Under the pieces are notes generated by a model that ran no database searches, was not told the origin of the DNA, and was given only the letters and a program-made list of their open reading frames with translations. Below, piece after piece: positions 1 through 64,000 of a stretch of DNA of 64,000 bases (within the stretch, counting starts at the first letter, position 1; each line of letters opens with the position of its first letter). Position numbers and translations under genes: made by a program. The DNA is from Alkalihalophilus pseudofirmus OF4 (GTDB lineage Bacteria > Bacillota > Bacilli > Bacillales > Bacillaceae_D). The stretch covers positions 2,666,001 through 2,730,000 of the forward strand of contig NC_013791.2 of NCBI RefSeq assembly GCF_000005825.2, written 5' to 3'.

Positions 1-804
1 GAGGAAGTAACAGATATCTATCTGCCTCTCTCAGAGCTCATATATTTGCATATGAAGCATGCAAACCACTTGCATAAAGATCTAAATCAATTTTTTCAAA
101 AGAAAACAAAAAAAGTTCCATTTGTTATTGGAATCGCTGGAAGTGTGTCAGTTGGAAAAAGTACGACAGCCAGATTGATTCAAACATTAATTTCACGTTT
201 TCCTACGCAGCCTAAAGTTGATCTTGTGACAACGGATGGTTTTCTCTTACCAAATGCCGTATTAGAAGAACGGGGATTAATGAAGAGGAAAGGCTTTCCT
301 GAGAGCTATGATATTGAAAGTTTACTCGGATTTCTAACCGACTTAAAGTCTGGTTGCGCTTACATGGAAACCCCTTTATACTCTCACCTTACGTATGATC
401 GTTTAACTGAAAAACAGATTGTAGAAGAGCCAGATGTAGTGATTGTAGAGGGAATCAATGTTCTTCAAGTAAATAAAAAGAATAAAAAAATCCCACAAAT
501 GTTTGTCTCTGATTTCTTTGATTTTTCTATTTACGTTGATGCGGAAGAAGATAACATTTTAAACTGGTACATTGAAAGGTTTAAGCTCTTAAGGAATACC
601 GCTTTTCAAAAACCTGAATCGTTCTTCCACCGTTACAGACATTTATCTGATGAAGAAGCAGTCGGGTTTGCAACTGATATATGGAAAAGTATAAATGGGG
701 TAAATCTTGAACGTAATATTAGGCCTACTAAAAACCGTGCCGATCTTATTTTGAAAAAAGGGGCCGGACATCGAGTAGAAGAAATAATGGTTAAGAAAAA
801 ATAA
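1..804 (+). CDS. coaA: Pantothenate kinase type I (CoaA), 5' end missing
   Basis: Phosphorylates pantothenate with ATP, the first and controlling step of coenzyme A synthesis in the cytoplasm. The reading frame is open from base 1 and encodes the family's EIYLPLS-like stretch before the first ATG at 46, so the true start lies left of the window and about 50 residues are missing. The P-loop GSVSVGKST is clear at about residues 32-40 counted from the ATG at 46. The TTDGFLLPN and RKGFPESYD blocks follow, both typical of the prokaryotic type I (PRK-like) enzyme. The C-terminal region with RPTKNRADLIL is intact. The gene ends in TAATAA, followed at once by a hairpin terminator. The first in-frame ATG at 46 has no ribosome binding site and should not be taken as the start. 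Confidence 0.95.
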   Translation, partial: EEVTDIYLPLSELIYLHMKHANHLHKDLNQFFQKKTKKVPFVIGIAGSVSVGKSTTARLIQTLISRFPTQPKVDLVTTDGFLLPNAVLEERGLMKRKGFPESYDIESLLGFLTDLKSGCAYMETPLYSHLTYDRLTEKQIVEEPDVVIVEGINVLQVNKKNKKIPQMFVSDFFDFSIYVDAEEDNILNWYIERFKLLRNTAFQKPESFFHRYRHLSDEEAVGFATDIWKSINGVNLERNIRPTKNRADLILKKGAGHRVEEIMVKKK

Positions 805-805
805 T

Positions 806-848
806 AAGCCGAGGATGGACGCAAAGACGTTCATCTTTCGGCTTTTTT
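806..848 (+). terminator. Intrinsic terminator after coaA
   Basis: An AAGCCGA arm pairs with TCGGCTT around an inner GATG/CATC helix and is followed by a T run. It lies between convergent coaA and the carboxypeptidase gene. Confidence 0.85.
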
Positions 849-853
849 AATGA

Positions 854-1978
854 TTAAGGATTAGTAAAAGGGATAAACCTCAAAAACCACTGGATAAACC
901 CTTGCTCAGCTGTTTCATTCACATTTGGGTTATCTATTAGATCTTCTTTATCCTTTAGCTCCTTTAAAGGGACTTCTTTAAGAACCTTCCCTTCCGTATT
1001 CTTTATTTGTAACATTCCTTCATTAGTCACTTCCACTGTTGATTCTTTCCCTTTTTCCATCACATAATAAATATCATTTTCTAGTTCATATTTACGGCCG
1101 CTCTCATCACTAAACAATCTATCGCTTTTTATAACATGAGGTTCATAGCGCGTGAAGCCATAATCAAATAAGGCTGCCGTATCTTGGTAAGAAACTTTTG
1201 CCGCAGGGGCGTTTAATGTCACTGCTATTAACTCCATATCATCGCGCTCTACTGCTGTAGATAGAGTAAACCCGGAGCGCTGCACGAATCCATTTTTCAC
1301 ACCCGTCACCCCGTCATAATCCCATAACATCCGATGATGGTTATAAATTGTCGTTTCCCAACCTTCTCCAATCCATTCCATTTCTTTTGTTTGGGCAATC
1401 TCTTTAAACACCTCATTTTCCATTGCATATTTCGTAATCATCGCCAAATCTTTCGCTGTTGTATAATGGTTTTCATCAAATAGGCCATGTGGGTTTGTAA
1501 AATGGGAATCTTTTACGCCGATCTCTTCTTCAACAAATCTGTTCATTCTTTTTGCAAAGGCCTCTTCACTTCCATCCATGTGCTCAGCAATTGCTAGGCC
1601 CGCATCATTTCCTGAGTTAATCATTAGTCCCTGTACAAGCTTTAATAAGCTGACCTCTTCTCCTGGCAAAAGGTATACTCTTGTGCCAATTACATCCATT
1701 ACATTCTCACTAACAGCTACTTTTTCTTCTAAGTTCCCTTCCTCTATCGCTACTATAGCTGTAATAATTTTAGTGACACTCGCTGGATACATTCTCTTTG
1801 TACTGTCTTTTCCCCATAACGTTTCTCCTGTGGCTCCGTCTATGAGTACCGCTGTTTCACTTTCGATAACAGGTGTATCAGATGCTTTTGCTTGTTGTGG
1901 TACAGCCTGGGCAATCAAGAACGAAACACATAACAGGAGCATGATGCTCTTTACTCTCGTGATGCCTCTCTTGCTCAC
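854..1978 (-). CDS. D-alanyl-D-alanine carboxypeptidase (DacF/PBP5 family)
   Basis: Low-molecular-weight penicillin-binding protein that trims the terminal D-Ala from peptidoglycan stem peptides outside the membrane. A signal peptide covers about residues 1-32. The active-site SVTK (SxxK) lies near residue 68 and the SGN motif near 122. The third motif, normally KTG, reads KNG (codons at 1289-1297). A PBP5 C-terminal beta domain follows, then a hydrophobic C-terminal end (FIQWFLRFIPF) suited to membrane anchoring. The GTG start has GGAGGA about 7 bases upstream. Length (374 residues) is normal for the family. DacF, DacB-type and other paralogues differ little at this resolution, so no symbol is given. 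The KNG change may alter activity or beta-lactam binding. Confidence 0.88.
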   Translation of the reverse strand: MSKRGITRVKSIMLLLCVSFLIAQAVPQQAKASDTPVIESETAVLIDGATGETLWGKDSTKRMYPASVTKIITAIVAIEEGNLEEKVAVSENVMDVIGTRVYLLPGEEVSLLKLVQGLMINSGNDAGLAIAEHMDGSEEAFAKRMNRFVEEEIGVKDSHFTNPHGLFDENHYTTAKDLAMITKYAMENEVFKEIAQTKEMEWIGEGWETTIYNHHRMLWDYDGVTGVKNGFVQRSGFTLSTAVERDDMELIAVTLNAPAAKVSYQDTAALFDYGFTRYEPHVIKSDRLFSDESGRKYELENDIYYVMEKGKESTVEVTNEGMLQIKNTEGKVLKEVPLKELKDKEDLIDNPNVNETAEQGFIQWFLRFIPFTNP

Positions 1979-2021
1979 TGATCGTCCTCCTTTTTTACAC
2001 TATAACCAATTGGTTCATTCC

Positions 2022-2055
2022 GAAAAAAAGAACTTGGCCGCTTGACCAAGTTCTT
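2022..2055 (-). terminator. Intrinsic terminator of the CAP-domain gene
   Basis: A perfect 10-base stem (2028-2037 with 2046-2055) is followed on the minus strand by a run of T residues. It separates the CAP-domain gene from the downstream carboxypeptidase gene. Confidence 0.9.
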
Positions 2056-2081
2056 AATCCATCAGTTTTTAAGGTACCTTA

Positions 2082-2897
2082 TTACCCTTTAAATAATTGA
2101 ACAAACATTTTACCGTAAGGACCGCCATCAACAATGCCGATTCCTACTTCACTGTAGTTACCGCCTAAAATGTTAGCACGGTGTCCGTCAGAATTCATTA
2201 GTGCTTGGTGAGCTGCTTCAACCGTTTGGTTACCAGCTAAGTTCTCACCAGCTGTGTTATAGCTCACACCAAATTGGTCAAGCATTTCAAATGGTGAACC
2301 ATAAGTTGGTGATTGGTGAGCGAAATAGTTGTTATCAATCATATCTTGCGCTTTAACACGAGCAACTTTTGTTAACTCAACATCAATATTTAAAGGTGCA
2401 AGACCTTGCTTTTGACGTTCTTCATTAACAAGGTTAACCATTTGCTGTTCTTCAGCAGATAGTTCTTGTGATTGTTCTTCTGAATTTTGCTCAGTTTCTT
2501 CAGTTGGAGCTGGTTGTTGTACAGGTTGAGCCGGCTCAGCTTGAGGAGCTTCTTCTTGTGGTGCATCCTCTTGTGGTGCTTCTTCAGCAGGCTGTTCTAC
2601 TTTAGGTGTTTCAACCGGCTGCTCTTCTTTTTGTTCTGGAGCTGGTTCTTCTTTTTGCATTTCTTTTTCGAGCTCTGGTAATGTAATATTCCATTTATTT
2701 AGTAAATCTTGTAGATTACTAGTTTGCTTTACTTCTTCTATTAATTTTTGAATAGACTCTTGATCTGCACCATTTAATGCAATCACATGCTTTTGTGTGA
2801 TAACCTTTGTATTTGGCTGTTCAGATGCAGCAGCTTGACCAGCAAAACCAGCTGCCATTGTTGCAGCGGCGATTGTTGTAACGATAAATTTCTTCAT
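2082..2897 (-). CDS. Secreted CAP (SCP/PR1) domain protein, YkwD-like
   Basis: Exported protein with a C-terminal CAP domain; the function of this family in bacilli is not settled. The start is the ATG at 2897, which has AAGGAGG 7 bases upstream; a longer frame to 2939 lacks such a site. The signal peptide ends near an AAASE stretch. Next come a short helical region with LQDLLNKWNI, then a long Pro/Glu/Gln-rich linker (about residues 80-145) probably spanning the wall. The CAP domain follows, with ELTKVARVKAQDM, NNYFAHQSPTYG, GENLAGN and DGHRANIL. The gene is followed by its own terminator and lies head-to-head with a LysM wall hydrolase gene, which suggests a cell-envelope or spore-related role. 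Confidence 0.87.
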   Translation of the reverse strand: MKKFIVTTIAAATMAAGFAGQAAASEQPNTKVITQKHVIALNGADQESIQKLIEEVKQTSNLQDLLNKWNITLPELEKEMQKEEPAPEQKEEQPVETPKVEQPAEEAPQEDAPQEEAPQAEPAQPVQQPAPTEETEQNSEEQSQELSAEEQQMVNLVNEERQKQGLAPLNIDVELTKVARVKAQDMIDNNYFAHQSPTYGSPFEMLDQFGVSYNTAGENLAGNQTVEAAHQALMNSDGHRANILGGNYSEVGIGIVDGGPYGKMFVQLFKG

Positions 2898-3253
2898 GAA
2901 AATGCCTCCTTGAAGGTTGTTGTTTTTTTGGTACATCAAAATCCTAGCACAGAATCTAGCTTGTTCCTATGGTAAATCATGCATATTACTGTATAAACCA
3001 AGCATCAATCCACACTAAAAAACCTTTATAATATAAGGAAGAAACACAGAAATGACCAAAAAATATTCATTCTTTTATTCATATTTTTATAGATTTATTC
3101 AATATTCGTTACAGAAATGTAAAAAAGCCTAGGCAATTCGATACCTAAGGGATTTGTGAGGATATTTCAGAGGAATGGAAAAGATTTCAGGAAGTATTCT
3201 ACTCTATTTTTTGTTAGTTTAGTAGACAGCATAGATTACAGGAGGTTTTCTAA
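2898..3253. other. Divergent intergenic region, no gene seen
   Basis: This 356-base AT-rich gap separates two divergent envelope genes. I found no credible coding frame. A TATAAT at 3027-3032 on the plus strand, with the overlapping minus-strand TATATT/TATTAT, may form promoter -10 elements, but no convincing -35 partner was found for either direction. Confidence 0.5.
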
Positions 3254-3844
3254 ATGAAGAAATACATCTTACCAATATGTGCAGGAATTGCTCTAGCATT
3301 CACTGCAAACCAAACTGCTGATGCGGCATCACACAGTCATACCGTTCAAAAAGGCGATACACTCTATCAATTAGGACAACAATACAGCGTAACTGTTGAT
3401 TCAATTAAAGAACTTAATAATAAAGAAACATCAGCGCTTCAAGTAGGAGAAACACTTTCCCTTCCGGCTGCTATTACAACGGAAGAGCGTGAATTGTTAT
3501 CACGTCTAGTTCATGCAGAAGCTCAAGGTGAGCCATATGCAGGTAAAGTAGCTGTAGCAACCGTCGTACTTAATCGTGTCGATCATCCTGAGTTTCCTGA
3601 TACGATCAAAGAAGTTATTAACGAAATTGGTCCATCAGGACATTATGCTTTCTCACCTGTTCAAAACGGTATGATTAATCAGCCGGCAGATGATGAAGCA
3701 AAACAAGCTGTACAAGAAGCCATTGCCTTTCAAAGTGACAGCCAAGGTTCTATCTACTTCTACAATCCAGAAATTGCAACAAACCATTGGATTGGCACAC
3801 AAACAGAAACTGTTCGTATCGGTAAACACGTGTTTGCAAAATAA
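3254..3844 (+). CDS. LysM-containing cell wall hydrolase (CwlJ/SleB domain)
   Basis: Predicted exported peptidoglycan hydrolase. The N-terminal signal peptide (residues 1-25, ending TADAAS) is followed by one LysM domain (about 28-71, HTVQKGDTLYQLG). A hydrolase domain of the CwlJ/SleB family follows (about 78-196), with the conserved LSRLVHAEAQGEP block holding the catalytic Glu and with VVLNRV, FSPVQNG and IYFYNP. AGGAGG lies 8 bases before the ATG. The domain order resembles B. subtilis YkvT more than the spore enzymes CwlJ and SleB. It is a single-gene unit with its own terminator. A role in vegetative wall turnover or germination cannot be separated from sequence alone. Confidence 0.9.
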   Translation: MKKYILPICAGIALAFTANQTADAASHSHTVQKGDTLYQLGQQYSVTVDSIKELNNKETSALQVGETLSLPAAITTEERELLSRLVHAEAQGEPYAGKVAVATVVLNRVDHPEFPDTIKEVINEIGPSGHYAFSPVQNGMINQPADDEAKQAVQEAIAFQSDSQGSIYFYNPEIATNHWIGTQTETVRIGKHVFAK

Positions 3845-3862
3845 ATAATAGATCCAATTAAA

Positions 3863-3893
3863 AAGCTGGCATTTTGTGTCGGCTTCTTTTTTT
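3863..3893 (+). terminator. Intrinsic terminator of the LysM hydrolase gene
   Basis: A 9-base stem (3863-3871 with 3877-3885, including G-T pairs) and a pentaloop are followed by a T-rich tract. Confidence 0.8.
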
Positions 3894-4068
3894 ATACCCG
3901 CTTTTCTATATACTAAACCTCATACTAAACCTCCATGCATTAAAGATTTTTCTAATAATTAATTTTTAAAGATTAAAGACGTACAAAAAGGGAATACAAC
4001 TCATAACTTAGAATATGTATATGTATAATAAGTCTCTTAACTTAATAGGAAAGGTGGTGCAATGTATT

Positions 4069-4731
4069 ATGGCTCGTCTATCAAGAGTAACCTCACTTCG
4101 AGCAAATCGTATCCATACAAGCTTTGTCAATAAAATGTCCAGTTCAAACGGGGTAAATCCAGTAATGCCGGTTGAGAAAGCGGAAGCAACGAAAAATCCC
4201 ACCAAGCATTCTAGCGACCACCAGCTTACAAGCTACGATTATTATTATGAAAAACACCTTGCTCAATCAAGTAAAACGAACGTTCACTCCGATCGATTTA
4301 CTCGAAATGAGGTTCAAAATAACAGTACAGCTCTCTTAACAAGCGAGGAAAATGATCCAGAGAAAGAATTAGTATTAAAGTTAGTAAACAGCTACAATCA
4401 ACTCATTCAATCGCTAAAACATACTGATCAAATCAGCTGCCAAAATTATACTGCTAAACTGCATCAAGTATATGCAGGCTTTGCCACTACTTTTGAAGAG
4501 TATGGAGTGATAGAAACCGCTCATTCTCTTTTAACCTTTGATGAAAAAACATACAGTATAAACGAAAATAGAACTAAGGTCACTTCTGAATTCATAGGTT
4601 CATTTATGAAAGAAGTGTTGACCGAGTACCAAACTATTCTTGCAGACAAATGCGAACCGACATTAAACAACAACCCCTATGAAAAACTTCCTTATCAGCA
4701 TACTGGCATATTATTTGAAGAGAGGCTTTAA
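4069..4731 (+). CDS. Protein of unknown function
   Basis: I do not recognise this 220-residue protein. The ATG at 4069 is chosen because AAGGTGG lies 11 bases upstream; a frame open to 4015 lacks a binding site. The N-terminal 70 residues are basic, polar and probably disordered (MARLSRVTSLRANR, then a Ser/Asn/Thr-rich stretch). The C-terminal half is predicted helical (KELVLKLVNSYNQLIQSLKH, then GFATTFEEYGV). There is no signal peptide, membrane segment or cysteine cluster. Helices of this kind occur in flagellar filament and cap proteins and in their chaperones, but there is no flagellar context here. The stop codon lies inside the terminator stem. Confidence 0.6.
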   Translation: MARLSRVTSLRANRIHTSFVNKMSSSNGVNPVMPVEKAEATKNPTKHSSDHQLTSYDYYYEKHLAQSSKTNVHSDRFTRNEVQNNSTALLTSEENDPEKELVLKLVNSYNQLIQSLKHTDQISCQNYTAKLHQVYAGFATTFEEYGVIETAHSLLTFDEKTYSINENRTKVTSEFIGSFMKEVLTEYQTILADKCEPTLNNNPYEKLPYQHTGILFEERL

Positions 4732-4743
4732 CCTCTCTTTTTT
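4718..4743 (+). terminator. Terminator overlapping the 3' end of the orphan gene
   Basis: The AAGAGAGG/CCTCTCTT stem starts within the last codons of the preceding gene and is followed by a T run. Confidence 0.85.
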
Positions 4744-4833
4744 ATGCAATTTTGCGCACATATTAGATCTCCCTATGTCTTCCCCTTCTTATTTTTGATA
4801 CAATAAGGAAAAAACTAGGGAGTGAACACCTGC

Positions 4834-7371
4834 ATGCAAGTTATCGTTTCTCACCAAAATGTTGATTTCGATGGTGTAGCCTCCATGGTTGCTGCAAAAA
4901 AATTATATCCAGAAGCAATCATTGCCATTTCTGATAAATTAGATCGAAGTGTCACCACCTATATGTCGATCTACAAAGACCTTTTTTCCTTTTCCACATA
5001 TGAGTCGGTTGAATGGAAGCATGTTTCCTCACTAATCTTGGTAGATGTCCAGGCTATAGACCGGACCGGAATTCCAAGTGTAGAATTAATGGATGAGATC
5101 GAAACGATTGTATATGATCATCACCCTCCTTTTCTATTACATACAAATCAAAATGAGCGTCATCAAATCGAACAAGTAGGTGCCGCTATTACCTTATTAA
5201 TAGAACACCTAGAACATAAAGATGTTCTTCTTACACCTGAAGAAGTTAATTTATTTGGACTAGGTTTGTACTCTGATACGGGCAACTTCACGTTCTCTAG
5301 CACTACATCGCGTGATTTTCATGCAGCCTCTTTTTTAATGAAACATCATTTAGATATTGAGATTGTTAATCGATTTGTCACTCCAGCCTTAACCGAAGCC
5401 GAACAGACTTTATTTAATCAATTATTTCACTCACAGACGCTGCATCAATTAGATGGACTGCAGGTAGTTGTTTCATGTCATGAGCAAGACCGTTTTCAAA
5501 ATGGATTATCCAGCCTTACAGAAAAATTATTAGATGCTAGCTCTGCCGATGCTGTAATTACTATTGTCAAAATGGGCAAGCATGTCCACCTCGTCTGCAG
5601 AGCCAGTTCTACACGTATTAATTTTCAATCATTTATTAAAGAGCTTGGTGGTGGAGGACATAGCCAAGCGGCTTCAGCTATGATGAAGAAAACTACTTTA
5701 GAAGAGGCTCGCAGGAAGGTACTCCCTCTGATAGATATGATTGTTGAACACACCGTTTCAGCTAAAGAAGTGATGAGTTATCCAGTTAAAACAATTCATG
5801 AAAATGACACGATAACAGATGCTAAAGAAATGATGATTCGCTTTGGCCATACCGGTTTTCCAGTTGTAAATGACCATGAAGAACTGGTTGGTATTATTTC
5901 AAGAAGAGATGTAGACAAAGCGATTCACCATCAATATGGTCATGCGCCTATCAAAGGATATATGACACGAGAGATCGTTACTAAACAAGTAGATTCAACC
6001 ATAGATGAAGTGCAGCAGGCTATGATTAGTCATAATATCGGGCGCATCCCCATTATGGACGATCAAAACATTGCAGGGATCATTTCAAGAACAAATATTA
6101 TTTCCTATCTTCAAAAAAAAGAATATGAAGCCAACTTCCCAAATCTTGTGCAACGTTTAGAAGACACAGTAAGTAAGGAACACTTTCATTTGCTTAAGCT
6201 GATTGGAAGAGAAGCAGACCGTTTTGGGGTAAATGCCTATTTAGTCGGAGGGTTTGTTCGTGATCTGTTATTGAAAAGACCTAATGAAGATTTGGATGTT
6301 GTCATTGAAGGAGATGGAATTGAATTTGCCAATGTTTTAGCTGCTTCTAATGGTGGCAGCATTAAAAAACATGATACATTTGGAACGGCTACATGGACGA
6401 CTCCTGACGATATGAAAATCGATATCGTTACCTGCCGTACAGAATACTACGCGGAAACCGCCTCTCTTCCTATTGTAAGATCATCAAATATTCATGAGGA
6501 TCTTACAAGGCGCGATTTTACGATTAATGCTATGGCCATGTCAATATCTGAACATTCATTTGGCAAGTTATTAGATGAATATCAGGGGATAGAAGACCTT
6601 AAAGCGAAGAAAATTCGCATCCTTCATCCAATCAGTTTTATTGAAGATCCAACACGTATATTCAGAGCTGTTCGTTTTGCAGTGAGGTTTGGCTATTCCA
6701 TCGAAGGAGAAACGGCCAGGCTCGCACAAAGCGCGATGTCTCACCTTTTTTCTCTAAGCCAGCAAAGACTAAGGCAGGAACTAACCTTAATTCATAAGGA
6801 AGCAAAAGACCTAGAAGCTTTCTACCTTTTGGATACACTAAATGTATGGAAAACACTCTTTCAAAAAGAGCTGCCCGCATCTTCTTGGCAATATGCAGAG
6901 AGGGTGTTTAAACAATCCGGCCATACTGTTTTTCATATATTAACAGCACTTGCTTCTCCGCTTTCTAATTGGCGTGAAATGATCCAACTCTATATTATGA
7001 CGGCAAAAGAACGAGTCTTTATCGAACAGTTAAATGAGCTTAAACAAGCACCAATAGAAGAGATTAAATCGATAGGTGAATTACACAGGTATTTGTATGC
7101 TGTGCATGATGAAACATTGCGTTTCTACCTGCTGGATCCAACCCAAAGATTCCACACTCACTTAGATGATTACTTCAAAAAGAGACAGAAGATATCTTTA
7201 TATCTAACTGGAGATGACCTGATAAAACTTGATTTTAAACCAGGACCTCATTTCAGAGATTACTTATTTGAGCTTGAAATCAAACAGCTCAACGGGGAAA
7301 TTTCATCAAAAGAAGAAGCAACTAAGTGGGTACTCAAAGAAAAACAAAAAGCAGAAGCTAACCATTTGTAG
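4834..7371 (+). CDS. DHH phosphoesterase - CBS pair - class II tRNA/poly(A) nucleotidyltransferase fusion
   Basis: Three-part cytoplasmic enzyme of 845 residues. An N-terminal DHH/DHHA1 phosphoesterase (about 1-300) has NVDFDGVAS, YDHHPP, LYSDTGNFTF and GGGGHSQAAS, so all metal-site motifs appear present. Two CBS domains follow (about 308-430). The C-terminal class II nucleotidyltransferase (about 450-840) has LVGGFVRDLLL, the DLDVV carboxylates, TRRDFTINAMA, and DPTRIFRAVRFAVRFGY. Such fusions are known from bacteria that split CCA addition to tRNA between CC-adding and A-adding enzymes, including alkaliphilic Bacillus halodurans, so A-addition is a likely activity. Poly(A) polymerase is an alternative. 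The ATG at 4834 has GGGAGTG 10 bases upstream; an upstream GTG at 4822 overlaps that site. The terminator overlaps the stop. Confidence 0.9.
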   Translation: MQVIVSHQNVDFDGVASMVAAKKLYPEAIIAISDKLDRSVTTYMSIYKDLFSFSTYESVEWKHVSSLILVDVQAIDRTGIPSVELMDEIETIVYDHHPPFLLHTNQNERHQIEQVGAAITLLIEHLEHKDVLLTPEEVNLFGLGLYSDTGNFTFSSTTSRDFHAASFLMKHHLDIEIVNRFVTPALTEAEQTLFNQLFHSQTLHQLDGLQVVVSCHEQDRFQNGLSSLTEKLLDASSADAVITIVKMGKHVHLVCRASSTRINFQSFIKELGGGGHSQAASAMMKKTTLEEARRKVLPLIDMIVEHTVSAKEVMSYPVKTIHENDTITDAKEMMIRFGHTGFPVVNDHEELVGIISRRDVDKAIHHQYGHAPIKGYMTREIVTKQVDSTIDEVQQAMISHNIGRIPIMDDQNIAGIISRTNIISYLQKKEYEANFPNLVQRLEDTVSKEHFHLLKLIGREADRFGVNAYLVGGFVRDLLLKRPNEDLDVVIEGDGIEFANVLAASNGGSIKKHDTFGTATWTTPDDMKIDIVTCRTEYYAETASLPIVRSSNIHEDLTRRDFTINAMAMSISEHSFGKLLDEYQGIEDLKAKKIRILHPISFIEDPTRIFRAVRFAVRFGYSIEGETARLAQSAMSHLFSLSQQRLRQELTLIHKEAKDLEAFYLLDTLNVWKTLFQKELPASSWQYAERVFKQSGHTVFHILTALASPLSNWREMIQLYIMTAKERVFIEQLNELKQAPIEEIKSIGELHRYLYAVHDETLRFYLLDPTQRFHTHLDDYFKKRQKISLYLTGDDLIKLDFKPGPHFRDYLFELEIKQLNGEISSKEEATKWVLKEKQKAEANHL

Positions 7372-7389
7372 TTAGCTTCTGCTTTTTTT
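7351..7389. terminator. Bidirectional terminator between convergent genes
   Basis: A perfect 12-base stem (7351-7362 with 7371-7382) is flanked by an A-rich tract on the left and T7 on the right, so it can serve both convergent genes. Confidence 0.92.
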
Positions 7390-8671
7390 ATAGATAACCC
7401 ATATCTTTTGCCTTTTCCGTAAGTTCACCTCGGAAATTCGGGTGAGCGATATCAATTAAAGCTTGTGTTCTTTCCCTAATGGTCTTGCCTCGAAGTTTAG
7501 CCACACCATATTCTGTTACAACATAGTCTACATCATTTTTTGATGTTGTAACAACAGAACCAGTAGCCAATGTCGGAACAATCTTTGAGATCGTGCCGCC
7601 TTTTGTTGTGGAGTGAAGACAGATAATACCCTTCCCGCCCTTTGACATTCTTGCACCAATTCCGAAATCTCCTTGTCCCCCAGTTGATGAATAGTAGCGC
7701 CCGCCTATTGATTCAGAATTACATTGACCTATTAAATCGACTTCAATCGTGGCATTAATTGTAACAAGCTGATTGATTTTTGCTATTAAACAGCTGTCAT
7801 TCGTTTCATCAACCGGATACATTTGAACTTGTTTATTTTGATCCATGAAATCATAAAGTCTTTTTGTGCCAAAAGCAAACGTTGCTGTCATACTCCCTTT
7901 ATGAAGTGGATTTGAAAGATTTGATACTGCTCCGCTCTCAAACAAGTCGACTACTTTATCTGGAATCATTTCAGTGAAGATGGTTAAATCTCGGTGATCT
8001 TTTAAGAAGTTCATAATCGCGTTCGGAATCGCTCCAAAACCGATTTGAAGGGTATCTCCATTTTGAATTAAATCTGCTACCGTCTTACCAATAATCTCAT
8101 CCTCAGGTCTTAAAGGAATATCTGGTGTCACAGGCAGCTCCACATGATTTTCTATAAATGCATCTACTTGATCAATGTGAATGTGGTTTTGCCCGAATGT
8201 TCTCGGCATATTCTCATTCACTTCTAAAATGATTCGTTTTGCGTCTTTTAATAAAGGAGCTACATAATCACAATTTGTTCCAAGTGAAAAATATCCGTCC
8301 TCATCCATTGGTGAAACGGCGGCCATAATCACTCGGTCGTGTGTCGTCTCTTTTAAAATTTGCGGCAAATCAGAAAAGTGGTTTGGAAGCAGATCCACTT
8401 CTTTATCATAAAATGCACGACGCTCATCTTTATTTAAGAACATAGAAACAATTTTCACCTTAGATGGATCGACTGATAAAACAGGGTAAAGAGAAAGCAT
8501 TTGAAATAAACGATTTCCCTCTAATCCATTATGTTCCGCTAATGCCAGAACTAATCCAGGTGGTTCCCCGACTGCCAGGGGTACGATAATATCTTCACGA
8601 GGCTGTATTATTGATACCGCTTCCAAGGAAGTGGCAGCTTTTTTTTGTTTGTATAACTCGTGCACACTCAT
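7388..8671 (-). CDS. Acetyl-CoA hydrolase/CoA-transferase family protein
   Basis: Family I-type CoA-transferase of the acetyl-CoA hydrolase / 4-hydroxybutyrate CoA-transferase group; it moves CoA between short-chain acyl groups and a carboxylate in the cytoplasm. The two-domain layout is complete at 427 residues. TLQIGFGAIPNAIM and IFTEMIPD (probable catalytic Glu) lie mid-protein. The C-terminal half has GRYYSSTGGQGDFGIGARMSKGG and DYVVTEYGVAKLRGKTIRERT, both typical. AGGAGG precedes the ATG. It appears monocistronic and ends at a shared bidirectional terminator. The actual acyl substrate (acetate, propionate, butyrate or succinate) cannot be read from sequence. Confidence 0.85.
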   Translation of the reverse strand: MSVHELYKQKKAATSLEAVSIIQPREDIIVPLAVGEPPGLVLALAEHNGLEGNRLFQMLSLYPVLSVDPSKVKIVSMFLNKDERRAFYDKEVDLLPNHFSDLPQILKETTHDRVIMAAVSPMDEDGYFSLGTNCDYVAPLLKDAKRIILEVNENMPRTFGQNHIHIDQVDAFIENHVELPVTPDIPLRPEDEIIGKTVADLIQNGDTLQIGFGAIPNAIMNFLKDHRDLTIFTEMIPDKVVDLFESGAVSNLSNPLHKGSMTATFAFGTKRLYDFMDQNKQVQMYPVDETNDSCLIAKINQLVTINATIEVDLIGQCNSESIGGRYYSSTGGQGDFGIGARMSKGGKGIICLHSTTKGGTISKIVPTLATGSVVTTSKNDVDYVVTEYGVAKLRGKTIRERTQALIDIAHPNFRGELTEKAKDMGYL

Positions 8672-8999
8672 GACAAAAATCCTCCTACATCATACGGGTA
8701 CAATTCCCCAATATTTCTTCTTATGTTTTGAATCTCCTCAAGCAATAATAATACTATGTTAAATACCTACAACCAAGGCAAACCGAGCCGATTAAGTAAA
8801 GTAAAACTTTTCTGTATACTCATATTTTTCTTACATCCACCTGCACATTCATACACGGTTTCAATAAATAACTCTTTTTTAGTATGAACCAGTGCCTAAA
8901 TGCCACTCACGAAAATAATACCAACTTTTGTTGTTAATGTGGTAATTTGTCGAATTCTAGACGTTTTTTTTATTTTTTACCGGCTCAAAAGAAAAAATC
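8672..8999. other. Divergent intergenic region, no gene seen
   Basis: This AT-rich stretch lies between the CoA-transferase and the LCP gene. I found no coding frame with a ribosome binding site and no clear operator. Confidence 0.5.
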
Positions 9000-9008
9000 T
9001 GATATAAT
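9000..9008 (+). promoter_or_regulatory. Extended -10 promoter of the LCP gene
   Basis: TG-A-TATAAT is a consensus extended -10 element 63 bases before the GTG start. The region where a -35 would sit is poor, as is usual for this promoter type. Confidence 0.65.
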
Positions 9009-9070
9009 GAAATTCGTTATACCAACAAAAAGAGCAAGAATCTTTTTTGTTGAGATTGGAGGAGTTTTAG

Positions 9071-10117
9071 GTGGACACACGCAGGAGACGATCCGATAGA
9101 CATAAAAGAAGACCTAGGAAACGCAAAAAATTATTTGTTTCATTCCTTTTACTTTTTTCTTTATTGTTTATTTCAACTGCTGCCTTTGCAGTTTTTCAAT
9201 ATGAATTAGGAAAAAATAATGCCCAACAAAACTTAACTGAAACAAACGACAGTGACGAAACATTAGAAGATGAAACGGAAGTGCATGAATTTCAATCAAA
9301 GGAACCTGAGAATAACGAACCTATTAATGTATTGTTAATAGGTGTGGATACTGCTGAAGATGAACCAGCTAGAACAGATACAATTATGGTGGCTCAATAT
9401 GATCCCAAAAATGGGGACGCAAAATTAGCATCTATTATGCGTGACACATACGTTGAAATTCCTGGATATCGTGATAACAAAATTAATGCCTCGTTTTTCT
9501 TAGGAGGTCCTGACCTTTTAAGAGAAACCATAGAACATAACTTTGGATTGGATCTTCATTATTATGCTATGGTTAATTTTGATGGCTTTGTTGAAGTCGT
9601 TGATACGATTGCCCCTAAAGGGATAGAAGTAGATGTTGAAGATCGCATGTACTACCAATCCGGAAGTACAGTCATTGATTTTGAACCTGGTACACAAGTG
9701 CTTAACGGCCAGCAAGCATTGAATTATGTACGTTTCAGAAGTGATGCTAATAATGACTTTGGCCGTGTGGAACGGCAGCAAGAGATGTTGACTTTGTTAA
9801 AAGATGAACTTTTAACGGTTTCAGGTCTTACAAGAGTTCCACGTCTAATCGGATCTGTTGAACCATATTTAGATACTAACATTAAAACAACTAGAATGCT
9901 TAGTTTAGGACGTGACTTCATCTTAAATCCGGTTGATGATGTACAGACATTAAGAATTCCGGTTAAAGATGGTTACAGCGACCAACATTACAGCCATGCT
10001 GGTGCTGTACTTGAACTTGATTTCGAAAAAAATAAAGAAGCTATCCATTCCTTCTTCTCCAATGAATCAAAGGGATTTGCTAATGATTCAACAACCGAAG
10101 ATGATGAAGATATGTAG
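9071..10117 (+). CDS. LytR-CpsA-Psr (LCP) family cell-wall polymer ligase
   Basis: LCP proteins transfer undecaprenyl-linked anionic polymers such as teichoic acid onto peptidoglycan at the outer membrane face. The start is GTG with GGAGGAG 6 bases upstream. A strongly basic cytoplasmic tail (about residues 1-20) is followed by one transmembrane helix (about 21-42), an acidic linker and the LCP domain (about 85-240). The domain shows VLLIGVDTAEDEPARTDTIM, SIMRDTYVEIPG, KINASFFLGG and FGRVERQQEML, which hold the conserved Asp and Arg residues that bind pyrophosphate. The C-terminal end is acidic (TTEDDEDM). It is a single-gene unit. Which of several LCP paralogues this is cannot be told. Confidence 0.92.
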   Translation: MDTRRRRSDRHKRRPRKRKKLFVSFLLLFSLLFISTAAFAVFQYELGKNNAQQNLTETNDSDETLEDETEVHEFQSKEPENNEPINVLLIGVDTAEDEPARTDTIMVAQYDPKNGDAKLASIMRDTYVEIPGYRDNKINASFFLGGPDLLRETIEHNFGLDLHYYAMVNFDGFVEVVDTIAPKGIEVDVEDRMYYQSGSTVIDFEPGTQVLNGQQALNYVRFRSDANNDFGRVERQQEMLTLLKDELLTVSGLTRVPRLIGSVEPYLDTNIKTTRMLSLGRDFILNPVDDVQTLRIPVKDGYSDQHYSHAGAVLELDFEKNKEAIHSFFSNESKGFANDSTTEDDEDM

Positions 10118-10134
10118 AGGAAATAAACAATAAA

Positions 10135-10170
10135 AGCTCATTGACAACAAATTGTCAATGAGCTATTTTT
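10135..10170. terminator. Bidirectional terminator between the LCP gene and fabF
   Basis: A perfect 13-base stem (10135-10147 with 10152-10164) and a CAAA loop are flanked by T-rich tracts in both directions. Confidence 0.93.
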
Positions 10171-10194
10171 ATTTACTGCATTATTAACGTTTAA

Positions 10195-11430
10195 TTAAAA
10201 CTGTTTAAATACGAGCGTTGCGTTATGTCCGCCAAATCCAAGAGAATTATTCAAAACAGCTCGTACTTCTTGTCGTCTTGCTTCATTTGGCACATAATCC
10301 AGATCACAATCTGGATCTGGTGTATGGTAATTGATTGTAGGCGGGATGATTCCGTCTTTGATCGCTTTTACCGAGAACACAGATTCAATTGCTCCTGCTG
10401 CTCCTAAAAGGTGACCAGTCATTGATTTTGTTGAGCTTATTGCTAGTTTTTCAGCATGCTCTCCAAATACTGTTTTCACAGCCATTGTTTCAAATTTATC
10501 ATTATATGGTGTACTTGTACCATGCGCATTCATGTAATCAATATCACTAGGTTGTAAGCCTGCATCTTCAATTGCCTGCTTCATAGCACGGGCACCGCCT
10601 TCTCCCTCAGGAGCCGGAGCTGTCACATGGTGAGCATCTCCTGTTGCACCGTAGCCGACAATTTCTGCATAAATGGTTGCACCGCGCTTCTCGGCTGATT
10701 CTAGACTTTCTAAAATAAGAATACCTGCTCCTTCTCCCATAACAAAACCATCTCGGTCTGCATCAAATGGACGCGATGCGTTTTCTGGGTTGTCGGTTGT
10801 TGTTACAGCTTTTGCTGCACAGAAACCAGCGACAGACATATTCGTAATTGGGGCTTCTGCTCCGCCTGTAATCATCACATCGGCATCACCACGCTGGATT
10901 ACTTTAAAGGCATCTCCAATAGAGTTTGTACCAGAAGCACACGCTGTAACAGAACATGAGTTGATTCCCTTTGCTCCTGTCATTATTGATACCTGGCCAG
11001 AAGCCATATCAGGAATTAGCATTGGGACAAAAAATGGACTCACTCTTCTGTGACCTTTATCAAGGAATGTACGGAATTGCTGTTCAAAAGTTTCCATACC
11101 GCCAATTCCTGAACCAATCCACACTCCTGCACGATTAGCAATCTCTTCTGTAATCTCAAGGTTGGCATCTTTTAGAGCCATTAAAGAAGCTGCTACAGCA
11201 AATTGAGTAAAACGATCCATTTTTCTAGCTTCTTTTTTATCCATAAATTCACTTGGATCAAAATCCTTTACTTCTGCTGCAACTTTCATCGGAAATTCTT
11301 CAGCATTCACTCTCGTTAAAAGGCCAATTCCAGACTCCCCGTTAATCGCTTTCTCCCAAGTTGTATCCACATTTAAACCTAGTGGTGTGACTGCTCCAAC
11401 ACCCGTTACTACGACACGTTTTTTCTCCAT
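10195..11430 (-). CDS. fabF: 3-oxoacyl-ACP synthase II (FabF)
   Basis: Condenses malonyl-ACP with growing acyl-ACP in type II fatty acid synthesis. The Cys-His-His triad is visible: [15 protein letters not shown] (nucleophile Cys), [11 protein letters not shown] and [14 protein letters not shown]-family signature segments GGAEAPIT and [15 protein letters not shown] are also present. The start is set at the ATG at 11430 ([16 protein letters not shown]), which has AAGGAGAG 7 bases upstream; a frame open to 11466 would add 12 residues with no binding site. At 411 residues it is full length. It lies 60 bases after fabH and is probably co-transcribed from the FapR-controlled promoter at 12495-12523. 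Confidence 0.97.
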
Positions 11431-11490
11431 TACAATACTCTCCTTTTCAACTACAATTTTCATCATTGTGATCTCAAGTTAAGAATAGTA

Positions 11491-12429
11491 TTAACGTCCC
11501 CAGCGAAGGGCAACCGATCCCCATACTAATCCCGCTCCAAAACCTACAAGAACAAGGGTATCTCCATCTTTGATTTTACCACTATTTATTTCATCCACCA
11601 TAGCCATCGGAATAGAGGCAGACGATGTATTACCATACTTATGAACCGTTTTAGACATCTTTTCTGCTGGTAATTCAAGGCGTTCACGTGCAGCTTCCAT
11701 AATCCGGATATTTGCTTGATGAGGAACGAGAAAATCTACATCTTCTTTTGTTAAACCTGCCTTTTTCAGTACAGAAAGAGAAGACTCACCCATTTGTCTA
11801 ACAGCAAATTTAAATACTTCCCGGCCATTCATTTCTAAAAAATCACCTTTTTGATTAATATGCATCGCACCAGCACCGTCTGCACCTAGCTCAAAAGCTA
11901 GGAGACCTTTACCTTCAGATACAGGCCCTAGCACTGCAGCACCTGCCCCGTCACCAAATAATACAGCCGTATTACGATCATCAAAATTAGTGATTTTTGA
12001 TAATTTCTCGACACCAACGACTAGAACATGCTTATAAGCTCCTGTTTCAATAAATTGTTGTCCTGTTGCCAAGCCGTAAATAAATCCAGCACAAGCTGCA
12101 CTGATATCCATTGCTGCAGCCTTACTTGCACCAAGACGCTCTTGAATGAGCGAAGAAACAGTCGGAAATGGCATATCTGGAGTCACTGTAGCGACAAGAA
12201 TCAAGTCAAGATCTTCGGCTGAAATATCTGCATGTGCTAACGCCTTTTCAGCTGCTTGAAATGCCATATCAGAGCTGTCTACATGGTCTGGTGCAAAGCG
12301 GCGCTCTTCAATTCCTGTACGAGTTTTAATCCACTCATCAGAAGTATCTACTTTCTTTTCAAGATCTGCGTTGGTCACTACCTGTTCACCAATGTAGCTT
12401 CCCATTCCATAAATCCCAGCTTTCACCAT
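11491..12429 (-). CDS. fabH: 3-oxoacyl-ACP synthase III (FabH)
   Basis: Starts fatty acid synthesis by condensing an acyl-CoA primer with malonyl-ACP; in bacilli branched primers are preferred. The Cys-His-Asn triad is seen in [26 protein letters not shown] and [25 protein letters not shown] is also conserved, and the C-terminus [15 protein letters not shown] is typical. The length is normal (312 residues). GGGGGAA lies upstream of the ATG. It corresponds by position to B. subtilis fabHA (fabHA-fabF, next to comZ and med). It is first in its operon, directly behind a FapR-type operator. Confidence 0.97.
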
Positions 12430-12477
12430 ATGCTGATTCCCCCTTTATAAAAACCGCTACATAATTTACGAGTTATT

Positions 12478-12496
12478 ATTAGTACCTGATACTAAT
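12478..12496 (-). promoter_or_regulatory. FapR operator upstream of fabH
   Basis: The sequence ATTAGTA-CCTGA-TACTAAT is a perfect 7-base inverted repeat and matches the known FapR box of bacilli. It touches the -10 of the fabH promoter, so bound FapR would block transcription until malonyl-CoA releases it. Confidence 0.88.
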
Positions 12497-12523
12497 TTTA
12501 TCTTATTAAAATAAGTCTGTCTA
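12495..12523 (-). promoter_or_regulatory. Sigma-A promoter of fabH-fabF
   Basis: On the minus strand TAGACA (12518-12523) and TAAAAT (12495-12500) are separated by 17 bases, one mismatch each to consensus. The -10 overlaps the FapR box. Confidence 0.8.
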
Positions 12524-12639
12524 CAAAAATTAAGAAGTTCCTAATCATGTGAAAAGGGCATTTGTCCACACACATTAAAGGGACGATGCCCATAAACTAG
12601 TAAGGGATAGAGAAGCTGGAGAGTAAGGAGGATTTTCAA

Positions 12640-12918
12640 ATGAGTAAGCATAAAAAAGATGAACGGCAGGTTGATGTGTTTTCTCAACTAATGTTTGGTA
12701 CACCGCCGCCTGAGCCGGCTAAAGAAGAGGCTAAACCGACCCAATTAGAACAGATTATCACATTAGTCCAAACCGTTGGACCAGCCATTGATAAATTAGC
12801 TCCTTTGATGGGAGTGCTGCAGACATTTTTTAAACACCAGCAACATAAAACAAGTGATCGTGAGGTTAAAGAGGCAGCCACTGAAACAACAAATAAAAAA
12901 GAAGGCGGCAACGTATAA
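12640..12918 (+). CDS. Small conserved protein in the YjzB position
   Basis: This 92-residue protein has no function known to me. It is polar at both ends with a hydrophobic helix in the middle (LEQIITLVQTVGPAIDKLAPLMGVLQTFF), and a Pro-rich segment GTPPPEPAKE before it. The middle helix recalls a motif of spore-associated proteins of the VrrA/YqfQ and YppG type, but I cannot assign it. AAGGAGG lies upstream of the ATG. It is divergent from fabH and sits where B. subtilis carries yjzB between comZ and fabHA, although sequence similarity to YjzB was not checked. Confidence 0.7.
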   Translation: MSKHKKDERQVDVFSQLMFGTPPPEPAKEEAKPTQLEQIITLVQTVGPAIDKLAPLMGVLQTFFKHQQHKTSDREVKEAATETTNKKEGGNV

Positions 12919-12938
12919 CTCGTTGCTGCCTTCTTTTT
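12901..12938. terminator. Bidirectional terminator, overlapping both convergent stops
   Basis: A 13-base stem (12901-12913 with 12921-12933, one G-T pair) is flanked by A-rich and T-rich tracts. Its right end overlaps the stop codon of the minus-strand gene. Confidence 0.88.
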
Positions 12939-13224
12939 ACCGATAATAATAAAATTGATTATAAGGTGTACCAAAGTTAGGACCGTAACTCGGACCAAAA
13001 TTCGGGCCATAACTTGGGCCAAAGCTCGGGCCGTAACTCGGGCCGAAGTTCGGGCCATAACTAGGACTGTAATACACAGGCGGCCTTCCGTAATTATTAA
13101 ACAATAAACCGCCAATCGCTAAACCGCCCAAAAAAGGGATAAAAGGGAAATACCTTTGATCATGAGGGTTCACTTGATGAGATCGCACCATTTGATGATA
13201 TGGCTGGTAAGGCTGATAATTCAT
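12937..13224 (-). CDS. Gly/Pro/Tyr repeat protein, spore coat-like
   Basis: A 95-residue protein of low complexity. The start is the ATG at 13224 with GAAGGAG 9 bases upstream; a GTG at 13242 is inside that site. The N-terminal third is rich in Gln, Tyr and His; a short hydrophobic segment (FLGGLAIGGLLF) follows. The C-terminal half is tandem octapeptides of the form (N/S)FGPSYGP at residues 54-85. Tyr/Pro/Gly repeats of this sort occur in spore coat and other surface proteins of bacilli, so a coat or exosporium role is plausible but only inferred. It is unrelated to the adjacent comZ by sequence. Confidence 0.7.
   Translation of the reverse strand: MNYQPYQPYHQMVRSHQVNPHDQRYFPFIPFLGGLAIGGLLFNNYGRPPVYYSPSYGPNFGPSYGPSFGPSYGPNFGPSYGPNFGTPYNQFYYYR
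12970..13065 (-). repeat. Tandem 24-base repeats encoding FGPSYGP(N/S)
   Basis: About four imperfect 24-base units code for the octapeptide repeats. The units differ mostly at silent or Asn/Ser positions, which suggests expansion by slippage or unequal exchange. Confidence 0.85.
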
Positions 13225-13290
13225 CCATCCCAACTCCTTCACATAGATTCCCTACATCCTATGGACTCTCCCCTCATTTTGAGCGTGTCC

Positions 13291-13623
13291 TTATTCCGAT
13301 TGTCCTGATGACTTCCCAAGCTCCTCCATCAGATCATTAAAAAACCCATCCAGCTGGCCTTTTAATTTCTCTTCTTCCGTCGTTTTAGGTTTCATTTTTT
13401 TGACGGCTTCGTACGTTTCTAGGAAGCCATTAAAATCTCCGGTACGAATCTGAGCAAGACTATAGTGAACAAATAATCTAATATGCTCGCCGCCGCTTTT
13501 CTTCGTTAATTCAACAAATGGCTTAAGCGTCTCAATTGCTTCTTCATTTCTTTTTTCAGATACTAACCTAAATCCTTCCTTCATTTTATCAGCAAATGCT
13601 TGCAGCTTTTCTTCTTTTGTCAT
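13291..13623 (-). CDS. Small helical protein, TPR-like, unknown function
   Basis: A 110-residue charged protein of predicted helices. The first half (KMKEGFRLVSEKRNEEAIETLKPFVEL) and the middle (HYSLAQIRTGDFNGFLETYEAVKKMKP) have the spacing of helical tetratrico-like repeats. There is no signal peptide or cysteine. The ATG at 13623 is preferred (AGGAG 9 bases upstream); a TTG directly before it is an alternative. It lies downstream of comZ and could be co-transcribed with med-comZ. I cannot name a function. Confidence 0.65.
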   Translation of the reverse strand: MTKEEKLQAFADKMKEGFRLVSEKRNEEAIETLKPFVELTKKSGGEHIRLFVHYSLAQIRTGDFNGFLETYEAVKKMKPKTTEEEKLKGQLDGFFNDLMEELGKSSGQSE

Positions 13624-13645
13624 CAAGGTTCTCTCCTGTCATAGA

Positions 13646-13685
13646 AAGAGGCTAACCTTAATATCAGGTAAGCCTCTTCTTTTTT
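13646..13685. terminator. Hairpin between comZ and the TPR-like gene
   Basis: A 13-base stem with one mismatch (13646-13658 with 13666-13678). The T run is on the plus strand only, while the genes around it run on the minus strand, where only TTTC follows. It may be a weak terminator or a processing site for the minus-strand transcript. Confidence 0.45.
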
Positions 13686-13696
13686 TATTCATTTTC

Positions 13697-13891
13697 TTAT
13701 TTACTCTCAGATTTACCGTCTTCTAGACCAAGCTCGTATGCTTCAGACATGACATTAAGCAATAGTTCAAGCATGGGCTGCAAATCATCCATGTTTAATT
13801 CGATTCCTTTGTCATCTAGAAATTTTTTCCCTTCCGGTAAATGGTTCATTGCAATTTGCATAAATTTCATATTCATTTCTGGATTATTCAC
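13697..13891 (-). CDS. comZ: ComG operon repressor ComZ
   Basis: A 64-residue protein matching B. subtilis ComZ over its length, with the shared blocks FMQIAMNHLPEGKKFLDDKGIEL and VMSEAYELG. In B. subtilis comZ is the second gene of the med operon and dampens expression of the late competence operon comG. The start is GTG with AGAGGTGA upstream. It lies 119 bases downstream of med in the same direction, so the med-comZ arrangement is kept. Whether this organism becomes competent cannot be judged from the window. Confidence 0.88.
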   Translation of the reverse strand: MNNPEMNMKFMQIAMNHLPEGKKFLDDKGIELNMDDLQPMLELLLNVMSEAYELGLEDGKSESK

Positions 13892-14010
13892 TTATAGTCA
13901 CCTCTTTATCAGACTTGTACAAAAAGATTCCATGTTAAATTTACTATGACTTCACGTTTTAGGCAAGGAAATGAACAACTAACTTAAAGATTACAAATGG
14001 TATGATTCCT

Positions 14011-14967
14011 TTATTGATTAGGCAGCTCTCCTGTTTCGATGTATGTATTCAAGTCACTTTTCACTTGGTCTTGTACCTCTTTCGGCACTTGAGAACTAAA
14101 TTCTCCTAGAGAGATAACTCCTTCTGTAAAATCAAATGTATGATTGCCCGGTTCTAATGTTCCTGCTTGATATTGTGCAGCCACAAGCTCATATAGTTCA
14201 TCTACATGTTGAATGGTACTCGTTAATACGGTCGCTTCTCCTAGATCTGATTGATCCCCAACATAACCGATTGCATACAATCCCTCTTGCTTTACTTTTT
14301 CGATCACTTCAACATGAAAACCATCTCCAGCAGGATAAAACACATCAATATTTTTCTCTTTCAATTGATAAAAATAGTCGATGGCTGTTTCAGTATCGGA
14401 CCAGTCATTTACATACTCGATCCTTACCTCTACTTCTGAATCAATATACTTTGCTCCGTCTTTGTACCCTTCTAATTCTGGCTGCCATGGAAACGCAGCA
14501 ATGGCACCAATCTGGCTGCTTTGAGAGGTTGACGCCCCTACCATCCCAGCGAAGAAACCCATAGCGTAGCTGTCAAACTCTAGGTTCGTCACATTTTCGC
14601 CAGTCACTTCCCCATTAAAACTGACAAAGTGTACATCTGGATAGTCTTCACTGAGTTGTGAAAAATAATCAGCATAGATCTGGCCATGACCAAAAATTAA
14701 ATTAATATCTTGTTCTATAAAATCGTTAATTCCATTTATCACATCAACTTTAGAATTCACTTCTTCTCTAAAATCAACATGAACATCCAAAGTAGAATGA
14801 ATCGTTAATAAACCCTGATACCCTTTGCTGTTCCACCCTTGGTCATCGATTGTATCTTCAATTAACAAACCTACTCCTTTTAGCCCATTTTCCTTTGACT
14901 CAGCTGAACAACCAGCTGCTACCATCAATACAACTGCTAAACTCACAATTAATCGTTGAATGAACAT
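14011..14967 (-). CDS. med: BMP-family lipoprotein Med, competence regulator homologue
   Basis: A basic membrane protein/PnrA-like substrate-binding fold carried as a lipoprotein. The start is ATG at 14967 (AGGAGAG 7 bases upstream). The signal peptide ends in the lipobox VAAGC (Cys about residue 19). Blocks typical of the BMP fold follow: GVGLLIEDTIDDQGWNSKGYQG, FGHGQIYADYF, YAMGFFAGMVGA, FYPAGDGFHVEVIE. The order Med-ComZ next to fabH is that of B. subtilis, where Med positively affects comK expression. It may bind a nucleoside-like ligand, as PnrA proteins do; that is inference. Confidence 0.87.
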   Translation of the reverse strand: MFIQRLIVSLAVVLMVAAGCSAESKENGLKGVGLLIEDTIDDQGWNSKGYQGLLTIHSTLDVHVDFREEVNSKVDVINGINDFIEQDINLIFGHGQIYADYFSQLSEDYPDVHFVSFNGEVTGENVTNLEFDSYAMGFFAGMVGASTSQSSQIGAIAAFPWQPELEGYKDGAKYIDSEVEVRIEYVNDWSDTETAIDYFYQLKEKNIDVFYPAGDGFHVEVIEKVKQEGLYAIGYVGDQSDLGEATVLTSTIQHVDELYELVAAQYQAGTLEPGNHTFDFTEGVISLGEFSSQVPKEVQDQVKSDLNTYIETGELPNQ

Positions 14968-15273
14968 GCTCGCACTCTCCTGATTGATTTCCACCAACTA
15001 CTAGTATAAAACATTTGGTAGATTTTTTCTTCCTCGTTGTTTTAAAAATGCTATTTCATTCGTGCTTGGGGTTAATGGCCATACTACCCTATTCGTTATG
15101 ATTATTTAGACACCCTGCATAACTTGTTAAATTAATTAAAACGTAATCTAAATGTAATCATTTCTGCACCCTCCAAAGGTCTTATATTGCGTAGTTATTA
15201 TTCGTTTTTCAACCCATTGTGTGTAAAAGCTGCACTAATAGATGAATCCAAGGGTGAATCCCGTTTCTAAGAC
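14968..15273. other. Divergent intergenic region between med and prfC
   Basis: AT-rich; no coding frame with a ribosome binding site found. On the minus strand TATACT (15003-15008) is a possible -10 for med, without a good -35. Confidence 0.45.
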
Positions 15274-15282
15274 TGGTATAAT
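15274..15282 (+). promoter_or_regulatory. Extended -10 promoter of prfC
   Basis: TG-G-TATAAT is a consensus extended -10 about 60 bases before the chosen prfC start. The -35 region (GTGAAT at 15254) is weak. Confidence 0.65.
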
Positions 15283-15342
15283 AAGACGATAATAATTGAT
15301 CATATGATTTCTGATATGATTTGTAGAAACGAGGAATACATG

Positions 15343-16938
15343 ATGACTGAACTAAAACCCGTTCAATCAAGACGGACATTTGCAATCATTTCTCACCCTG
15401 ATGCCGGTAAGACGACACTAACTGAGAAATTATTATTATTTGGCGGAGCTATTCGTGAGGCCGGTACAGTTAAAGGGCGAAAAAATAGTAAACATGCGAT
15501 GAGTGACTGGATGGAGATTGAAAAACAACGTGGAATCTCTGTAACAAGTTCAGTGCTTGAGTTTTTATATGATGGCTATCATGTCAATATTTTAGATACT
15601 CCTGGGCATGAAGATTTTAGTGAAGACACTTATAGAACCCTTACAGCAGCAGATTCGGCTACCATGTTAATTGATGCGGCCAAAGGGGTCGAAGCTCAAA
15701 CGAAGAAACTATTTAAAGTGTGTAAAATGCGCGGTATTCCTATCTTTACTTTTATGAATAAATTAGATCGTCAAGGACGAGATCCTTTTGAACTTATGGA
15801 AGAATTAGAAGAACTGCTTGGAATTCGTTCGTATCCTATGGGCTGGCCTATTGGTATGGGTCAATCGTTCAGCGGGGTATATGATCGTCATAATAAGAAG
15901 CTTGAACTTTATAATCCAGATAACCCTAAAGAGATTGATGTGATTCAGCTTACCGGTCCGGATGATCCTAAACTAGATGAAGCGATTGGTGATGAGGGTC
16001 TGGTCGCTCAATTTAGAGAAGAGTTAGAGTTACTTGATGTAGCAGGTGATGAGTTTGACCTTGACCTGATTAAAAAAGGTGAATTGACACCGATCTTCTT
16101 TGGAAGTGCTATTTCGAGCTTCGGGGTACAGACCTTCCTTGAGCATATGCTTAAGCTTTCACCATGGCCGACGCCAAGAGAAAGCACAAAAGGAATAATT
16201 GATCCCCTTACCCATAACAAATTCTCAGGATTCATCTTTAAAATTCAAGCTAATATGAATCCAGCACACCGTGACCGTGTCGCTTTCTTACGTATAACGT
16301 CAGGTAAATTTGAACGAGGAATGCAGGTTAAGCATGTCCGCCTTGGCAAGAATCTTAAATTAGCTCAGCCAACTCAGTTCCTTGCTCAAAGCAGAAGCAT
16401 TGTGGATGAGGCCCATGCAGGCGATATTATCGGTTTGTTCGACCCAGGCACCTTCAGAATAGGTGATACACTTGTAGAAGGCCAAGAGTTCGAATTCGAC
16501 GAAATGCCACATTTCTCGCCTGAACATTTTTCTGCGATTACCGTCAAAGAAGCATTAAAGCATAAGTCTTTTGAGAAAGGGTTGCAGCAATTAACCGAAG
16601 AAGGAGCAATCCAATTATTTAAAACCTATAACCGTTTCAATGAACAGCAAATTGTCGGGGTTGTTGGAGTCCTGCAATTTGAAGTATTAGAGCATCGTCT
16701 CAAAAATGAATACCATGTTGATATTCAATTAGAACGACTTCCGTTTTCATTTGCACGGTGGGTTGATGGTCCTGAAGAGGAAATGAATACATTCAAAAAA
16801 ATGCAGCGTAATCTGGTTACTGACCGTGATGGGCGTATTGTAGCACTATTTGATAATGATTTCCAAATGCGAACAGCGATTGATAAATACCCTAATATTC
16901 AGTTCTATGAAAACTCATTTTATAAGTCTCAATCCTAA
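15343..16938 (+). CDS. prfC: Peptide chain release factor 3 (PrfC)
   Basis: Translational GTPase that recycles RF1/RF2 from the ribosome after peptide release. The GTPase domain has SHPDAGKTTLTEKLLLFGG (G1), QRGISVTSS (G2), DTPGHEDFSEDTYR (G3) and NKLDRQGRDP (G4), followed by the beta-barrel domains and the RF3 C-terminal domain (FARWVDG, FDNDFQMRTA). The ATG at 15343 has GAGGA 7 bases upstream; the ATG at 15340 is 3 codon bases earlier and also possible. A frame open to 15304 is not supported. Full length at 531 residues. RF3 is patchily distributed in bacilli. A bidirectional terminator follows. Confidence 0.96.
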   Translation: MTELKPVQSRRTFAIISHPDAGKTTLTEKLLLFGGAIREAGTVKGRKNSKHAMSDWMEIEKQRGISVTSSVLEFLYDGYHVNILDTPGHEDFSEDTYRTLTAADSATMLIDAAKGVEAQTKKLFKVCKMRGIPIFTFMNKLDRQGRDPFELMEELEELLGIRSYPMGWPIGMGQSFSGVYDRHNKKLELYNPDNPKEIDVIQLTGPDDPKLDEAIGDEGLVAQFREELELLDVAGDEFDLDLIKKGELTPIFFGSAISSFGVQTFLEHMLKLSPWPTPRESTKGIIDPLTHNKFSGFIFKIQANMNPAHRDRVAFLRITSGKFERGMQVKHVRLGKNLKLAQPTQFLAQSRSIVDEAHAGDIIGLFDPGTFRIGDTLVEGQEFEFDEMPHFSPEHFSAITVKEALKHKSFEKGLQQLTEEGAIQLFKTYNRFNEQQIVGVVGVLQFEVLEHRLKNEYHVDIQLERLPFSFARWVDGPEEEMNTFKKMQRNLVTDRDGRIVALFDNDFQMRTAIDKYPNIQFYENSFYKSQS

Positions 16939-16950
16939 TTAAAAGAAAAA

Positions 16951-16976
16951 AGATGGCCAAAGGGCCATCTTTTTTT
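16951..16976. terminator. Bidirectional terminator between prfC and the STAS gene
   Basis: Perfect AGATGGCC/GGCCATCT stem flanked by A5 on the left and T6 on the right. Confidence 0.92.
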
Positions 16977-17724
16977 ATGAGCTTAAATAGGAATAGATCA
17001 CATCATGGAGATTGCTTTTAAATGTAGCGTCTAATTTTGTTCCTTGTTTATTGAAGTGGAATACCTGTTTAGGTGATAAGCCGATTACACTTGAATGAAT
17101 CCCCATAACTTGCAGCCTTTGAATTAGATAATAGAAGGCATCTACACCGTCTTTCTCTAGGTCGCCAATCCCATTAAAATCAAAAAGGATCTGCTCAAAT
17201 TGTCCATTGAATGCTTGCTTAGATATTTCATTTTGATTCATTTCAATGAGTGTTCGATCAAATTCCCCGTAAAATAATACGACCCCTGTCGTTTTTGATA
17301 TGCGTATAAAAGGGGCGGAAAGCATTTTTATTCTTTTGAGTGATTCCTCAAGTTTCTCTTTTTGCTCAAGCAGCTCAAAGTTTGTTGAAGCGAGACGTTT
17401 ACTGTGCTGCTGTACTAACTCTTCTAAACGTTTGATGTCTTCATCTTTTGGGACACATATTAAGTGATACATGTCATCCTTCCAAGATAATGAGCATTGA
17501 AATAAAGCCATAGGAGCTTGCTTTGTATTCATAACCAATTCAAAATCTTGACGTTCATTAGCTTGAAGGGCCTTTTGAAATTTGTTTAAGCTTCCTTGAT
17601 CGATGATTTCTTCGATCGCCTGAAAGTGTTTAAAGAAATCCTTTGCATCATCAGACTGATCAATCAATACCAGGTCACGATTAAAAATAATGTACGGAGC
17701 TGGTACATGTTTAATATTTATCAT
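16975..17724 (-). CDS. PAS-like/STAS domain regulator, RsbR-like
   Basis: A 249-residue cytoplasmic protein. The first 90 residues look like a PAS-type sensor (APYIIFNRDLVLIDQSDDAKDFF). A coiled coil follows (about 95-135), then a STAS domain (about 137-235) of the anti-anti-sigma kind. In the STAS core the stretch that reads DxTGV or DxSGV in RsbR, RsbS and SpoIIAA reads DFNGI at 182-186, so the usual phosphorylated Ser/Thr is Asn. The gene overlaps the upstream cobalamin-binding gene by 14 bases, so the two are surely one operon and probably act together. By analogy with stressosome proteins it may carry the signal from the B12 protein. Partners are not in the window. Confidence 0.8.
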   Translation of the reverse strand: MINIKHVPAPYIIFNRDLVLIDQSDDAKDFFKHFQAIEEIIDQGSLNKFQKALQANERQDFELVMNTKQAPMALFQCSLSWKDDMYHLICVPKDEDIKRLEELVQQHSKRLASTNFELLEQKEKLEESLKRIKMLSAPFIRISKTTGVVLFYGEFDRTLIEMNQNEISKQAFNGQFEQILFDFNGIGDLEKDGVDAFYYLIQRLQVMGIHSSVIGLSPKQVFHFNKQGTKLDATFKSNLHDVIYSYLSS

Positions 17725-18376
17725 TCACTTTCACTCCAGCTGAATAATTTTCCAGCCATCGGTCTAATTCATTCAAATCTTTTAATAGTAGAGTTTGATC
17801 TGAGCAATGACTTCTTAGGTCGTATTCTGCTACTAATCTACCTCCTACTAAGACAGTTGGCCGGTGCGGTAAATCTTCTAACGTACGTACGAATTTATTT
17901 AGGTTCACTAAATGATAAGGTATGGTAACAGATAGCCCGATCACCTCTGGCTTCCATTCAATCGCCGCACTAACAAGGGCATCAAGCGGCAAATTTGCTC
18001 CATACAATCGTGTCTTCCAGCCTTTTTGTTCGAATAAATGTGAAGTAAGTTTAAGGCCTATATCATGCTGTTCTTCTTCTATACAAAGAAACATAGCTTT
18101 TGGCTGCTCGTTCATATAACGTAAATTAGCTGTTCGTTTTGAGTGATACAATGAAAGAACAAAATCACAGGTTGATGTAGCTAAGTGTTCATCCGCTACG
18201 TTGATTTCGTTTTCTTCCCATAAGCGCCCGATCTCCCTCATTGATTCTGTAATTAATCCATTATAAAGCGGCAAGGAATGACCTTGTTGCTTTAATACCA
18301 TTTGAGAGATATTCCAAGCCTCTTTTTGATTACCTGAGAGCAGAGCTTTGACAAACAGATTTACTTCATTTTGCAT
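17711..18376 (-). CDS. Stand-alone cobalamin-binding sensor, CarH/LitR-like without HTH
   Basis: A 221-residue soluble protein with a helical cap domain (about 1-90) and a Rossmann-like B12-binding domain (about 92-210). The cap contains Trp53, nine residues, then Glu63-His64, the Wx9EH signature of the light-sensing adenosylcobalamin proteins CarH and LitR. The B12 domain carries E102-Q-H104-D-I-G107, the ExHxxG form of the lower-ligand motif, and LSVTIPYHLVNL and VLVGGRLV further on. CarH proteins have a MerR-type DNA-binding domain in front; here none exists, the protein beginning directly with the cap. It overlaps the STAS gene downstream. A photosensor or cobalamin sensor acting through protein contact is inferred; methyltransferase-type corrinoid proteins are the alternative. 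Confidence 0.82.
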   Translation of the reverse strand: MQNEVNLFVKALLSGNQKEAWNISQMVLKQQGHSLPLYNGLITESMREIGRLWEENEINVADEHLATSTCDFVLSLYHSKRTANLRYMNEQPKAMFLCIEEEQHDIGLKLTSHLFEQKGWKTRLYGANLPLDALVSAAIEWKPEVIGLSVTIPYHLVNLNKFVRTLEDLPHRPTVLVGGRLVAEYDLRSHCSDQTLLLKDLNELDRWLENYSAGVKVNDKY

Positions 18377-18539
18377 TCTACTTTCACCTCTCTTACTATA
18401 AATTAGAGAAAAAATACGTTCTGCTAATCGTTTAAAGGGTAGGCCTTTGCTAGATGTTTGAGACTAGTAGATTGCTATAAAAACGAGATTTCTTGTCCAT
18501 TCATCCTATTATGGCATACATTCAGGTAAAAAAGAAGTA

Positions 18540-18565
18540 CTACCCTTTTTCCAAACCTTTCAAAC
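18540..18565 (-). promoter_or_regulatory. Possible sigma-B promoter of the B12 sensor-STAS operon
   Basis: On the minus strand GTTTGA (18560-18565) and GGGTAG (18540-18545) are 14 bases apart, close to the sigma-B consensus GTTTAA-N12-14-GGGTAT with two mismatches. It lies about 165 bases before the B12 gene. Confidence 0.4.
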
Positions 18566-18571
18566 TTGCAT

Positions 18572-18597
18572 AAAAAAAAGACCCCCTATAGAGTCTT
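18572..18597 (-). terminator. Terminator of the yjaU-yjaV-membrane protein unit
   Basis: A 7-base stem (18578-18584 with 18591-18597) directly after the stop codon is followed on the minus strand by T8. Confidence 0.8.
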
Positions 18598-18804
18598 CTA
18601 AGACATCCGCTTATGAGCGGTCCATTTTCGGTAAAGAAACTCTGCTGCAAAGCCTAAGACTAACCCTCCTATAACACTTATTCCATCTGAGAAGCCAATT
18701 ACATTCGTTCCTATATAAAAAAATATCAAGGTGACCACACCAAAAATGATGATCCCGATTAACGATCGACTCCACTCCGATTTCTTCCATTCCGATTTAG
18801 CCAC
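18598..18804 (-). CDS. Small membrane protein with two transmembrane helices
   Basis: A 68-residue protein with basic ends and two hydrophobic helices (about 15-36, SLIGIIIFGVVTLIFFYIGT, and 41-58, GISVIGGLVLGFAAEFLY). GTG start with GGAAGTGA upstream, inside the end of the preceding gene, so it is translated from the same message. B. subtilis has the small gene yjzD in this neighbourhood, but I cannot establish that the two are homologous. Function unknown. Confidence 0.65.
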   Translation of the reverse strand: MAKSEWKKSEWSRSLIGIIIFGVVTLIFFYIGTNVIGFSDGISVIGGLVLGFAAEFLYRKWTAHKRMS

Positions 18805-18809
18805 TTACT

Positions 18810-19556
18810 TTAGTCACTTCCTTTTAAAAGATCAAGTTGTTTTTGCCATTGTTTCATATGTTCTTTGCACTTTGCAACTCCCGTCTCAATCTCCACCTCA
18901 GGCATATATCCGATCTCCTCTGCCTTTTCAATTGCAGCGGAGGATCGATTTTCTGTTTGATAAATTACCTTTTGATTAAGTTCATAATAGGTTGGCAAAT
19001 AAATGACCTCATTCTTTTTAGAGCTTTTAGCAGCTAATACTAATCCTTTTACGGCGTCTTTTATATACAATGAACTCTCATCAACATCTAGAAGCCCTTC
19101 GCAATGCCAAGGTCCATATAGATTAGGCAGCTCTACGATTTGATAAGCTGATATCAGCCTCATGTATGGTTTAATTTCAGCTTCAATATCAAACAGCTTC
19201 GGTTGATCGTTAATGGCAGTATAAATCGGGTAGATGAACGTACATCGATGTGAGAGATTATTCATCAATAAATTTAGGATTCTCTTTTCATCTTCAAGCG
19301 CTGTGCTTTCAAGGGGAGTCATATGAAAACAAACATCTATATCCTTCCATTTGTCTTTTTCAAGGTACTCTATCGCAGTTTTAAACAGATGAAAAAGCGC
19401 ATTCCTGCCTATTCTTAATTCCATCTCTTCTTGTTCTAACGCACGCTTCTCATCATGTTCATCTATGCCGATGACTTCAATTCCTTGTTCTAATAATTCA
19501 TTACAGAGATGAAAACCAGCAAACCCTAATGCTCCCGTTACACATACTTTTTTCAT
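18810..19556 (-). CDS. NAD-dependent epimerase/SDR-like protein (YjaV-like)
   Basis: A 248-residue protein opening with the nucleotide-binding motif GALGFAGFHL of extended short-chain dehydrogenases, then an acidic residue after the second strand (VIGIDEHDE) that would suit NAD. The classical YxxxK catalytic pair is not evident and the protein is shorter than true sugar epimerases (usually over 300), so it may bind a nucleotide without epimerase activity. LPNLYGPWHCEGLLDVD keeps the NxYGP stretch. Its position between a YjaU-like hydrolase and the comZ/med region matches B. subtilis yjaV. Confidence 0.7.
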   Translation of the reverse strand: MKKVCVTGALGFAGFHLCNELLEQGIEVIGIDEHDEKRALEQEEMELRIGRNALFHLFKTAIEYLEKDKWKDIDVCFHMTPLESTALEDEKRILNLLMNNLSHRCTFIYPIYTAINDQPKLFDIEAEIKPYMRLISAYQIVELPNLYGPWHCEGLLDVDESSLYIKDAVKGLVLAAKSSKKNEVIYLPTYYELNQKVIYQTENRSSAAIEKAEEIGYMPEVEIETGVAKCKEHMKQWQKQLDLLKGSD

Positions 19557-19585
19557 CCAACCCCTCCTTATCCGATTTATCCCCG

Positions 19586-20332
19586 CTACAAGTTGGTTTC
19601 ATGCTTCTTAAAAAATCGACAAGCAGGGTCTATATAAGATGAAAAGGTCTTCCCTCCCCCATGTAAGCTAAGGGTTACCTGCATTTCTTTATCTTGAGCT
19701 TCTAGAGTGAAGGGCCTGCTATGTTGATCAAAAGGAAAACGCTTGTGCAGGACATCATGAATAATATGGATAGGCGGATATTGAGTTGTTCTATTAAATT
19801 CATTTTGATCTAGAGATAAGGAAAGAGCTGCCGCGTCTTCTTCCATACTATGTGCTTGTGCAAATTCCCTAATAAATCGTTTATAATATAATTTATTATG
19901 TTCTTCTTGTTTAGCAAAAGCAAGAAGATCAAGACAAGGATTAATATATAATACAGACCTTATTAATTCAGGCCTTCTTTTAATAATGGATTGTGAGACT
20001 AAGGCTCCGCTTCCCTCTGCAATAAGGTGAATTTTCTTATTTAATAAAGCCCTTTTATATACAAGATGGTATAACTGTTCACTGTAATCCACAGCGCGCT
20101 TGCTCCCCCAATGCCTACCAAATAGCTCGGAAGTAAAGATGGTATAGCCTTTTTTTATTAAAGCCTGTATAAAAAGGAACCTCTCAGGATGTTGGTGCCA
20201 TATACTTGATGATTCTTCAACGCTCTTTGGGTGATCTCCTATTATAAATACAGCAAACCCATTGGGCTGCCGAGGAAAAAAGAGGAGGTTCCACTGATTT
20301 TCAATTTTAAAGAATGTCTCATCTACTGACAT
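19586..20332 (-). CDS. Alpha/beta-hydrolase-like protein (YjaU-like)
   Basis: A 248-residue cytoplasmic protein. The stretch IHLIAEGSGALVSQSII has the form of a nucleophile elbow (GxSxG: EGSGA with a preceding Ala in place of the first Gly). NGFAVFIIGDHP marks the first strand and loop. A late His is present (HGGGKTF, and a C-terminal HET). The weak elbow makes catalysis uncertain. AGGGAGGGGAGAGG precedes the ATG. Position between yjzC and the YjaV-like gene, and the pairing of the two, match B. subtilis yjaU-yjaV. Their substrates are unknown to me. Confidence 0.65.
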   Translation of the reverse strand: MSVDETFFKIENQWNLLFFPRQPNGFAVFIIGDHPKSVEESSSIWHQHPERFLFIQALIKKGYTIFTSELFGRHWGSKRAVDYSEQLYHLVYKRALLNKKIHLIAEGSGALVSQSIIKRRPELIRSVLYINPCLDLLAFAKQEEHNKLYYKRFIREFAQAHSMEEDAAALSLSLDQNEFNRTTQYPPIHIIHDVLHKRFPFDQHSRPFTLEAQDKEMQVTLSLHGGGKTFSSYIDPACRFFKKHETNL

Positions 20333-20430
20333 TTTTCGCCTCTCCCCTCCCTAATCATATGATCTAAACACTTTTAAATAAGTGTTCATTACTTATTACC
20401 CTATGCATATGTTAGGAAAAACGGAATGAG

Positions 20431-20688
20431 TCAAATGAGGATATTCTTTTTCAAAAAAAGCAGCAAGCACGAATTCACATCATGCTTGCTGCTTTTTGTA
20501 ACTTTTTCTAATGGTTTCCTTTTTTGAGTCCATTTGCGGTTATGGTTTGAATTTTCCGGGAATGTGTCTCCCGCTTTAAGCTTTACGGATTTAGGGTTCT
20601 GTACCATACTCCCTGTTTCACCAATTTCAACATAAATCCCGTTATTCGGTGCTTTTTGACCGTGATCAAATTGTCTATTCTGCCCCAT
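20431..20688 (-). CDS. yjzC: YjzC family protein, with a C-terminal extension
   Basis: The first 59 residues (GQNRQFDHGQKAPNNG, IYVEIGETGSM, NHNRKWTQKRKP) match the short YjzC protein of bacilli, a small basic protein of unknown function. In B. subtilis the protein ends at KRKP. Here the next codon (20509-20511) is TTA instead of a stop and the frame runs on for 26 more residues, through the gene's own terminator hairpin, to a TGA at 20431. The extension is translated from the two arms of the stem. A single TAA to TTA change would explain it. The ATG at 20688 is chosen (AGGAGGG 7 bases upstream); another ATG lies one codon earlier. Next to argF, as in B. subtilis. Confidence 0.85.
   Translation of the reverse strand: MGQNRQFDHGQKAPNNGIYVEIGETGSMVQNPKSVKLKAGDTFPENSNHNRKWTQKRKPLEKVTKSSKHDVNSCLLLFLKKNILI
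20453..20498. terminator. Terminator hairpin inside the yjzC reading frame
   Basis: A long stem (AAAAAGCAGCAAGCA arm and its complement, 13-base loop) with flanking A/T runs in both directions. It would end the yjzC message before the present TGA stop. Confidence 0.88.
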
Positions 20689-20752
20689 CATGATCCCTCC
20701 TTTAGGTTTAGAATTTCCATATTGAGAAGAATCATGAGCCTAGAACAATATT

Positions 20753-21709
20753 TTATGAAAGCAGGGAGGCTAAAATTGCTTTTTGAGCATGCAGTCTATT
20801 TTCTGCCTGATCATAAATAACAGAATTCCCGCCATCAATTACTTCACTAGTCACTTCTTCACCGCGATGCGCCGGCAGACAATGAAGAAATAAATAATCT
20901 GGTTTTGCATAAGCTGCTAACGCCTCGTTCACTTGAAAAGGAGTAAATACTTCCATTCTTGCCGCTTGCTCAGCTTCATACCCCATGCTCGCCCATACAT
21001 CTGTGTAAATCACATCAGCATCATTAACAGCATAAGCAGGGTCATTGGACTGTGATAAGATGGCTCCAGTTTCTTTAGCTGCTTCAACAGCTTGATTAAA
21101 AATGTCTTGATTGACCTCATATCCTTCAGGCGTTGCAATAGCTACATCCATCCCCGCTTTTGCACCGGCTGCCAAAAGAGAATGGGCCACATTATTCCCG
21201 TCTCCAACATAGGCCATCTTTATTTTCCCTTGATTTGGTTTATGCTCTTTAATAGTTAAAAGATCTGCAAGCGCCTGGCATGGATGAAACGCATCAGTCA
21301 GCGCATTGATTACCGGAACATCTGCATGAGCTGCTAGTTCTTCGACCATTTCATGGGAGTTTGTGCGAATCATGATCGCATCTACATAGCGTGACAAAAC
21401 TTTAGCTGTATCCATGATCGGTTCACCACGGCCAATCTGAAGATCTTTTGGGCTCAAAAACAACGCATGCCCCCCTAATTGAGTCATTCCTACTTCAAAT
21501 GATACCCTTGTTCTTGTAGAAGAATTCTCAAAGATCATTCCTAACGATTTACCGTTAAGTAATGGCTGAATCGATTTTTCTTTCGCCTCAGCTTTAAGCA
21601 GCATAGCTGTTTTTAGTAACTGATTGACTTCTTCTGGAGTATAATCCAATAACGTAAGAAAATCTCTTCCTTTGATTGATGTCTTGCTCTCTATTGTTTG
21701 GTTGCTCAC
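20753..21709 (-). CDS. argF: Ornithine carbamoyltransferase (ArgF)
   Basis: Joins carbamoyl phosphate to ornithine to give citrulline, the sixth step of arginine synthesis. Carbamoyl-phosphate motif SSTRTRVSFE, ornithine-side HPCQALADL and the catalytic HCLPAHRGEEV are all present. The GTG at 21709 (product begins MSNQTIESK) is preferred, AAGG being 10 bases upstream; GTG at 21718 and TTG at 21715 are alternatives. Length about 318, normal. It is the last gene of the arg-car operon, only 24 bases after carB, and receives carbamoyl phosphate made by the neighbouring CarAB enzyme. Confidence 0.96.
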   Translation of the reverse strand: MSNQTIESKTSIKGRDFLTLLDYTPEEVNQLLKTAMLLKAEAKEKSIQPLLNGKSLGMIFENSSTRTRVSFEVGMTQLGGHALFLSPKDLQIGRGEPIMDTAKVLSRYVDAIMIRTNSHEMVEELAAHADVPVINALTDAFHPCQALADLLTIKEHKPNQGKIKMAYVGDGNNVAHSLLAAGAKAGMDVAIATPEGYEVNQDIFNQAVEAAKETGAILSQSNDPAYAVNDADVIYTDVWASMGYEAEQAARMEVFTPFQVNEALAAYAKPDYLFLHCLPAHRGEEVTSEVIDGGNSVIYDQAENRLHAQKAILASLLS

Positions 21710-21733
21710 ATCCAACACACCTTCACATGATTA

Positions 21734-24700
21734 TTATACTAATTCCTTCGTTCTCATTCTCCATTCTTGAATCGACAGTAAATGATCGCAACAAGGTTTA
21801 TTTCCTTTTAAAAGCGCTTCTAACGTCGTTAATTCTGTTATTACATTTACACGCTGCTTCAATGCTTCGATTCGTTTATCCATTCCTGTTTTAAATCCTG
21901 GCTTAGGCAGGCTGATTAGAAGAGCTGCCCCGTCAGATTGTATCCATTCACTAAATCCCTCTTCTTCGATCGTGAACCCTTCTGCTGCTAATTGTTGCTT
22001 GTAGCGGTCAAGCTCACTGCTATACATCTCATCGATCTCAATAAAAACAGAACGGTTTACTGTGTTCGATACTGAATTTCCCATATCCAATGCTTCAAAT
22101 GTCTTCTTAAATGCCTCATTTAAATCTGAACTAATGCTGATTAATTCACCGGTTGACTTCATTTCGGCTTCAAGAATAGGGTCAACTCCTGAGAGCTTTT
22201 GATAAGAAAACACCGGTGCTTTTACTGTATAAAAGCCTGGAATCTCTCCATAACCATTATGTGAGGTAACCTCAGCTAAGGATTTACCTAATAAGAGATG
22301 AATTGTATATTCAATTAAATTTTCACCATTGATTTTGCTTAAAATAGGAACCGTTCTTGATGCTCTCGGATTAATCTCGATCACATAAAGACTTTCCTCA
22401 AACAAAACAAACTGAACATTAAATATGCCTCTAAGGTCCATTCCTTTTGCCATCTTACTCGTGTAAGTTAAGATTAATTCTTTGACTTCATCAGACACAG
22501 AATAAGATGGTGTGACAGCTATACTATCACCTGAGTGCACTCCTGCTTTTTCGATTTGTTCAAATAAGCCTGCAATATAGATATCGTTTCCGTCTGTTAA
22601 AACGTCTACCTCTAGCTCCACTCCAGGATAATACGCATCAATTAACAGCGGGTAAGTTAGATCATATTGTTTTGAGTCTAGAACCTCTTTTAGCTCTTGT
22701 TTTGACGTAGCAATCATCATGCCCTGACCGCCAATAACATACGACGGTCTAACTAAAACAGGGTATCCAATCTCGCTTGCTTTCTCAATCGCATCTGCTT
22801 TGTGCTCTGCCGTCACGCCAGGAATGTGAGGGACATTTACCTGATTCATAAACTCATAAAATTTCCCTCTGTCTTCAAGTTGATCAATCGTTTCTGTTTT
22901 CGTCCCATAAATGTGAATACCCGCTTCTTCTAAACCTTCAACTAATGAGATCGCGGTCTGCCCTCCAAGCCCGACTACCACTCCTTCAGGCTCTTCGATG
23001 TCAATTATATTGAGCACATCTTCTACTGTAAGCGGCTCAAAATATAAGCGGTCAGCTGTGGCATAATCGGTGCTGACAGTCTCTGGATTATTATTAATAA
23101 TAATCGCTTCATACCCTAATTGATGCAGACTTTTTGCCCCGTGAACCGAACAATAATCAAATTCAATCCCTTGACCAATACGGATAGGTCCAGAACCAAG
23201 AATGATGATTTTCTTTTTATCCTGTGTGACCTCTACGTCTCCTTCACCGCTCCAGCTAGAGTAATAATAAGAGGTAGAAGCCGTAAATTCTCCAGCACAT
23301 GTATCAACCATTTTATAAGCAGGAGTGACGCCCAACCCTTTTCTTTTTTGACGAATAGCAAGCTCAGATACTCCCCATTGTTTTGCGAGCCACTGATCTT
23401 GGAATCCATTCACTTTATAAACATGCATCTTCTCCTTTGTTACAGCTTCGAGCGTTTGTTTTGAAATGTCTTTTTCTATATCCACGAGATGGAGAAAAGC
23501 CCGTAAGAAGAAGTGGTTAATTTGTGTTTCATGATGAATTTCTTCGACTGTAATCCCTTTTCTAAGTAAGTCCATAATGGCAAAAAAGCGGCGATCGTCG
23601 GCTTTCTTAACTATTTGCCATAACTCTTGATCATTCAAAGATTTCAAGCTTGGCAAACTAAGCCCTTCTACTTTAATTTCAAGCGACCTAACAGCTTTTT
23701 GAATACCCGCTTCAAGGTTTCTCTCGATTGCCATAACTTCACCCGTGGCCTTCATCTGCGTACCAAGCTGGCGCTCTGCTTGAGTCAGCTTATCAAACGG
23801 CCAGCGCGGAAACTTGACAACTACATAATCGAGAGCGGGTTCAAAACTTGCATACGTATGTCCAGTTACTGGGTTGATTAGTTCATGCAGCTGATAACCA
23901 ATGCTTAACTTCGCTGCCATTCTTGCAATCGGATAACCGGTTGCCTTAGAAGCCAAAGCAGACGAACGGCTGACACGAGGGTTCACTTCAATTAAGTAGT
24001 ATCTTTTACTATACGGATCGAGGGCAAATTGAATGTTACATCCTCCGACAATCCCAAGCGCACGAATGATTTTCACAGATACAGAACGCAGCATTTGATA
24101 TTCAACATCCGTTAAGGTCTGTGAGGGTGCCACTACCATTGAGTCACCCGTGTGAATCCCAACAGGATCGATATTTTCCATATTACAGATTGTAATGCAC
24201 GTATCATTTTCATCTCGCATGACTTCATATTCAATTTCTTTAAAGCCAGCAATGCTTTTCTCTACTAAGCATTGATTAATCGGGCTAAGAGCGAGCCCTC
24301 CTTTAATAATGCGCAGAAGTTCAGCCTCGTTTTCTGCAATTCCGCCTCCTGCTCCCCCAAGGGTATAGGCTGGTCTTACAATAATTGGGTAGCCTACGCT
24401 TTCGGCGAATTGAAGCGCGCCATCAACAGTCGTTACAATGTCACTTTCTGGGACTGGTTCGTTTAATTCATGCATTAATGCACGAAACTCTTCTCGGTCT
24501 TCTCCTTTTTTGATCGATTCAATTGGAGTTCCAAGTAATTCAACGTCTAGCTCTTCTAAGATCCCTTTATCATGAAGAGCTAAAGCTAAATTCAGCCCCG
24601 TTTGACCTCCTAGTGTGGCTAAAATCCCATCAGGCTTTTCTTTTTGTATAATCTTTTTAATACTTTCAACCGTCAACGGCTCAAAATAGACGACATCTGC

Positions 24701-24880
24701 ACACGCTTCATCAGTCATAACTGTTGCTGGATTATTATTAACTAGGATTACTTTTATTCCTTCTTCTTTTAATGCAAGGCATGCTTGTGTACCTGCATAA
24801 TCAAACTCTGCTGCCTGGCCGATCACAATTGGACCAGAACCAATAACGAGCACAGATTGTATCTGTTCTTGTTTAGGCAT
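21734..24880 (-). CDS. carB: Carbamoyl-phosphate synthase large chain, arginine-linked (CarB)
   Basis: Makes carbamoyl phosphate from bicarbonate, ATP and the ammonia delivered by CarA. Two homologous ATP-grasp halves are visible, each opening with an IGSGPI motif (VIGSGPIVIGQAAEFDYAG near residue 10 and IILGSGPIRIGQGIEFDYC near 560). A shortened C-terminal regulatory domain ends the protein. The ATG at 24880 starts within the carA stop (ATGCCTAA), giving an 8-base overlap and translational coupling; a frame extending to 24946 lies inside carA. 1048 residues. Location among arg genes says this is the arginine-specific copy, distinct from the pyrimidine one (pyrAB), which would be elsewhere. 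Confidence 0.96.
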   Translation of the reverse strand: MPKQEQIQSVLVIGSGPIVIGQAAEFDYAGTQACLALKEEGIKVILVNNNPATVMTDEACADVVYFEPLTVESIKKIIQKEKPDGILATLGGQTGLNLALALHDKGILEELDVELLGTPIESIKKGEDREEFRALMHELNEPVPESDIVTTVDGALQFAESVGYPIIVRPAYTLGGAGGGIAENEAELLRIIKGGLALSPINQCLVEKSIAGFKEIEYEVMRDENDTCITICNMENIDPVGIHTGDSMVVAPSQTLTDVEYQMLRSVSVKIIRALGIVGGCNIQFALDPYSKRYYLIEVNPRVSRSSALASKATGYPIARMAAKLSIGYQLHELINPVTGHTYASFEPALDYVVVKFPRWPFDKLTQAERQLGTQMKATGEVMAIERNLEAGIQKAVRSLEIKVEGLSLPSLKSLNDQELWQIVKKADDRRFFAIMDLLRKGITVEEIHHETQINHFFLRAFLHLVDIEKDISKQTLEAVTKEKMHVYKVNGFQDQWLAKQWGVSELAIRQKRKGLGVTPAYKMVDTCAGEFTASTSYYYSSWSGEGDVEVTQDKKKIIILGSGPIRIGQGIEFDYCSVHGAKSLHQLGYEAIIINNNPETVSTDYATADRLYFEPLTVEDVLNIIDIEEPEGVVVGLGGQTAISLVEGLEEAGIHIYGTKTETIDQLEDRGKFYEFMNQVNVPHIPGVTAEHKADAIEKASEIGYPVLVRPSYVIGGQGMMIATSKQELKEVLDSKQYDLTYPLLIDAYYPGVELEVDVLTDGNDIYIAGLFEQIEKAGVHSGDSIAVTPSYSVSDEVKELILTYTSKMAKGMDLRGIFNVQFVLFEESLYVIEINPRASRTVPILSKINGENLIEYTIHLLLGKSLAEVTSHNGYGEIPGFYTVKAPVFSYQKLSGVDPILEAEMKSTGELISISSDLNEAFKKTFEALDMGNSVSNTVNRSVFIEIDEMYSSELDRYKQQLAAEGFTIEEEGFSEWIQSDGAALLISLPKPGFKTGMDKRIEALKQRVNVITELTTLEALLKGNKPCCDHLLSIQEWRMRTKELV

Positions 24881-25952
24881 ACGTCTTCTCTCTCCCTTTC
24901 TTATGAACCATCTGCATAAAATCATTGAAATAATGAGCACTATCACTTGGGCCCGGATGAGCCTCTGGATGAAATTGAAGGGTCATAACGGCCCATTCAT
25001 TATGGATTAACCCTTCAATTGATGAATCATTTATATTCATGAATTTCGGACTGAAACCTGTCTGAATTAAGGAATCTTCCTTTACTACGTAGCTATGATT
25101 TTGCGATGTCATGTACACTTTATTTGTCATGCAGTCAATCACCGGCTGATTTGCTCCCCGATGACCAAAACGCAGCTTCTCTGTGTCAGCACCAAATGCC
25201 AGCGCAAGCAGCTGATGGCCTAAGCAGATTCCCATGGTAGGAAATGTCATAGCCAGCTTTTTTATAGAAGGCAGCAAATGGACTAAACGTTTTGGATTAC
25301 CAGGCCCGTTAGATAACATTACTCCATCAGGCTTAAGTGCTTCCACCTCTTCAAACGTTGAGTGAAAAGGCATAATCGTCACTTTACAATCAAGATCAAG
25401 AAGGTGATCAATAATTGATTTTTTATACCCATAATCCATCACAACAATATGGGTATCACCGCTTCCTAGCTGCCTTGGTTTGGTGACAGATACGTCCGCA
25501 ACGACATCTTGATCAGCTAAATTAGGGATTAATTCGAAATCAACCTCTTTTAAGTCAGTTGTTAAGATCGCCCTCATATCACCTTTTTCACGAATACGTT
25601 TTACAATCGCCCGTGTGTCCACCCCCGTTAAGAGCGGGATTCCTGCTTTGGCGCAGCTTGTGGTAAGGTTATCTTTGGAATCATAGTGATACCCCTCATC
25701 ACTAAGCTTGTGAACAATGAGGGCAGCTGCCTGAGAGCTTCTGCTTTCATTATCCACAGCATTCACACCATAATTTCCTATTAACGGATACGTAAACACG
25801 ACCATTTGCCCTTTAAATGACGGATCAGTCATCACTTCCTGATACCCCGTCATCCCTGTAAAAAAGACGATTTCTCCATGTACATGCTTTTGATCTCTTG
25901 TAAGCTCTCCTTCAAAAATTTCCCCGGTTTCAAGTACAATGTAGCCTTTCAT
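24873..25952 (-). CDS. carA: Carbamoyl-phosphate synthase small chain (CarA)
   Basis: Glutamine amidotransferase subunit that releases ammonia for CarB. N-terminal CPSase small-chain domain (ETGEIFEGE, FTGMTGYQEVMTDPSFKGQ), then a class I glutaminase with the nucleophile Cys in MGICLGHQLLALA and the His/Glu pair in QFHPEAHPGP. The ATG at 25952 has GGAGGG 8 bases upstream; the frame opens one TTG earlier. 359 residues. Its last codons overlap the start of carB. A likely AhrC box and room for an internal promoter lie in the 91-base gap after argD. Confidence 0.96.
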   Translation of the reverse strand: MKGYIVLETGEIFEGELTRDQKHVHGEIVFFTGMTGYQEVMTDPSFKGQMVVFTYPLIGNYGVNAVDNESRSSQAAALIVHKLSDEGYHYDSKDNLTTSCAKAGIPLLTGVDTRAIVKRIREKGDMRAILTTDLKEVDFELIPNLADQDVVADVSVTKPRQLGSGDTHIVVMDYGYKKSIIDHLLDLDCKVTIMPFHSTFEEVEALKPDGVMLSNGPGNPKRLVHLLPSIKKLAMTFPTMGICLGHQLLALAFGADTEKLRFGHRGANQPVIDCMTNKVYMTSQNHSYVVKEDSLIQTGFSPKFMNINDSSIEGLIHNEWAVMTLQFHPEAHPGPSDSAHYFNDFMQMVHKKGREKTYA

Positions 25953-25993
25953 CAACTAATCCCTCCACATCCATCGAATGAATATTCTTTATA

Positions 25994-26008
25994 TAGTATT
26001 TTTATACA
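25994..26008 (-). promoter_or_regulatory. Possible ARG box (AhrC/ArgR) before carA
   Basis: The minus-strand sequence TGTATAAAAATACTA fits the half-palindrome TGnATwwwwATnCA with one mismatch. It suggests separate arginine control of carAB within the operon. Confidence 0.4.
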
Positions 26009-26043
26009 TTCTTTTTCTAAAAAAAGAGCATTACGCAGCTTAC

Positions 26044-27201
26044 CTATTGAGTCAAAAGTGTACTTGATTTAAACACATTTTTTACTGCTTCTACAGCTTG
26101 TTCTAATTGCTCATTTGTTACAACTAATGGCGGTAAAAGACGCAAAACATTCGGTCCAGCTTGCAATACGAGAAGCTTTTGCTCTCTTAATGCAGCAACT
26201 AATGGCGCTGCTTCATGCTTGCATTCAATCCCGATCATCAGCCCTTTTCCGCGTACCTCAACGATCTCATCCATTTTCTTGCTGAAATCGATTAGCTCAT
26301 TGATGACCCATTTTCCTTTTTTCTTGACATCTTCTAATAAGTTCTCTGTCACTACTTCCTTTAATACCGCATTCACTGCTGCCATCGCTAGAGGATTCCC
26401 GCCAAATGTTGAACCATGACTGCCCGCTTGGAAGTAAGGCGTTAAATGTTCTTTGCCTAGCATTGCACCAACAGGAAACCCATTTCCGAGTCCTTTTGCA
26501 GCAGTAATGATATCTGGTGATAAGCCGTATTGTTCGTAAGCAAACAATGTGCCTGTTCTGCCGATTCCGGTTTGAACTTCATCGATAATAAGCAAGCATC
26601 CGTGCAATTCAGTCACTTCTTTTAACTTATCAGCAAAAGCTTGAGTCATTGGAGTAACCCCGCCTTCCCCTTGGATGACTTCAACCATAATCGCAGCCAC
26701 TTCAGAATCAACGGCATCGCTTAGGGCATTCTCATCATTGTAAGGAAGATACTCAAATTCAGATAGAAGCGGTCCATAGCCTTCATGAACTTTTGATTGG
26801 CCTGTAGCTGACATGCTTCCTATTGTACGGCCATGAAACGACTGATGAAAGCTAAGAATTTTATGTTTGCCCGTTGCTTTCCTAGCGAGCTTGATCGCCG
26901 CTTCATTCGCTTCTGCCCCACTGTTACAAAAGAATACTTTATCTAAAACGCTGTAATCCGTCAGTGTTTTTGCAGCCTGTTCTTGTTGTTTAATTTGAAA
27001 TAGATTGGACACATGCCATAAACTCTCGACTTGTTCTTTCACTGCTTGATTAACTTTTGGATGACAGTGACCTAGATTACAAACAGCAATACCAGCTACA
27101 AAATCGAGATAAGTCACACCAGAGCTATCGACTAATAAAGCTCCCTCTCCACTTACTGGTTCTAACTGCCATCTAGCATATGTAGGAAATAAAGCACTCA
27201 T
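26044..27201 (-). CDS. argD: Acetylornithine aminotransferase (ArgD)
   Basis: PLP enzyme converting N-acetylglutamate semialdehyde to N-acetylornithine. The Schiff-base Lys lies in ITAAKGLGNGFPVGAM; FFCNSGAEANEAAIKLAR, HQSFHGRT, and LIIDEVQTGIGRTG (PLP-ring Asp) are standard for class III aminotransferases. 385 residues, normal. GAGGAGAG precedes the ATG. It follows argB by 13 bases in the operon. Ornithine aminotransferase (RocD) is related, but the operon context and closeness to argB favour ArgD. Confidence 0.96.
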   Translation of the reverse strand: MSALFPTYARWQLEPVSGEGALLVDSSGVTYLDFVAGIAVCNLGHCHPKVNQAVKEQVESLWHVSNLFQIKQQEQAAKTLTDYSVLDKVFFCNSGAEANEAAIKLARKATGKHKILSFHQSFHGRTIGSMSATGQSKVHEGYGPLLSEFEYLPYNDENALSDAVDSEVAAIMVEVIQGEGGVTPMTQAFADKLKEVTELHGCLLIIDEVQTGIGRTGTLFAYEQYGLSPDIITAAKGLGNGFPVGAMLGKEHLTPYFQAGSHGSTFGGNPLAMAAVNAVLKEVVTENLLEDVKKKGKWVINELIDFSKKMDEIVEVRGKGLMIGIECKHEAAPLVAALREQKLLVLQAGPNVLRLLPPLVVTNEQLEQAVEAVKNVFKSSTLLTQ

Positions 27202-27214
27202 TTTTATCTCTCCT

Positions 27215-28000
27215 CTACATCACCGGCTGATTGCTTAGTGATTTTGAAATTTTTGTTCCTATTAGATCTCCATTAAATAATGATTGATCTGATTTCCCGT
27301 TCATGATTGTTACTGATTGCACATTCCCCGTTAAGCTTTTCATAGCGGCTTTTACTTTAGGAATCATCCCGCCATATACCGTACCATCTTCAATCAATTG
27401 ATCAACTTCTTCACAGGTTGCAGATTCTATCAAATCACCATCTTTTAAAATGCCGTCCACATCTGTTACAAATACTAGCTCTTCTGCTTGAGTAGCTCTA
27501 GCAATCGCCGCCGCTGCACTATCTGCATTTACATTATAGTGATGACCTTCTTCATTCATTCCAATTGGAGCTATTACAGGAACGAGATGTTGGTCGAGTA
27601 ATTGATAAATAAGGTCCGTATTAATTTGTACCGGTTCTCCTACAAAGCCTAATTTCTCCTCATCCACTGCTTCAACTTTCATCAGTCCGCCGTCTAAGCC
27701 TGATAACCCGACAGCTAATGTATCAGCTAGTTGAACTTTGGTTACCAGCGCCTTATTTACCTTGCCGCATAGAACCATCTCAACTGCCTGCAAAACATCG
27801 AGGGTAGTCTTTCTTAACCCATTTACAAACGTAGATTCGATGTTTAATTGATTCAGAGTTTGATTGATATGGGGCCCTCCGCCATGAACGATGATCACTT
27901 TCTTACCGCTTTTCACTAAATCGGTAATTGTGTTAAAAAATGATGGGGTTAACTGATCAAGTGTACTTCCGCCGCATTTAATGACGATAAGATCTTTCAT
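27215..28000 (-). CDS. argB: Acetylglutamate kinase (ArgB)
   Basis: Phosphorylates N-acetylglutamate, the second step to ornithine. Amino acid kinase fold with IKCGGSTLD (phosphate binding), IIVHGGGPHINQTL and YNVNADSAAAAIA (substrate and ATP sites), and a catalytic Lys in GGMIPKVKAAM. The ATG at 28000 has AAGGAGG 7 bases upstream; a frame open to 28051 lies inside argJ. 261 residues. It begins 13 bases after the argJ stop, so translation may be coupled. Confidence 0.96.
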   Translation of the reverse strand: MKDLIVIKCGGSTLDQLTPSFFNTITDLVKSGKKVIIVHGGGPHINQTLNQLNIESTFVNGLRKTTLDVLQAVEMVLCGKVNKALVTKVQLADTLAVGLSGLDGGLMKVEAVDEEKLGFVGEPVQINTDLIYQLLDQHLVPVIAPIGMNEEGHHYNVNADSAAAAIARATQAEELVFVTDVDGILKDGDLIESATCEEVDQLIEDGTVYGGMIPKVKAAMKSLTGNVQSVTIMNGKSDQSLFNGDLIGTKISKSLSNQPVM

Positions 28001-28013
28001 AACAGCTTCCTCC

Positions 28014-29249
28014 TTATGTCCGGTAGCCGGCATTAATTCTGACGTATTCATAGGTTAAATCACAGCCCCAAGCTTTGCCGAACCCTTCTCCGACATGAAG
28101 GTCTACTGAAATAATGACTGTATCGTTCTCCTTCATATAAGCTGTCGCTTCTTCTTCAGAAAAAGCTAATGGACTGCTTGACTCCAACGTTTTAATCGGG
28201 CCAATTCCGATATCAATGGTATCTGGATTAATGTCGCATTCACTGTAACCGATCGCGCAAATAATTCGTCCCCAATTGGCATCTGTTCCGTACACCGCTG
28301 ATTTCACTAAGTCAGAGCCGACAATTTGTTTGGCAATTTTCCCAGCTTCCTCATCATTTTTAGCCCCATTTACTTGAACTTCAATTAATTTAGACGCCCC
28401 TTCACCGTCACGGGCAATCAATTTTGATAAATCCTCACATGCTGCTTCTAATGCTTGATAGAAAGCATCCCAATCCGGGTGGCTTGGAGTGAGCGGCTGA
28501 TTGTTTGCGAGGCCCGAAGCCATTACTACGACCATATCATTTGTTGACGTGTCACCGTCGACAGTGATGCGGTTAAAGGTCTTATTCGTAATGGAGGACA
28601 ACGCTGATTGCACGATATCAGGTTCAATATTGGCATCAGTCGTAATAAAGGACAGCATCGTGGCCATATTAGGGTGAATCATCCCAGAGCCTTTAGCTAC
28701 CCCCCCGATTGATATACACTCCCCATCAATCGATGTTTGATAACATGTATGTTTCTGAATCGTATCCGTCGTTAAAATGGCTTGATTAAACGCATAAGCT
28801 GCTTCTTTTGTTGAACTTGGTACAAGCTGGGTAATACCCTTTTCAATTTTATCCATCTGTAAAAATTCACCGATGACACCAGTTGAAGTGACAGCTACTA
28901 GATGATCTTCAATCCCAAAGTGTACAGCGGATAATTGACGCATTTTATAAGCATCCTCTAAGCCTTTCTGACCTGTACAAGCATTTGCATTTCCACTGTT
29001 TACAACAAGTGCTTGGATTTTACCCTCTTTTTGAATACTTTCTTGCGTTACTTTTAACGGTGCTGCCTGCATTTTATTCAATGTATATACAGCAGCTGCA
29101 CTGCAAGGAACGTCGCTGAAAATCGCACCCAGGTCATTTCTTTTTCGTTTAACCCCAGTGTGAACTCCAACAGCACTAAAGCCTTTTGGCGTTGTAATAC
29201 CGCCTTCATCTATTTTTGATATGTGAACCTCTTTACTTAGTACACTCAC
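28014..29249 (-). CDS. argJ: Bifunctional ornithine acetyltransferase / N-acetylglutamate synthase (ArgJ)
   Basis: Recycles the acetyl group from acetylornithine to glutamate and can start the pathway from acetyl-CoA. The Ntn-like self-cleavage site is visible in GSGMIHPNMATMLSF, where the chain splits before the Thr to give alpha and beta subunits. KGFSAVGVHTGVKRKRNDLG and VNSGNANACTGQKG are also conserved. The start is set at the GTG at 29249 (MSVLSKEVHISK) with GGGGTGG 6 bases upstream; the open frame to 29303 lies within argC. 411 residues. The presence of argJ means the acetyl cycle is used rather than a linear route. Confidence 0.95.
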   Translation of the reverse strand: MSVLSKEVHISKIDEGGITTPKGFSAVGVHTGVKRKRNDLGAIFSDVPCSAAAVYTLNKMQAAPLKVTQESIQKEGKIQALVVNSGNANACTGQKGLEDAYKMRQLSAVHFGIEDHLVAVTSTGVIGEFLQMDKIEKGITQLVPSSTKEAAYAFNQAILTTDTIQKHTCYQTSIDGECISIGGVAKGSGMIHPNMATMLSFITTDANIEPDIVQSALSSITNKTFNRITVDGDTSTNDMVVVMASGLANNQPLTPSHPDWDAFYQALEAACEDLSKLIARDGEGASKLIEVQVNGAKNDEEAGKIAKQIVGSDLVKSAVYGTDANWGRIICAIGYSECDINPDTIDIGIGPIKTLESSSPLAFSEEEATAYMKENDTVIISVDLHVGEGFGKAWGCDLTYEYVRINAGYRT

Positions 29250-29262
29250 TTCATCCACCCCT

Positions 29263-30300
29263 TTATGGATAGGTTGGCACCACATTAAGACCTGTTGCTT
29301 CATCCCATCCGTTCATAATGTTCCAGTTTTGAATCGCTTGCCCTGAAGCTCCTTTTACCACATTATCAATCACGGAAATGACTGTTATTCTATTTGTTCG
29401 TTCGTCATAACCGATCCCGATATCGCAAAAGTTGCTTCCATATACTTCTTTTGTTGCTGGGTATGAGCCAGCTGGCCTTATTCGAACAAAACGGCTCTCA
29501 TTATACGTTTCTTCGTATAATCCTCTGAGCGCTGCTTCTGAAGTAGGTTTGATGGAGACTCCATACATCGTTGCCATAATTCCTCTAACCATCGGAACAA
29601 GATGAGGCTGGAATGTAATAGCGCCTGCCTTGTCATTCCAAGACTTCAATACTTGCTCGATTTCAGGAATATGCTTGTGGGTATTCACTTGATAAGCTTT
29701 AAAATTCTCATTCATCTCACTAAAATGGGTCATTAGGCTTGGCGTACGGCCAGCACCAGATGTCCCTGACTTCGCATCAATAATAATTGAATTTGGATCG
29801 ATCAACCCTTCTTTAATAAGCGGAGCAAGCCCTAATAAAATCGCAGTAGGGTAACAGCCTGGGTTAGCAATGATATCAGCTTCTTTTATCTCGGCCTGAT
29901 TCCATTCCGATAGTCCGTATACCGCTTGATTTAAGAGATTACTAGATGCAGATGGGCGCTTATACCAAGCGGTGTAAGTATCAGGATCTTCTAATCGCAA
30001 GTCTCCTGACAAGTCGATGACTTGAGCGCCGTGTTGAGCTAATAATGCAGTCAATTCACTTGATACCCCAGGAGGAGTAGCTAGAAAAACAATATCTACT
30101 TCACTTGCGACCTTTTGTGCATCAAGTTCTTCTAATTTTTGTTCATACATTGCTGTTAAATGAGGATAAGATTCATGAATATGCAAATCCTGTTTTGAAG
30201 ATGTATACGTGATGATTTCTTCTGCCTCGGGATGCTGCCATAACAGGCGCAGCAGATCGGCTCCACCATAACCTGTAGCACCAATAATTCCAACCTTCAC
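29263..30300 (-). CDS. argC: N-acetyl-gamma-glutamyl-phosphate reductase (ArgC)
   Basis: NADPH-dependent third step of ornithine synthesis. N-terminal Rossmann fold GIIGATGYGGADLLRLL; catalytic Cys in IANPGCYPTAILLGL; HKHIPEIEQVL carries the conserved His. The start is GTG with GGAGAG 7 bases upstream. 345 residues. It is the first gene of the operon argCJBD-carAB-argF, directly behind a sigma-A promoter overlapped by ARG boxes. Confidence 0.96.
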   Translation of the reverse strand: MKVGIIGATGYGGADLLRLLWQHPEAEEIITYTSSKQDLHIHESYPHLTAMYEQKLEELDAQKVASEVDIVFLATPPGVSSELTALLAQHGAQVIDLSGDLRLEDPDTYTAWYKRPSASSNLLNQAVYGLSEWNQAEIKEADIIANPGCYPTAILLGLAPLIKEGLIDPNSIIIDAKSGTSGAGRTPSLMTHFSEMNENFKAYQVNTHKHIPEIEQVLKSWNDKAGAITFQPHLVPMVRGIMATMYGVSIKPTSEAALRGLYEETYNESRFVRIRPAGSYPATKEVYGSNFCDIGIGYDERTNRITVISVIDNVVKGASGQAIQNWNIMNGWDEATGLNVVPTYP

Positions 30301-30344
30301 AATTCAACTCTCCATTTCCGCGTCTCGCATTTATCTTGTTTCCC

Positions 30345-30373
30345 ATTATAAGTATGAATAAAAATAAATTCAA
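30345..30373 (-). promoter_or_regulatory. Sigma-A promoter of the arginine operon
   Basis: On the minus strand TTGAAT (30368-30373), 17 bases, then a perfect TATAAT (30345-30350), 45 bases before the argC start. Confidence 0.85.
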
Positions 30374-30388
30374 CTGTATTTTTATTTT
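30355..30388. promoter_or_regulatory. Two tandem ARG boxes (AhrC/ArgR operator) at argC
   Basis: TGAATAAAAATAAA (30355-30368) and TGTATTTTTATTTT (30375-30388) each fit TGnATwwwwATnCA with one or two mismatches and are 20 bases apart, two helix turns. They cover the spacer and -35, the usual layout for arginine repression. Confidence 0.7.
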
Positions 30389-30423
30389 ATTTTTCATTTA
30401 TCTAAATTTTCTTCTTTAGACAA

Positions 30424-30448
30424 CAAAAAAACGCGGCATCTAACCGCG
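30424..30448 (-). terminator. Terminator of the ctaG-SCO-peroxiredoxin operon
   Basis: A CGCGG/CCGCG stem (30432-30436 with 30444-30448) is followed on the minus strand by T7. Confidence 0.75.
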
Positions 30449-30456
30449 CTTCTCTG

Positions 30457-30987
30457 TTAATTATTTAATTCTTCCAGCTGTTCGTGAATACGTTCAGCTG
30501 TTTCTTCAATTTGTTCGCCCCATAAATCATTGATTTCATGATAAACATAAGCACCATTTTCATCTAGGATACTTACCCCGCGATAAGACATTTCATCATT
30601 TTTCATGTTGACTTCTTCAAGCACTTCAAATGATTGGTCTGTTAAAAACGAGTACGTAAAAGCACCAGCTTCTTTTAATCGGTTATGATTATCAGGGCTG
30701 TCTACGCTAATAGCATATAGATCTGCATCCATATCATCCAATAAATGAATATTCTCCTGCAACTGAACTAGTTGCTGCTGACAGAGTCCTCAGCCAACTT
30801 CAGTGAAGTGAAATAGCACAGTAGCACGATCTTTATTAGTTAGAGAAACTTCTTGATTATCCTCATTAATAAGAGAAAGTTCACCGCTTGGCTCTCCGTC
30901 TTCCTCTGTACCGCAAGCTTGCAGCATAAGGGCAATCGCAGCCACAATAAGTAATAAAAGCGAACGGCGTTTTATCCAGTTTTTCAT
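30457..30987 (-). CDS. Peroxiredoxin/thioredoxin-like lipoprotein with in-frame TGA at the UxxC position (candidate selenoprotein)
   Basis: Two apparent short frames (30790-31011 and 30457-30762) are in the same phase and joined by one TGA at 30790-30792. Read through, they give a 176-residue protein: lipoprotein signal with Cys25 (MLQAC), a redoxin strand ATVLFHFTEVG, residue 66 encoded by TGA, then Gly-Leu-Cys69 and LVQLQENI. It aligns without a gap to the peroxiredoxin-like pattern VLVFYRG-xWCPYC, with TGA at the first active-site Cys. Codons downstream show no further stop for 110 codons, and conserved AhpC/TSA features follow (LYAISVDSPDNHNRL, FLTDQSFEVLEEV). The start is ATG at 30987 (GGAGGTG 7 bases upstream). 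It probably lies in an operon with ctaG and SCO. A nonsense mutation or Trp misreading of UGA is the alternative. Confidence 0.72.
30759..30792 (-). promoter_or_regulatory. SECIS-like hairpin following the TGA codon
   Basis: After the TGA (30792-30790) come 20 bases, whose last six (GCAACT) pair perfectly with AGTTGC around the loop AGTTC (loop 30769-30765). A G in the second loop position, a short apical loop and a 16-37 base distance from UGA fit the bacterial SECIS description. The lower stem is imperfect. Confidence 0.5.
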
Positions 30988-31086
30988 TTTTTCACCTCCA
31001 CTTACAATCAATTTGAGTTACTCACTAGTAGAAGCTTATGAAAAAGGCTTTGATGAGTCAACTAATCTGTTTGCCAAACACTTTAT

Positions 31087-31125
31087 TTAGTTAACCGTCT
31101 TACTTAACCGTTTTAGTTAACCGTC
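31087..31125. repeat. Three tandem 13-base repeats at the 3' end of the SCO gene
   Basis: TTAGTTAACCGTC, TTACTTAACCGTT and TTAGTTAACCGTC follow each other without a gap. The last copy (31113-31125) contains the SCO stop codon; the other two lie just downstream of it. Confidence 0.9.
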
Positions 31126-31703
31126 GCCTTTAAATCTTTTACAATTTCAGTTTGGTCGCTTTGCAGTCCATCATATTTTCTAATTACATTGCCTTCTGGG
31201 TCTACTAAGTAAAAGCTTGTACTATGCATAATCTCATCACTATCTTCTACATCTTGTACAATCGCAGCGAACGCTTCCTTTGAAAGGTCACCTATTTCCT
31301 CTTGCGAATAGCCAGTTAAAAAATTCCAATAGTTAAAATCGGCCCCGACATTCGTTCCGTACTTATGAAGAACCTCTGGTGTATCTTGTTTGGGATCTAC
31401 TGTAAATGAAATGAATTTCATTTCTTTCCCTTCTGCAATCATCACATCTTGAAGGCGCTGCATATTAGGAGTCATTGTCGGACAAACAGAAGGACATTGG
31501 GTAAAAATCATCGTAGCAAGCCAGTAGTCACCTTCAAGATCACTTTTACCAAACGGTTCTCCATCTTGATTTGTAAATTCAAATTCAGGCATTTCTAAAT
31601 TACCGCCTGAAATATCAAATTCGGAGTTTCCTCCCATACCATAAATCCAGCCGCAGCCAGATAAAAAGAACATGCTTATTAAAACGACGATCCATTTCTT
31701 CAT
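31113..31703 (-). CDS. SCO1/SenC family copper chaperone lipoprotein
   Basis: Membrane-anchored thioredoxin-fold protein that helps place copper in the CuA centre of cytochrome c oxidase. Lipobox LSGC (Cys17), then the copper-binding CPSVC (CxxxC) in MIFTQCPSVCPTMTPNM and the third ligand His in DEIMHSTSFYLVDPEG. 196 residues, close to B. subtilis BsSCO (YpmQ). It follows ctaG by 18 bases and precedes the peroxiredoxin-like gene by about 125 bases, all in one direction, so the three probably form an oxidase-maturation operon. Confidence 0.93.
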   Translation of the reverse strand: MKKWIVVLISMFFLSGCGWIYGMGGNSEFDISGGNLEMPEFEFTNQDGEPFGKSDLEGDYWLATMIFTQCPSVCPTMTPNMQRLQDVMIAEGKEMKFISFTVDPKQDTPEVLHKYGTNVGADFNYWNFLTGYSQEEIGDLSKEAFAAIVQDVEDSDEIMHSTSFYLVDPEGNVIRKYDGLQSDQTEIVKDLKATVN

Positions 31704-31721
31704 TTTTTATCCTCTTTCACA

Positions 31722-32639
31722 TTATGATTTTGGAACGGGAATATCACTGATTGTTAATGCCCCGTCCTGCTGTTTCTCTTTTTTCAGCCATTGCTTAAAT
31801 ACGTACCCAATCGTAAAGCCATACGTAATTTCTTGCATGATCTTCATTAGAACCCCTGCAAGCTGCTGGTCCATTCTCGTTTCTAAAAAGGCAAATGAGT
31901 TCGGCCCGCTAAACACCGACATCGGCACATCTGCACCGGCCGGCAGACAATAAGCCATCACAGAAGCCCAGACGCTGGGGTCTGTATAGGTTTGATACAG
32001 CGGTTCTGGGGCAAAAATAATTAATGCACACGCTGGTGTAATGAGAATACCATTTGCAAAAATATAACCAATTCTTCTTAGGTCTGATAACTGTGATGTA
32101 GAAGGAACCGGTGCTAACATATGCCACCACATTAACGTTGCTGCAATAAATAGAACTTGCTGATACAAACTATGCAGGATCTCTGACTGCATCAACGTGT
32201 CAAACATAAATGGGACATGATACAATGAAAAAAGTCCGTTAAATAAGAATAAAGCCATGATTGGGCTCCATATGATTTTAAAGACCGGCCCTAGAGCTGT
32301 GTGCTTAAATTTATTAATAAGAGCTGTAAACACCCATTGAGGCGTGCCAAGCAGCATTAGAGGTACAGCTACAAAATAGGCAAAAACCATTTGCGTCATA
32401 TGGAAAGTAATCATAATATGCCCAGCTACATACAGTGGACTTCCCCATCCAACATATAAAGCAATCAACCCAAGGGAAAAGTATATTTTCTTTCTCAAAG
32501 GAACAACGTCTGCATCCTTAAAACGGACACGCCCTTTGGTTACAATATAAAAATAAATCGCACCAACTATTAAAAGTACAACAATTAACTCTGGAGTCCA
32601 TAATGCACGCGCCCCAAAGTTAGTAAATAATGTCTCCAT
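31722..32639 (-). CDS. ctaG: Cytochrome c oxidase assembly factor CtaG
   Basis: Polytopic membrane protein (about seven helices, 305 residues) of the caa3-type CtaG family, needed in B. subtilis for active cytochrome caa3 oxidase, probably through copper delivery. Conserved His/Met segments that could bind metal are seen: AGHIMITFHMTQMVFAYF, LYHVPFMFD and MWWHMLAPVP. AAAGGAGG precedes the ATG. Although called CtaG, it is unrelated to the Cox11-type CtaG of proteobacteria. It is the first gene of the operon with SCO; the oxidase subunit genes themselves are not in the window. Confidence 0.93.
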   Translation of the reverse strand: METLFTNFGARALWTPELIVVLLIVGAIYFYIVTKGRVRFKDADVVPLRKKIYFSLGLIALYVGWGSPLYVAGHIMITFHMTQMVFAYFVAVPLMLLGTPQWVFTALINKFKHTALGPVFKIIWSPIMALFLFNGLFSLYHVPFMFDTLMQSEILHSLYQQVLFIAATLMWWHMLAPVPSTSQLSDLRRIGYIFANGILITPACALIIFAPEPLYQTYTDPSVWASVMAYCLPAGADVPMSVFSGPNSFAFLETRMDQQLAGVLMKIMQEITYGFTIGYVFKQWLKKEKQQDGALTISDIPVPKS

Positions 32640-32675
32640 TATGCGCTTCCTCCTTTATGGAGAGTAATGTAATTC

Positions 32676-32693
32676 ATACAGCATGTACTGTAT
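32676..32693. promoter_or_regulatory. Inverted repeat in the ctaG/HAD divergent region
   Basis: ATACAG-CATGTA-CTGTAT is a perfect 6-base dyad with a 6-base spacer, 37 bases upstream of ctaG. It may be an operator for one or both divergent genes; no regulator is known. Confidence 0.35.
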
Positions 32694-32788
32694 ACATCAA
32701 TACTATATCATATAATGCAACGAGATTTTTTGGAGGAATAAGGACATTTTGTTACCTAATTTAGTGAGAGATAAAAGGAGAGATAACT

Positions 32789-33598
32789 ATGTCTAATCAA
32801 CATCTAATTGCCCTAGACCTTGACGGAACACTGCTTACTGATCAAAAAACGATTTCTTCCCGGTCGAAGGAAGTGATAAACAAAGCAAGAGATGCAGGGC
32901 ATATCGTAGTCATTTCAACCGGACGCCCTTACCGTGCGAGCATGCAGTATTATCATGAACTGCAGCTAGATACAGCCATTGTTAACTTTAACGGCGCTTT
33001 TACGCATCATCCGAAAGATTCAAGCTTTGGCACCTATCATTCACCTCTTGACCTAAACACGGCTAAGACAGTAATTGAAACATGCGAAGCATTTGATGTC
33101 AGCAATATCATGGTAGAAGTAATTGATGACTTTTATCTTCGTTACTTTGATAAAGTTTTTGTTGATACGTTTACAGCAGGGTCAAGTCCTGTTGATCATG
33201 GTAATTTACTTCATATCTTGCGGGATGATCCTACAGCTATTCTTATCCACCCAAATGAACAAAATGAAAAACAATTGCGTGATTTAATTAAAGATGCGCA
33301 TGCAGAAGTGATTGATCAACGAACATGGGGAGCACCTTGGAATGTAATTGAGATTGTTAAGGCTGGTATGAACAAAGCGGTCGGCCTGAAGAAAGTTTCT
33401 GACTTTTACGGTATTCCACGTGATCGAATTATTGCCTTTGGTGATGAAGATAATGACTTTGAGATGATTGAATTTGCAGGTCAAGGAGTCGCTATGGAAA
33501 ATGGGATTGATGCGTTAAAAAACCTGGCAAATGCGACAACTAAGTCAAATGAAGAAGATGGCATTGCCTTATATTTAGAAGAAGCACTAAATCTCTAA
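32789..33598 (+). CDS. HAD-superfamily Cof-type phosphatase (YitU-like)
   Basis: Cytoplasmic phosphatase of the Cof/IIB subgroup, usually acting on sugar phosphates or flavin/pyridoxal phosphates. Motif I ALDLDGTLL (residues 8-16), motif II ISTGRP, a Lys in EIVKAGMNKAVGL, and motif III/IV AFGDEDNDFEMIEFAG are all intact. The cap domain lies between residues 85 and 190. 269 residues. GGAGAG before the ATG. In B. subtilis yitU sits next to yizC and near the ipi and argC genes, and a small DUF3813-like gene follows here too, so YitU is the likely counterpart. Confidence 0.88.
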   Translation: MSNQHLIALDLDGTLLTDQKTISSRSKEVINKARDAGHIVVISTGRPYRASMQYYHELQLDTAIVNFNGAFTHHPKDSSFGTYHSPLDLNTAKTVIETCEAFDVSNIMVEVIDDFYLRYFDKVFVDTFTAGSSPVDHGNLLHILRDDPTAILIHPNEQNEKQLRDLIKDAHAEVIDQRTWGAPWNVIEIVKAGMNKAVGLKKVSDFYGIPRDRIIAFGDEDNDFEMIEFAGQGVAMENGIDALKNLANATTKSNEEDGIALYLEEALNL

Positions 33599-33669
33599 AA
33601 CCACTGCATGTTCACCATTACGTTTGGACAACTTATTAGTGAATCCCATTGTCCAAAGGAGAGATGAAC

Positions 33670-33807
33670 ATGAGCAAACATTCTAGATCAAAGCGTGCAA
33701 TCCAGCAAGGTAAGGATGCGGTACAGCCTGCAAATGAAACAGAAGGTTTACCAAGTATGAAGCAAAGAGAACAATCCAACCAGCGTAATCAGCGAGGTGA
33801 GCAGTAA
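33670..33807 (+). CDS. Small basic protein of 45 residues, unknown
   Basis: A short frame with AAAGGAGA 7 bases before the ATG at 33670. The product is hydrophilic, rich in Gln, Arg, Ser, Lys and Asn (begins MSKHSRSKRAIQQGKD), with no cysteine or hydrophobic stretch. Its TAA overlaps the ATG of the next gene (TAATG), strong evidence for real, coupled translation. Composition resembles small spore or stress proteins of bacilli, but I do not recognise a family. Confidence 0.65.
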   Translation: MSKHSRSKRAIQQGKDAVQPANETEGLPSMKQREQSNQRNQRGEQ

Positions 33808-34034
33808 TGGGAAATATGCTGTATCAAGAAGCTCGCGAAGCGGTTGCACGTGCGGAGTTATTAGCTCTTGCAGCTGAAACAGATATTCAAAGGGAAGCTG
33901 TTCAAAAAGAAATTCAACGTGCTAAAAATGCACTGAATTCCGCGTTTCATAATTCCTCAATGGCAGAACAAGAGCAGCTTGGCCACATGCAAACTCAACT
34001 GCAAAACATTACGTCTATGGGGCAGTTTGAATAA
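33807..34034 (+). CDS. Small helical protein, DUF3813/YizC-like
   Basis: A 75-residue protein predicted to be two long helices (MLYQEAREAVARAELLALAA and IQREIQRAKNALNSAF-type heptads, ending GQFE). GAGGTGA lies 6 bases before the ATG, inside the end of the preceding gene. In B. subtilis a comparable small gene, yizC, accompanies yitU; the match is from memory of context and general sequence character, so moderate confidence only. A terminator follows. Confidence 0.68.
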   Translation: MGNMLYQEAREAVARAELLALAAETDIQREAVQKEIQRAKNALNSAFHNSSMAEQEQLGHMQTQLQNITSMGQFE

Positions 34035-34060
34035 CAAAAACAGACCGCTTTATGAATGAA

Positions 34061-34097
34061 GGCCATTCAAAGGTTTAAACTTTGAATGGCCGTTTTT
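34061..34097 (+). terminator. Terminator of the HAD-small gene operon
   Basis: A perfect 12-base stem (34061-34072 with 34080-34091) and a T5 run. Confidence 0.92.
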
Positions 34098-34212
34098 CAT
34101 TTAACACAATCAACCAGCTAGGTATCTACTATTCTCCTACCCTCTTTTATGTTACGCTATAATGGATAATGTATATGGTCAAACACGTATAATTGTGCAG
34201 GGGGAGCAAAAC

Positions 34213-34668
34213 ATGGTTAAGGTTTATGAAATACCCAAGAGTGCAGATAGTGAAACGCAGCACAGAATAGCGGACCTTTTAATGGGTCAAGTAGATTCTA
34301 TGTGGGCTGAAGACCCGTATAAGCAGCTTCTATCTTCCATTCATTTAACGTTACAAGAAGGGTCTAAGGCTCATATTTTTGTGGCTGAAAAGGATGATAC
34401 ACTGGTGGGAGCGGCATTTTTCAATGTGGGAATCAGTATGGATAAGGGCGGCCACTATATTTGGCTGAATGACCTTTATGTTCATAAGGAACATCGTAAT
34501 CAAGGAATCGCAAAAAAACTGCTTTTAAAGATTATTTACTGGGCTGAAAATGAGAATATAAAAGGGATTGAGCTAGAAACAGGAATTAATAACGAAGCTA
34601 CCAAAGCCCTTTATAATTCATTAGGCTTTTATGATATTGTCTCTAAACGATATGGATTTAGATTTTAA
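34213..34668 (+). CDS. GNAT family N-acetyltransferase
   Basis: A 151-residue acetyl-CoA dependent acetyltransferase; substrate unknown. The acetyl-CoA loop is seen in LNDLYVHKEHRNQGIAKKLL (Q/RxxGxA pattern: NQGIAK), and the C-terminal beta-bulge ALYNSLGFYDIVSKRYGF is typical. The ATG at 34213 has GGGGGAG 6 bases upstream; a frame open to 34162 overlaps the presumed promoter (TATAAT at 34158-34163). Monocistronic with its own terminator. Confidence 0.9.
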   Translation: MVKVYEIPKSADSETQHRIADLLMGQVDSMWAEDPYKQLLSSIHLTLQEGSKAHIFVAEKDDTLVGAAFFNVGISMDKGGHYIWLNDLYVHKEHRNQGIAKKLLLKIIYWAENENIKGIELETGINNEATKALYNSLGFYDIVSKRYGFRF

Positions 34669-34700
34669 ACTGATGGGATACACTCCCATCAGTTTTTTTT
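34668..34700 (+). terminator. Terminator of the GNAT gene
   Basis: An 11-base perfect stem AACTGATGGGA/TCCCATCAGTT starting at the stop codon, followed by T8. Confidence 0.93.
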
Positions 34701-34827
34701 GTTTCTGTGCCCATGCCCATTTATTTGAGAAACTAGGCGAATTGCTTCTTTTTTCTGACTATTAAACATATGATGTAGCAACCTTACAAATTGGTTATCG
34801 TAAGCCCGCAAAGGAGTGTGGACGATA

Positions 34828-35427
34828 ATGAGAGAAGCGTTTGTTGATGTTGAATTTTCAGATGTATACATTGAACTAACTAAACCAGCACTCCATCAAT
34901 TTATCAAAAGAATGATGAGTCACCATTATTCGCTGTTTTGGCGATACGACTCTAAGACGATTTATTTAATGATCGAACTTGAGGACTCCGTTCACGAACT
35001 TCCCTTCATACGTAACACTGAATTTCTAACCCTATCCGCTGAGTGTCTTCACATTTATGATGACGTCCTTGCGAGTGCCCTTGAAAAATTACTTCAACGC
35101 GAACGCGGAAATGCAATTGTCAAACGTGTTACAGATGGTCCTCTCTACATTACGTCGTATCAAGCCGGTGACATTGAATCTATGATAGAAATTGATGGGA
35201 GTGAAAAAGTGATGATGAACAGAAATGGATCTATGATTCAATACAAAGATGATGGTAAATCCCTAGAGCCCAAAACTATTTATAATATGATGAACTTAGA
35301 GATTGATTATGTCCTAATGGAACTGCATGAAGCCCTGCTCGATGCTGACGAATCGCAAATTGAATCGCATAAAAGAAGACTAAAGAAACTTTTGCAAAGA
35401 CGTGAACAAGTAGAACAGCTGCTCTAG
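34828..35427 (+). CDS. Conserved protein of unknown function
   Basis: A 199-residue protein with no signal peptide or cysteine-rich motif except one Cys. The N-terminal half is mixed alpha/beta (VDVEFSDVYIELTKPALHQFIKRMM), the middle has SYQAGDIESMIEIDGS, and the C-terminal 60 residues form charged amphipathic helices (DADESQIESHKRRLKKLLQRREQVEQLL). AAAGGAG lies 11 bases before the ATG at 34828; a GTG at 34816 overlaps that site. I do not recognise the family. It is transcribed alone, convergent with cstA. Confidence 0.68.
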   Translation: MREAFVDVEFSDVYIELTKPALHQFIKRMMSHHYSLFWRYDSKTIYLMIELEDSVHELPFIRNTEFLTLSAECLHIYDDVLASALEKLLQRERGNAIVKRVTDGPLYITSYQAGDIESMIEIDGSEKVMMNRNGSMIQYKDDGKSLEPKTIYNMMNLEIDYVLMELHEALLDADESQIESHKRRLKKLLQRREQVEQLL

Positions 35428-35491
35428 ACTCTTACTAAGCCGCTTTGACAAAGCCTGACAACTTTATCCGCTGTTTTTGACAGCGAAAAAA

Positions 35492-35525
35492 GCAAGCACA
35501 TCTCAACATGGTGCTTGCATTTTTT
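35492..35525. terminator. Bidirectional terminator between the unknown gene and cstA
   Basis: GCAAGCAC/GTGCTTGC stem (35492-35499 with 35511-35518) flanked by A6 and T6. Confidence 0.88.
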
Positions 35526-35527
35526 CG

Positions 35528-35557
35528 GGACCTACCTGGACCTATCAGGACCTAATT
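35528..35557. repeat. Three direct repeats of GGACCTA at 10-base period
   Basis: GGACCTA occurs at 35528, 35538 and 35548, exactly one helix turn apart, between the terminator and the cstA stop. Confidence 0.85.
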
Positions 35558-35576
35558 TGAACATCTGCTTAAGATA

Positions 35577-37025
35577 TTATGCTACTGCTCTTTTCTCCTC
35601 GGCTGGCTCATCAATTTCAATATTCATTCCAAGACGCTTTTTTGCTGCCATAGTGAATAAGGTTATAACAACAGCTGTGCCTGCCGCCGCAACCATATAA
35701 GAAACCTCAATTGATAATCCGAATCCAATTTGTGCATTGGCAATATACGTGAACGTGACCATCGTCATAAACGCTGCAGGAATACTTGCAATCCAATGTA
35801 ACTTACGAGCTAAAATAAGGTACATTGCACCAACCCACAGAGCAATCATTGCCGTTGACTGATTGGCCCAAGAGAAGTAACGCCATAAAATATCAAAGTT
35901 AATGGTTGTTAAATACATAGAGATCGCAAACATCGGAATAGCGATATAAAAACGGTTCATCACTTTCTTTTGTCCGATTTTAAAGTAATCTGCAATAATC
36001 ATACGTGCACTTCGGAAAGCTGTATCACCTGAAGTGATAGGAAGAACAATAACACCAATGATAGCAAGTGTTCCTCCGATTGCCCCAAGCATCGTAATAG
36101 AGATTTCAGTTACCACTGCACCAGGACCTCCTGCTGCTAGAAGAGCACTTAAATCTGTGCCATGGAACAAACTCATTGCAGCAGCTGCCCAAATCATTGC
36201 AATGATGGCTTCTGTAATCATCATCCCATAAAAAATGCTGCGGCCGTTTTTCTCACGCATCGTGGTACGTGAGATAATAGGTGACTGAGTCGCATGGAAA
36301 CCAGATAAAGCTCCACATGAAATCGTTAAGAACAATAAAGGAAAAATCATTAAGCCCTCAGGGTGCATGTTTGTTAATGTTAATTCAGGAATCGGTGCCC
36401 CTGTTACGATCAAGCTTCCCCCAATACCTAAAGCACTAATTAATAGTAACGCTCCTAAGATCGGATAAACACGTCCAATAACTTTATCAATTGGAAGCAT
36501 CGTCGCAATAATATAGTAAACAAAAATGGCAGCTACAATCATCCCTAAAGTGACCCATCCTGGTGTGATATTATCAATTAATGAAGCTGGAGCACTAACA
36601 AATACCGTTCCAACAAGCAATAATAATAACACCGAGAAGGCGTTTACAATATGTTTCATTGCTTTCCCTAAGAATTTACCAGCAAGCTCAGGTAAGTGAG
36701 CTCCTTTATTACGAATCGAAATCATCCCCGTTAAATAATCATGTACAGCCCCGGCAAAAATCGCTCCTAGTACAATCCATAAAAAAGCTACCGGTCCATA
36801 CAACGCTCCCATAATAGGACCAAAGATTGGACCTACTCCAGCGATATTCAAAAGCTGAATAAGAGAATTACGTTTTGTACCCATTGGAACATAGTCCACA
36901 CCGTCCTGCTCTGAGTAAGCTGGTGTAGGGCGATCAGGCTTCACTCCAAAGATCCGCTCCACAAACTTGCCATATGTGAAATAACCTATAATTAGAAGAA
37001 TAATCGATATTGCAAACGTTATCAT
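35577..37025 (-). CDS. cstA: CstA-family transporter (carbon starvation protein, BtsT-like)
   Basis: Polytopic membrane protein, 482 residues and about 13-14 helices. The CstA signature is clear near the N-terminus: YVPMGTKRNSLIQLLNIAGVGPIFGPIMGALYGP and AGAVHDYLTGMISIRNKG. In the middle SGFHATQSPIISRTTMREKNGR is typical. Shorter than E. coli CstA (about 700), as usual in Firmicutes. Family members import pyruvate or peptides when carbon is short. The gene lies behind a LytTR regulator and a LytS kinase, as BtsT does next to BtsSR in function, so pyruvate uptake is the best guess. A cre-like site sits upstream. GAGGTGAG precedes the ATG. Confidence 0.92.
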   Translation of the reverse strand: MITFAISIILLIIGYFTYGKFVERIFGVKPDRPTPAYSEQDGVDYVPMGTKRNSLIQLLNIAGVGPIFGPIMGALYGPVAFLWIVLGAIFAGAVHDYLTGMISIRNKGAHLPELAGKFLGKAMKHIVNAFSVLLLLLVGTVFVSAPASLIDNITPGWVTLGMIVAAIFVYYIIATMLPIDKVIGRVYPILGALLLISALGIGGSLIVTGAPIPELTLTNMHPEGLMIFPLLFLTISCGALSGFHATQSPIISRTTMREKNGRSIFYGMMITEAIIAMIWAAAAMSLFHGTDLSALLAAGGPGAVVTEISITMLGAIGGTLAIIGVIVLPITSGDTAFRSARMIIADYFKIGQKKVMNRFYIAIPMFAISMYLTTINFDILWRYFSWANQSTAMIALWVGAMYLILARKLHWIASIPAAFMTMVTFTYIANAQIGFGLSIEVSYMVAAAGTAVVITLFTMAAKKRLGMNIEIDEPAEEKRAVA

Positions 37026-37057
37026 TTCTGCTCACCTCTTTAGGTTTTCTTGAAGCT

Positions 37058-37066
37058 ATTGTATCA
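37058..37066 (-). promoter_or_regulatory. Extended -10 promoter of cstA
   Basis: On the minus strand TG-A-TACAAT forms an extended -10 about 33 bases before the cstA start. No strong -35. Confidence 0.5.
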
Positions 37067-37086
37067 GCTTGTATCCCTACAGAGCA

Positions 37087-37100
37087 TGTAAGCGGTTTAA
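37087..37100. promoter_or_regulatory. cre-like site (CcpA) upstream of cstA
   Basis: TGTAAGCGGTTTAA agrees with the cre consensus TGWAARCGYTWNCW at 12 of 14 positions and lies just upstream of the cstA -35 region, a place from which catabolite control would be expected. Confidence 0.45.
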
Positions 37101-37183
37101 AATGTCGAATATTGTGAGTGAGAGGTATATTTTTAAGGGTAAAATGCATCTCACTCCGCTACCTTTGTAACTTTCCGAATGGT

Positions 37184-37918
37184 TTATAACTCAAATTGCT
37201 CCCTTAATGCCCTCACATATGTTCTGCTTGCAGGAATCTCCTCTTTCACTCCCTTAAGCTTAATTTGATAAGCTCCATTGAACCAAGGAATGAGACCTGC
37301 AATCTCTGCGGCGTTTACGAGATAACTTTTATGTGTTTGAACAAATGGATACCCGGCTAACTTTTGCTTTAAGTCCTTTAAAGGGGTCCTCAGCCTGTAC
37401 TCTTTTTCTCTGGTTCTAATGACCGTGTCCCTTTCTTCTCTTGCCATGTATATAATTGTGTTCGGGTCGATATAGCTGATCTCTTCATTATCCTCTACAG
37501 CAAGCCTGGTAAGCCTGCTCTCTATTTTCCGCTCATCAGACTCTTTATCATCCATTTGGTCTCTATACCTGCTTAACGCCTCACTTAGCTCCTCCTCATC
37601 GAACGGTTTTAATAAGTAGTCAAAAGCTTGTACTCGGAATGCTTTTGCTGCATATTGTTCATGAGCCGTAGCAAAAATCACTTTCGGTTTCTTTTTTAAT
37701 TTATTTAAAGAGGAAGCGAGCTCCAGACCATTTATTTTAGGCATGTCTATATCAAGAAAAACGAGGTCAGGCTCTTTATTCATTATGGAGACTAATCCAG
37801 ATTGAGCATCAGTGCAGCGATCAATAACCTCAATATCTTTATGCTCACTCAAAAGATGACTGAGCTCATCCCTGCTGTGCGGTTCATCATCTATAATCAT
37901 CGTTTTAATTTTAGTCAT
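37184..37918 (-). CDS. LytTR-family response regulator
   Basis: A 244-residue transcription regulator. The receiver domain (1-120) has MIIDDEPHSRDEL, the phospho-acceptor Asp in LVFLDIDMPKINGLE (about D55), and Lys in DYLLKPFDEEEL. The LytTR DNA-binding domain (about 140-240) shows YIDPNTIIYMARE, FVQTHKSYLVN and IPASRTYVRALREQF. It overlaps the kinase gene by 8 bases and precedes cstA. By position it should control cstA, as BtsR controls btsT in E. coli and LytT controls pyruvate uptake in B. subtilis. Confidence 0.92.
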   Translation of the reverse strand: MTKIKTMIIDDEPHSRDELSHLLSEHKDIEVIDRCTDAQSGLVSIMNKEPDLVFLDIDMPKINGLELASSLNKLKKKPKVIFATAHEQYAAKAFRVQAFDYLLKPFDEEELSEALSRYRDQMDDKESDERKIESRLTRLAVEDNEEISYIDPNTIIYMAREERDTVIRTREKEYRLRTPLKDLKQKLAGYPFVQTHKSYLVNAAEIAGLIPWFNGAYQIKLKGVKEEIPASRTYVRALREQFEL

Positions 37919-39659
37919 TAGACTCGTCCCTTTCTTGATTTATACATAAAGTAAACGTGGCTCCCTGCTCTACCTCACTCTTAACCTTAATCTCAAAATG
38001 GCTTCCATACATCATTTCAAGTCTTCTTTTCATATTGTATAAACCAATTCCTGTCCCAACTTCAGATTGAACAGGCTGAGTAAAGAGTTCTTTCTGTCTC
38101 TGTTCAGATATTCCTACCCCGCTGTCTTCAACATCTATGCACACAAAATGCTCATGTTGATACACACGGATAACAAGCGTGCAATGTCCCACTTTATCCT
38201 TCAACCCATGTTTCATCGCATTTTCTACTAAAGGCTGCAAGGTCATTGGAGGAACTGTAACATACATAAGAGAGTCTGATACTTCGTAATAAACCTCCAA
38301 TCGATCACTGAACCTTGCCTGCTCAATCTGTAAATAAGCCTTCACATGGTTTAATTCCTCTTTTATCGTTGCCTCTTTGGCATGAATTCCAGTTAAGTTC
38401 TGTCTAAAAAACTTAGATAAGGATATAAGCAGCTTTCTTGCCTTGTTTGGATCCGTTCTTATTAATGAGACAATCGTATTAAGAGCATTAAATAGAAAAT
38501 GAGGATTGACTTGTGCTTCTAGTGCATTAATTTCTGCTTGTTTTGCGAGTTTTAACTGATCATCTGCATAAGCCAGCTGTAATTGCTGACTTAATAATTC
38601 AGCTAATCCCTTTGCCAGCTCGATCGTAGTAGGTGTTCTTTCTTTTTCTGATTTAAAATACAGCTTTAACGTACCAACCGGCTTCTCATTTTGGATCAGC
38701 GGGGCAATAATGGCCGAATGATGCGGTTCTCGTACATTTAAACCTTCCATATCCCTTGCATCAGCAAGCTTCCATTCCCCTGTTTTTAATACTTCTTTTG
38801 TGGCTTTCGTTTTAATTTCTTGTTTTTCATTCCCATTTTCCTCGCCTACATAAGCGAGCACCGTTTGGTGGTTTGTGATCGAAACTGCTGCAACATTAAT
38901 CTCTTTAAATAAAATATGACATGCTGCTTTAGCAGAGCTCTCATTGAGCCCCTTGCGCATATACTTTAACGTTTGATTAGCCAGTTTAAACGAACGTTCT
39001 GCTTGAAGCTTCCCCATTCTTTCTTCTTCGTTTATCACATTTCTAATAATTAAGATGAAAATAGCCGTACCGATTCCATTTGCAATAATCATCGGTACGC
39101 CAATGCTTGAGACCAGCGCCCAAGCAGCCGAGAAAGGCTTTGCAATAAGCAGGATAATCAACATTTGAACAGCTTCAGCTAGCATTCCTATTAATAAGGC
39201 ATTTTTCCACGAGACCATCCGATGATTACGGTATTTCTTATAGAAATATCCCGCAATTAAACCTGCTAAGACTGTAGAGATCGCACAAGCCAAAGCAGAG
39301 AATCCTCCAAGGGTGTAACGATGAATACCGGCAATCAACCCCGCGCCGATACCTACCTTCCACCCACCTAAGAGTCCAGCAACAACAATGCCGATCACCC
39401 TCGCATTGGCAATTGCTTCATCATCAGTTAAAGAAAGCGTCCACCTCGTGTAGACCCCTTCCTCAGCATTGATGGTTAAACCTGTATAAGTGCCGATGAT
39501 GCCAAACAAACCGAACATCAAAATAAAGTGAAGGCGTTGAATCGACGAGACATTTTTTTCTTCAATAATATTACGGACAAAACGAAAGCGAGTAACTAAG
39601 AAGGCAACTGTTACAATGATTCCGAGCCGCTCTAGCATGACTAATAACAATTCCCACAT
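37911..39659 (-). CDS. LytS/BtsS-type sensor histidine kinase
   Basis: A 582-residue membrane kinase. Five or six helices at the N-terminus (about 1-205) form a 5TM-LytS sensor (GIIGTYTGLTIN, NARVIGIVVAGLLGG, GAGLIAGIHRYTLGG), followed by a GAF-like domain (about 235-350). The kinase part has the phospho-His in QVNPHFLFNALNTI, the N box LVENAMKHGL and the G box DVEDSGVGISEQR. The ATG at 39659 is preferred (AAGGAAG 8 bases upstream) over GTG at 39668. In E. coli BtsS and B. subtilis LytS the sensor responds to extracellular pyruvate, which fits the CstA gene next door. Confidence 0.92.
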   Translation of the reverse strand: MWELLLVMLERLGIIVTVAFLVTRFRFVRNIIEEKNVSSIQRLHFILMFGLFGIIGTYTGLTINAEEGVYTRWTLSLTDDEAIANARVIGIVVAGLLGGWKVGIGAGLIAGIHRYTLGGFSALACAISTVLAGLIAGYFYKKYRNHRMVSWKNALLIGMLAEAVQMLIILLIAKPFSAAWALVSSIGVPMIIANGIGTAIFILIIRNVINEEERMGKLQAERSFKLANQTLKYMRKGLNESSAKAACHILFKEINVAAVSITNHQTVLAYVGEENGNEKQEIKTKATKEVLKTGEWKLADARDMEGLNVREPHHSAIIAPLIQNEKPVGTLKLYFKSEKERTPTTIELAKGLAELLSQQLQLAYADDQLKLAKQAEINALEAQVNPHFLFNALNTIVSLIRTDPNKARKLLISLSKFFRQNLTGIHAKEATIKEELNHVKAYLQIEQARFSDRLEVYYEVSDSLMYVTVPPMTLQPLVENAMKHGLKDKVGHCTLVIRVYQHEHFVCIDVEDSGVGISEQRQKELFTQPVQSEVGTGIGLYNMKRRLEMMYGSHFEIKVKSEVEQGATFTLCINQERDESND

Positions 39660-39695
39660 AACACTCACTTCCTTTCATCTGCTTAACCTATCCAC

Positions 39696-40262
39696 TTATT
39701 TAGGCGGGTAGTAGATCAGCATCGTTACGATACACTCATCTTCTACATCTGTATTTTTATAGGCATGAATATCATCTGCTCTAAAATGAATCGCTTGTCC
39801 CTTTTTCAACTGATAAAGTTGATTCCCGACCGTTAACTCTAAATTCCCCTCTTCTACCACTAAATACTCTTCTACTCCTTTTTGATGAGGTTCTGATACA
39901 TATGAACTGTCCTTAGCTAATGAGAATGAGAATAATTCAAATGGCTTATTTAGAGGTTTTGGAAACAGTGGATACACTTTAAACGCTTCATCATGGCCTG
40001 TAAGTGGTTCTATCTCTTCTTTTTTTACCACGGTCACTGCGTCCTGTTCTTCCTCAAGAAAAGATGTAAATGAAACATTCAACCCTTTAGCAATTTTCCA
40101 TAAAGTCCCTACCGTAGGATTCGATTCACCTCTTTCGATTTGACCTAGCATCGGTTTACTAACAGTTGTGATTTGCGCTAAATGATCTAGGCTGTATCCT
40201 TGCTCTACTCTTAAAGCCTTTAAACGAACTCCAATTAATTTCGATAACTGTTCCTTCTCCAT
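39696..40262 (-). CDS. XRE-family regulator with C-terminal cupin domain
   Basis: A 188-residue DNA-binding protein. The helix-turn-helix is at about 5-62 (VRLKALRVEQGYSLDHLAQITTVSKPMLGQIERGESNPTV-type, split here by motif), and a cupin domain at about 110-185 (EPHQKGVEEYLVVEEG, RADDIHAYKN). Such fusions sense a small ligand through the cupin. ATG at 40262 with AAGGAGA upstream; the frame open to 40301 overlaps the control region. It is divergent from azlC-azlD, so it probably controls these amino acid exporters and itself from the shared 118-base region. Confidence 0.9.
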   Translation of the reverse strand: MEKEQLSKLIGVRLKALRVEQGYSLDHLAQITTVSKPMLGQIERGESNPTVGTLWKIAKGLNVSFTSFLEEEQDAVTVVKKEEIEPLTGHDEAFKVYPLFPKPLNKPFELFSFSLAKDSSYVSEPHQKGVEEYLVVEEGNLELTVGNQLYQLKKGQAIHFRADDIHAYKNTDVEDECIVTMLIYYPPK

Positions 40263-40290
40263 CAAAAATCTCCTTGTGCAAATGTATTTT

Positions 40291-40320
40291 ATAACATACA
40301 ATCATATAACATAACATACA
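40291..40320. repeat. Direct repeats ATAACATACA in the azlC control region
   Basis: The 10-base sequence occurs at 40291-40300 and 40311-40320, 20 bases apart (two helix turns), with an ATGTAT/ATACAT dyad across the region. A likely operator for the XRE-cupin regulator. Confidence 0.5.
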
Positions 40321-40380
40321 TTTTGAGAGTAACTTTTGTAACAAGTGTACCATGATCATTTAATAGTAGGGGAGATCAAT

Positions 40381-41085
40381 ATGAGTTCAACTGTACTCAC
40401 TCAAGAAAAAACTGAATTTTCACGCGGACTTTTAGCCGGCACAAGTATCGCGATCGGATATTTACCTGCTGCGATTACATTCGGGTTATTAGCTAAAGGT
40501 ACTGGATTAAGCTTTTTTGAATCTATGGCTATGAGTATGTTCGTCTTTGCAGGGGCGGCACAATATATGGCTCTAAATTTAATAGCGATTGGAACAGGTG
40601 CATTTGAAATTATTTTTACGACCTTTATTGTTAACATCCGTCATTTACTTATGAGCGCCTCAGTCAATGAAAAAGTTGAAAATGCCCACCCTCTTACTAA
40701 AGCCATTTATTCCTTTGGGCTGACAGATGAGGTGTTCGCTGTTACCTCGACGCAGGAAGGAAAGGTGAAGTCAGGATTTATTATAGGTGTGGCTGTCATG
40801 GCCTATGCCAGCTGGGTTTTAAATACAGGAGTTGGCTATCTCATGGGGTCTGCGCTGCCTCAGTCCCTCCAAGAAAGCATGGCGATTGCGCTTTATGCCA
40901 TGTTCATCGCCCTTTTAATCCCTTCCCTTAAAAAGCAAAGAAAAATAGTGTGGCTTGCAATCAGTGCTGCAACCCTGAACAGTTTCCTTTCTTTATTTAT
41001 ACCAAGTGGTTGGTCGATTATCTTAGCTACATTAATCGCTTCAACAGCCATTGAATACATACGTCCAAAGAAAGGAGTTTCTTAA
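40381..41085 (+). CDS. azlC: Branched-chain amino acid exporter subunit AzlC
   Basis: Large subunit of the AzlCD (LIV-E) exporter family for branched-chain and related amino acids. A 234-residue membrane protein with about seven helices; the family blocks GLLAGTSIAIGYLPAAITFGLLAKG, FAGAAQYMALNLI and NIRHLLMSAS are present. The ATG at 40381 has GGGGAG 6 bases upstream; a frame open to 40345 is inside the control region. azlD follows one base after the stop, so the pair is translated together. Confidence 0.94.
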   Translation: MSSTVLTQEKTEFSRGLLAGTSIAIGYLPAAITFGLLAKGTGLSFFESMAMSMFVFAGAAQYMALNLIAIGTGAFEIIFTTFIVNIRHLLMSASVNEKVENAHPLTKAIYSFGLTDEVFAVTSTQEGKVKSGFIIGVAVMAYASWVLNTGVGYLMGSALPQSLQESMAIALYAMFIALLIPSLKKQRKIVWLAISAATLNSFLSLFIPSGWSIILATLIASTAIEYIRPKKGVS

Positions 41086-41086
41086 T

Positions 41087-41392
41087 ATGAATATGACTAT
41101 GCTTGTTATTATAGCTGGAATGGCAATCGTAACCTATATACCAAGAATGCTCCCATTGACGTTCATGGATTCCCTGCCGATTCCTCCTTGGCTTCAAGCT
41201 ATCTTAAAAAATGTACCATATGCCGCCTTAGGAGCACTCATATTTCCTGGTATTTTAACCGCCCATGAAAATGTGTTATTCAGTTTAATAGGGGCACTAA
41301 CAGCTATCACAGCTGCCTATCTTGGAGCTAATCTAATTATTGTTGTATTAAGCAGCATCCTCATGCTCATGACCTTGACCCTGATTTTTTAG
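41087..41392 (+). CDS. azlD: Branched-chain amino acid exporter subunit AzlD
   Basis: Small membrane subunit (101 residues, three or four helices) that works with AzlC. Family features TYIPRMLPLTF near the N-terminus and VPYAALGALIFPGIL in the middle. The ATG at 41087 begins one base after the azlC stop; AAAGGAG lies upstream within the end of azlC. An open frame to 41051 overlaps azlC and is not used. Confidence 0.94.
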   Translation: MNMTMLVIIAGMAIVTYIPRMLPLTFMDSLPIPPWLQAILKNVPYAALGALIFPGILTAHENVLFSLIGALTAITAAYLGANLIIVVLSSILMLMTLTLIF

Positions 41393-41485
41393 ATCTTTTC
41401 CTAGATCTATTTCTAAATCATTTTTTAGAAGTATACAACGCCCCTCCTCACCGCCTCTCCCCTTTCATTCTTAGAGCGAAAACGA

Positions 41486-41491
41486 TACAAT
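41486..41491 (+). promoter_or_regulatory. Possible -10 of the YwqB/SNF2 operon
   Basis: TACAAT 38 bases before the TTG start; TTCATT at 41463-41468 (17-base spacing) is a weak -35. It supports a transcript that begins here rather than further upstream. Confidence 0.4.
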
Positions 41492-41528
41492 AAAAGAATG
41501 CACTTAGAATGAAACGGGGTGAAGGTAA

Positions 41529-42800
41529 TTGGACCACCTTTCAATTGACAAAGACTTTCCAGAAGATAACCTTTTAGAACAAGAATTAGAGCAAGACATC
41601 ATAAAAACGTATAAATCACTTATTACCTCACGCTACTTCACCAAAAGTCAAATTGAACAAATTGTTATCCAAACACAAAAAAGTATGGAGACAGATCATT
41701 TTCTAATGCAAGCAGAGAAAATGTTAATTTATATTAAAGGTGTTTTCTCCTTAGCCAACAGGTTGCAAACATATGAGGAGTATGATCGCCGCTTTTCCCA
41801 TTACTTCACTTCCTTAATGAGCGACATTCTCCTATTATTAAAGGAAGATACAGAAGATTTCAAAGCAGTTGACAAGGTAATTCAGCGTATCCTGTTTTAC
41901 TTCGTATATGATGCCGGGTTAAGTAAATCCCCTTGGCCATATTTAGTACAAAATCTTGCTGATCTCGCTTTACCTAGACAGCTTGAAGCGATAGAGAGTT
42001 TTTTACAAGAAACTTTACATGAAGCTGAGTGTGCAAGGTCTACCTTAGTTGCCTATAGCTACATTCTCTTATTAGTCGGCAAGGAGTCTAAATCATTATC
42101 CTTGTTACGCAAAGAACAGCATCTAAGTCAGCAGGAAGTTACACCACATTTTACTTGTCTAAAAAAACGAGAGCGCTTTAAGACCATTCAGTTATGGTTT
42201 AATCAATTATTTCCTAATAGAGTCGAAAGAGGTTACGGTTCTCTTCAAGGAATCGCTGATGAGATGAATGCTTCCCTTCATAAATCCGCAAACGAAATGT
42301 CAACGGTTTGGAGAAGGTGGTTATTATCACCCAGCTTCACACGATTTCAGTCTCTATTTGTCCATGTACCAGAAGAAGACCAGGAAACGTTACTCTACGA
42401 ATTGTTAGCTGAGCTCAAAAAATCCTTGCATCAAACAGAAACAACTCTTACCTATCTACGCATACTAAGGGAGTACAAAATGTTTGACGAAGCCGCCTCT
42501 TATTTTTTGATCTTTGAACATGATCCGCTCAGGCTGCATCAGGAGAAAAAAGATTTGCTTAAAGATATAGAGCTTACTTATCCACAGCTCGCAAAGCCGA
42601 TACATCATCAATTTATTGTCAGGCTGGTGGAGAAAAAATCACGTGTACATTATGAAGCAGCGGTCTCATCAATTAAGATATTGCAGAAAATTTATGAGAG
42701 ATTAGAGGAAAATGAACAATTCTATCATTATATAGCTAAAATGAGGAAGCAGTATCGAACGTATCGGGCGTTTGTTGAGGAGTTGAAAAAGATTGAATAA
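41529..42800 (+). CDS. YwqB-position protein, partner of the SNF2 helicase, SWIM motif not seen
   Basis: A 423-residue helical protein starting at TTG with GGGGTG 7 bases upstream. In B. subtilis and relatives the SNF2 helicase gene ywqA is preceded by ywqB, a protein with an N-terminal SWIM zinc finger. Here the long helical body is present (FAYDAGLSKSPWPY-like stretch, HFTCLKKRERFKTIQLWFNQLFPN, LLYELLAELKKSLHQTE), but no CxC...CxH SWIM signature is visible. It may be an N-terminally shortened or diverged YwqB. It overlaps the helicase start by 8 bases, so the two products are made together. Confidence 0.65.
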   Translation: MDHLSIDKDFPEDNLLEQELEQDIIKTYKSLITSRYFTKSQIEQIVIQTQKSMETDHFLMQAEKMLIYIKGVFSLANRLQTYEEYDRRFSHYFTSLMSDILLLLKEDTEDFKAVDKVIQRILFYFVYDAGLSKSPWPYLVQNLADLALPRQLEAIESFLQETLHEAECARSTLVAYSYILLLVGKESKSLSLLRKEQHLSQQEVTPHFTCLKKRERFKTIQLWFNQLFPNRVERGYGSLQGIADEMNASLHKSANEMSTVWRRWLLSPSFTRFQSLFVHVPEEDQETLLYELLAELKKSLHQTETTLTYLRILREYKMFDEAASYFLIFEHDPLRLHQEKKDLLKDIELTYPQLAKPIHHQFIVRLVEKKSRVHYEAAVSSIKILQKIYERLEENEQFYHYIAKMRKQYRTYRAFVEELKKIE

Positions 42801-45789
42801 ACAAATCATGGTACATTGCGGATGGTTAGAAGGGAACTTTTTTCTTTGGGCAGAAAAACTGAATCGATCGAAATTCGATCAAATCGTTAGTTTTCAATAC
42901 CCTTTTTTAGTTCCTGCATTTGAACTCAAATTAGCGCTTTACCGCCATGATCAAAATAGTTTCTATGGGACGTTTGTTGAAACAGAAAAAGCGGTTATTG
43001 ATGTACCGTTAAAAAACAGGGAGTTTGTTTCTCCTGCAGGTCAAATGACGATTTATCAAGCACAAGAACAAATGAAATCTTACTCTTTTCCTATTGAAGG
43101 TATTCGATTATCAATTAATGAGCTTCTAGATCAATCGGAGCTCATCGACCATTGGGATGAGCAAGAAGACCTTGTCCTTTCACCAGATTTAAAGTATTGG
43201 ATGAGTCTTTTTTCTGAAGTTAAATCCTTGATCGCGCGTGGAGATATCGAGCCTAAAGCAAGCGGAGAATGGAATCTGTCATCATTTCGCTGGAATGAGT
43301 GGTCAGAAGCTCTGCCTAAGGTAAGCTTTTCGTTAAGGCCGACAACAGCATATATTCAATCCAAATCAACCCAGACTACTTTGTTAGAAGACTTTAAGGA
43401 CGTTCTATGGCGTTTTGCTGATTCGGCGATCCGCTCTCTTCTTAATGATCCTAATTGTCAAGCTGCCTATCAAGAGTGGATTCATGCAGCAGACGAGGAG
43501 CTAAAACCATCACTAGAAGCATTAGCCACAAGCAATCAAGTGCATGTCCATTTATCTGAACAAGCTTTTGGAGAGCGACTTGGTACAGTTAAGGTAGAAC
43601 CTTTCAAAACAGCCCTTGCCCTCGTTGAACCGAATGACCAAGATGACGACTGGAGCATTTCGCTTTGTGTAATTGACCGTGAATATCCGAGCCAAGTCAT
43701 TGAGATGAGTGAGTTAGAGCGCGGGGAACATCCGTGGAGAAGCAATCCTATCAGCCAACTAAAAAAGGACGTTTCAGAGCTGCAATCAAAGATTCCCATT
43801 CTTGATTCTTTATCTGTTTCTGCCCCAACCTTAAAACTTAGCGCTGATCAAGCGTATGAACTTTTTACGATCCATCACTCATTGCTTAAATCAATGGGCA
43901 TTCACCTTATTGTGCCTAAATGGTTAAAAGAGCGCAAAAAAGTTAAAGTTGAGCTCACAGTAGAAGGCATTCATCAACCAGCAACAAGTGAACCTTTACT
44001 CGACTGGCAAAGCCTGGCTTCATTTACTTATCAGATTGCTATTGGAGATAGCACCTTAACAGCGGAACAATTTGATCAATTTGTTAAAGGCAGCAAACCA
44101 TTTATATATGCGAACGGGGAATGGATCAGCTGGGACCCAAAGCTTGCCGCAAAGCTTCAATCCTACCTTAACAGTACATTAAATGAGACGACGTATTTTG
44201 AGGCCCTTAAAAAGGATCAAGATGCAGAAGAATGGATAGATGAACTTGACGTAGAATGGGATTTTAACTGGGGAGAGACGCTTGAGAAATCTTTAGAATT
44301 ATTATATAAACAAGCCCCCCCTTTAATTGAGCTTCCTGACAGCCTTCACGGGGAACTACGTCCTTACCAGCATCAAGGTGTCTCTTGGATCGCTCAATTA
44401 CGACACACAGGATTTGGCGGCTGCTTAGCTGATGACATGGGTCTTGGAAAATCGATTCAAACGATTGCTTATATCCTTTTTACGTTAGAAAATCAAACGA
44501 AAGAGCAACGAAAACCATTCCTGCTCATTTGTCCAACTTCACTTATTTACAACTGGTTAAAAGAGTGTGAAAAATTCGCTCCTAGTGCGCGAATTTTTGT
44601 TCATCACGGGCAGTCACGCCTGACAGAACAAGAAGTTGATTCGATGGAAGAATGGGATATCATTTTAACTTCCTATCAATTAGCAGTCAGAGATACAGAG
44701 TTATTAAAGAACGTTACTTGGAATGGGCTCATTTTAGATGAGGCTCAGCACATTAAAAATGTGGATACAAAGCAACGGCGCGCTATTAAGCAAATTAAAG
44801 CCGCTCATCGATTAGCCCTGACTGGAACACCTATTGAAAACCGACTAAAAGAATTATGGTCGTTAATTGATGTGATTAACCCATCATTCCTCGGCTCTTT
44901 CAAGTCGTTTCAAGATTCCTTTATCAAGCCGATTGAAAAAGATCAGAATCAGGATAAGCTTAAGACACTGCAGCAGCTTATTTATCCATTTATTTTAAGG
45001 CGGAAGAAATCGGATGAATTATTGCAGTTAGGGTTGCCGGAGAAACTAGAGCAGGTCCATAAGGTAACATTATCGGTCGAACAAGCTGCCCTGTATCAGG
45101 CAGTAGTGGATGATATTTTATCAAGGCTGAATCAAGTATCACAGCTCGAGAGACGCGCTTTAATCTTAAAAAGCCTTACAAAATTAAAGCAAATTTGTAA
45201 TCATCCTGCCCAATTTCTTAAAACTGATGAAGTAAGCAGGCATGACTCAAGAAAGTGGGATGAATTATTTGCTTTAATTGAAGACATTCACAATCGAAAC
45301 GAGAAGGTGTTAATTTTTTCTCAATATAAAGAAATGGGCCGTTTAATAGCTGAGGAGCTAGAGCGCCGCTATCAAAAAGACGTCCCTTTTCTACACGGCA
45401 GTCTAACAAGACCGAAGCGGCAAGAGGCTATTGAAAGATTTCAAGAAGACCCGGAAGTCACTGCTTTTGTTCTTTCTCTTAAAGCAGGAGGAGTTGGCCT
45501 AAACTTAACAGCGGCAAATCATGTGATCCATTATGACAGATGGTGGAATCCTGCAGTCGAAAATCAAGCAACTGACCGTGCCTTTAGGATCGGTCAGACA
45601 AAAGATGTGACAGTTCATAAATTAATGACTTCAGGTACACTCGAAGAGAGAATTGATAAGATGTTAACTCAAAAGCAATCCTTGGCAGATCAAGTGCTGC
45701 AAGCAGGAGAACAGCAGGTAACAGAATTGTCCAATGAAGAGATTCATCATTTAATACGTTTGACTACTAGTCCAGAAAGGAGTTTATAA
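42793..45789 (+). CDS. SNF2/SWI2-family DNA-dependent ATPase (YwqA/RapA-like)
   Basis: A 998-residue helicase-like motor. Residues about 1-510 form the bacterial SNF2-associated region. The ATPase core has ADDMGLGKSIQT (Walker A, about residue 550), LDEAQHIKN (DEAH-type Walker B), LALTGTPIENRLKELW (motif III), LIFSQYKEMGRL and LKAGGVGLNLTAANHVIHYDRWWNP plus TDRAFRIGQ (motifs V and VI). All ATPase motifs are intact. The TTG at 42793 is chosen because GAGGAG lies 10 bases upstream inside the previous gene. The family remodels DNA-protein complexes or recycles RNA polymerase; the exact role of YwqA is not established. Confidence 0.92.
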   Translation: MNKQIMVHCGWLEGNFFLWAEKLNRSKFDQIVSFQYPFLVPAFELKLALYRHDQNSFYGTFVETEKAVIDVPLKNREFVSPAGQMTIYQAQEQMKSYSFPIEGIRLSINELLDQSELIDHWDEQEDLVLSPDLKYWMSLFSEVKSLIARGDIEPKASGEWNLSSFRWNEWSEALPKVSFSLRPTTAYIQSKSTQTTLLEDFKDVLWRFADSAIRSLLNDPNCQAAYQEWIHAADEELKPSLEALATSNQVHVHLSEQAFGERLGTVKVEPFKTALALVEPNDQDDDWSISLCVIDREYPSQVIEMSELERGEHPWRSNPISQLKKDVSELQSKIPILDSLSVSAPTLKLSADQAYELFTIHHSLLKSMGIHLIVPKWLKERKKVKVELTVEGIHQPATSEPLLDWQSLASFTYQIAIGDSTLTAEQFDQFVKGSKPFIYANGEWISWDPKLAAKLQSYLNSTLNETTYFEALKKDQDAEEWIDELDVEWDFNWGETLEKSLELLYKQAPPLIELPDSLHGELRPYQHQGVSWIAQLRHTGFGGCLADDMGLGKSIQTIAYILFTLENQTKEQRKPFLLICPTSLIYNWLKECEKFAPSARIFVHHGQSRLTEQEVDSMEEWDIILTSYQLAVRDTELLKNVTWNGLILDEAQHIKNVDTKQRRAIKQIKAAHRLALTGTPIENRLKELWSLIDVINPSFLGSFKSFQDSFIKPIEKDQNQDKLKTLQQLIYPFILRRKKSDELLQLGLPEKLEQVHKVTLSVEQAALYQAVVDDILSRLNQVSQLERRALILKSLTKLKQICNHPAQFLKTDEVSRHDSRKWDELFALIEDIHNRNEKVLIFSQYKEMGRLIAEELERRYQKDVPFLHGSLTRPKRQEAIERFQEDPEVTAFVLSLKAGGVGLNLTAANHVIHYDRWWNPAVENQATDRAFRIGQTKDVTVHKLMTSGTLEERIDKMLTQKQSLADQVLQAGEQQVTELSNEEIHHLIRLTTSPERSL

Positions 45790-45795
45790 AATAAG

Positions 45796-45978
45796 ATGAA
45801 AGCAGAATATGAAGAGCCCTATAAAAGCTATTGGATCGGCTCAAAAAATATGCCTACCACCGAAAACTCCCCTAACTCTACAACTCCAACGCCTGCCCAT
45901 CACTCTGAGATGTGGAGTAAAATGAAGCAGTCTATTCAAGAAGCCGCAAAGAAAAAATGGAATATTGTAGATGAATAA
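45796..45978 (+). CDS. Small protein of 60 residues, unknown
   Basis: Short frame directly after the helicase gene (6-base gap). Polar, Pro/Thr/Ser-rich N-terminal half (NSPNSTTPTPAHH), then one amphipathic helix (MWSKMKQSIQEAAKKKWNIV). AAAGGAG lies 12 bases before the ATG, a bit far. A terminator follows, so it would be the last gene of the helicase operon. Probably real, function unknown. Confidence 0.5.
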   Translation: MKAEYEEPYKSYWIGSKNMPTTENSPNSTTPTPAHHSEMWSKMKQSIQEAAKKKWNIVDE

Positions 45979-45990
45979 TACATCCCAAAA

Positions 45991-46023
45991 AAGACTAAGC
46001 GATATAAACTCGCTTAGTCTTTT
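45991..46023. terminator. Bidirectional terminator after the helicase operon
   Basis: A perfect 12-base stem (45991-46002 with 46010-46021), A6 on the left side giving a T run for the minus strand, TTTT on the right. Confidence 0.9.
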
Positions 46024-46039
46024 CTCTACATTTATTTGA

Positions 46040-46531
46040 TCACTCTAATTCAATTGTACTTTCTGCTTTAAATTGTTCCTTATTCTCTACTTCTTCTCCG
46101 TCAACTGCAGCAGCAACCACTTCAATATAAATGGTATGAGTGCTTGATGACCACTGATCAGTTGAAAGTGTTTCTTGATAAGACTTTGTTTCACCCGGCT
46201 CAAATGTCTCAGAGGTTAACGCCATGGTAAACATCATCTCATTTGAGTAACGGTATACTTCATTTCCTTCTTCATCTACAACAACCAATTCATATTTCTG
46301 ACCCGAGGTAAAGTCCAATGTAGCTGCTTCATCCATCTGATTTGTTATCTCGATATCTACCACGACCTCGCCCTCACCATTTTGTTCAGTAGTAACATTA
46401 ACAGCCCAATCTGAATTCATAGCCGCATCGTCCCCTTCTGCTTGGTCTCCTCCTGGACTGGTAGCTGTTTGTCCACATGCTGTCATAAAGATCAATCCAA
46501 GCGCCATAAAAATAGAAAATATATGTTTCAT
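46040..46531 (-). CDS. Lipoprotein with an Ipi-type (BsuPI) proteinase inhibitor domain
   Basis: A 163-residue protein with a lipoprotein signal (MTAC, Cys about residue 19), an acidic linker, and an Ipi domain (about 50-140): VDIEITNQMDEAATLDFTSGQKYELVVVDEEG and EVYRYSNEMMFTMAL match the core of the B. subtilis intracellular proteinase inhibitor. In B. subtilis Ipi is cytoplasmic and inhibits the major intracellular protease; here the domain would be held outside the membrane. The ATG at 46531 is chosen: GGAGG is 6 bases away, while the ATG at 46537 touches it. It follows the yitT-like gene, as ipi does in B. subtilis. Confidence 0.85.
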   Translation of the reverse strand: MKHIFSIFMALGLIFMTACGQTATSPGGDQAEGDDAAMNSDWAVNVTTEQNGEGEVVVDIEITNQMDEAATLDFTSGQKYELVVVDEEGNEVYRYSNEMMFTMALTSETFEPGETKSYQETLSTDQWSSSTHTIYIEVVAAAVDGEEVENKEQFKAESTIELE

Positions 46532-46545
46532 GTACATCCTCCTTT

Positions 46546-47367
46546 TTACTCTTTGCGAAACAAACCATAAATTCCTGTTGTTTCGATTATATTTGTAAAT
46601 GCTTCAGGATCAACAGAATCGATGACATGCTTAAGATCATATAATTCATATCTAGTAATCACGGTCATTAGAACTTCTTTTTCATCCGCCATATACCCAC
46701 CTTTAGCAGGCAGTCTCGTTATTCCTCTGGTAATGCGTTCGTGTATCGCCTGTCTTAATTCTTCTGGTTTCTTCGTCACAATCATTGCTGTCAGCTTCAC
46801 ATGACGTGTATGAATGGCATCAATAACACGTGATGTCACATAAAGAGTAACCAGTGTATATAATGCTTTTTCAGGATCAAACAAAAAGCCGGAAGCTAGA
46901 ACAATCACTCCGTTTAGTAAAAAGAAATAGATTCCTACGGGGCGGTCACTTAACCTTGATAAGATTAACACGATGATATCAATACCGCCTGTGGATGCAC
47001 CTACTTTCAAAGTGATGCCTGCTCCTATTGCGGCAATCACACCTCCAAATACGGCATTTAATAAAATATCGCTTGAATAGTTTGTAATAGGTACAATTTC
47101 AAGAAATAATGTAGTAAAAGCGACGTTTAAAAAACTATAAACGGTGAAGCTCTTTCCAATTTTCAACCATCCGATAATTGCTACAGGAATATTCAGCAAG
47201 AATAACATTATACCAGTTGATAGGGGTAAAATCGTTGCCAATAATTGGGACACCCCTGTAAAACCACTTGCAAACACATTAGCTGGTATCAGAAAAAAGT
47301 TCAAAGAGATTGCTAATAAAAACGCTGAAAAGATAATGACCAACAGTTTCTTTAATTCGTTTACCAT
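46546..47367 (-). CDS. YitT-family membrane protein (DUF161/DUF2179)
   Basis: A 273-residue protein with five or six transmembrane helices in two YitT repeats (about 1-190; GFTGVSQLLA, KVGASTGGIDIIVLIL) and a cytoplasmic DUF2179 domain at the C-terminus (ITRLPAKGGYMADEKEVLMTVITRYE). Function unknown; DUF2179 resembles small ligand-binding regulatory domains. It starts 4 bases after the esterase stop without a strong Shine-Dalgarno sequence, suggesting translational coupling. Several paralogues exist in most bacilli; this one lies next to an Ipi-domain gene, like B. subtilis yitT. Confidence 0.88.
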   Translation of the reverse strand: MVNELKKLLVIIFSAFLLAISLNFFLIPANVFASGFTGVSQLLATILPLSTGIMLFLLNIPVAIIGWLKIGKSFTVYSFLNVAFTTLFLEIVPITNYSSDILLNAVFGGVIAAIGAGITLKVGASTGGIDIIVLILSRLSDRPVGIYFFLLNGVIVLASGFLFDPEKALYTLVTLYVTSRVIDAIHTRHVKLTAMIVTKKPEELRQAIHERITRGITRLPAKGGYMADEKEVLMTVITRYELYDLKHVIDSVDPEAFTNIIETTGIYGLFRKE

Positions 47368-47371
47368 ACGA

Positions 47372-48163
47372 TCACCATACAGATGCTTTCACTTTTTCAT
47401 TTAAGAGATGAGTACAAAACCAATCTACACCTTGCAACGTTGCGTGTCTCGTTACCTTATGAGATGTATTCGGTTCTTGAATAAACTGAATTCGATCTGT
47501 TTGATCATATTGATCATAAAGCTGTGCATACAGGGCTTTTGAATAATCAAAAGGTACAACCTGATCTTGTTCCCCGTGCCAAATCAAAAGCGGTCTCTCA
47601 TTTAATGCTTCTAGATTTTGTGATAAGTCTACTGCTTTTAACTGACTTAACATCGCTTGCTTCATTTTCTCTTCAAGCGTATGCCCAGAGTCTTCAATCA
47701 TTTTAATTTGGGCATTAGCAAATGACTGGAAATAGGCAGTACCCATAAACGAAACAGCCGAATGAATCCAAGAATATTGACTGAGTGTCCCATACATTGT
47801 GATCGCGCCCATTGAGGTTCCTGCAACGCCGATGCGTTCATTATCAATCAATTCTCGTTGCTGCAGATTATCTTTAATCAAGCTGATTTCTTTAATTGAT
47901 TGTAAGACAATATTCCAAAAAAGAACATCACGATCTTTTCCGCGCACATCCCCCTCACGTTCCCCGTGATGGAGTGCATCAGGCAGGATCACCCGAAATC
48001 CTTTCTCTGCTAATAAATAGGCTATCGCTAAATTATGTTCTTTAGCACTTGTATACCCATGAAGGAAAAAGACTGTAGGAAGTTGTTTGGTATGATCATT
48101 TTCTGCTTTCACTACATGTAACGTAGGGATGTTATGGATCGTTTCATTTTTTATTGTAATCAA
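47372..48163 (-). CDS. Alpha/beta hydrolase, esterase (YitV-like)
   Basis: A 263-residue cytoplasmic esterase/peptidase-type hydrolase. Oxyanion-loop FFLHGYTSAKEHN, nucleophile elbow GVAGTSMGAITM (Ser about residue 120), acid in WHGEQDQVVPF (Asp) and base in EPNTSHKVT (His). DALHHGEREGDVRG is characteristic of the YitV/prolyl oligopeptidase-like group. The TTG at 48163 is chosen: AAGGAG is 8 bases upstream, while the TTG at 48181 would lie within that site. It heads a unit with the YitT-like and Ipi-domain genes. Confidence 0.88.
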   Translation of the reverse strand: MITIKNETIHNIPTLHVVKAENDHTKQLPTVFFLHGYTSAKEHNLAIAYLLAEKGFRVILPDALHHGEREGDVRGKDRDVLFWNIVLQSIKEISLIKDNLQQRELIDNERIGVAGTSMGAITMYGTLSQYSWIHSAVSFMGTAYFQSFANAQIKMIEDSGHTLEEKMKQAMLSQLKAVDLSQNLEALNERPLLIWHGEQDQVVPFDYSKALYAQLYDQYDQTDRIQFIQEPNTSHKVTRHATLQGVDWFCTHLLNEKVKASVW

Positions 48164-48311
48164 TTTGTCTGCTCCTTCCAATAATTAGATTCCATTTGTG
48201 ATACGGATTATTATAGCACTGGAATTTAATTATTTCATTAAAACAATTCTTACGATAAGAGCCTAAGTTACCTTTACTACACAACCTGCCCTTATTTATC
48301 AAAAAACAAAC

Positions 48312-48335
48312 AAAAAGCCACCCGCATTGGTGACT
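48312..48335 (-). terminator. Terminator of the small gene at 48335-48616
   Basis: A 7-base stem AGCCACC/GGTGACT (one G-T pair) touching the stop codon, followed on the minus strand by TTTTTG and further T runs. Confidence 0.75.
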
Positions 48336-48616
48336 TAATATTGATTCTGCTGTTGTTTTTCATTATATCTTTGAACACTGTAGAGGGCACCTTCATTCAC
48401 CATTTTATTATCATCTACATCATACGGGTCAGGGTGTCCTGCTTTAATCTCAGTTTGACCATTTTGATTTTCTGCTCTTTGCTTGGTCACTTTTGTGTAC
48501 ATTTGCTTTAATTGACGTTTTGCTTTTTCTCTTCTTTCTTCATCTTTTAGAAGCATAGTTGTAGCACTTGCTACTCCTGCGACAACAGAGGCGACTAGAG
48601 TTCGCTTCATATTCAT
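48335..48616 (-). CDS. Small protein with N-terminal hydrophobic segment, YtxH-like character
   Basis: A 93-residue protein: a short hydrophobic or signal-like start (MNMKRTLVASVVAGVASATTMLL), then a strongly basic helix (DEERREKAKRQLKQMYTKVTKQR), then a polar Gln/Asn-rich end. This build is like the small YtxH/general-stress membrane proteins but I see no firm family match. GGTGGGAG lies upstream of the ATG. Divergent from the small gene at 48742. Confidence 0.6.
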   Translation of the reverse strand: MNMKRTLVASVVAGVASATTMLLKDEERREKAKRQLKQMYTKVTKQRAENQNGQTEIKAGHPDPYDVDDNKMVNEGALYSVQRYNEKQQQNQY

Positions 48617-48741
48617 AAATGATCTCCCACCTTTTCAAATTGTTACAATATGTTTTCCCTAAATAAATCAAAGTAAACATTTATCATGATTTCCGGTGAG
48701 AATGCACACACTATAATATCATTTATGAAAGCAGGTGAATT

Positions 48742-48873
48742 ATGTCACACACTGGAGATTCAAACAAAAAAAAGAAAGATAATAATGCAATCAATGCTAA
48801 GAAAAATCAACAAGCAATGGAAAATGCCCGCCGCGGCAAGCATACTGACTCAAAAGAACCAGACCACCTATAA
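48742..48873 (+). CDS. Small hydrophilic protein of 43 residues, perhaps DUF3941
   Basis: Short frame with AGGTGA 6 bases before the ATG and TATAAT at 48712-48717 upstream. The product is Lys/Asn/Gln-rich (begins MSHTGDSNKKKKDNNA, ends DSKEPDHL). The start and the DHL end recall the short DUF3941 proteins of bacilli, recalled from memory and not checked. Function unknown. Confidence 0.6.
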   Translation: MSHTGDSNKKKKDNNAINAKKNQQAMENARRGKHTDSKEPDHL

Positions 48874-48890
48874 AAGAGCAAAGCAGAGGA

Positions 48891-49895
48891 TTAGTTAAAG
48901 ATCTCCTCTGCTCCCTCTATTTCTTCTTGCTGACTGTCTCCAAAGCCTCTTAGTTGGTGATCCCAATAACCGATACGTTCAATCGATTGATCACTGCCTG
49001 CTATAAACCATATGGAACCAAACTCCACATCATAAATGATCACTTGTTTTCCATCAATCGATTCTCTCACATACTGATTACCATACGCACGAATGGCATC
49101 ATTTAACCGGTCTCCTACAGAAATTCCTTTTGACGTTTCGTAACCAGCATTTGAGACGATCAAATGTGATAGAGCATTATCTGTGATTTCAATTTGAAGA
49201 TCAAAGGCTTTTTCTGTTCGTTCATGCCCGTACCGATCTCTATATGTAAACTCATTTTCTGATCCATAAAAACCAATATAATCAGCAGTCATTCCATACC
49301 CAGTATTCCAGTGAATGGCTCCTAACACACCGTTTACTTGTTCTTTATTTAATCCGATAGACAGGCCTGCCAATTCCATCAGACCTGGCGAATTAAGGTG
49401 AATGATCCCTGCGTCTTGATACATGTAATAATCAAAGCCTAATTTTCCTACATCTGCTAGTCGAATCACATCTCGGTTTTGAAAATAGTCAAGAGAAAAA
49501 CCAGATAAAAAAGAAAGGATCTCTTCATGTTCTTTCTCTTCTTCTGTCATTTCTCTGTTTTCAATGCTTTCAATGCTTTCAATGCTTTCAATCCTTGAAT
49601 CCTCATCTGCAAGGGACTTTTTTTTGCGCTCTTCATTTAGCACTCGGATAATTTTTTGGACATATCTATCTCCATCATTAAGCTCTTCATTAAAAAGAGC
49701 TGCCTCCATTAACACCGGTCTCAAAGGAAGCCACCATTCACCGTTTATCTTTACCGGTTCTCCTACGTACCTTTGTTCTTGACCATCTATATAAAACCAA
49801 GTCTTTGCTGTTTCTGATGCGTAAGAATGAGAAGGTGACACGAAAAACAAACAACTTAAGACCAAAGACAATATACCTATTTTTATTTTATTCAT
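48891..49895 (-). CDS. Exported protein, stalk-domain-like, unknown function
   Basis: A 334-residue protein with a signal peptide (MNKIKIGILSLVLSCLFFV to SHSYA). The early stretch TWFYIDGQEQRYVGEPVKINGEWWLPLRPVL looks like a copper amine oxidase N-domain-type stalk repeat. A charged region with an Ile-Glu-Ser repeat (about 105-115) follows. The C-terminal half has two similar blocks about 85 residues apart (GLSIGLNKEQVNGVLGAIHW and GISVGDRLNDAIRAYG), each followed by a strand-rich segment, suggesting a duplicated domain. The ATG at 49895 has AGGGG 9 bases upstream; TTG at 49904 is the alternative. Probably wall-associated. Confidence 0.7.
   Translation of the reverse strand: MNKIKIGILSLVLSCLFFVSPSHSYASETAKTWFYIDGQEQRYVGEPVKINGEWWLPLRPVLMEAALFNEELNDGDRYVQKIIRVLNEERKKKSLADEDSRIESIESIESIENREMTEEEKEHEEILSFLSGFSLDYFQNRDVIRLADVGKLGFDYYMYQDAGIIHLNSPGLMELAGLSIGLNKEQVNGVLGAIHWNTGYGMTADYIGFYGSENEFTYRDRYGHERTEKAFDLQIEITDNALSHLIVSNAGYETSKGISVGDRLNDAIRAYGNQYVRESIDGKQVIIYDVEFGSIWFIAGSDQSIERIGYWDHQLRGFGDSQQEEIEGAEEIFN
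49561..49596 (-). repeat. 9-base tandem repeat encoding Ile-Glu-Ser
   Basis: Three perfect copies of TCAATGCTT and one with a single change, in frame within the exported protein gene. Gains or losses of units would keep the frame. Confidence 0.92.
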
Positions 49896-50003
49896 TCTTT
49901 CCAACCCCTATTAATATTCTCCATTGTCAATAGTTTACTAGAATTTAACCTTTTTTCCTACAACAATCTACATTATTTTTGGGGTTAATGTCATTTTATT
50001 GAT

Positions 50004-50033
50004 CAAAAAAAGAACTCAGATACCTGAGCTCTT
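50004..50033 (-). terminator. Terminator of the Lmo0937-type gene
   Basis: AAGAGCTCAG/CTGAGTTCTT stem (minus strand) with a GTAT loop and T7. Confidence 0.85.
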
Positions 50034-50046
50034 AGCGTGAATTCAA

Positions 50047-50187
50047 CTATGCTTTTCTTCCCGTGATTAGACGGAATATAAACAAGACTAATGCGATCAC
50101 CAGAAGGATATGGATTAAGTTCCCTGCAATTTCAAAACTAAAGCCTAACAGCCATAAAATGAGCAAGATGATTAAGATTGTCCACAT
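50047..50187 (-). CDS. Small membrane protein, Lmo0937 family
   Basis: A 46-residue protein that is almost entirely two transmembrane helices (MWTILIILLILWLLGFSFE and NLIHILLVIALVLFIFRLI) with a basic end (TGRKA). The pattern WTILIILLILWLLGF...LIHILLVIA is that of the Lmo0937 family of small membrane proteins in Firmicutes, function unknown. AAAGGAGGAGGG precedes the ATG, a very strong site. Monocistronic with its own terminator. Confidence 0.85.
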   Translation of the reverse strand: MWTILIILLILWLLGFSFEIAGNLIHILLVIALVLFIFRLITGRKA

Positions 50188-50248
50188 TTATACCCTCCTC
50201 CTTTCTGCATTCAGTATGTTTAGCATCACCCATCTCGTTAAAATTACT

Positions 50249-50281
50249 CAAAAGAAAGCACAGTGCCTTTTGACACTGTGC
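50249..50281 (-). terminator. Hairpin terminator after the rhodanese gene
   Basis: Perfect GCACAGTG/CACTGTGC stem (50258-50265 with 50274-50281) followed on the minus strand by TTTCTTTTG. Confidence 0.75.
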
Positions 50282-50287
50282 AGCTTT

Positions 50288-50653
50288 TTAACGATATAAC
50301 TCTTGGGTATTTTCAACCATCCATTCAAGGCCGTCCTGACGATCCCCATCCCAGCTCAGCATACCGCCGTAGTAATTTCTAACATCATTAAATCCGTTGT
50401 TTTTTAAATAAAGTGCTACATTTTGACTTCGCGCCCCGCTGCGGCAAATAAATACGTAGCTTTTTGACTTATCAAGCTTCTCAAGATGAGCAGGGATTGT
50501 TTGCATAGGGATTAAAGGAACGCCAGGGATATGACTTTCTTCGTACTCATCTATTTCACGAACATCAATCAGAATAGGTGAGGCTGAATCGTTCACCATT
50601 CCTTTTAATTCATCCGTATCGACTTGGATAATACCATCTAATTCATTGCTCAT
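50288..50653 (-). CDS. Single-domain rhodanese-like sulfurtransferase
   Basis: A 121-residue cytoplasmic protein of one rhodanese domain. The DVREIDEYEESHIPG block and the active-site loop FICRSGARSQNVA (Cys about residue 90, CRSGARS) are intact, so it should carry a persulfide. YGGMLSWDGD is the usual end. Family members move sulfur for thiol, iron-sulfur or tRNA chemistry; the particular acceptor is unknown. AAGGAGAG precedes the ATG. It lies 50 bases after the AI-2E family gene. Confidence 0.92.
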   Translation of the reverse strand: MSNELDGIIQVDTDELKGMVNDSASPILIDVREIDEYEESHIPGVPLIPMQTIPAHLEKLDKSKSYVFICRSGARSQNVALYLKNNGFNDVRNYYGGMLSWDGDRQDGLEWMVENTQELYR

Positions 50654-50704
50654 TCATCTCTCTCCTTACTCTGCTTCATTTATTCGTTTAATCATTAATC
50701 ATCA

Positions 50705-51793
50705 TTAATCAATAGGACGTCTGCGCAGCATAATTAATCGATAAGTGTGCAGAACAATTACTTTTCCGACTGCATATGTCGGGACGGCTAATAATAAGCC
50801 TAACAGACCAGCAAATCTGCTTGCAACAAGCAATAATAAGATAATCGTTAACGGATGAATATCTAATTTTCTTCCCATAACTTGTGGAGAGATTAAATTA
50901 CTTTCAATTTGTTGGACCACAACTACTACTATTATTACGAGTAACGCCATAAACGGGGAATCAAGGAACCCGACGATCACACCAGGAAACGTCCCAATCC
51001 ACGGACCTACAAATGGAATAACATTTGTAAACATGGCAACTAAAGCTAAGACAAGAGGATATTCAATCCCGATGATAAGGTAGCCTATGTATACAAGCAC
51101 ACCAACACAAATACTAACAATAATTTGCCCTTGAATATAAGAGCTCAATGCATAATCCATATCAGATAGGATTCGCTGTCCTTCCTTCTGGTGTTTTCTA
51201 GGCAGCAGCCTGAGAACTTGGTTAGGGGCTTTCTCTCCTTCTTTCAACATGTAATATAAAACAAATGGAATAATAATCAAAACAATGACTACATTTGCGA
51301 TAAATCCAATAAAGCTAGCGACATTCGAACCAATGCTAGACATTATATTGGTCATATATTCTTCTAAGTTCGATGTGATCTCTTCTAGTGAGAAGTTTTC
51401 ACTTTCTTGAAACCTTGAAATATATTCATTTTCCTGAATGGCTATAATCATGTTTCTAATTTCATTCATAAAAGTCGGCCAGTTACGTGTTAAGCTGGTA
51501 AACTGACGCTGTAATTCAGGCCCTACAAGTAAGATCAACGACGTTATTAATCCTATTGCGATTAAGTAAAGGATTAATATTGATATACTTCTCGGCATTT
51601 TTTTTGATAATAAATTCACAAATGGCCTTAATAAATAAAACAACACTCCTGCAAGAACAATAGGAGCAAAAAGAGTTTGAACAAGAACTACGATCGGCTT
51701 AAAGATCCAATCAACTAGTGATCCTAAATAGATAATTAAGAAAACAAGAGCAAGGCCTACTCCAAATCGAAATGCTTTACTTTGTGGCAGCAT
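50705..51793 (-). CDS. AI-2E family transporter (UPF0118)
   Basis: A 362-residue membrane protein with about eight helices and a large loop (about 100-160). Family blocks: FIPFVLYYMLKEGEKAP-like, SSYIQGQIIVSICVGVLVYIG, NVIPFVGPWIGTFPGV, and QIESNLISPQVMGRKLDIHPL. E. coli TqsA exports the signal AI-2, but members from halophilic and alkaliphilic bacilli have been reported to be sodium/proton antiporters, so ion transport is as likely as signal export here. Start ATG at 51793. Confidence 0.9.
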   Translation of the reverse strand: MLPQSKAFRFGVGLALVFLIIYLGSLVDWIFKPIVVLVQTLFAPIVLAGVLFYLLRPFVNLLSKKMPRSISILILYLIAIGLITSLILLVGPELQRQFTSLTRNWPTFMNEIRNMIIAIQENEYISRFQESENFSLEEITSNLEEYMTNIMSSIGSNVASFIGFIANVVIVLIIIPFVLYYMLKEGEKAPNQVLRLLPRKHQKEGQRILSDMDYALSSYIQGQIIVSICVGVLVYIGYLIIGIEYPLVLALVAMFTNVIPFVGPWIGTFPGVIVGFLDSPFMALLVIIVVVVVQQIESNLISPQVMGRKLDIHPLTIILLLLVASRFAGLLGLLLAVPTYAVGKVIVLHTYRLIMLRRRPID

Positions 51794-51908
51794 AGATTTC
51801 TAATTCCTTCCTTTATTCTTTTTCGTTAATTATATCACAGCACTTCTTAACTGATCGAAACAAAAGAATGTACCTTGTATCTATACCTTAGAAATGTAAC
51901 TCTAAACA

Positions 51909-51947
51909 TAAAAAAAGAAGGAAAAGCTTATGAGCTGATTTCCTTCT
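51909..51947 (-). terminator. Terminator overlapping the 3' end of malR
   Basis: Minus-strand AGAAGGAAA/TTTCCTTCT stem (one arm inside the last malR codons) followed by T7. Confidence 0.85.
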
Positions 51948-52974
51948 CTGGTATACGCTTTCTACAAGTTTGACGCTTAATGAATTTATGCGGAACGATT
52001 ATTTTTTTCGTCGGCTGCTTTGGATCATGAATTTTCTTTATCAGGCAATCAGTCGCTTGAAATCCCAATTCATAAATATGAATATCAACCGTTGTCAAAG
52101 GCGGAGATGAAAGTTCAGATAGCATAACATTATTAAAGCTTACAACCGACATCTCTTCTGGCACAGAGATCTCCATTTCATCAAGCATTCTCAACACTCC
52201 AAGGGCCATCAGATCATCTGCAACAACAAGTGCAGTCGGAGGTGTTTTTAATGACATTAACTCAATAACAGCTTCCTGTCCTCCTTCTTGTATTTCATCG
52301 TAATAAACGATGTACTCTTCTTTAGACTCTACGCCCGCTTTCTTTAATGCTTGCTGATATCCTTCTTTATGATCACGTGTTACAACGTAATCTAAATTAC
52401 CGCCGATAAATCCAATATTCTCATGACCTAATAATAGTAGATATTCTGTGACTGTTTTTGCAGCTTTAAGATTGTCATTGTTCACATAACTTACATTCAT
52501 AGCTTCCGCTTCATAAGGTCTGCCGATTAAAACAAACGGAAAATCTTCTTCAATTAAGTAATTGATAACCTTATCATCCACTTTAGAATAAAGTAATAAA
52601 ATCCCATCGACTCGGCGGCTTTGGACCATCTGTCGAACTTCCTCTAGTATTTCATTCTCAGTTTGCCCTGTTGATAGATAAAGACCGAACTTCTCTAGAT
52701 ATGCTTTTGAGGTGATCCCTCGAATGACCTCAGGAAAGAATGGGTTTTGAAAGGCTATCTTTGCTGAGCTTGGAATAATCACGCCTAATGTATTTGTCTG
52801 TTGATTAACCAGGCTTCTCGCATTAAAGTTTGGATGATAGCCAAGCTCTTCCATCGCTTCCCTCACGCGTTCTTTCGTGCGTTCACTAATTCTTGAACTG
52901 TTTGCAATTACTCTTGAAACGGTTGAAGGAGCTACATTAGCTAGCTTTGCAACATCCTTGATCGTAACCGCCAT
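51928..52974 (-). CDS. malR: LacI-family transcription regulator, MalR-like
   Basis: A 348-residue repressor. N-terminal LacI helix-turn-helix TIKDVAKLANVAPSTVSRVIANS and hinge helix (NARSLVNQQTNTLGVIIPS), then a periplasmic-binding-protein-like sugar domain (about 60-335; ALVVADDLMALGVLRMLDE, VSFNNVMLSELSSPPLTTV). The ATG at 52974 (MAVTIKDVAK) is preferred. It closes the maltodextrin gene cluster, and LacI-type operators occur four times in the promoter region at 58522-58663, so it most likely controls these genes and releases DNA when maltose or maltodextrin is present. Confidence 0.88.
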   Translation of the reverse strand: MAVTIKDVAKLANVAPSTVSRVIANSSRISERTKERVREAMEELGYHPNFNARSLVNQQTNTLGVIIPSSAKIAFQNPFFPEVIRGITSKAYLEKFGLYLSTGQTENEILEEVRQMVQSRRVDGILLLYSKVDDKVINYLIEEDFPFVLIGRPYEAEAMNVSYVNNDNLKAAKTVTEYLLLLGHENIGFIGGNLDYVVTRDHKEGYQQALKKAGVESKEEYIVYYDEIQEGGQEAVIELMSLKTPPTALVVADDLMALGVLRMLDEMEISVPEEMSVVSFNNVMLSELSSPPLTTVDIHIYELGFQATDCLIKKIHDPKQPTKKIIVPHKFIKRQTCRKRIPEKEISS

Positions 52975-53104
52975 AACAAATCCCACCTTTAATTTCCTGT
53001 CATCTCATATTCTTATATTGTAGCGAGCTTCTTACCCGAGAACAATGCCTTCTTTTGGATTAGGCCGCTTGTTATGATTCTGATCTCTAAATACCTACAT
53101 AGAG

Positions 53105-53129
53105 AATGCGGTGGAACCTCCACCGCATT
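53105..53129 (-). other. Hairpin between malG and malR without T run
   Basis: A perfect 11-base stem (53105-53115 with 53119-53129) and a 3-base loop just downstream of the malG stop. No T run follows, so it may be an mRNA processing or stability element rather than a terminator. Confidence 0.5.
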
Positions 53130-53149
53130 TGATCTTTACAGCTTTATGT

Positions 53150-54019
53150 TTATCCTTTTGTTGCTCCTGATGTAAGGCCTGTTACAAGATAACGCTGCAG
53201 AAGCAAGAAGACTGTTGCAATTGGGATCGCAATTAAAATAGCCCCTGCTGCAAATCGTGTGAAGTTATTAGCAAATTGATCATTAACAAAATTGAATAAC
53301 CCTAGAGCTAATGTGAAGTTTTCAGGACTTCTTAAAATGATCCGCGGTAAAATGAAGTCCATAAATGGAGTCATAAAGTTAAATAAGGCAACAACCGCTA
53401 AGATCGGTTTAGCAAGCGGCAGCATGATCGTAAAGAAAATACGGAAATGTCCTGCTCCGTCAAGTTTAGCCGATTCATCTAGTTCATTAGGAATGGTATC
53501 AAAATACCCTTTTACTAAAAAGGCATTCATCGGAATCGATGTACCGACATAAATGATAATTAATCCTGTTAACGTATCTAGCAGGTTCACTGTATTTAAT
53601 AAGATATAAAGAGCCACCATCGCCATTAACACAGGGAACATTTGCAGCATTAGGAAAGCATATAATCCATACGTACGCCCTTTAAAACGATAGCGGGAGA
53701 ATGCATAGGCAACGAGAGCTACAGTAAATGTAGATAACACAGACGTACATACAGCAACAATCAATGTATTTTTATACCAAGTTAAATAGTTACTGCGCGG
53801 GTTTGTAAATAACCATTCATAATGCGTAAATGACCAGTTTTGAGGGAACATTTTTGCCCCGTATAAACTTGTTCCGGGATTTAAAGATAAGCCGATCGTC
53901 CACAATAACGGGTAACCGATAATAATGAACATAACCAAAAGAACGGCATAGATTCCAGCTACCTCAAGATTTGATTTTAATTTCCGGTTATTTTTCCGGC
54001 TGTTTGATTTACGATCCAT
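53150..54019 (-). CDS. malG: Maltodextrin ABC transporter permease MalG
   Basis: Inner-membrane permease with six helices (289 residues). The EAA loop that docks the ATPase reads ELDESAKLDGAGHFRIFFTIMLPL. FSRYRFKGR and the C-terminal QRYLVTGLTSGATKG are typical of MalG-type proteins. Its ATG overlaps the malF stop (TAATG), and GGAGGGAAG precedes it. No ATP-binding subunit gene is present in the cluster, so a shared MsmX-type ATPase from elsewhere must power it, as in B. subtilis. Confidence 0.95.
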   Translation of the reverse strand: MDRKSNSRKNNRKLKSNLEVAGIYAVLLVMFIIIGYPLLWTIGLSLNPGTSLYGAKMFPQNWSFTHYEWLFTNPRSNYLTWYKNTLIVAVCTSVLSTFTVALVAYAFSRYRFKGRTYGLYAFLMLQMFPVLMAMVALYILLNTVNLLDTLTGLIIIYVGTSIPMNAFLVKGYFDTIPNELDESAKLDGAGHFRIFFTIMLPLAKPILAVVALFNFMTPFMDFILPRIILRSPENFTLALGLFNFVNDQFANNFTRFAAGAILIAIPIATVFLLLQRYLVTGLTSGATKG

Positions 54020-55311
54020 TATACGCTTCCCTCCTCTTTAAAGGAACGACTTCGACGGAATTGGAAGAAGGCAAAGCCAGCCACCATGATACCAATAATA
54101 ATTGAAATTGCTGCAGCCATACCGTACTGTTTTGTCTCAAAAGTCAGGCCATACACCCAAGATATGAGAATGTCGGTTCCTCCCGCATTTTGTCCTCTTA
54201 CCGCTGGGCCGCCTTGGTTAAATAGGTAAATAATATTAAAGTTATTGAAGTTAAACGAATACTGCATAATAAGCAGCGGTGCTGTCGCAAATAAGACATG
54301 CGGCAATGTGATGAAGCGGAACTTTTGCAGACGATTTGCCCCGTCCATATCCGCAGCCTCGTACCAGTCACTTGAAATACTTGTTAACACCCCTGTAAAT
54401 AGTGCAAATACAAACGGGAAGCCTAACCATACTTGGATCATAATTAAAGCTGTTTTTGCCCAGAATGGATCACTCATCCAAGGGATACCATCTCCACCAA
54501 AGAGAGGAATAATAATATCACGGTTAATCGTTCCAAAATTATCATTAAACATTGCTGAGAAAATAAGAATTGTAACAAACCCCGGTACAGCCCAAGGCAA
54601 AATTAAAATCGTACGAATAAACTTTTTTCCTTTAACACGGGGATCGTTAACAAGCAGTGCTAAAAACAATGCTAGAGCGATTTGTAAAGTAGTCGCTACA
54701 AACGTCCATACGAGCGTCCATGATAAAACAGAGAAGAAGGTGTCACGCCAAATCGGTACAGTCACCAAATCGATAAAGTTTTTAAAACCAATCCACTCAA
54801 GCAGATTTCTCGGCGGTGCGTTATACAATCCGTAGTTTGTAAAAGCGAGCCCTACCATGTACATTAATGGAAAAACGACAGTGAAAATTAATAGCAATAG
54901 TCCTGGTGCTGTTAATAAATAAGGAAAGCTCTTGTCATATGCATGGCGAAACCCTTCACGGACACTAGGGGCAGCCCAGCCTTGTTGAATTCTCTTTGCA
55001 TCCTTACGTGCATCAACTAAATTGATCACATAAAATAAAATGGCAAATGTAGTGAGAATTAAAGACATAATTCCTTGAGCTAATAAAAGTCTAGAATCAT
55101 CAACTCGGGGAATGGTTCCTAATGTGAATAATCCCCAAAAGCCTATATTCAAAAAGTTATAAAATACGCCAAAGAAGGCTGCAAAGAGAATAAAGAAGGC
55201 CGATCCTTTTGCATAACGGCGGTTATAAAATTGCCCTAAACCAGGCACAACAGATAGGAGCGTGGCAAGATTTGGGTTGTGCGAACGTGGTTCACGATTC
55301 GAATTTTTCAT
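54019..55311 (-). CDS. malF: Maltodextrin ABC transporter permease MalF
   Basis: A 430-residue permease with eight or more helices: extra N-terminal helices (about 20-100), then the transport core. The EAA loop reads YEAADMDGANRLQKFRFITLPHV. LLTAPGLLLLIFTVVFPL and YSFNFNNFNIIYLFNQGGP are typical of MalF. GGAGGAC precedes the ATG. It is 81 bases after malE, with a hairpin in the gap, and its stop overlaps malG. Confidence 0.95.
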   Translation of the reverse strand: MKNSNREPRSHNPNLATLLSVVPGLGQFYNRRYAKGSAFFILFAAFFGVFYNFLNIGFWGLFTLGTIPRVDDSRLLLAQGIMSLILTTFAILFYVINLVDARKDAKRIQQGWAAPSVREGFRHAYDKSFPYLLTAPGLLLLIFTVVFPLMYMVGLAFTNYGLYNAPPRNLLEWIGFKNFIDLVTVPIWRDTFFSVLSWTLVWTFVATTLQIALALFLALLVNDPRVKGKKFIRTILILPWAVPGFVTILIFSAMFNDNFGTINRDIIIPLFGGDGIPWMSDPFWAKTALIMIQVWLGFPFVFALFTGVLTSISSDWYEAADMDGANRLQKFRFITLPHVLFATAPLLIMQYSFNFNNFNIIYLFNQGGPAVRGQNAGGTDILISWVYGLTFETKQYGMAAAISIIIGIMVAGFAFFQFRRSRSFKEEGSV

Positions 55312-55344
55312 GTTATGTGTCCTCCTCTAATGCTAGGATAAGGA

Positions 55345-55366
55345 GGAGGGTCTACTTGAACCCTCC
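55345..55366 (-). other. Intercistronic hairpin between malE and malF
   Basis: GGAGGGT/ACCCTCC stem (55345-55351 with 55360-55366). Such hairpins after binding-protein genes often protect the upstream message and keep the binding protein in excess of the permeases. Function here is inferred. Confidence 0.55.
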
Positions 55367-55392
55367 AGCCTCCCTATTAGGGCAGTCAGAGA

Positions 55393-56670
55393 TTAATTAG
55401 CACCTTCAGAAAGTTGAATTTGCTCCTTAATTTGATCCACTGCTTCCTCTAGAACTTCTTGTGCATCTTGGCCTTGAGAAATAAATTCAAACGCATCTCC
55501 CATTGGATCCCACACTTGAGACATTGCAGGAATATTTGGCATAGGAACTGCATATTCAGCTTGCTCCACTAAACCAGCACGAAGCTCGTCATCAATTTCA
55601 ACATCTGTACGAGCAGGAAGCTCACCAGCAACTTCAAAATATGTTAATGCATTTTCAGGGTTTGTGATAAATAAAGCAAGTTCAGTAGCCCATTCAATGT
55701 TTTCACTGTACTCATTTACAAGCCAGCCCTTAACACCTGAGAATGAAGCCATATTTTCACCGTCAATTGTCGGAAGCGGAGCTACTGCTAAATTGTCACC
55801 AAGTGCAGCAGAGTAGTTTGGAATATTCCAAGGACCTGTAACGACTGCCCCTACTTTTCCATCTTCAAACAGACCATTCATAATATCGCCAGTGATTCCT
55901 TGTGGAAGATATCCCGCTTCAAACCAAGATTGGATAAGCTCTGCGCCTTCTGTTGCACCTTCGTTTGCAAGACCGATATCTTCAATATCATAAACACCAT
56001 CAGCATCTTGGTTAAATACATAACCGCCGTATGCCTCTAGGAAAGGATACAGGTAGTAGAAGTTCGTTCCTTCCATTAAAAACCCGTATTCATCAGCTGA
56101 TGCATTTGTCAGTTCTTCTGCAATTTGCTCTAGTTCTTCGATTGTTGCAGGAGCATCTTCAACAAGCTCTGTGTTATACATTAAGCCGTATGTTTCGATA
56201 ACAGCTGGAATTCCAAGTTGAGCACCCTCGTAGCTAAGAGCTGTGATTGCTCCTTCTGGGTAACCTTCTAATTGCTCTTCTGTTAATTCAAGCTCTGCAG
56301 CTAAACCTTGCAGGTAAATATCACCCATACGATCGTTTGGCTGGAAGAATAAGTCCGGTCCGCCGCCTGATGCAGCATCAAGAGATAATGCATCTGTTTG
56401 GTCAAGCATAGAGAATGGAGTAATGTCTACATTAATTCCGGTTTCTTCTGTGAAGCGTTCTGTAATTTCTTCATATGCATCAAGTTGTGCATCTTCATCA
56501 TTTACCCACATTGTTAATGTATCAGGCTTTTCGGCCTCTGTTACCTCACCTTCAGTTTCACCTTCTGCTGGCGCAGGTGCAGCTTCTTCTTCGCGATCTG
56601 GACCACATGCAGCTAAAACAGCTAACACCAGCCCCATTACTAGCAACAGTAAAAATGAACGCATTTTCAT
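55393..56670 (-). CDS. malE: Maltodextrin-binding lipoprotein MalE
   Basis: Extracellular substrate-binding protein of the maltose/maltodextrin importer. A 425-residue lipoprotein with lipobox LAAC (Cys about residue 23), an acidic linker, then the family 1 binding-protein fold: LTMWVNDEDAQLDAYEEITERF, GPDLFFQPNDRMGDIY, VGAVVTGPWNIPNY and FSGVKGWLVNEYSEN. The ATG at 56670 has AAGGGGG 9 bases upstream; the frame open to 56721 has no such site. Acidic throughout, as is common in salt- or alkali-tolerant hosts. Confidence 0.95.
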   Translation of the reverse strand: MKMRSFLLLLVMGLVLAVLAACGPDREEEAAPAPAEGETEGEVTEAEKPDTLTMWVNDEDAQLDAYEEITERFTEETGINVDITPFSMLDQTDALSLDAASGGGPDLFFQPNDRMGDIYLQGLAAELELTEEQLEGYPEGAITALSYEGAQLGIPAVIETYGLMYNTELVEDAPATIEELEQIAEELTNASADEYGFLMEGTNFYYLYPFLEAYGGYVFNQDADGVYDIEDIGLANEGATEGAELIQSWFEAGYLPQGITGDIMNGLFEDGKVGAVVTGPWNIPNYSAALGDNLAVAPLPTIDGENMASFSGVKGWLVNEYSENIEWATELALFITNPENALTYFEVAGELPARTDVEIDDELRAGLVEQAEYAVPMPNIPAMSQVWDPMGDAFEFISQGQDAQEVLEEAVDQIKEQIQLSEGAN

Positions 56671-56809
56671 TGATTGTTTCCCCCTTAACCTTTTCATTGT
56701 TTGTGTCATACCTTGAATCATTCGTTAAATCCATCTAGCAGATCATTCATTTGCTATCTCTTTCATCACTCCCTTCATGTAGTAAAAGAAAAAGTGCATT
56801 GATTCAGCC

Positions 56810-58489
56810 TTACTTAACATAAACACGAGCTTCATAAGATGAGAGCTCTATTGTTCCATCTTCTAATGATGGATGGATGGCCTCATTACTAATCAACAAC
56901 TCACAGCTGCTTTTCATCCATCCTGGTGGTACCTTATATACTTGGGGTGTGGCTGTGAAGTTTAGCATGACTAAAAGCTTCTTGCCTTCCCATTCTCTTT
57001 CATAACTGTATACAGCCTCTTTATTTTCATCTAATGGCCTATACGCACCATAAATCATGATTGGATTCTCTTTTCTTAGTGCAATCAGTTTTTTGTAATA
57101 ATGAAGGACTGAGTTTTTGTCTGTCTTAGCTTCCTCTACATTAATTTCTTCATAATTCTGATTGACAGCCAGCCAAGGCTCCCCCGTTGTAAAGCCTGCA
57201 TGTTTTGTTTGGTTCCACTGCATAGGTGTTCTCGCATTGTCACGACCCTTAATATAGATCCGTCTCATGACCTCATCATGTGATATTCCTCTTTCTTCTG
57301 TTGCTTCTTTGTACATGTTAAGGGTCTCAATATCGCGATAATCATCGATCGAATCAAATTCCACGTTCGTCATGCCGATTTCTTCGCCTTGGTAAATGTA
57401 GGGAGTACCTTGCAATGTATGCAGCAAGGTTGCTAACATTTTTGCAGATTTCACACGATACTCTTTATCATCTCCGAACCTTGAAACCATTCTCGGTTGA
57501 TCATGGTTATTCAGATACAAACTGTTCCAACCACGCCCTTCAAGTCCCAGCTGCCAGCCGTCTAAAATTCTTCTAAGCTCACTTAAGGTCCATGGTTGAA
57601 TATCCCATTTACCTCCAGGTCCTGAATCCACATCCATGTGATCAAATTGAAAAACCATATTTAATTCATTGCGATCTTCTCCGGTAAATAATGCTGCATC
57701 GTCTGGCGTGACTCCCGGTGTCTCACCGACCGTCATGACATCGTATTTCGATAACACTTGTTCATTCATTTCCTTTATATATTCATGAACACGCGGACCA
57801 TTTAGAAATAGATCGCCTGCCGGCTGATACGGCGTGTCTCTTACTTCAGCTGCATCAGGGAGCCCCTCTGCTTTAGAGATCATATTGATGACATCCATCC
57901 TAAAGCCATCAATCCCTTTATCGAGCCACCAAGTCATCATCTTGTATAGTTCACTACGTAACGCTTCATTCTCCCAATTGAAATCAGGCTGTTTTTTTGA
58001 AAATAGGTGCAGGAAATACTCATCCGTTTCTTCGTGATACTTCCATGCAGACCCGCTGAAATGAGATTCCCAATTATTAGGTTCTTGACCACCATTACCT
58101 GGGCGCCATATGTAGTAATCCCGATACGGGCTTGTTTTTGATGAAGCTGACTTTACAAACCACTCACATTCGTCACTCGAGTGATTAATGACTAAGTCCA
58201 TAATTAACTTCATCCCTCGTTTATGGACTTCACTTAGCATCAATTCCCAGTCGTCCATTGTCCCAAATTCCTTCATAATTCCGTAATAATCACGAATATC
58301 ATACCCGTTATCATCATTAGGAGAATCATAGACAGGACTTAGCCAGATCACATCAATCCCTAACCATTCTAGATAATCAAGCTTACTAATTATTCCTTTT
58401 AAGTCGCCGATCCCATCACCATTGCTGTCAGCAAAGCTGCGGGGGTATATTTGGTAAATCACACTTTCTTTCCACCATTGTTTGCTCAT
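56810..58489 (-). CDS. malL: Alpha-glucosidase / oligo-1,6-glucosidase (GH13)
   Basis: Cytoplasmic glycoside hydrolase that cuts maltose, isomaltose or maltodextrins to glucose. GH13 regions: region I DLVINHSSDE, region II GFRMDVINMIS (nucleophile Asp), region III MTVGETPG (acid/base Glu), region IV YLNNHDQPRMVSRFG (transition-state Asp). About 559 residues, as for oligo-1,6-glucosidases and B. subtilis MalL. No signal peptide. ATG at 58489 chosen; GTG at 58492 possible. First gene of the operon malL-malE-malF-malG-malR from the promoter at 58583-58611. The linkage preference (alpha-1,4 or alpha-1,6) cannot be decided with certainty here. Confidence 0.9.
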   Translation of the reverse strand: MSKQWWKESVIYQIYPRSFADSNGDGIGDLKGIISKLDYLEWLGIDVIWLSPVYDSPNDDNGYDIRDYYGIMKEFGTMDDWELMLSEVHKRGMKLIMDLVINHSSDECEWFVKSASSKTSPYRDYYIWRPGNGGQEPNNWESHFSGSAWKYHEETDEYFLHLFSKKQPDFNWENEALRSELYKMMTWWLDKGIDGFRMDVINMISKAEGLPDAAEVRDTPYQPAGDLFLNGPRVHEYIKEMNEQVLSKYDVMTVGETPGVTPDDAALFTGEDRNELNMVFQFDHMDVDSGPGGKWDIQPWTLSELRRILDGWQLGLEGRGWNSLYLNNHDQPRMVSRFGDDKEYRVKSAKMLATLLHTLQGTPYIYQGEEIGMTNVEFDSIDDYRDIETLNMYKEATEERGISHDEVMRRIYIKGRDNARTPMQWNQTKHAGFTTGEPWLAVNQNYEEINVEEAKTDKNSVLHYYKKLIALRKENPIMIYGAYRPLDENKEAVYSYEREWEGKKLLVMLNFTATPQVYKVPPGWMKSSCELLISNEAIHPSLEDGTIELSSYEARVYVK

Positions 58490-58521
58490 CACTTCGTCAC
58501 AACCTTTATGCCATAATTAGA

Positions 58522-58663
58522 GCAATCGTTTGCACACTCCGACAAAAAAATATGCAATCGCTTTCATATATCTTTATAGGCAATTATACATAGAGTCATA
58601 GATTTAAGCAACCGTTTTCACATATTTTTTATTTCGTAAAAAAACGCAATGACAAACGTTTGC
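58522..58663. promoter_or_regulatory. Four LacI/MalR-type operators in the divergent malL/neopullulanase region
   Basis: Sites at 58522-58533 (GCAATCGTTTGC), 58554-58565 (GCAATCGCTTTC), 58608-58619 (GCAACCGTTTTC) and 58652-58663 (ACAAACGTTTGC) share the pattern GCAAnCGnTTnC; the last contains the perfect palindrome CAAACGTTTG. The third overlaps the -35 of the minus-strand promoter and the fourth the -35 of the plus-strand promoter. Confidence 0.8.
58583..58611 (-). promoter_or_regulatory. Sigma-A promoter of the malL operon
   Basis: On the minus strand TTGCTT (58606-58611), 17 bases, TATAAT (58583-58588). An operator overlaps the -35. Confidence 0.8.
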
Positions 58664-58687
58664 ATTCTTTACGTGACAGTATACAAT
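58660..58687 (+). promoter_or_regulatory. Sigma-A promoter of the neopullulanase gene
   Basis: TTGCAT (58660-58665), 16 bases, TACAAT (58682-58687). The -35 overlaps the fourth operator. Confidence 0.7.
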
Positions 58688-58713
58688 CATATACATAGAC
58701 TTAGATAAGTTAG

Positions 58714-60513
<1,800 letters not shown>

Positions 60514-60529
60514 AAGGAATGAGGCAGCA

Positions 60530-60565
60530 GCAAGAAGAACGGTTTCTTCCCGTTCTTCTTGCTTT
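60530..60565 (+). terminator. Hairpin terminator after the neopullulanase gene
   Basis: Perfect 13-base stem (60530-60542 with 60550-60562) followed by a short TTTGTTATTT. Confidence 0.75.
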
Positions 60566-60612
60566 GTTATTTCATTCCAAAAATACCCTAGTCCATATAG
60601 GTGGGATGTCAT

Positions 60613-61986
60613 ATGACCAAGAAAGCAAAAACAGCACGTAATGCCACCCTCTTCGCTCTCACATGGCCGATCTTCATTGAAATTCTTCTACATATGCTGA
60701 TGGGTAACGCCGATACGTTAATGCTTAGCCAGTACTCTGATGATGCGGTTGCAGCGGTTGGGGTTTCAAATCAGCTTCTGATGGTGATCATCGTCATGTT
60801 CGGCTTTATAGCCACAGGAACGAGTGTACTCGTCGCTCAGCATTTAGGAGCAAATCAAGACGAAGATGCCGGCAGAGTAGCAACCGTTTCGATTATAGGG
60901 AACTTTATCTTCGGCTTATTTTTAAGTCTGCTATTATTCGCTGCAGGGCCCGCCATCCTTCTTATGATGGGGCTTCCAGAGGAACTTTTAAAAGAAGCAA
61001 CTCTCTATTTACAAATTGTCGGCGGCTTTTCATTTATTCAATCAGTTCTTATGACGATTGGAGCAGTGCTTAGAAGTCATCAGTTCACTAAAGATGTGAT
61101 GTACATTACGATAGGTATGAACATTTTAAACGTAATAGGAAATTATTTATTTATTTTCGGACCGTTCGGGATCCCGGTTCTAGGGGTTACAGGGGTAGCG
61201 ATTTCAACTACAATTAGTCGAACTTTGGGGTTAATCGTTATTGCATTTGTCCTGTTTTACCGACTAAAAGGGCGTCTGCCTTTTTCTTTTATGCGTCGTT
61301 CTTTCCCTTCATACGAATTAAAAAGTTTACTTAAGATCGGAATTCCGTCAGCAGGTGAACATCTTTCTTATAATGGCTCACAACTTGTGATTACCTTTTT
61401 TATCGTAATGATGGGTACAGAAGCCCTGACAACAAAAGTGTATACACAAAACATTATGATGTTTATTTTGTTATTTGCGATTGCTATAGGACAAGGAACT
61501 CAAATAATCATTGGCCATCAAGTAGGGGCAAAAAAGTTAGACGAGGCATACGAGCGATGTATTAGAAGCTTAAAGATTGCGATTGCGGTTTCAACCTCGA
61601 TGGCTGTGATCGTTTACTTTTCAAGCCGCCCTCTTCTCTCAATATTCACAAATAACGAACAGATTATCACAGCGGGAGCAACCCTCTTACTTCTAACGAT
61701 CATTTTAGAGCCAGGAAGAGCCTTCAATCTCGTTGTCATCAATTGTTTACGAGCGGCTGGAGATGTTAAGTTTCCTGTGTACCTTGGGATTTTATCGATG
61801 TGGGGAGTAAGTATCCCTGTTGCTTACTTCTTTGGGGTACACATGGGTCTTGGACTGGTTGGAGTGTGGATAGGTTTTATTGCGGATGAATGGCTGAGGG
61901 GCCTATTAATGTTATGGCGCTGGCGTCAAGGTCATTGGAGAGAAATGTCCTTTGTGCGTCGTTCTAAAGAAGATCAACTTGCATAG
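60613..61986 (+). CDS. MATE family efflux transporter
   Basis: A 457-residue transporter with twelve helices, exporting drugs or metabolites in exchange for sodium ions or protons. MATE features: TWPIFIEILLHMLMGNADTLMLSQYSDDAVAAVG at the first helix, IATGTSVLVAQHLGAN, LGVTGVAISTTISR, and IAIGQGTQIIIGHQVGA in the second half. The ATG at 60613 has AGGTGGG 7 bases upstream; a GTG at 60601 lies inside that site. Appears to be a single-gene unit. Substrate unknown. Confidence 0.93.
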   Translation: MTKKAKTARNATLFALTWPIFIEILLHMLMGNADTLMLSQYSDDAVAAVGVSNQLLMVIIVMFGFIATGTSVLVAQHLGANQDEDAGRVATVSIIGNFIFGLFLSLLLFAAGPAILLMMGLPEELLKEATLYLQIVGGFSFIQSVLMTIGAVLRSHQFTKDVMYITIGMNILNVIGNYLFIFGPFGIPVLGVTGVAISTTISRTLGLIVIAFVLFYRLKGRLPFSFMRRSFPSYELKSLLKIGIPSAGEHLSYNGSQLVITFFIVMMGTEALTTKVYTQNIMMFILLFAIAIGQGTQIIIGHQVGAKKLDEAYERCIRSLKIAIAVSTSMAVIVYFSSRPLLSIFTNNEQIITAGATLLLLTIILEPGRAFNLVVINCLRAAGDVKFPVYLGILSMWGVSIPVAYFFGVHMGLGLVGVWIGFIADEWLRGLLMLWRWRQGHWREMSFVRRSKEDQLA

Positions 61987-62132
61987 GTCTAAAGTTTGAG
62001 TCTTAATTAATGATTTGAAAATGAACGGCGATGTTGTAAACTTTAATTACAGGGTTGTCTTACCATATGAGGAAGCTTTCTCTATTAACCTTGTAAGATA
62101 TTAATTGATTGGCTTGAATAGGAGGACCTACA

Positions 62133-62849
62133 ATGAAAAAAGTCACACTAATGCTAGCTGCATTACTACTTGTTATCTTTTTAGCAGCATGCGGCCAAGG
62201 GGAGAACGCCATCGATTCAAATGAATCGACTGGAAATATCGAAACTGAGGAAAATGCAGATGCTGTTGAAGAAGAAACTGAAGTAGAAGAAGAGCCTGCT
62301 GCTGATGAAAGTACGGAGGAAGAATCAACTGAAGAACCAGTCGAAGAGGAACATGGTGTAGAAGAGGAAACAGCCGCTGAAGATTCTGAGTCTGTTGAGA
62401 CGGATGAAACACCTGCTGTTGAAGAAGCAACAGCTACTCCAGTATATCTATTCTTTGCAGATGATCAGGTAATGGATATTTATAAAGAAGAACGTTCTAT
62501 TGAAGCAACAGATGAAGAGCTTTTTAAAGCGACATTCGAAGCTTGGGTAGAAGGACCAGAACATGCTAATCTTGTTTCTCTCATCCCTAGCAACGTAGAA
62601 GTCCAATCTGTTGAAGAGCATGAAGGTACAGCTCACGTATCTTTCTCTTCTGCACTATTAGATGCTCAGCTTGGCTCTGGTACAGAAGCTATGCTTATGC
62701 AGCAAATTGCTCTTACAATGAAACAATTCGGCTTTAATCAAACGAAGGTATTAATTGATGGTGAAGAACATCCTGAAATGTTCGGCCACATTGATACAAG
62801 CGCTGCCATTGAAGCTGAAAACACAGAAAATATTCCAACAATGGAATAA
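62133..62849 (+). CDS. GerMN domain lipoprotein
   Basis: A 238-residue lipoprotein (lipobox LAAC, Cys about residue 20). A long, very acidic Glu/Thr/Ala linker (about 25-105) leads to one GerMN domain (about 107-225): VYLFFADDQVMDIYKEERSI, FEAWVEGP, GTAHVSFSSAL, MQQIALTMKQFGFNQTKVLIDGE. GerMN domains occur in the spore germination and sporulation protein GerM, which has two copies; a single-copy lipoprotein with acidic linker is a different, common bacillar form of unknown role. AGGAGGA before the ATG. Confidence 0.87.
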   Translation: MKKVTLMLAALLLVIFLAACGQGENAIDSNESTGNIETEENADAVEEETEVEEEPAADESTEEESTEEPVEEEHGVEEETAAEDSESVETDETPAVEEATATPVYLFFADDQVMDIYKEERSIEATDEELFKATFEAWVEGPEHANLVSLIPSNVEVQSVEEHEGTAHVSFSSALLDAQLGSGTEAMLMQQIALTMKQFGFNQTKVLIDGEEHPEMFGHIDTSAAIEAENTENIPTME

Positions 62850-62857
62850 ATCATCTT

Positions 62858-62888
62858 GAGGCTGTCTATGAAGGCAGCTTCTTTTTTT
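62858..62888 (+). terminator. Terminator of the GerMN lipoprotein gene
   Basis: A 9-base stem (62858-62866 with 62873-62881, with G-T pairs) followed by T7. Confidence 0.82.
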
Positions 62889-62939
62889 CTTTGTTTTCAC
62901 ATTGTTAGTTTACATGACAAAGAGATTTCGCGTTACACT

Positions 62940-62968
62940 TTGACATTCTTTTAGATTTTTGATTAAAT
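62940..62968 (+). promoter_or_regulatory. Sigma-A promoter of the TAXI gene
   Basis: A perfect TTGACA (62940-62945), 17 bases, TTAAAT (62963-62968), about 60 bases before the start. Confidence 0.6.
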
Positions 62969-63027
62969 GATAATGTGGTATGAACACGCCTTCATACTGA
63001 TAACTACATATATAAGGGGGAAATTCG

Positions 63028-64000
63028 ATGAAAAAGAAATTTGCTTTTTTATCAGCTGCATTGCTTTCTGTAGGAATGCTTCTTGGTGCCTGTGGCGGCT
63101 CTGATAATGCTGGCGGGGACGAAGATTTCAAAACAGACTTGCAAATGGGAACAGGTAGTACAGGTGGTACGTACTATCCATTAGGTCAAGAGATGGCTAA
63201 TGTCATGAATGACAATGTTGATTTCGAAGACTTTAATGTAAGTGCAGTAGCATCTGGTGCATCTGTTGAAAACCTTGGAGGAATTTATCAAGGAACGATG
63301 CAGCTTGGTATGACTGTACACATCCCTGCTCTAGAAGCTCTTAACGGTGAAGCTGATTTTGAAGGTGCTGCTGTTGAGAACTTTGGATTTATGGGTCATA
63401 TCTACCCAGAGGTTATGCAAGTTGTTACGACTGAAAACACTGGAATCACTTCAATTGCTGACCTTGAAGGCAAGCGTGTAGCGATTGGACCTGCAGGTAG
63501 TGGTACACAAGCTGCTGCTAAATTAATTCTTAGTGCTTACGGTTTAGAAGATGGTGATTATCAAGCTTTTGAAGAAGGTTTTGGTGACGCTGCTGCCCGT
63601 CTTCAAGATGGTCAGTTAGATGCTTCATTCGGTTTACTTGGTCTTCCTGCTAGTAACATTGAAGAACTTGCTTTCCAACGTGATGTAGTATTACTTCCTG
63701 TTGAAGGTGAAGCGCTTCAAACAATTCTTGATAACAGTGACTACGGACACTTAGAAATTCCTGCTGATACGTATGAATTTTTAGATGGTCCAGTTGATGC
63801 GATTACTGCTTATGCGATTCTTGTTGGTTCTACAAACCAAATCAGCGAAGACCTTGGTTATGAGATTGTAAAAGGTCTTTACGAGAACGTTGACAGCATT
63901 TCTCACCCACAAGGTGTGCACTTAGATCCTGAGAACATCTTAAATGGTTCTGATGGTCTTCCATTCCACCCTGGTGCAGAAAAGTACTTCAAAGAACAAG
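63028..64000 (+). CDS. TAXI-family TRAP transporter substrate-binding lipoprotein, 3' end missing
   Basis: The frame runs off the right edge, so the C-terminus is not seen; 324 residues are visible. Lipobox LLGAC (Cys about residue 22), then the TAXI-type fold: LQMGTGSTGGTYYPLGQEMANVMN, VSAVASGASVENLGGIYQGTMQLGM, GFMGHIYPEVMQVVTTENTGI, IADLEGKRVAIGPAGSGTQAAAKLIL. These are typical of the receptors that feed TRAP transporters, sodium-driven importers of organic acids such as glutamate or dicarboxylates. AAGGGGG precedes the ATG at 63028. The fused or separate TRAP permease gene is expected just beyond the window. Confidence 0.92.
   Translation, partial: MKKKFAFLSAALLSVGMLLGACGGSDNAGGDEDFKTDLQMGTGSTGGTYYPLGQEMANVMNDNVDFEDFNVSAVASGASVENLGGIYQGTMQLGMTVHIPALEALNGEADFEGAAVENFGFMGHIYPEVMQVVTTENTGITSIADLEGKRVAIGPAGSGTQAAAKLILSAYGLEDGDYQAFEEGFGDAAARLQDGQLDASFGLLGLPASNIEELAFQRDVVLLPVEGEALQTILDNSDYGHLEIPADTYEFLDGPVDAITAYAILVGSTNQISEDLGYEIVKGLYENVDSISHPQGVHLDPENILNGSDGLPFHPGAEKYFKEQ

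Follow-up and report, generated by a model that had tools for sequence, protein, structure and literature searches.

Does a gene interrupted by an in-frame stop codon encode an intact protein, and what does that codon specify? The question is raised by a locus in a 64,000-nucleotide stretch of the Alkalihalophilus pseudofirmus OF4 genome (NC_013791.2, positions 2,666,001 to 2,730,000; hereafter the window). A sequence-only reading had joined two same-phase frames, split by one TGA, into a 176-residue lipoprotein with the TGA at residue 66 followed by Gly-Leu-Cys69, and had proposed that the TGA is read as selenocysteine (Sec). These particulars were confirmed: on the minus strand a single 176-codon frame runs from the ATG at 30987 to the end of a TAA at 30457, and its sole internal stop, the TGA at 30790-30792, is residue 66 with Gly, Leu and Cys69 directly after it. 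Under table 11 the gene is broken into two open reading frames of 73 and 101 amino acids. A Pfam AhpC-TSA match spans the TGA, covering residues 36-146 of the joined product (E 3.3e-15, 56.6 bits, cut-off 26). Weighing the evidence below, we consider it very probable that the stop-interrupted gene is intact and that its TGA, here as in dozens of relatives, specifies selenocysteine at the active site of a redox protein anchored in the membrane. The features of the locus are as follows.

30457..30987, minus strand: probable selenoprotein gene for a peroxiredoxin-like lipoprotein, 176 codons with one Sec codon, stop TAA at 30457-30459 (frame and Pfam; conserved in the 42 loci read)
30790..30792, minus strand: in-frame TGA, predicted Sec66 of the UxxC motif UGLC (frame; alignment column)
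30781..30783, minus strand: codon of Cys69, at the peroxidatic-Cys place of peroxiredoxins, Cys in 42 of 42 loci (alignments)
30913..30915, minus strand: codon of Cys25, the predicted lipid-attachment residue at the end of a lipobox-like LQAC; a Cys at all 42 loci (sequence)
30759..30775, minus strand: SECIS-like hairpin of 6 pairs with a 5-base loop (alignment columns 18-34, with the T of the TGA as the first column)
30993..30999, minus strand: GGAGGTG, Shine-Dalgarno-like, 5′ of the ATG (sequence, by eye)
30425..30448, minus strand: CGCGG...CCGCG hairpin followed by T7, possible terminator directly after the TAA (sequence, by eye)

The N-terminal Cys25 predicts a lipoprotein that would sit on the outer face of the membrane. 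A Cys at the end of this lipobox, near the N-terminus, is present in all 42 loci, while the simple lipobox pattern matches only 32 of them. Past this predicted lipid-attachment residue, none of the 42 proteins contains a Cys other than that of the UxxC pair. AlphaFold, run on a two-row alignment (the window protein and locus L023), returned a pLDDT of 34 and a pTM of 0.22, and the fold is assigned by sequence homology. A promoter and terminator scan of the window showed no excess over shuffled sequence (promoters 9 versus 8.3, terminator-like sites 2 versus a mean of 1.7) and gave the CGCGG...CCGCG stem in the plus orientation only.

If the TGA is a codon for selenocysteine, it should recur in homologues. 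At family level the gene was found in 19 of 41 genomes at E≤1e-20, with the TGA in 19/19 matches; at order level 65 of 397 genomes matched at E≤1e-15, with the TGA in 68/68 rows. An order-level profile search extended this to 81 TGA-bearing rows in 77 genomes at E≤1e-12 (rows counted by eye), and at E≤1e-20 the TGA was present in 73 of 74 rows (also counted by eye), the exception covering profile positions 110-171, past the TGA. Forty-two loci were read base by base, comprising all 19 family-level rows and 23 of the 61 further order-level rows. In every one the TGA lies in a single alignment column, a Cys follows three residues past it, and the Arg is invariant; the second stop in loci L027, L041 and L048 fits the terminal one, each frame running through one TGA to its end. 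Among the sequences read there is no Cys form of full length; order-level rows lacking the TGA occur at weaker E-values (from about 7e-17), begin at profile position 18 or later, and may include Cys forms. Relatives in the genus that lack the TGA share 25-33% identity, and their motifs are those of AhpC-like or thioredoxin-like proteins. A phylum-wide profile search of 398 genomes, with at most 8 candidates scored in each, returned two genomes at 1e-20, one of them the window's own; they belong to the same order and each match has the TGA, but this depth is too shallow to exclude relatives elsewhere; tblastn against plasmids gave no match at 1e-10.

The codons 3′ of the TGA were also compared. 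Among 13 chosen pairs, dN/dS past the TGA was 0.027-0.234 in the 12 for which it is defined (one is undefined), compared with 0-0.318 before the TGA, and the two highest of the post-TGA values belong to pairs that are nearly identical, differing by two changes of each kind. The protein beyond the TGA is under purifying selection.

Two observations on copy number accompany these searches. The TGA-less exception (G178:C37:367924-368109) is a C-terminal family fragment in a selA-positive genome and is perhaps a decayed or broken copy. Three genomes of family f47 (G152, G275 and G412) each have two TGA-bearing matches of unequal score, which suggests a second paralogous Sec subfamily; G067 likewise has two.

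The host genome (4.25 Mb, 99.99% complete) contains the machinery for Sec insertion. Its selA, selB, selD and tRNA-Sec are all present and lie at most 10 kb apart, with profile scores of 571 bits for selA, 352 bits for selB and 418 bits for selD; the tRNA-Sec, at C1:2198683-2198775, scores 58 bits against a cut-off of 47 and is also found by ARAGORN. Among 14 control genomes, the cut-off was passed by tRNA-Sec in 5, selB in 2, selA in 1 and selD in 2, with further ones below it.

Presence of the gene tracks selA. Within the family, gene and selA are concordant in 41 of 41 genomes (19 with both, 22 with neither), and two genomes lack both in genera whose other members have both (G015 and G026). 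Across the order, all 65 carriers, or all 77 by profile, fall within the 181 selA-positive genomes of 397. Random placement would give this with P of 4e-12 for the family and 3e-26 (65 carriers) or 7e-32 (77 carriers) for the order; these values ignore kinship and overstate independence, since the genomes are related by descent. Among the genomes searched, those found to have the gene all carry selA, and members of two genera lack both. The gene is thus a candidate reason for the retention of the Sec pathway in the family and is not the sole one, because even the profile search gives no TGA-bearing match in 104 of the 181 selA-positive genomes of the order sample (116 have no match at 1e-15). 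Two selA matches are short: that of G016, a genome with the selenoprotein gene, spans positions 1-303 of 455 and contains one TAA (G016:C1:2509625-2510554), and that of G021 spans positions 1-314. A truncated selA or an assembly error is possible in these cases.

Bacterial selenoproteins are expected to carry a hairpin directly 3′ of the UGA, and one was found here. RNAalifold, applied to the 54 bases from the TGA, predicted six pairs between columns 18-23 and 29-34. The pairing holds in 98.7% of 234 cells (39 distinct rows), compared with 3.8-44.9% after a shift of the partner by 1-3 columns, and the closing pair is broken in 3 of the 39 rows. Cells changed on both sides number 19, against a shuffled mean of 6.6, a count reached in none of 500 shuffles; pairs with double changes (2) and further pair types (3) were reached by 65 and 93 of the 500 shuffles, respectively. 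The covariation comes mostly from one pair, columns 21-31 (G-C 20, A-U 17, G-U 2), which joins the third position of a Gln codon to the first position of a Leu codon, and reading of the codons shows these changes to be silent in the protein. Compared with 300 synonymous recodings each, 39 of 42 hairpins fall in the most stable 5% (mean z -3.3) and three fall outside, and the second loop base is G in all 42. No Rfam family matched in the window at gathering scores, which says little because the library is not known to contain a general bacterial SECIS family.

These results bear together on what the TGA is. The sequence-only reading had proposed searching the genome for Sec genes, aligning homologues at the TGA column and examining selection on the downstream codons; all three came out in favour of selenocysteine, as did selA tracking and the hairpin. 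None of the findings that it had named as counter-evidence (no Sec machinery, a tryptophan or unrelated residue in homologues, or TGC/TGT at the site) was made. A true stop, leaving a pseudogene or a truncated 65-residue lipoprotein, agrees with the meaning of TGA under table 11 and is nevertheless rejected as highly improbable, given the purifying selection downstream, the TGA column kept across genera, the hairpin and the presence of the gene only with selA. Reading of the TGA as tryptophan, or general read-through, is an equally remote prospect: the thioredoxin-like locus L032 has a Cys in the TGA column, Sec machinery is present and selA tracks the gene. A sequencing error for TGC or TGT has a smaller probability still, as the same TGA recurs in other assemblies and species, including Alkalihalophilus marmarensis DSM 21297. 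The selenocysteine reading gives back to Bacillales genomes an enzyme that is lost where table 11 divides its gene, as happens in the window's genome.

We next consider what kind of active site this selenocysteine would belong to. Searched against solved structures, the family profile scores best with peroxiredoxins of the Bcp and AhpC kinds (2cx3, 1.8e-14). In the peroxiredoxin alignments Sec66 falls on the Thr/Ser of TxxC, and Cys69 on the peroxidatic Cys of that family; R136, which is invariant, aligns with the Arg of the peroxiredoxin RG motif, also present in the genome's own AhpC-like locus L030. Compared with the canonical PxxxTxxC, the Cys and the Arg are kept, the Pro is replaced by Thr62 and the Thr by Sec66. 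Of six weak relatives aligned from the genus search, five are AhpC-type peroxiredoxins (FTxVCPTE) and one, L032, is thioredoxin-like (CGLC), by the motifs on which the labels given here are based. The earlier proposal that the TGA occupies the first Cys of a CPxC motif is therefore inexact: in peroxiredoxins that place is a Thr or Ser, and the peroxidatic Cys aligns with Cys69. In L032, the sole thioredoxin-like protein aligned, the column holds the first Cys of CGLC. Judged from these alignments, the active site is a reworked peroxiredoxin one, with the predicted Sec in the Thr place and a Cys in the peroxidatic place. The redox couple is likely an Se-S pair within UxxC, because the mature protein has no other Cys.

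By domain and motif, the family of the window protein fits an already established kind, the peroxiredoxin-like thiol:disulfide oxidoreductase selenoproteins, which have a PF00578 domain with UxxC or UxxU (example WP_010940744.1; available text of PMC9312934, PMC13188914, PMC1794560 and PMC5029168). The AhpC-TSA domain, the UxxC motif and Sec from TGA are shared; the named carriers in the available text of PMC1794560 are mainly Deltaproteobacteria, whereas the present proteins are Bacillales lipoproteins, often beside sco1-ctaG. A 2016 survey lists 32 such selenoproteins in 28 organisms (PMC5029168, in the text available), and a 2006 survey, in the portion accessible to us, gives three selenoprotein families in Bacillales (PMC1794560), among which the present family may be included. 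Selenoprotein peroxiredoxins share the PF00578 domain and differ in that their TxxU puts Sec in the peroxidatic place (accessible sections of PMC9312934 and PMC13188914), whereas the UxxC of the window protein has Cys there and Sec at the Thr. In the literature on selenoproteins and TlpA, with supplements and most subscription journals outside coverage, the Bacillales family was not found among the matches listed, and the words 'Bacillales', 'Bacilli', 'Bacillus' and 'Bacillota' are absent from the main text of PMC13188914.

No model of NCBIfam release 20.0 reached its cut-off for the window protein. The related domain of NF053656 (redoxin_TUGYCR, TUGYCR motif thioredoxin fold (seleno)protein) matches 13 of 42 members at E≤0.001, and the window protein scores 21.7 bits against a cut-off of 100. 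NF040769 (SelL-related redox protein) matches 38 of 42 at the same threshold, and here the window protein reaches 15.6 bits (E 0.0093), the cut-off being 120. TlpA of Bradyrhizobium and ResA of Bacillus use CxxC where the window family has UxxC, and thioredoxin folds carry a cis-Pro at the place where this family has the peroxiredoxin Arg. Both proteins resemble the window protein in being membrane-anchored with two redox residues spaced by two, and Bradyrhizobium TlpA reduces ScoI and the oxidase subunit COX II, as described in the available text of PMC6696091.

Three genes flank the probable selenoprotein gene.

31113..31703, minus strand: sco1-type gene (Pfam SCO1-SenC), upstream neighbour
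31722..32639, minus strand: ctaG, caa3-type cytochrome c oxidase assembly factor (TIGR02737, 412 bits, cut-off 279), next upstream
29263..30300, minus strand: argC, downstream neighbour (open reading frame; flank comparison)

The sco1 gene is upstream in 29 of 42 loci and directly adjoins in 27, an open reading frame intervening in L049 and L050; ctaG lies within the examined flank in 28 loci, all among those 29, and argC is downstream in 27. Twelve loci have neither sco1 nor ctaG, and L043 is cut upstream by a contig end. The window sco1 matched no NCBIfam model at 1e-10. Going by the name of its model, the Bacillus-type CtaG would serve the caa3 oxidase; the CtaG treated in the available text of the review PMC6696091 is of the Cox11 family. 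It is plausible that the protein takes part in assembling or protecting cytochrome oxidase, given the linkage to sco1 and the reduction of ScoI and COX II by TlpA.

Taken together, these results suggest a model in which SelB and Sec-tRNA would read the UGA at codon 66, helped by the hairpin just 3′ of it, and the full-length lipoprotein would be anchored at the outer face of the membrane. Its peroxiredoxin-derived domain would hold a redox centre of Sec66-x-x-Cys69 with the peroxiredoxin Arg kept as R136, and the Sec66/Cys69 pair would most likely alternate between selenol/thiol and selenenylsulfide. Peroxides or disulfides may be reduced at the membrane surface. Because of the linkage to sco1 and ctaG, the substrate may be a participant in the assembly of cytochrome oxidase, either Sco1 or the CuA subunit, or the enzyme may shield that site from peroxide.

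Which of these activities dominates can be weighed from the same observations. There is close to an even chance that the protein is a seleno-peroxiredoxin at the membrane's outer face acting chiefly as a peroxidase, and not as a Sco1 partner in oxidase assembly: its best solved relatives are Bcp/AhpC peroxiredoxins, the invariant R136 aligns with their Arg, and 12 of 42 loci lie away from sco1-ctaG. However, the Pro and Thr of PxxxTxxC are replaced, sco1 is kept upstream in most loci, and a UxxC pair marks thiol:disulfide oxidoreductase selenoproteins in the available text of PMC9312934. That linkage, with sco1 usually the adjoining gene, instead argues for a main job of reducing the cysteines of Sco1 or of the CuA site of cytochrome oxidase, as Bradyrhizobium TlpA does. 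We hold this possible and lean against it, as the domain scores nearer to peroxiredoxins than to TlpA/ResA, the same 12 loci are unlinked, and linkage is no proof of interaction. It is rather unlikely that the protein is a selenium-dependent, lipid-anchored reductant dedicated to Sco1/CuA maturation, derived from a peroxiredoxin by a change of Thr to Sec and with no Cys version seen. Because of the sco1-ctaG link, whether selenium has a part in oxidase assembly can be tested directly.

Further observations concern the Sec gene cluster of the same genome. The selD gene has one in-frame TGA (L022:8537-8539, G000:C1 near 2191537), which forms part of U-G-C-K, a motif of the UxxK type; a stem-loop is predicted within the 54 bases from this TGA. 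The genome therefore has at least one further probable selenoprotein, selD being its probable second. Between selD and selB lies a PhnC-E-D-type ABC transporter (L022:9575-12027). Because TIGR04553, the model of a putative selenate transporter, also gives a match to the binding protein of this system (141 bits, cut-off 250), the transporter may import a selenium oxyanion instead of phosphonate.
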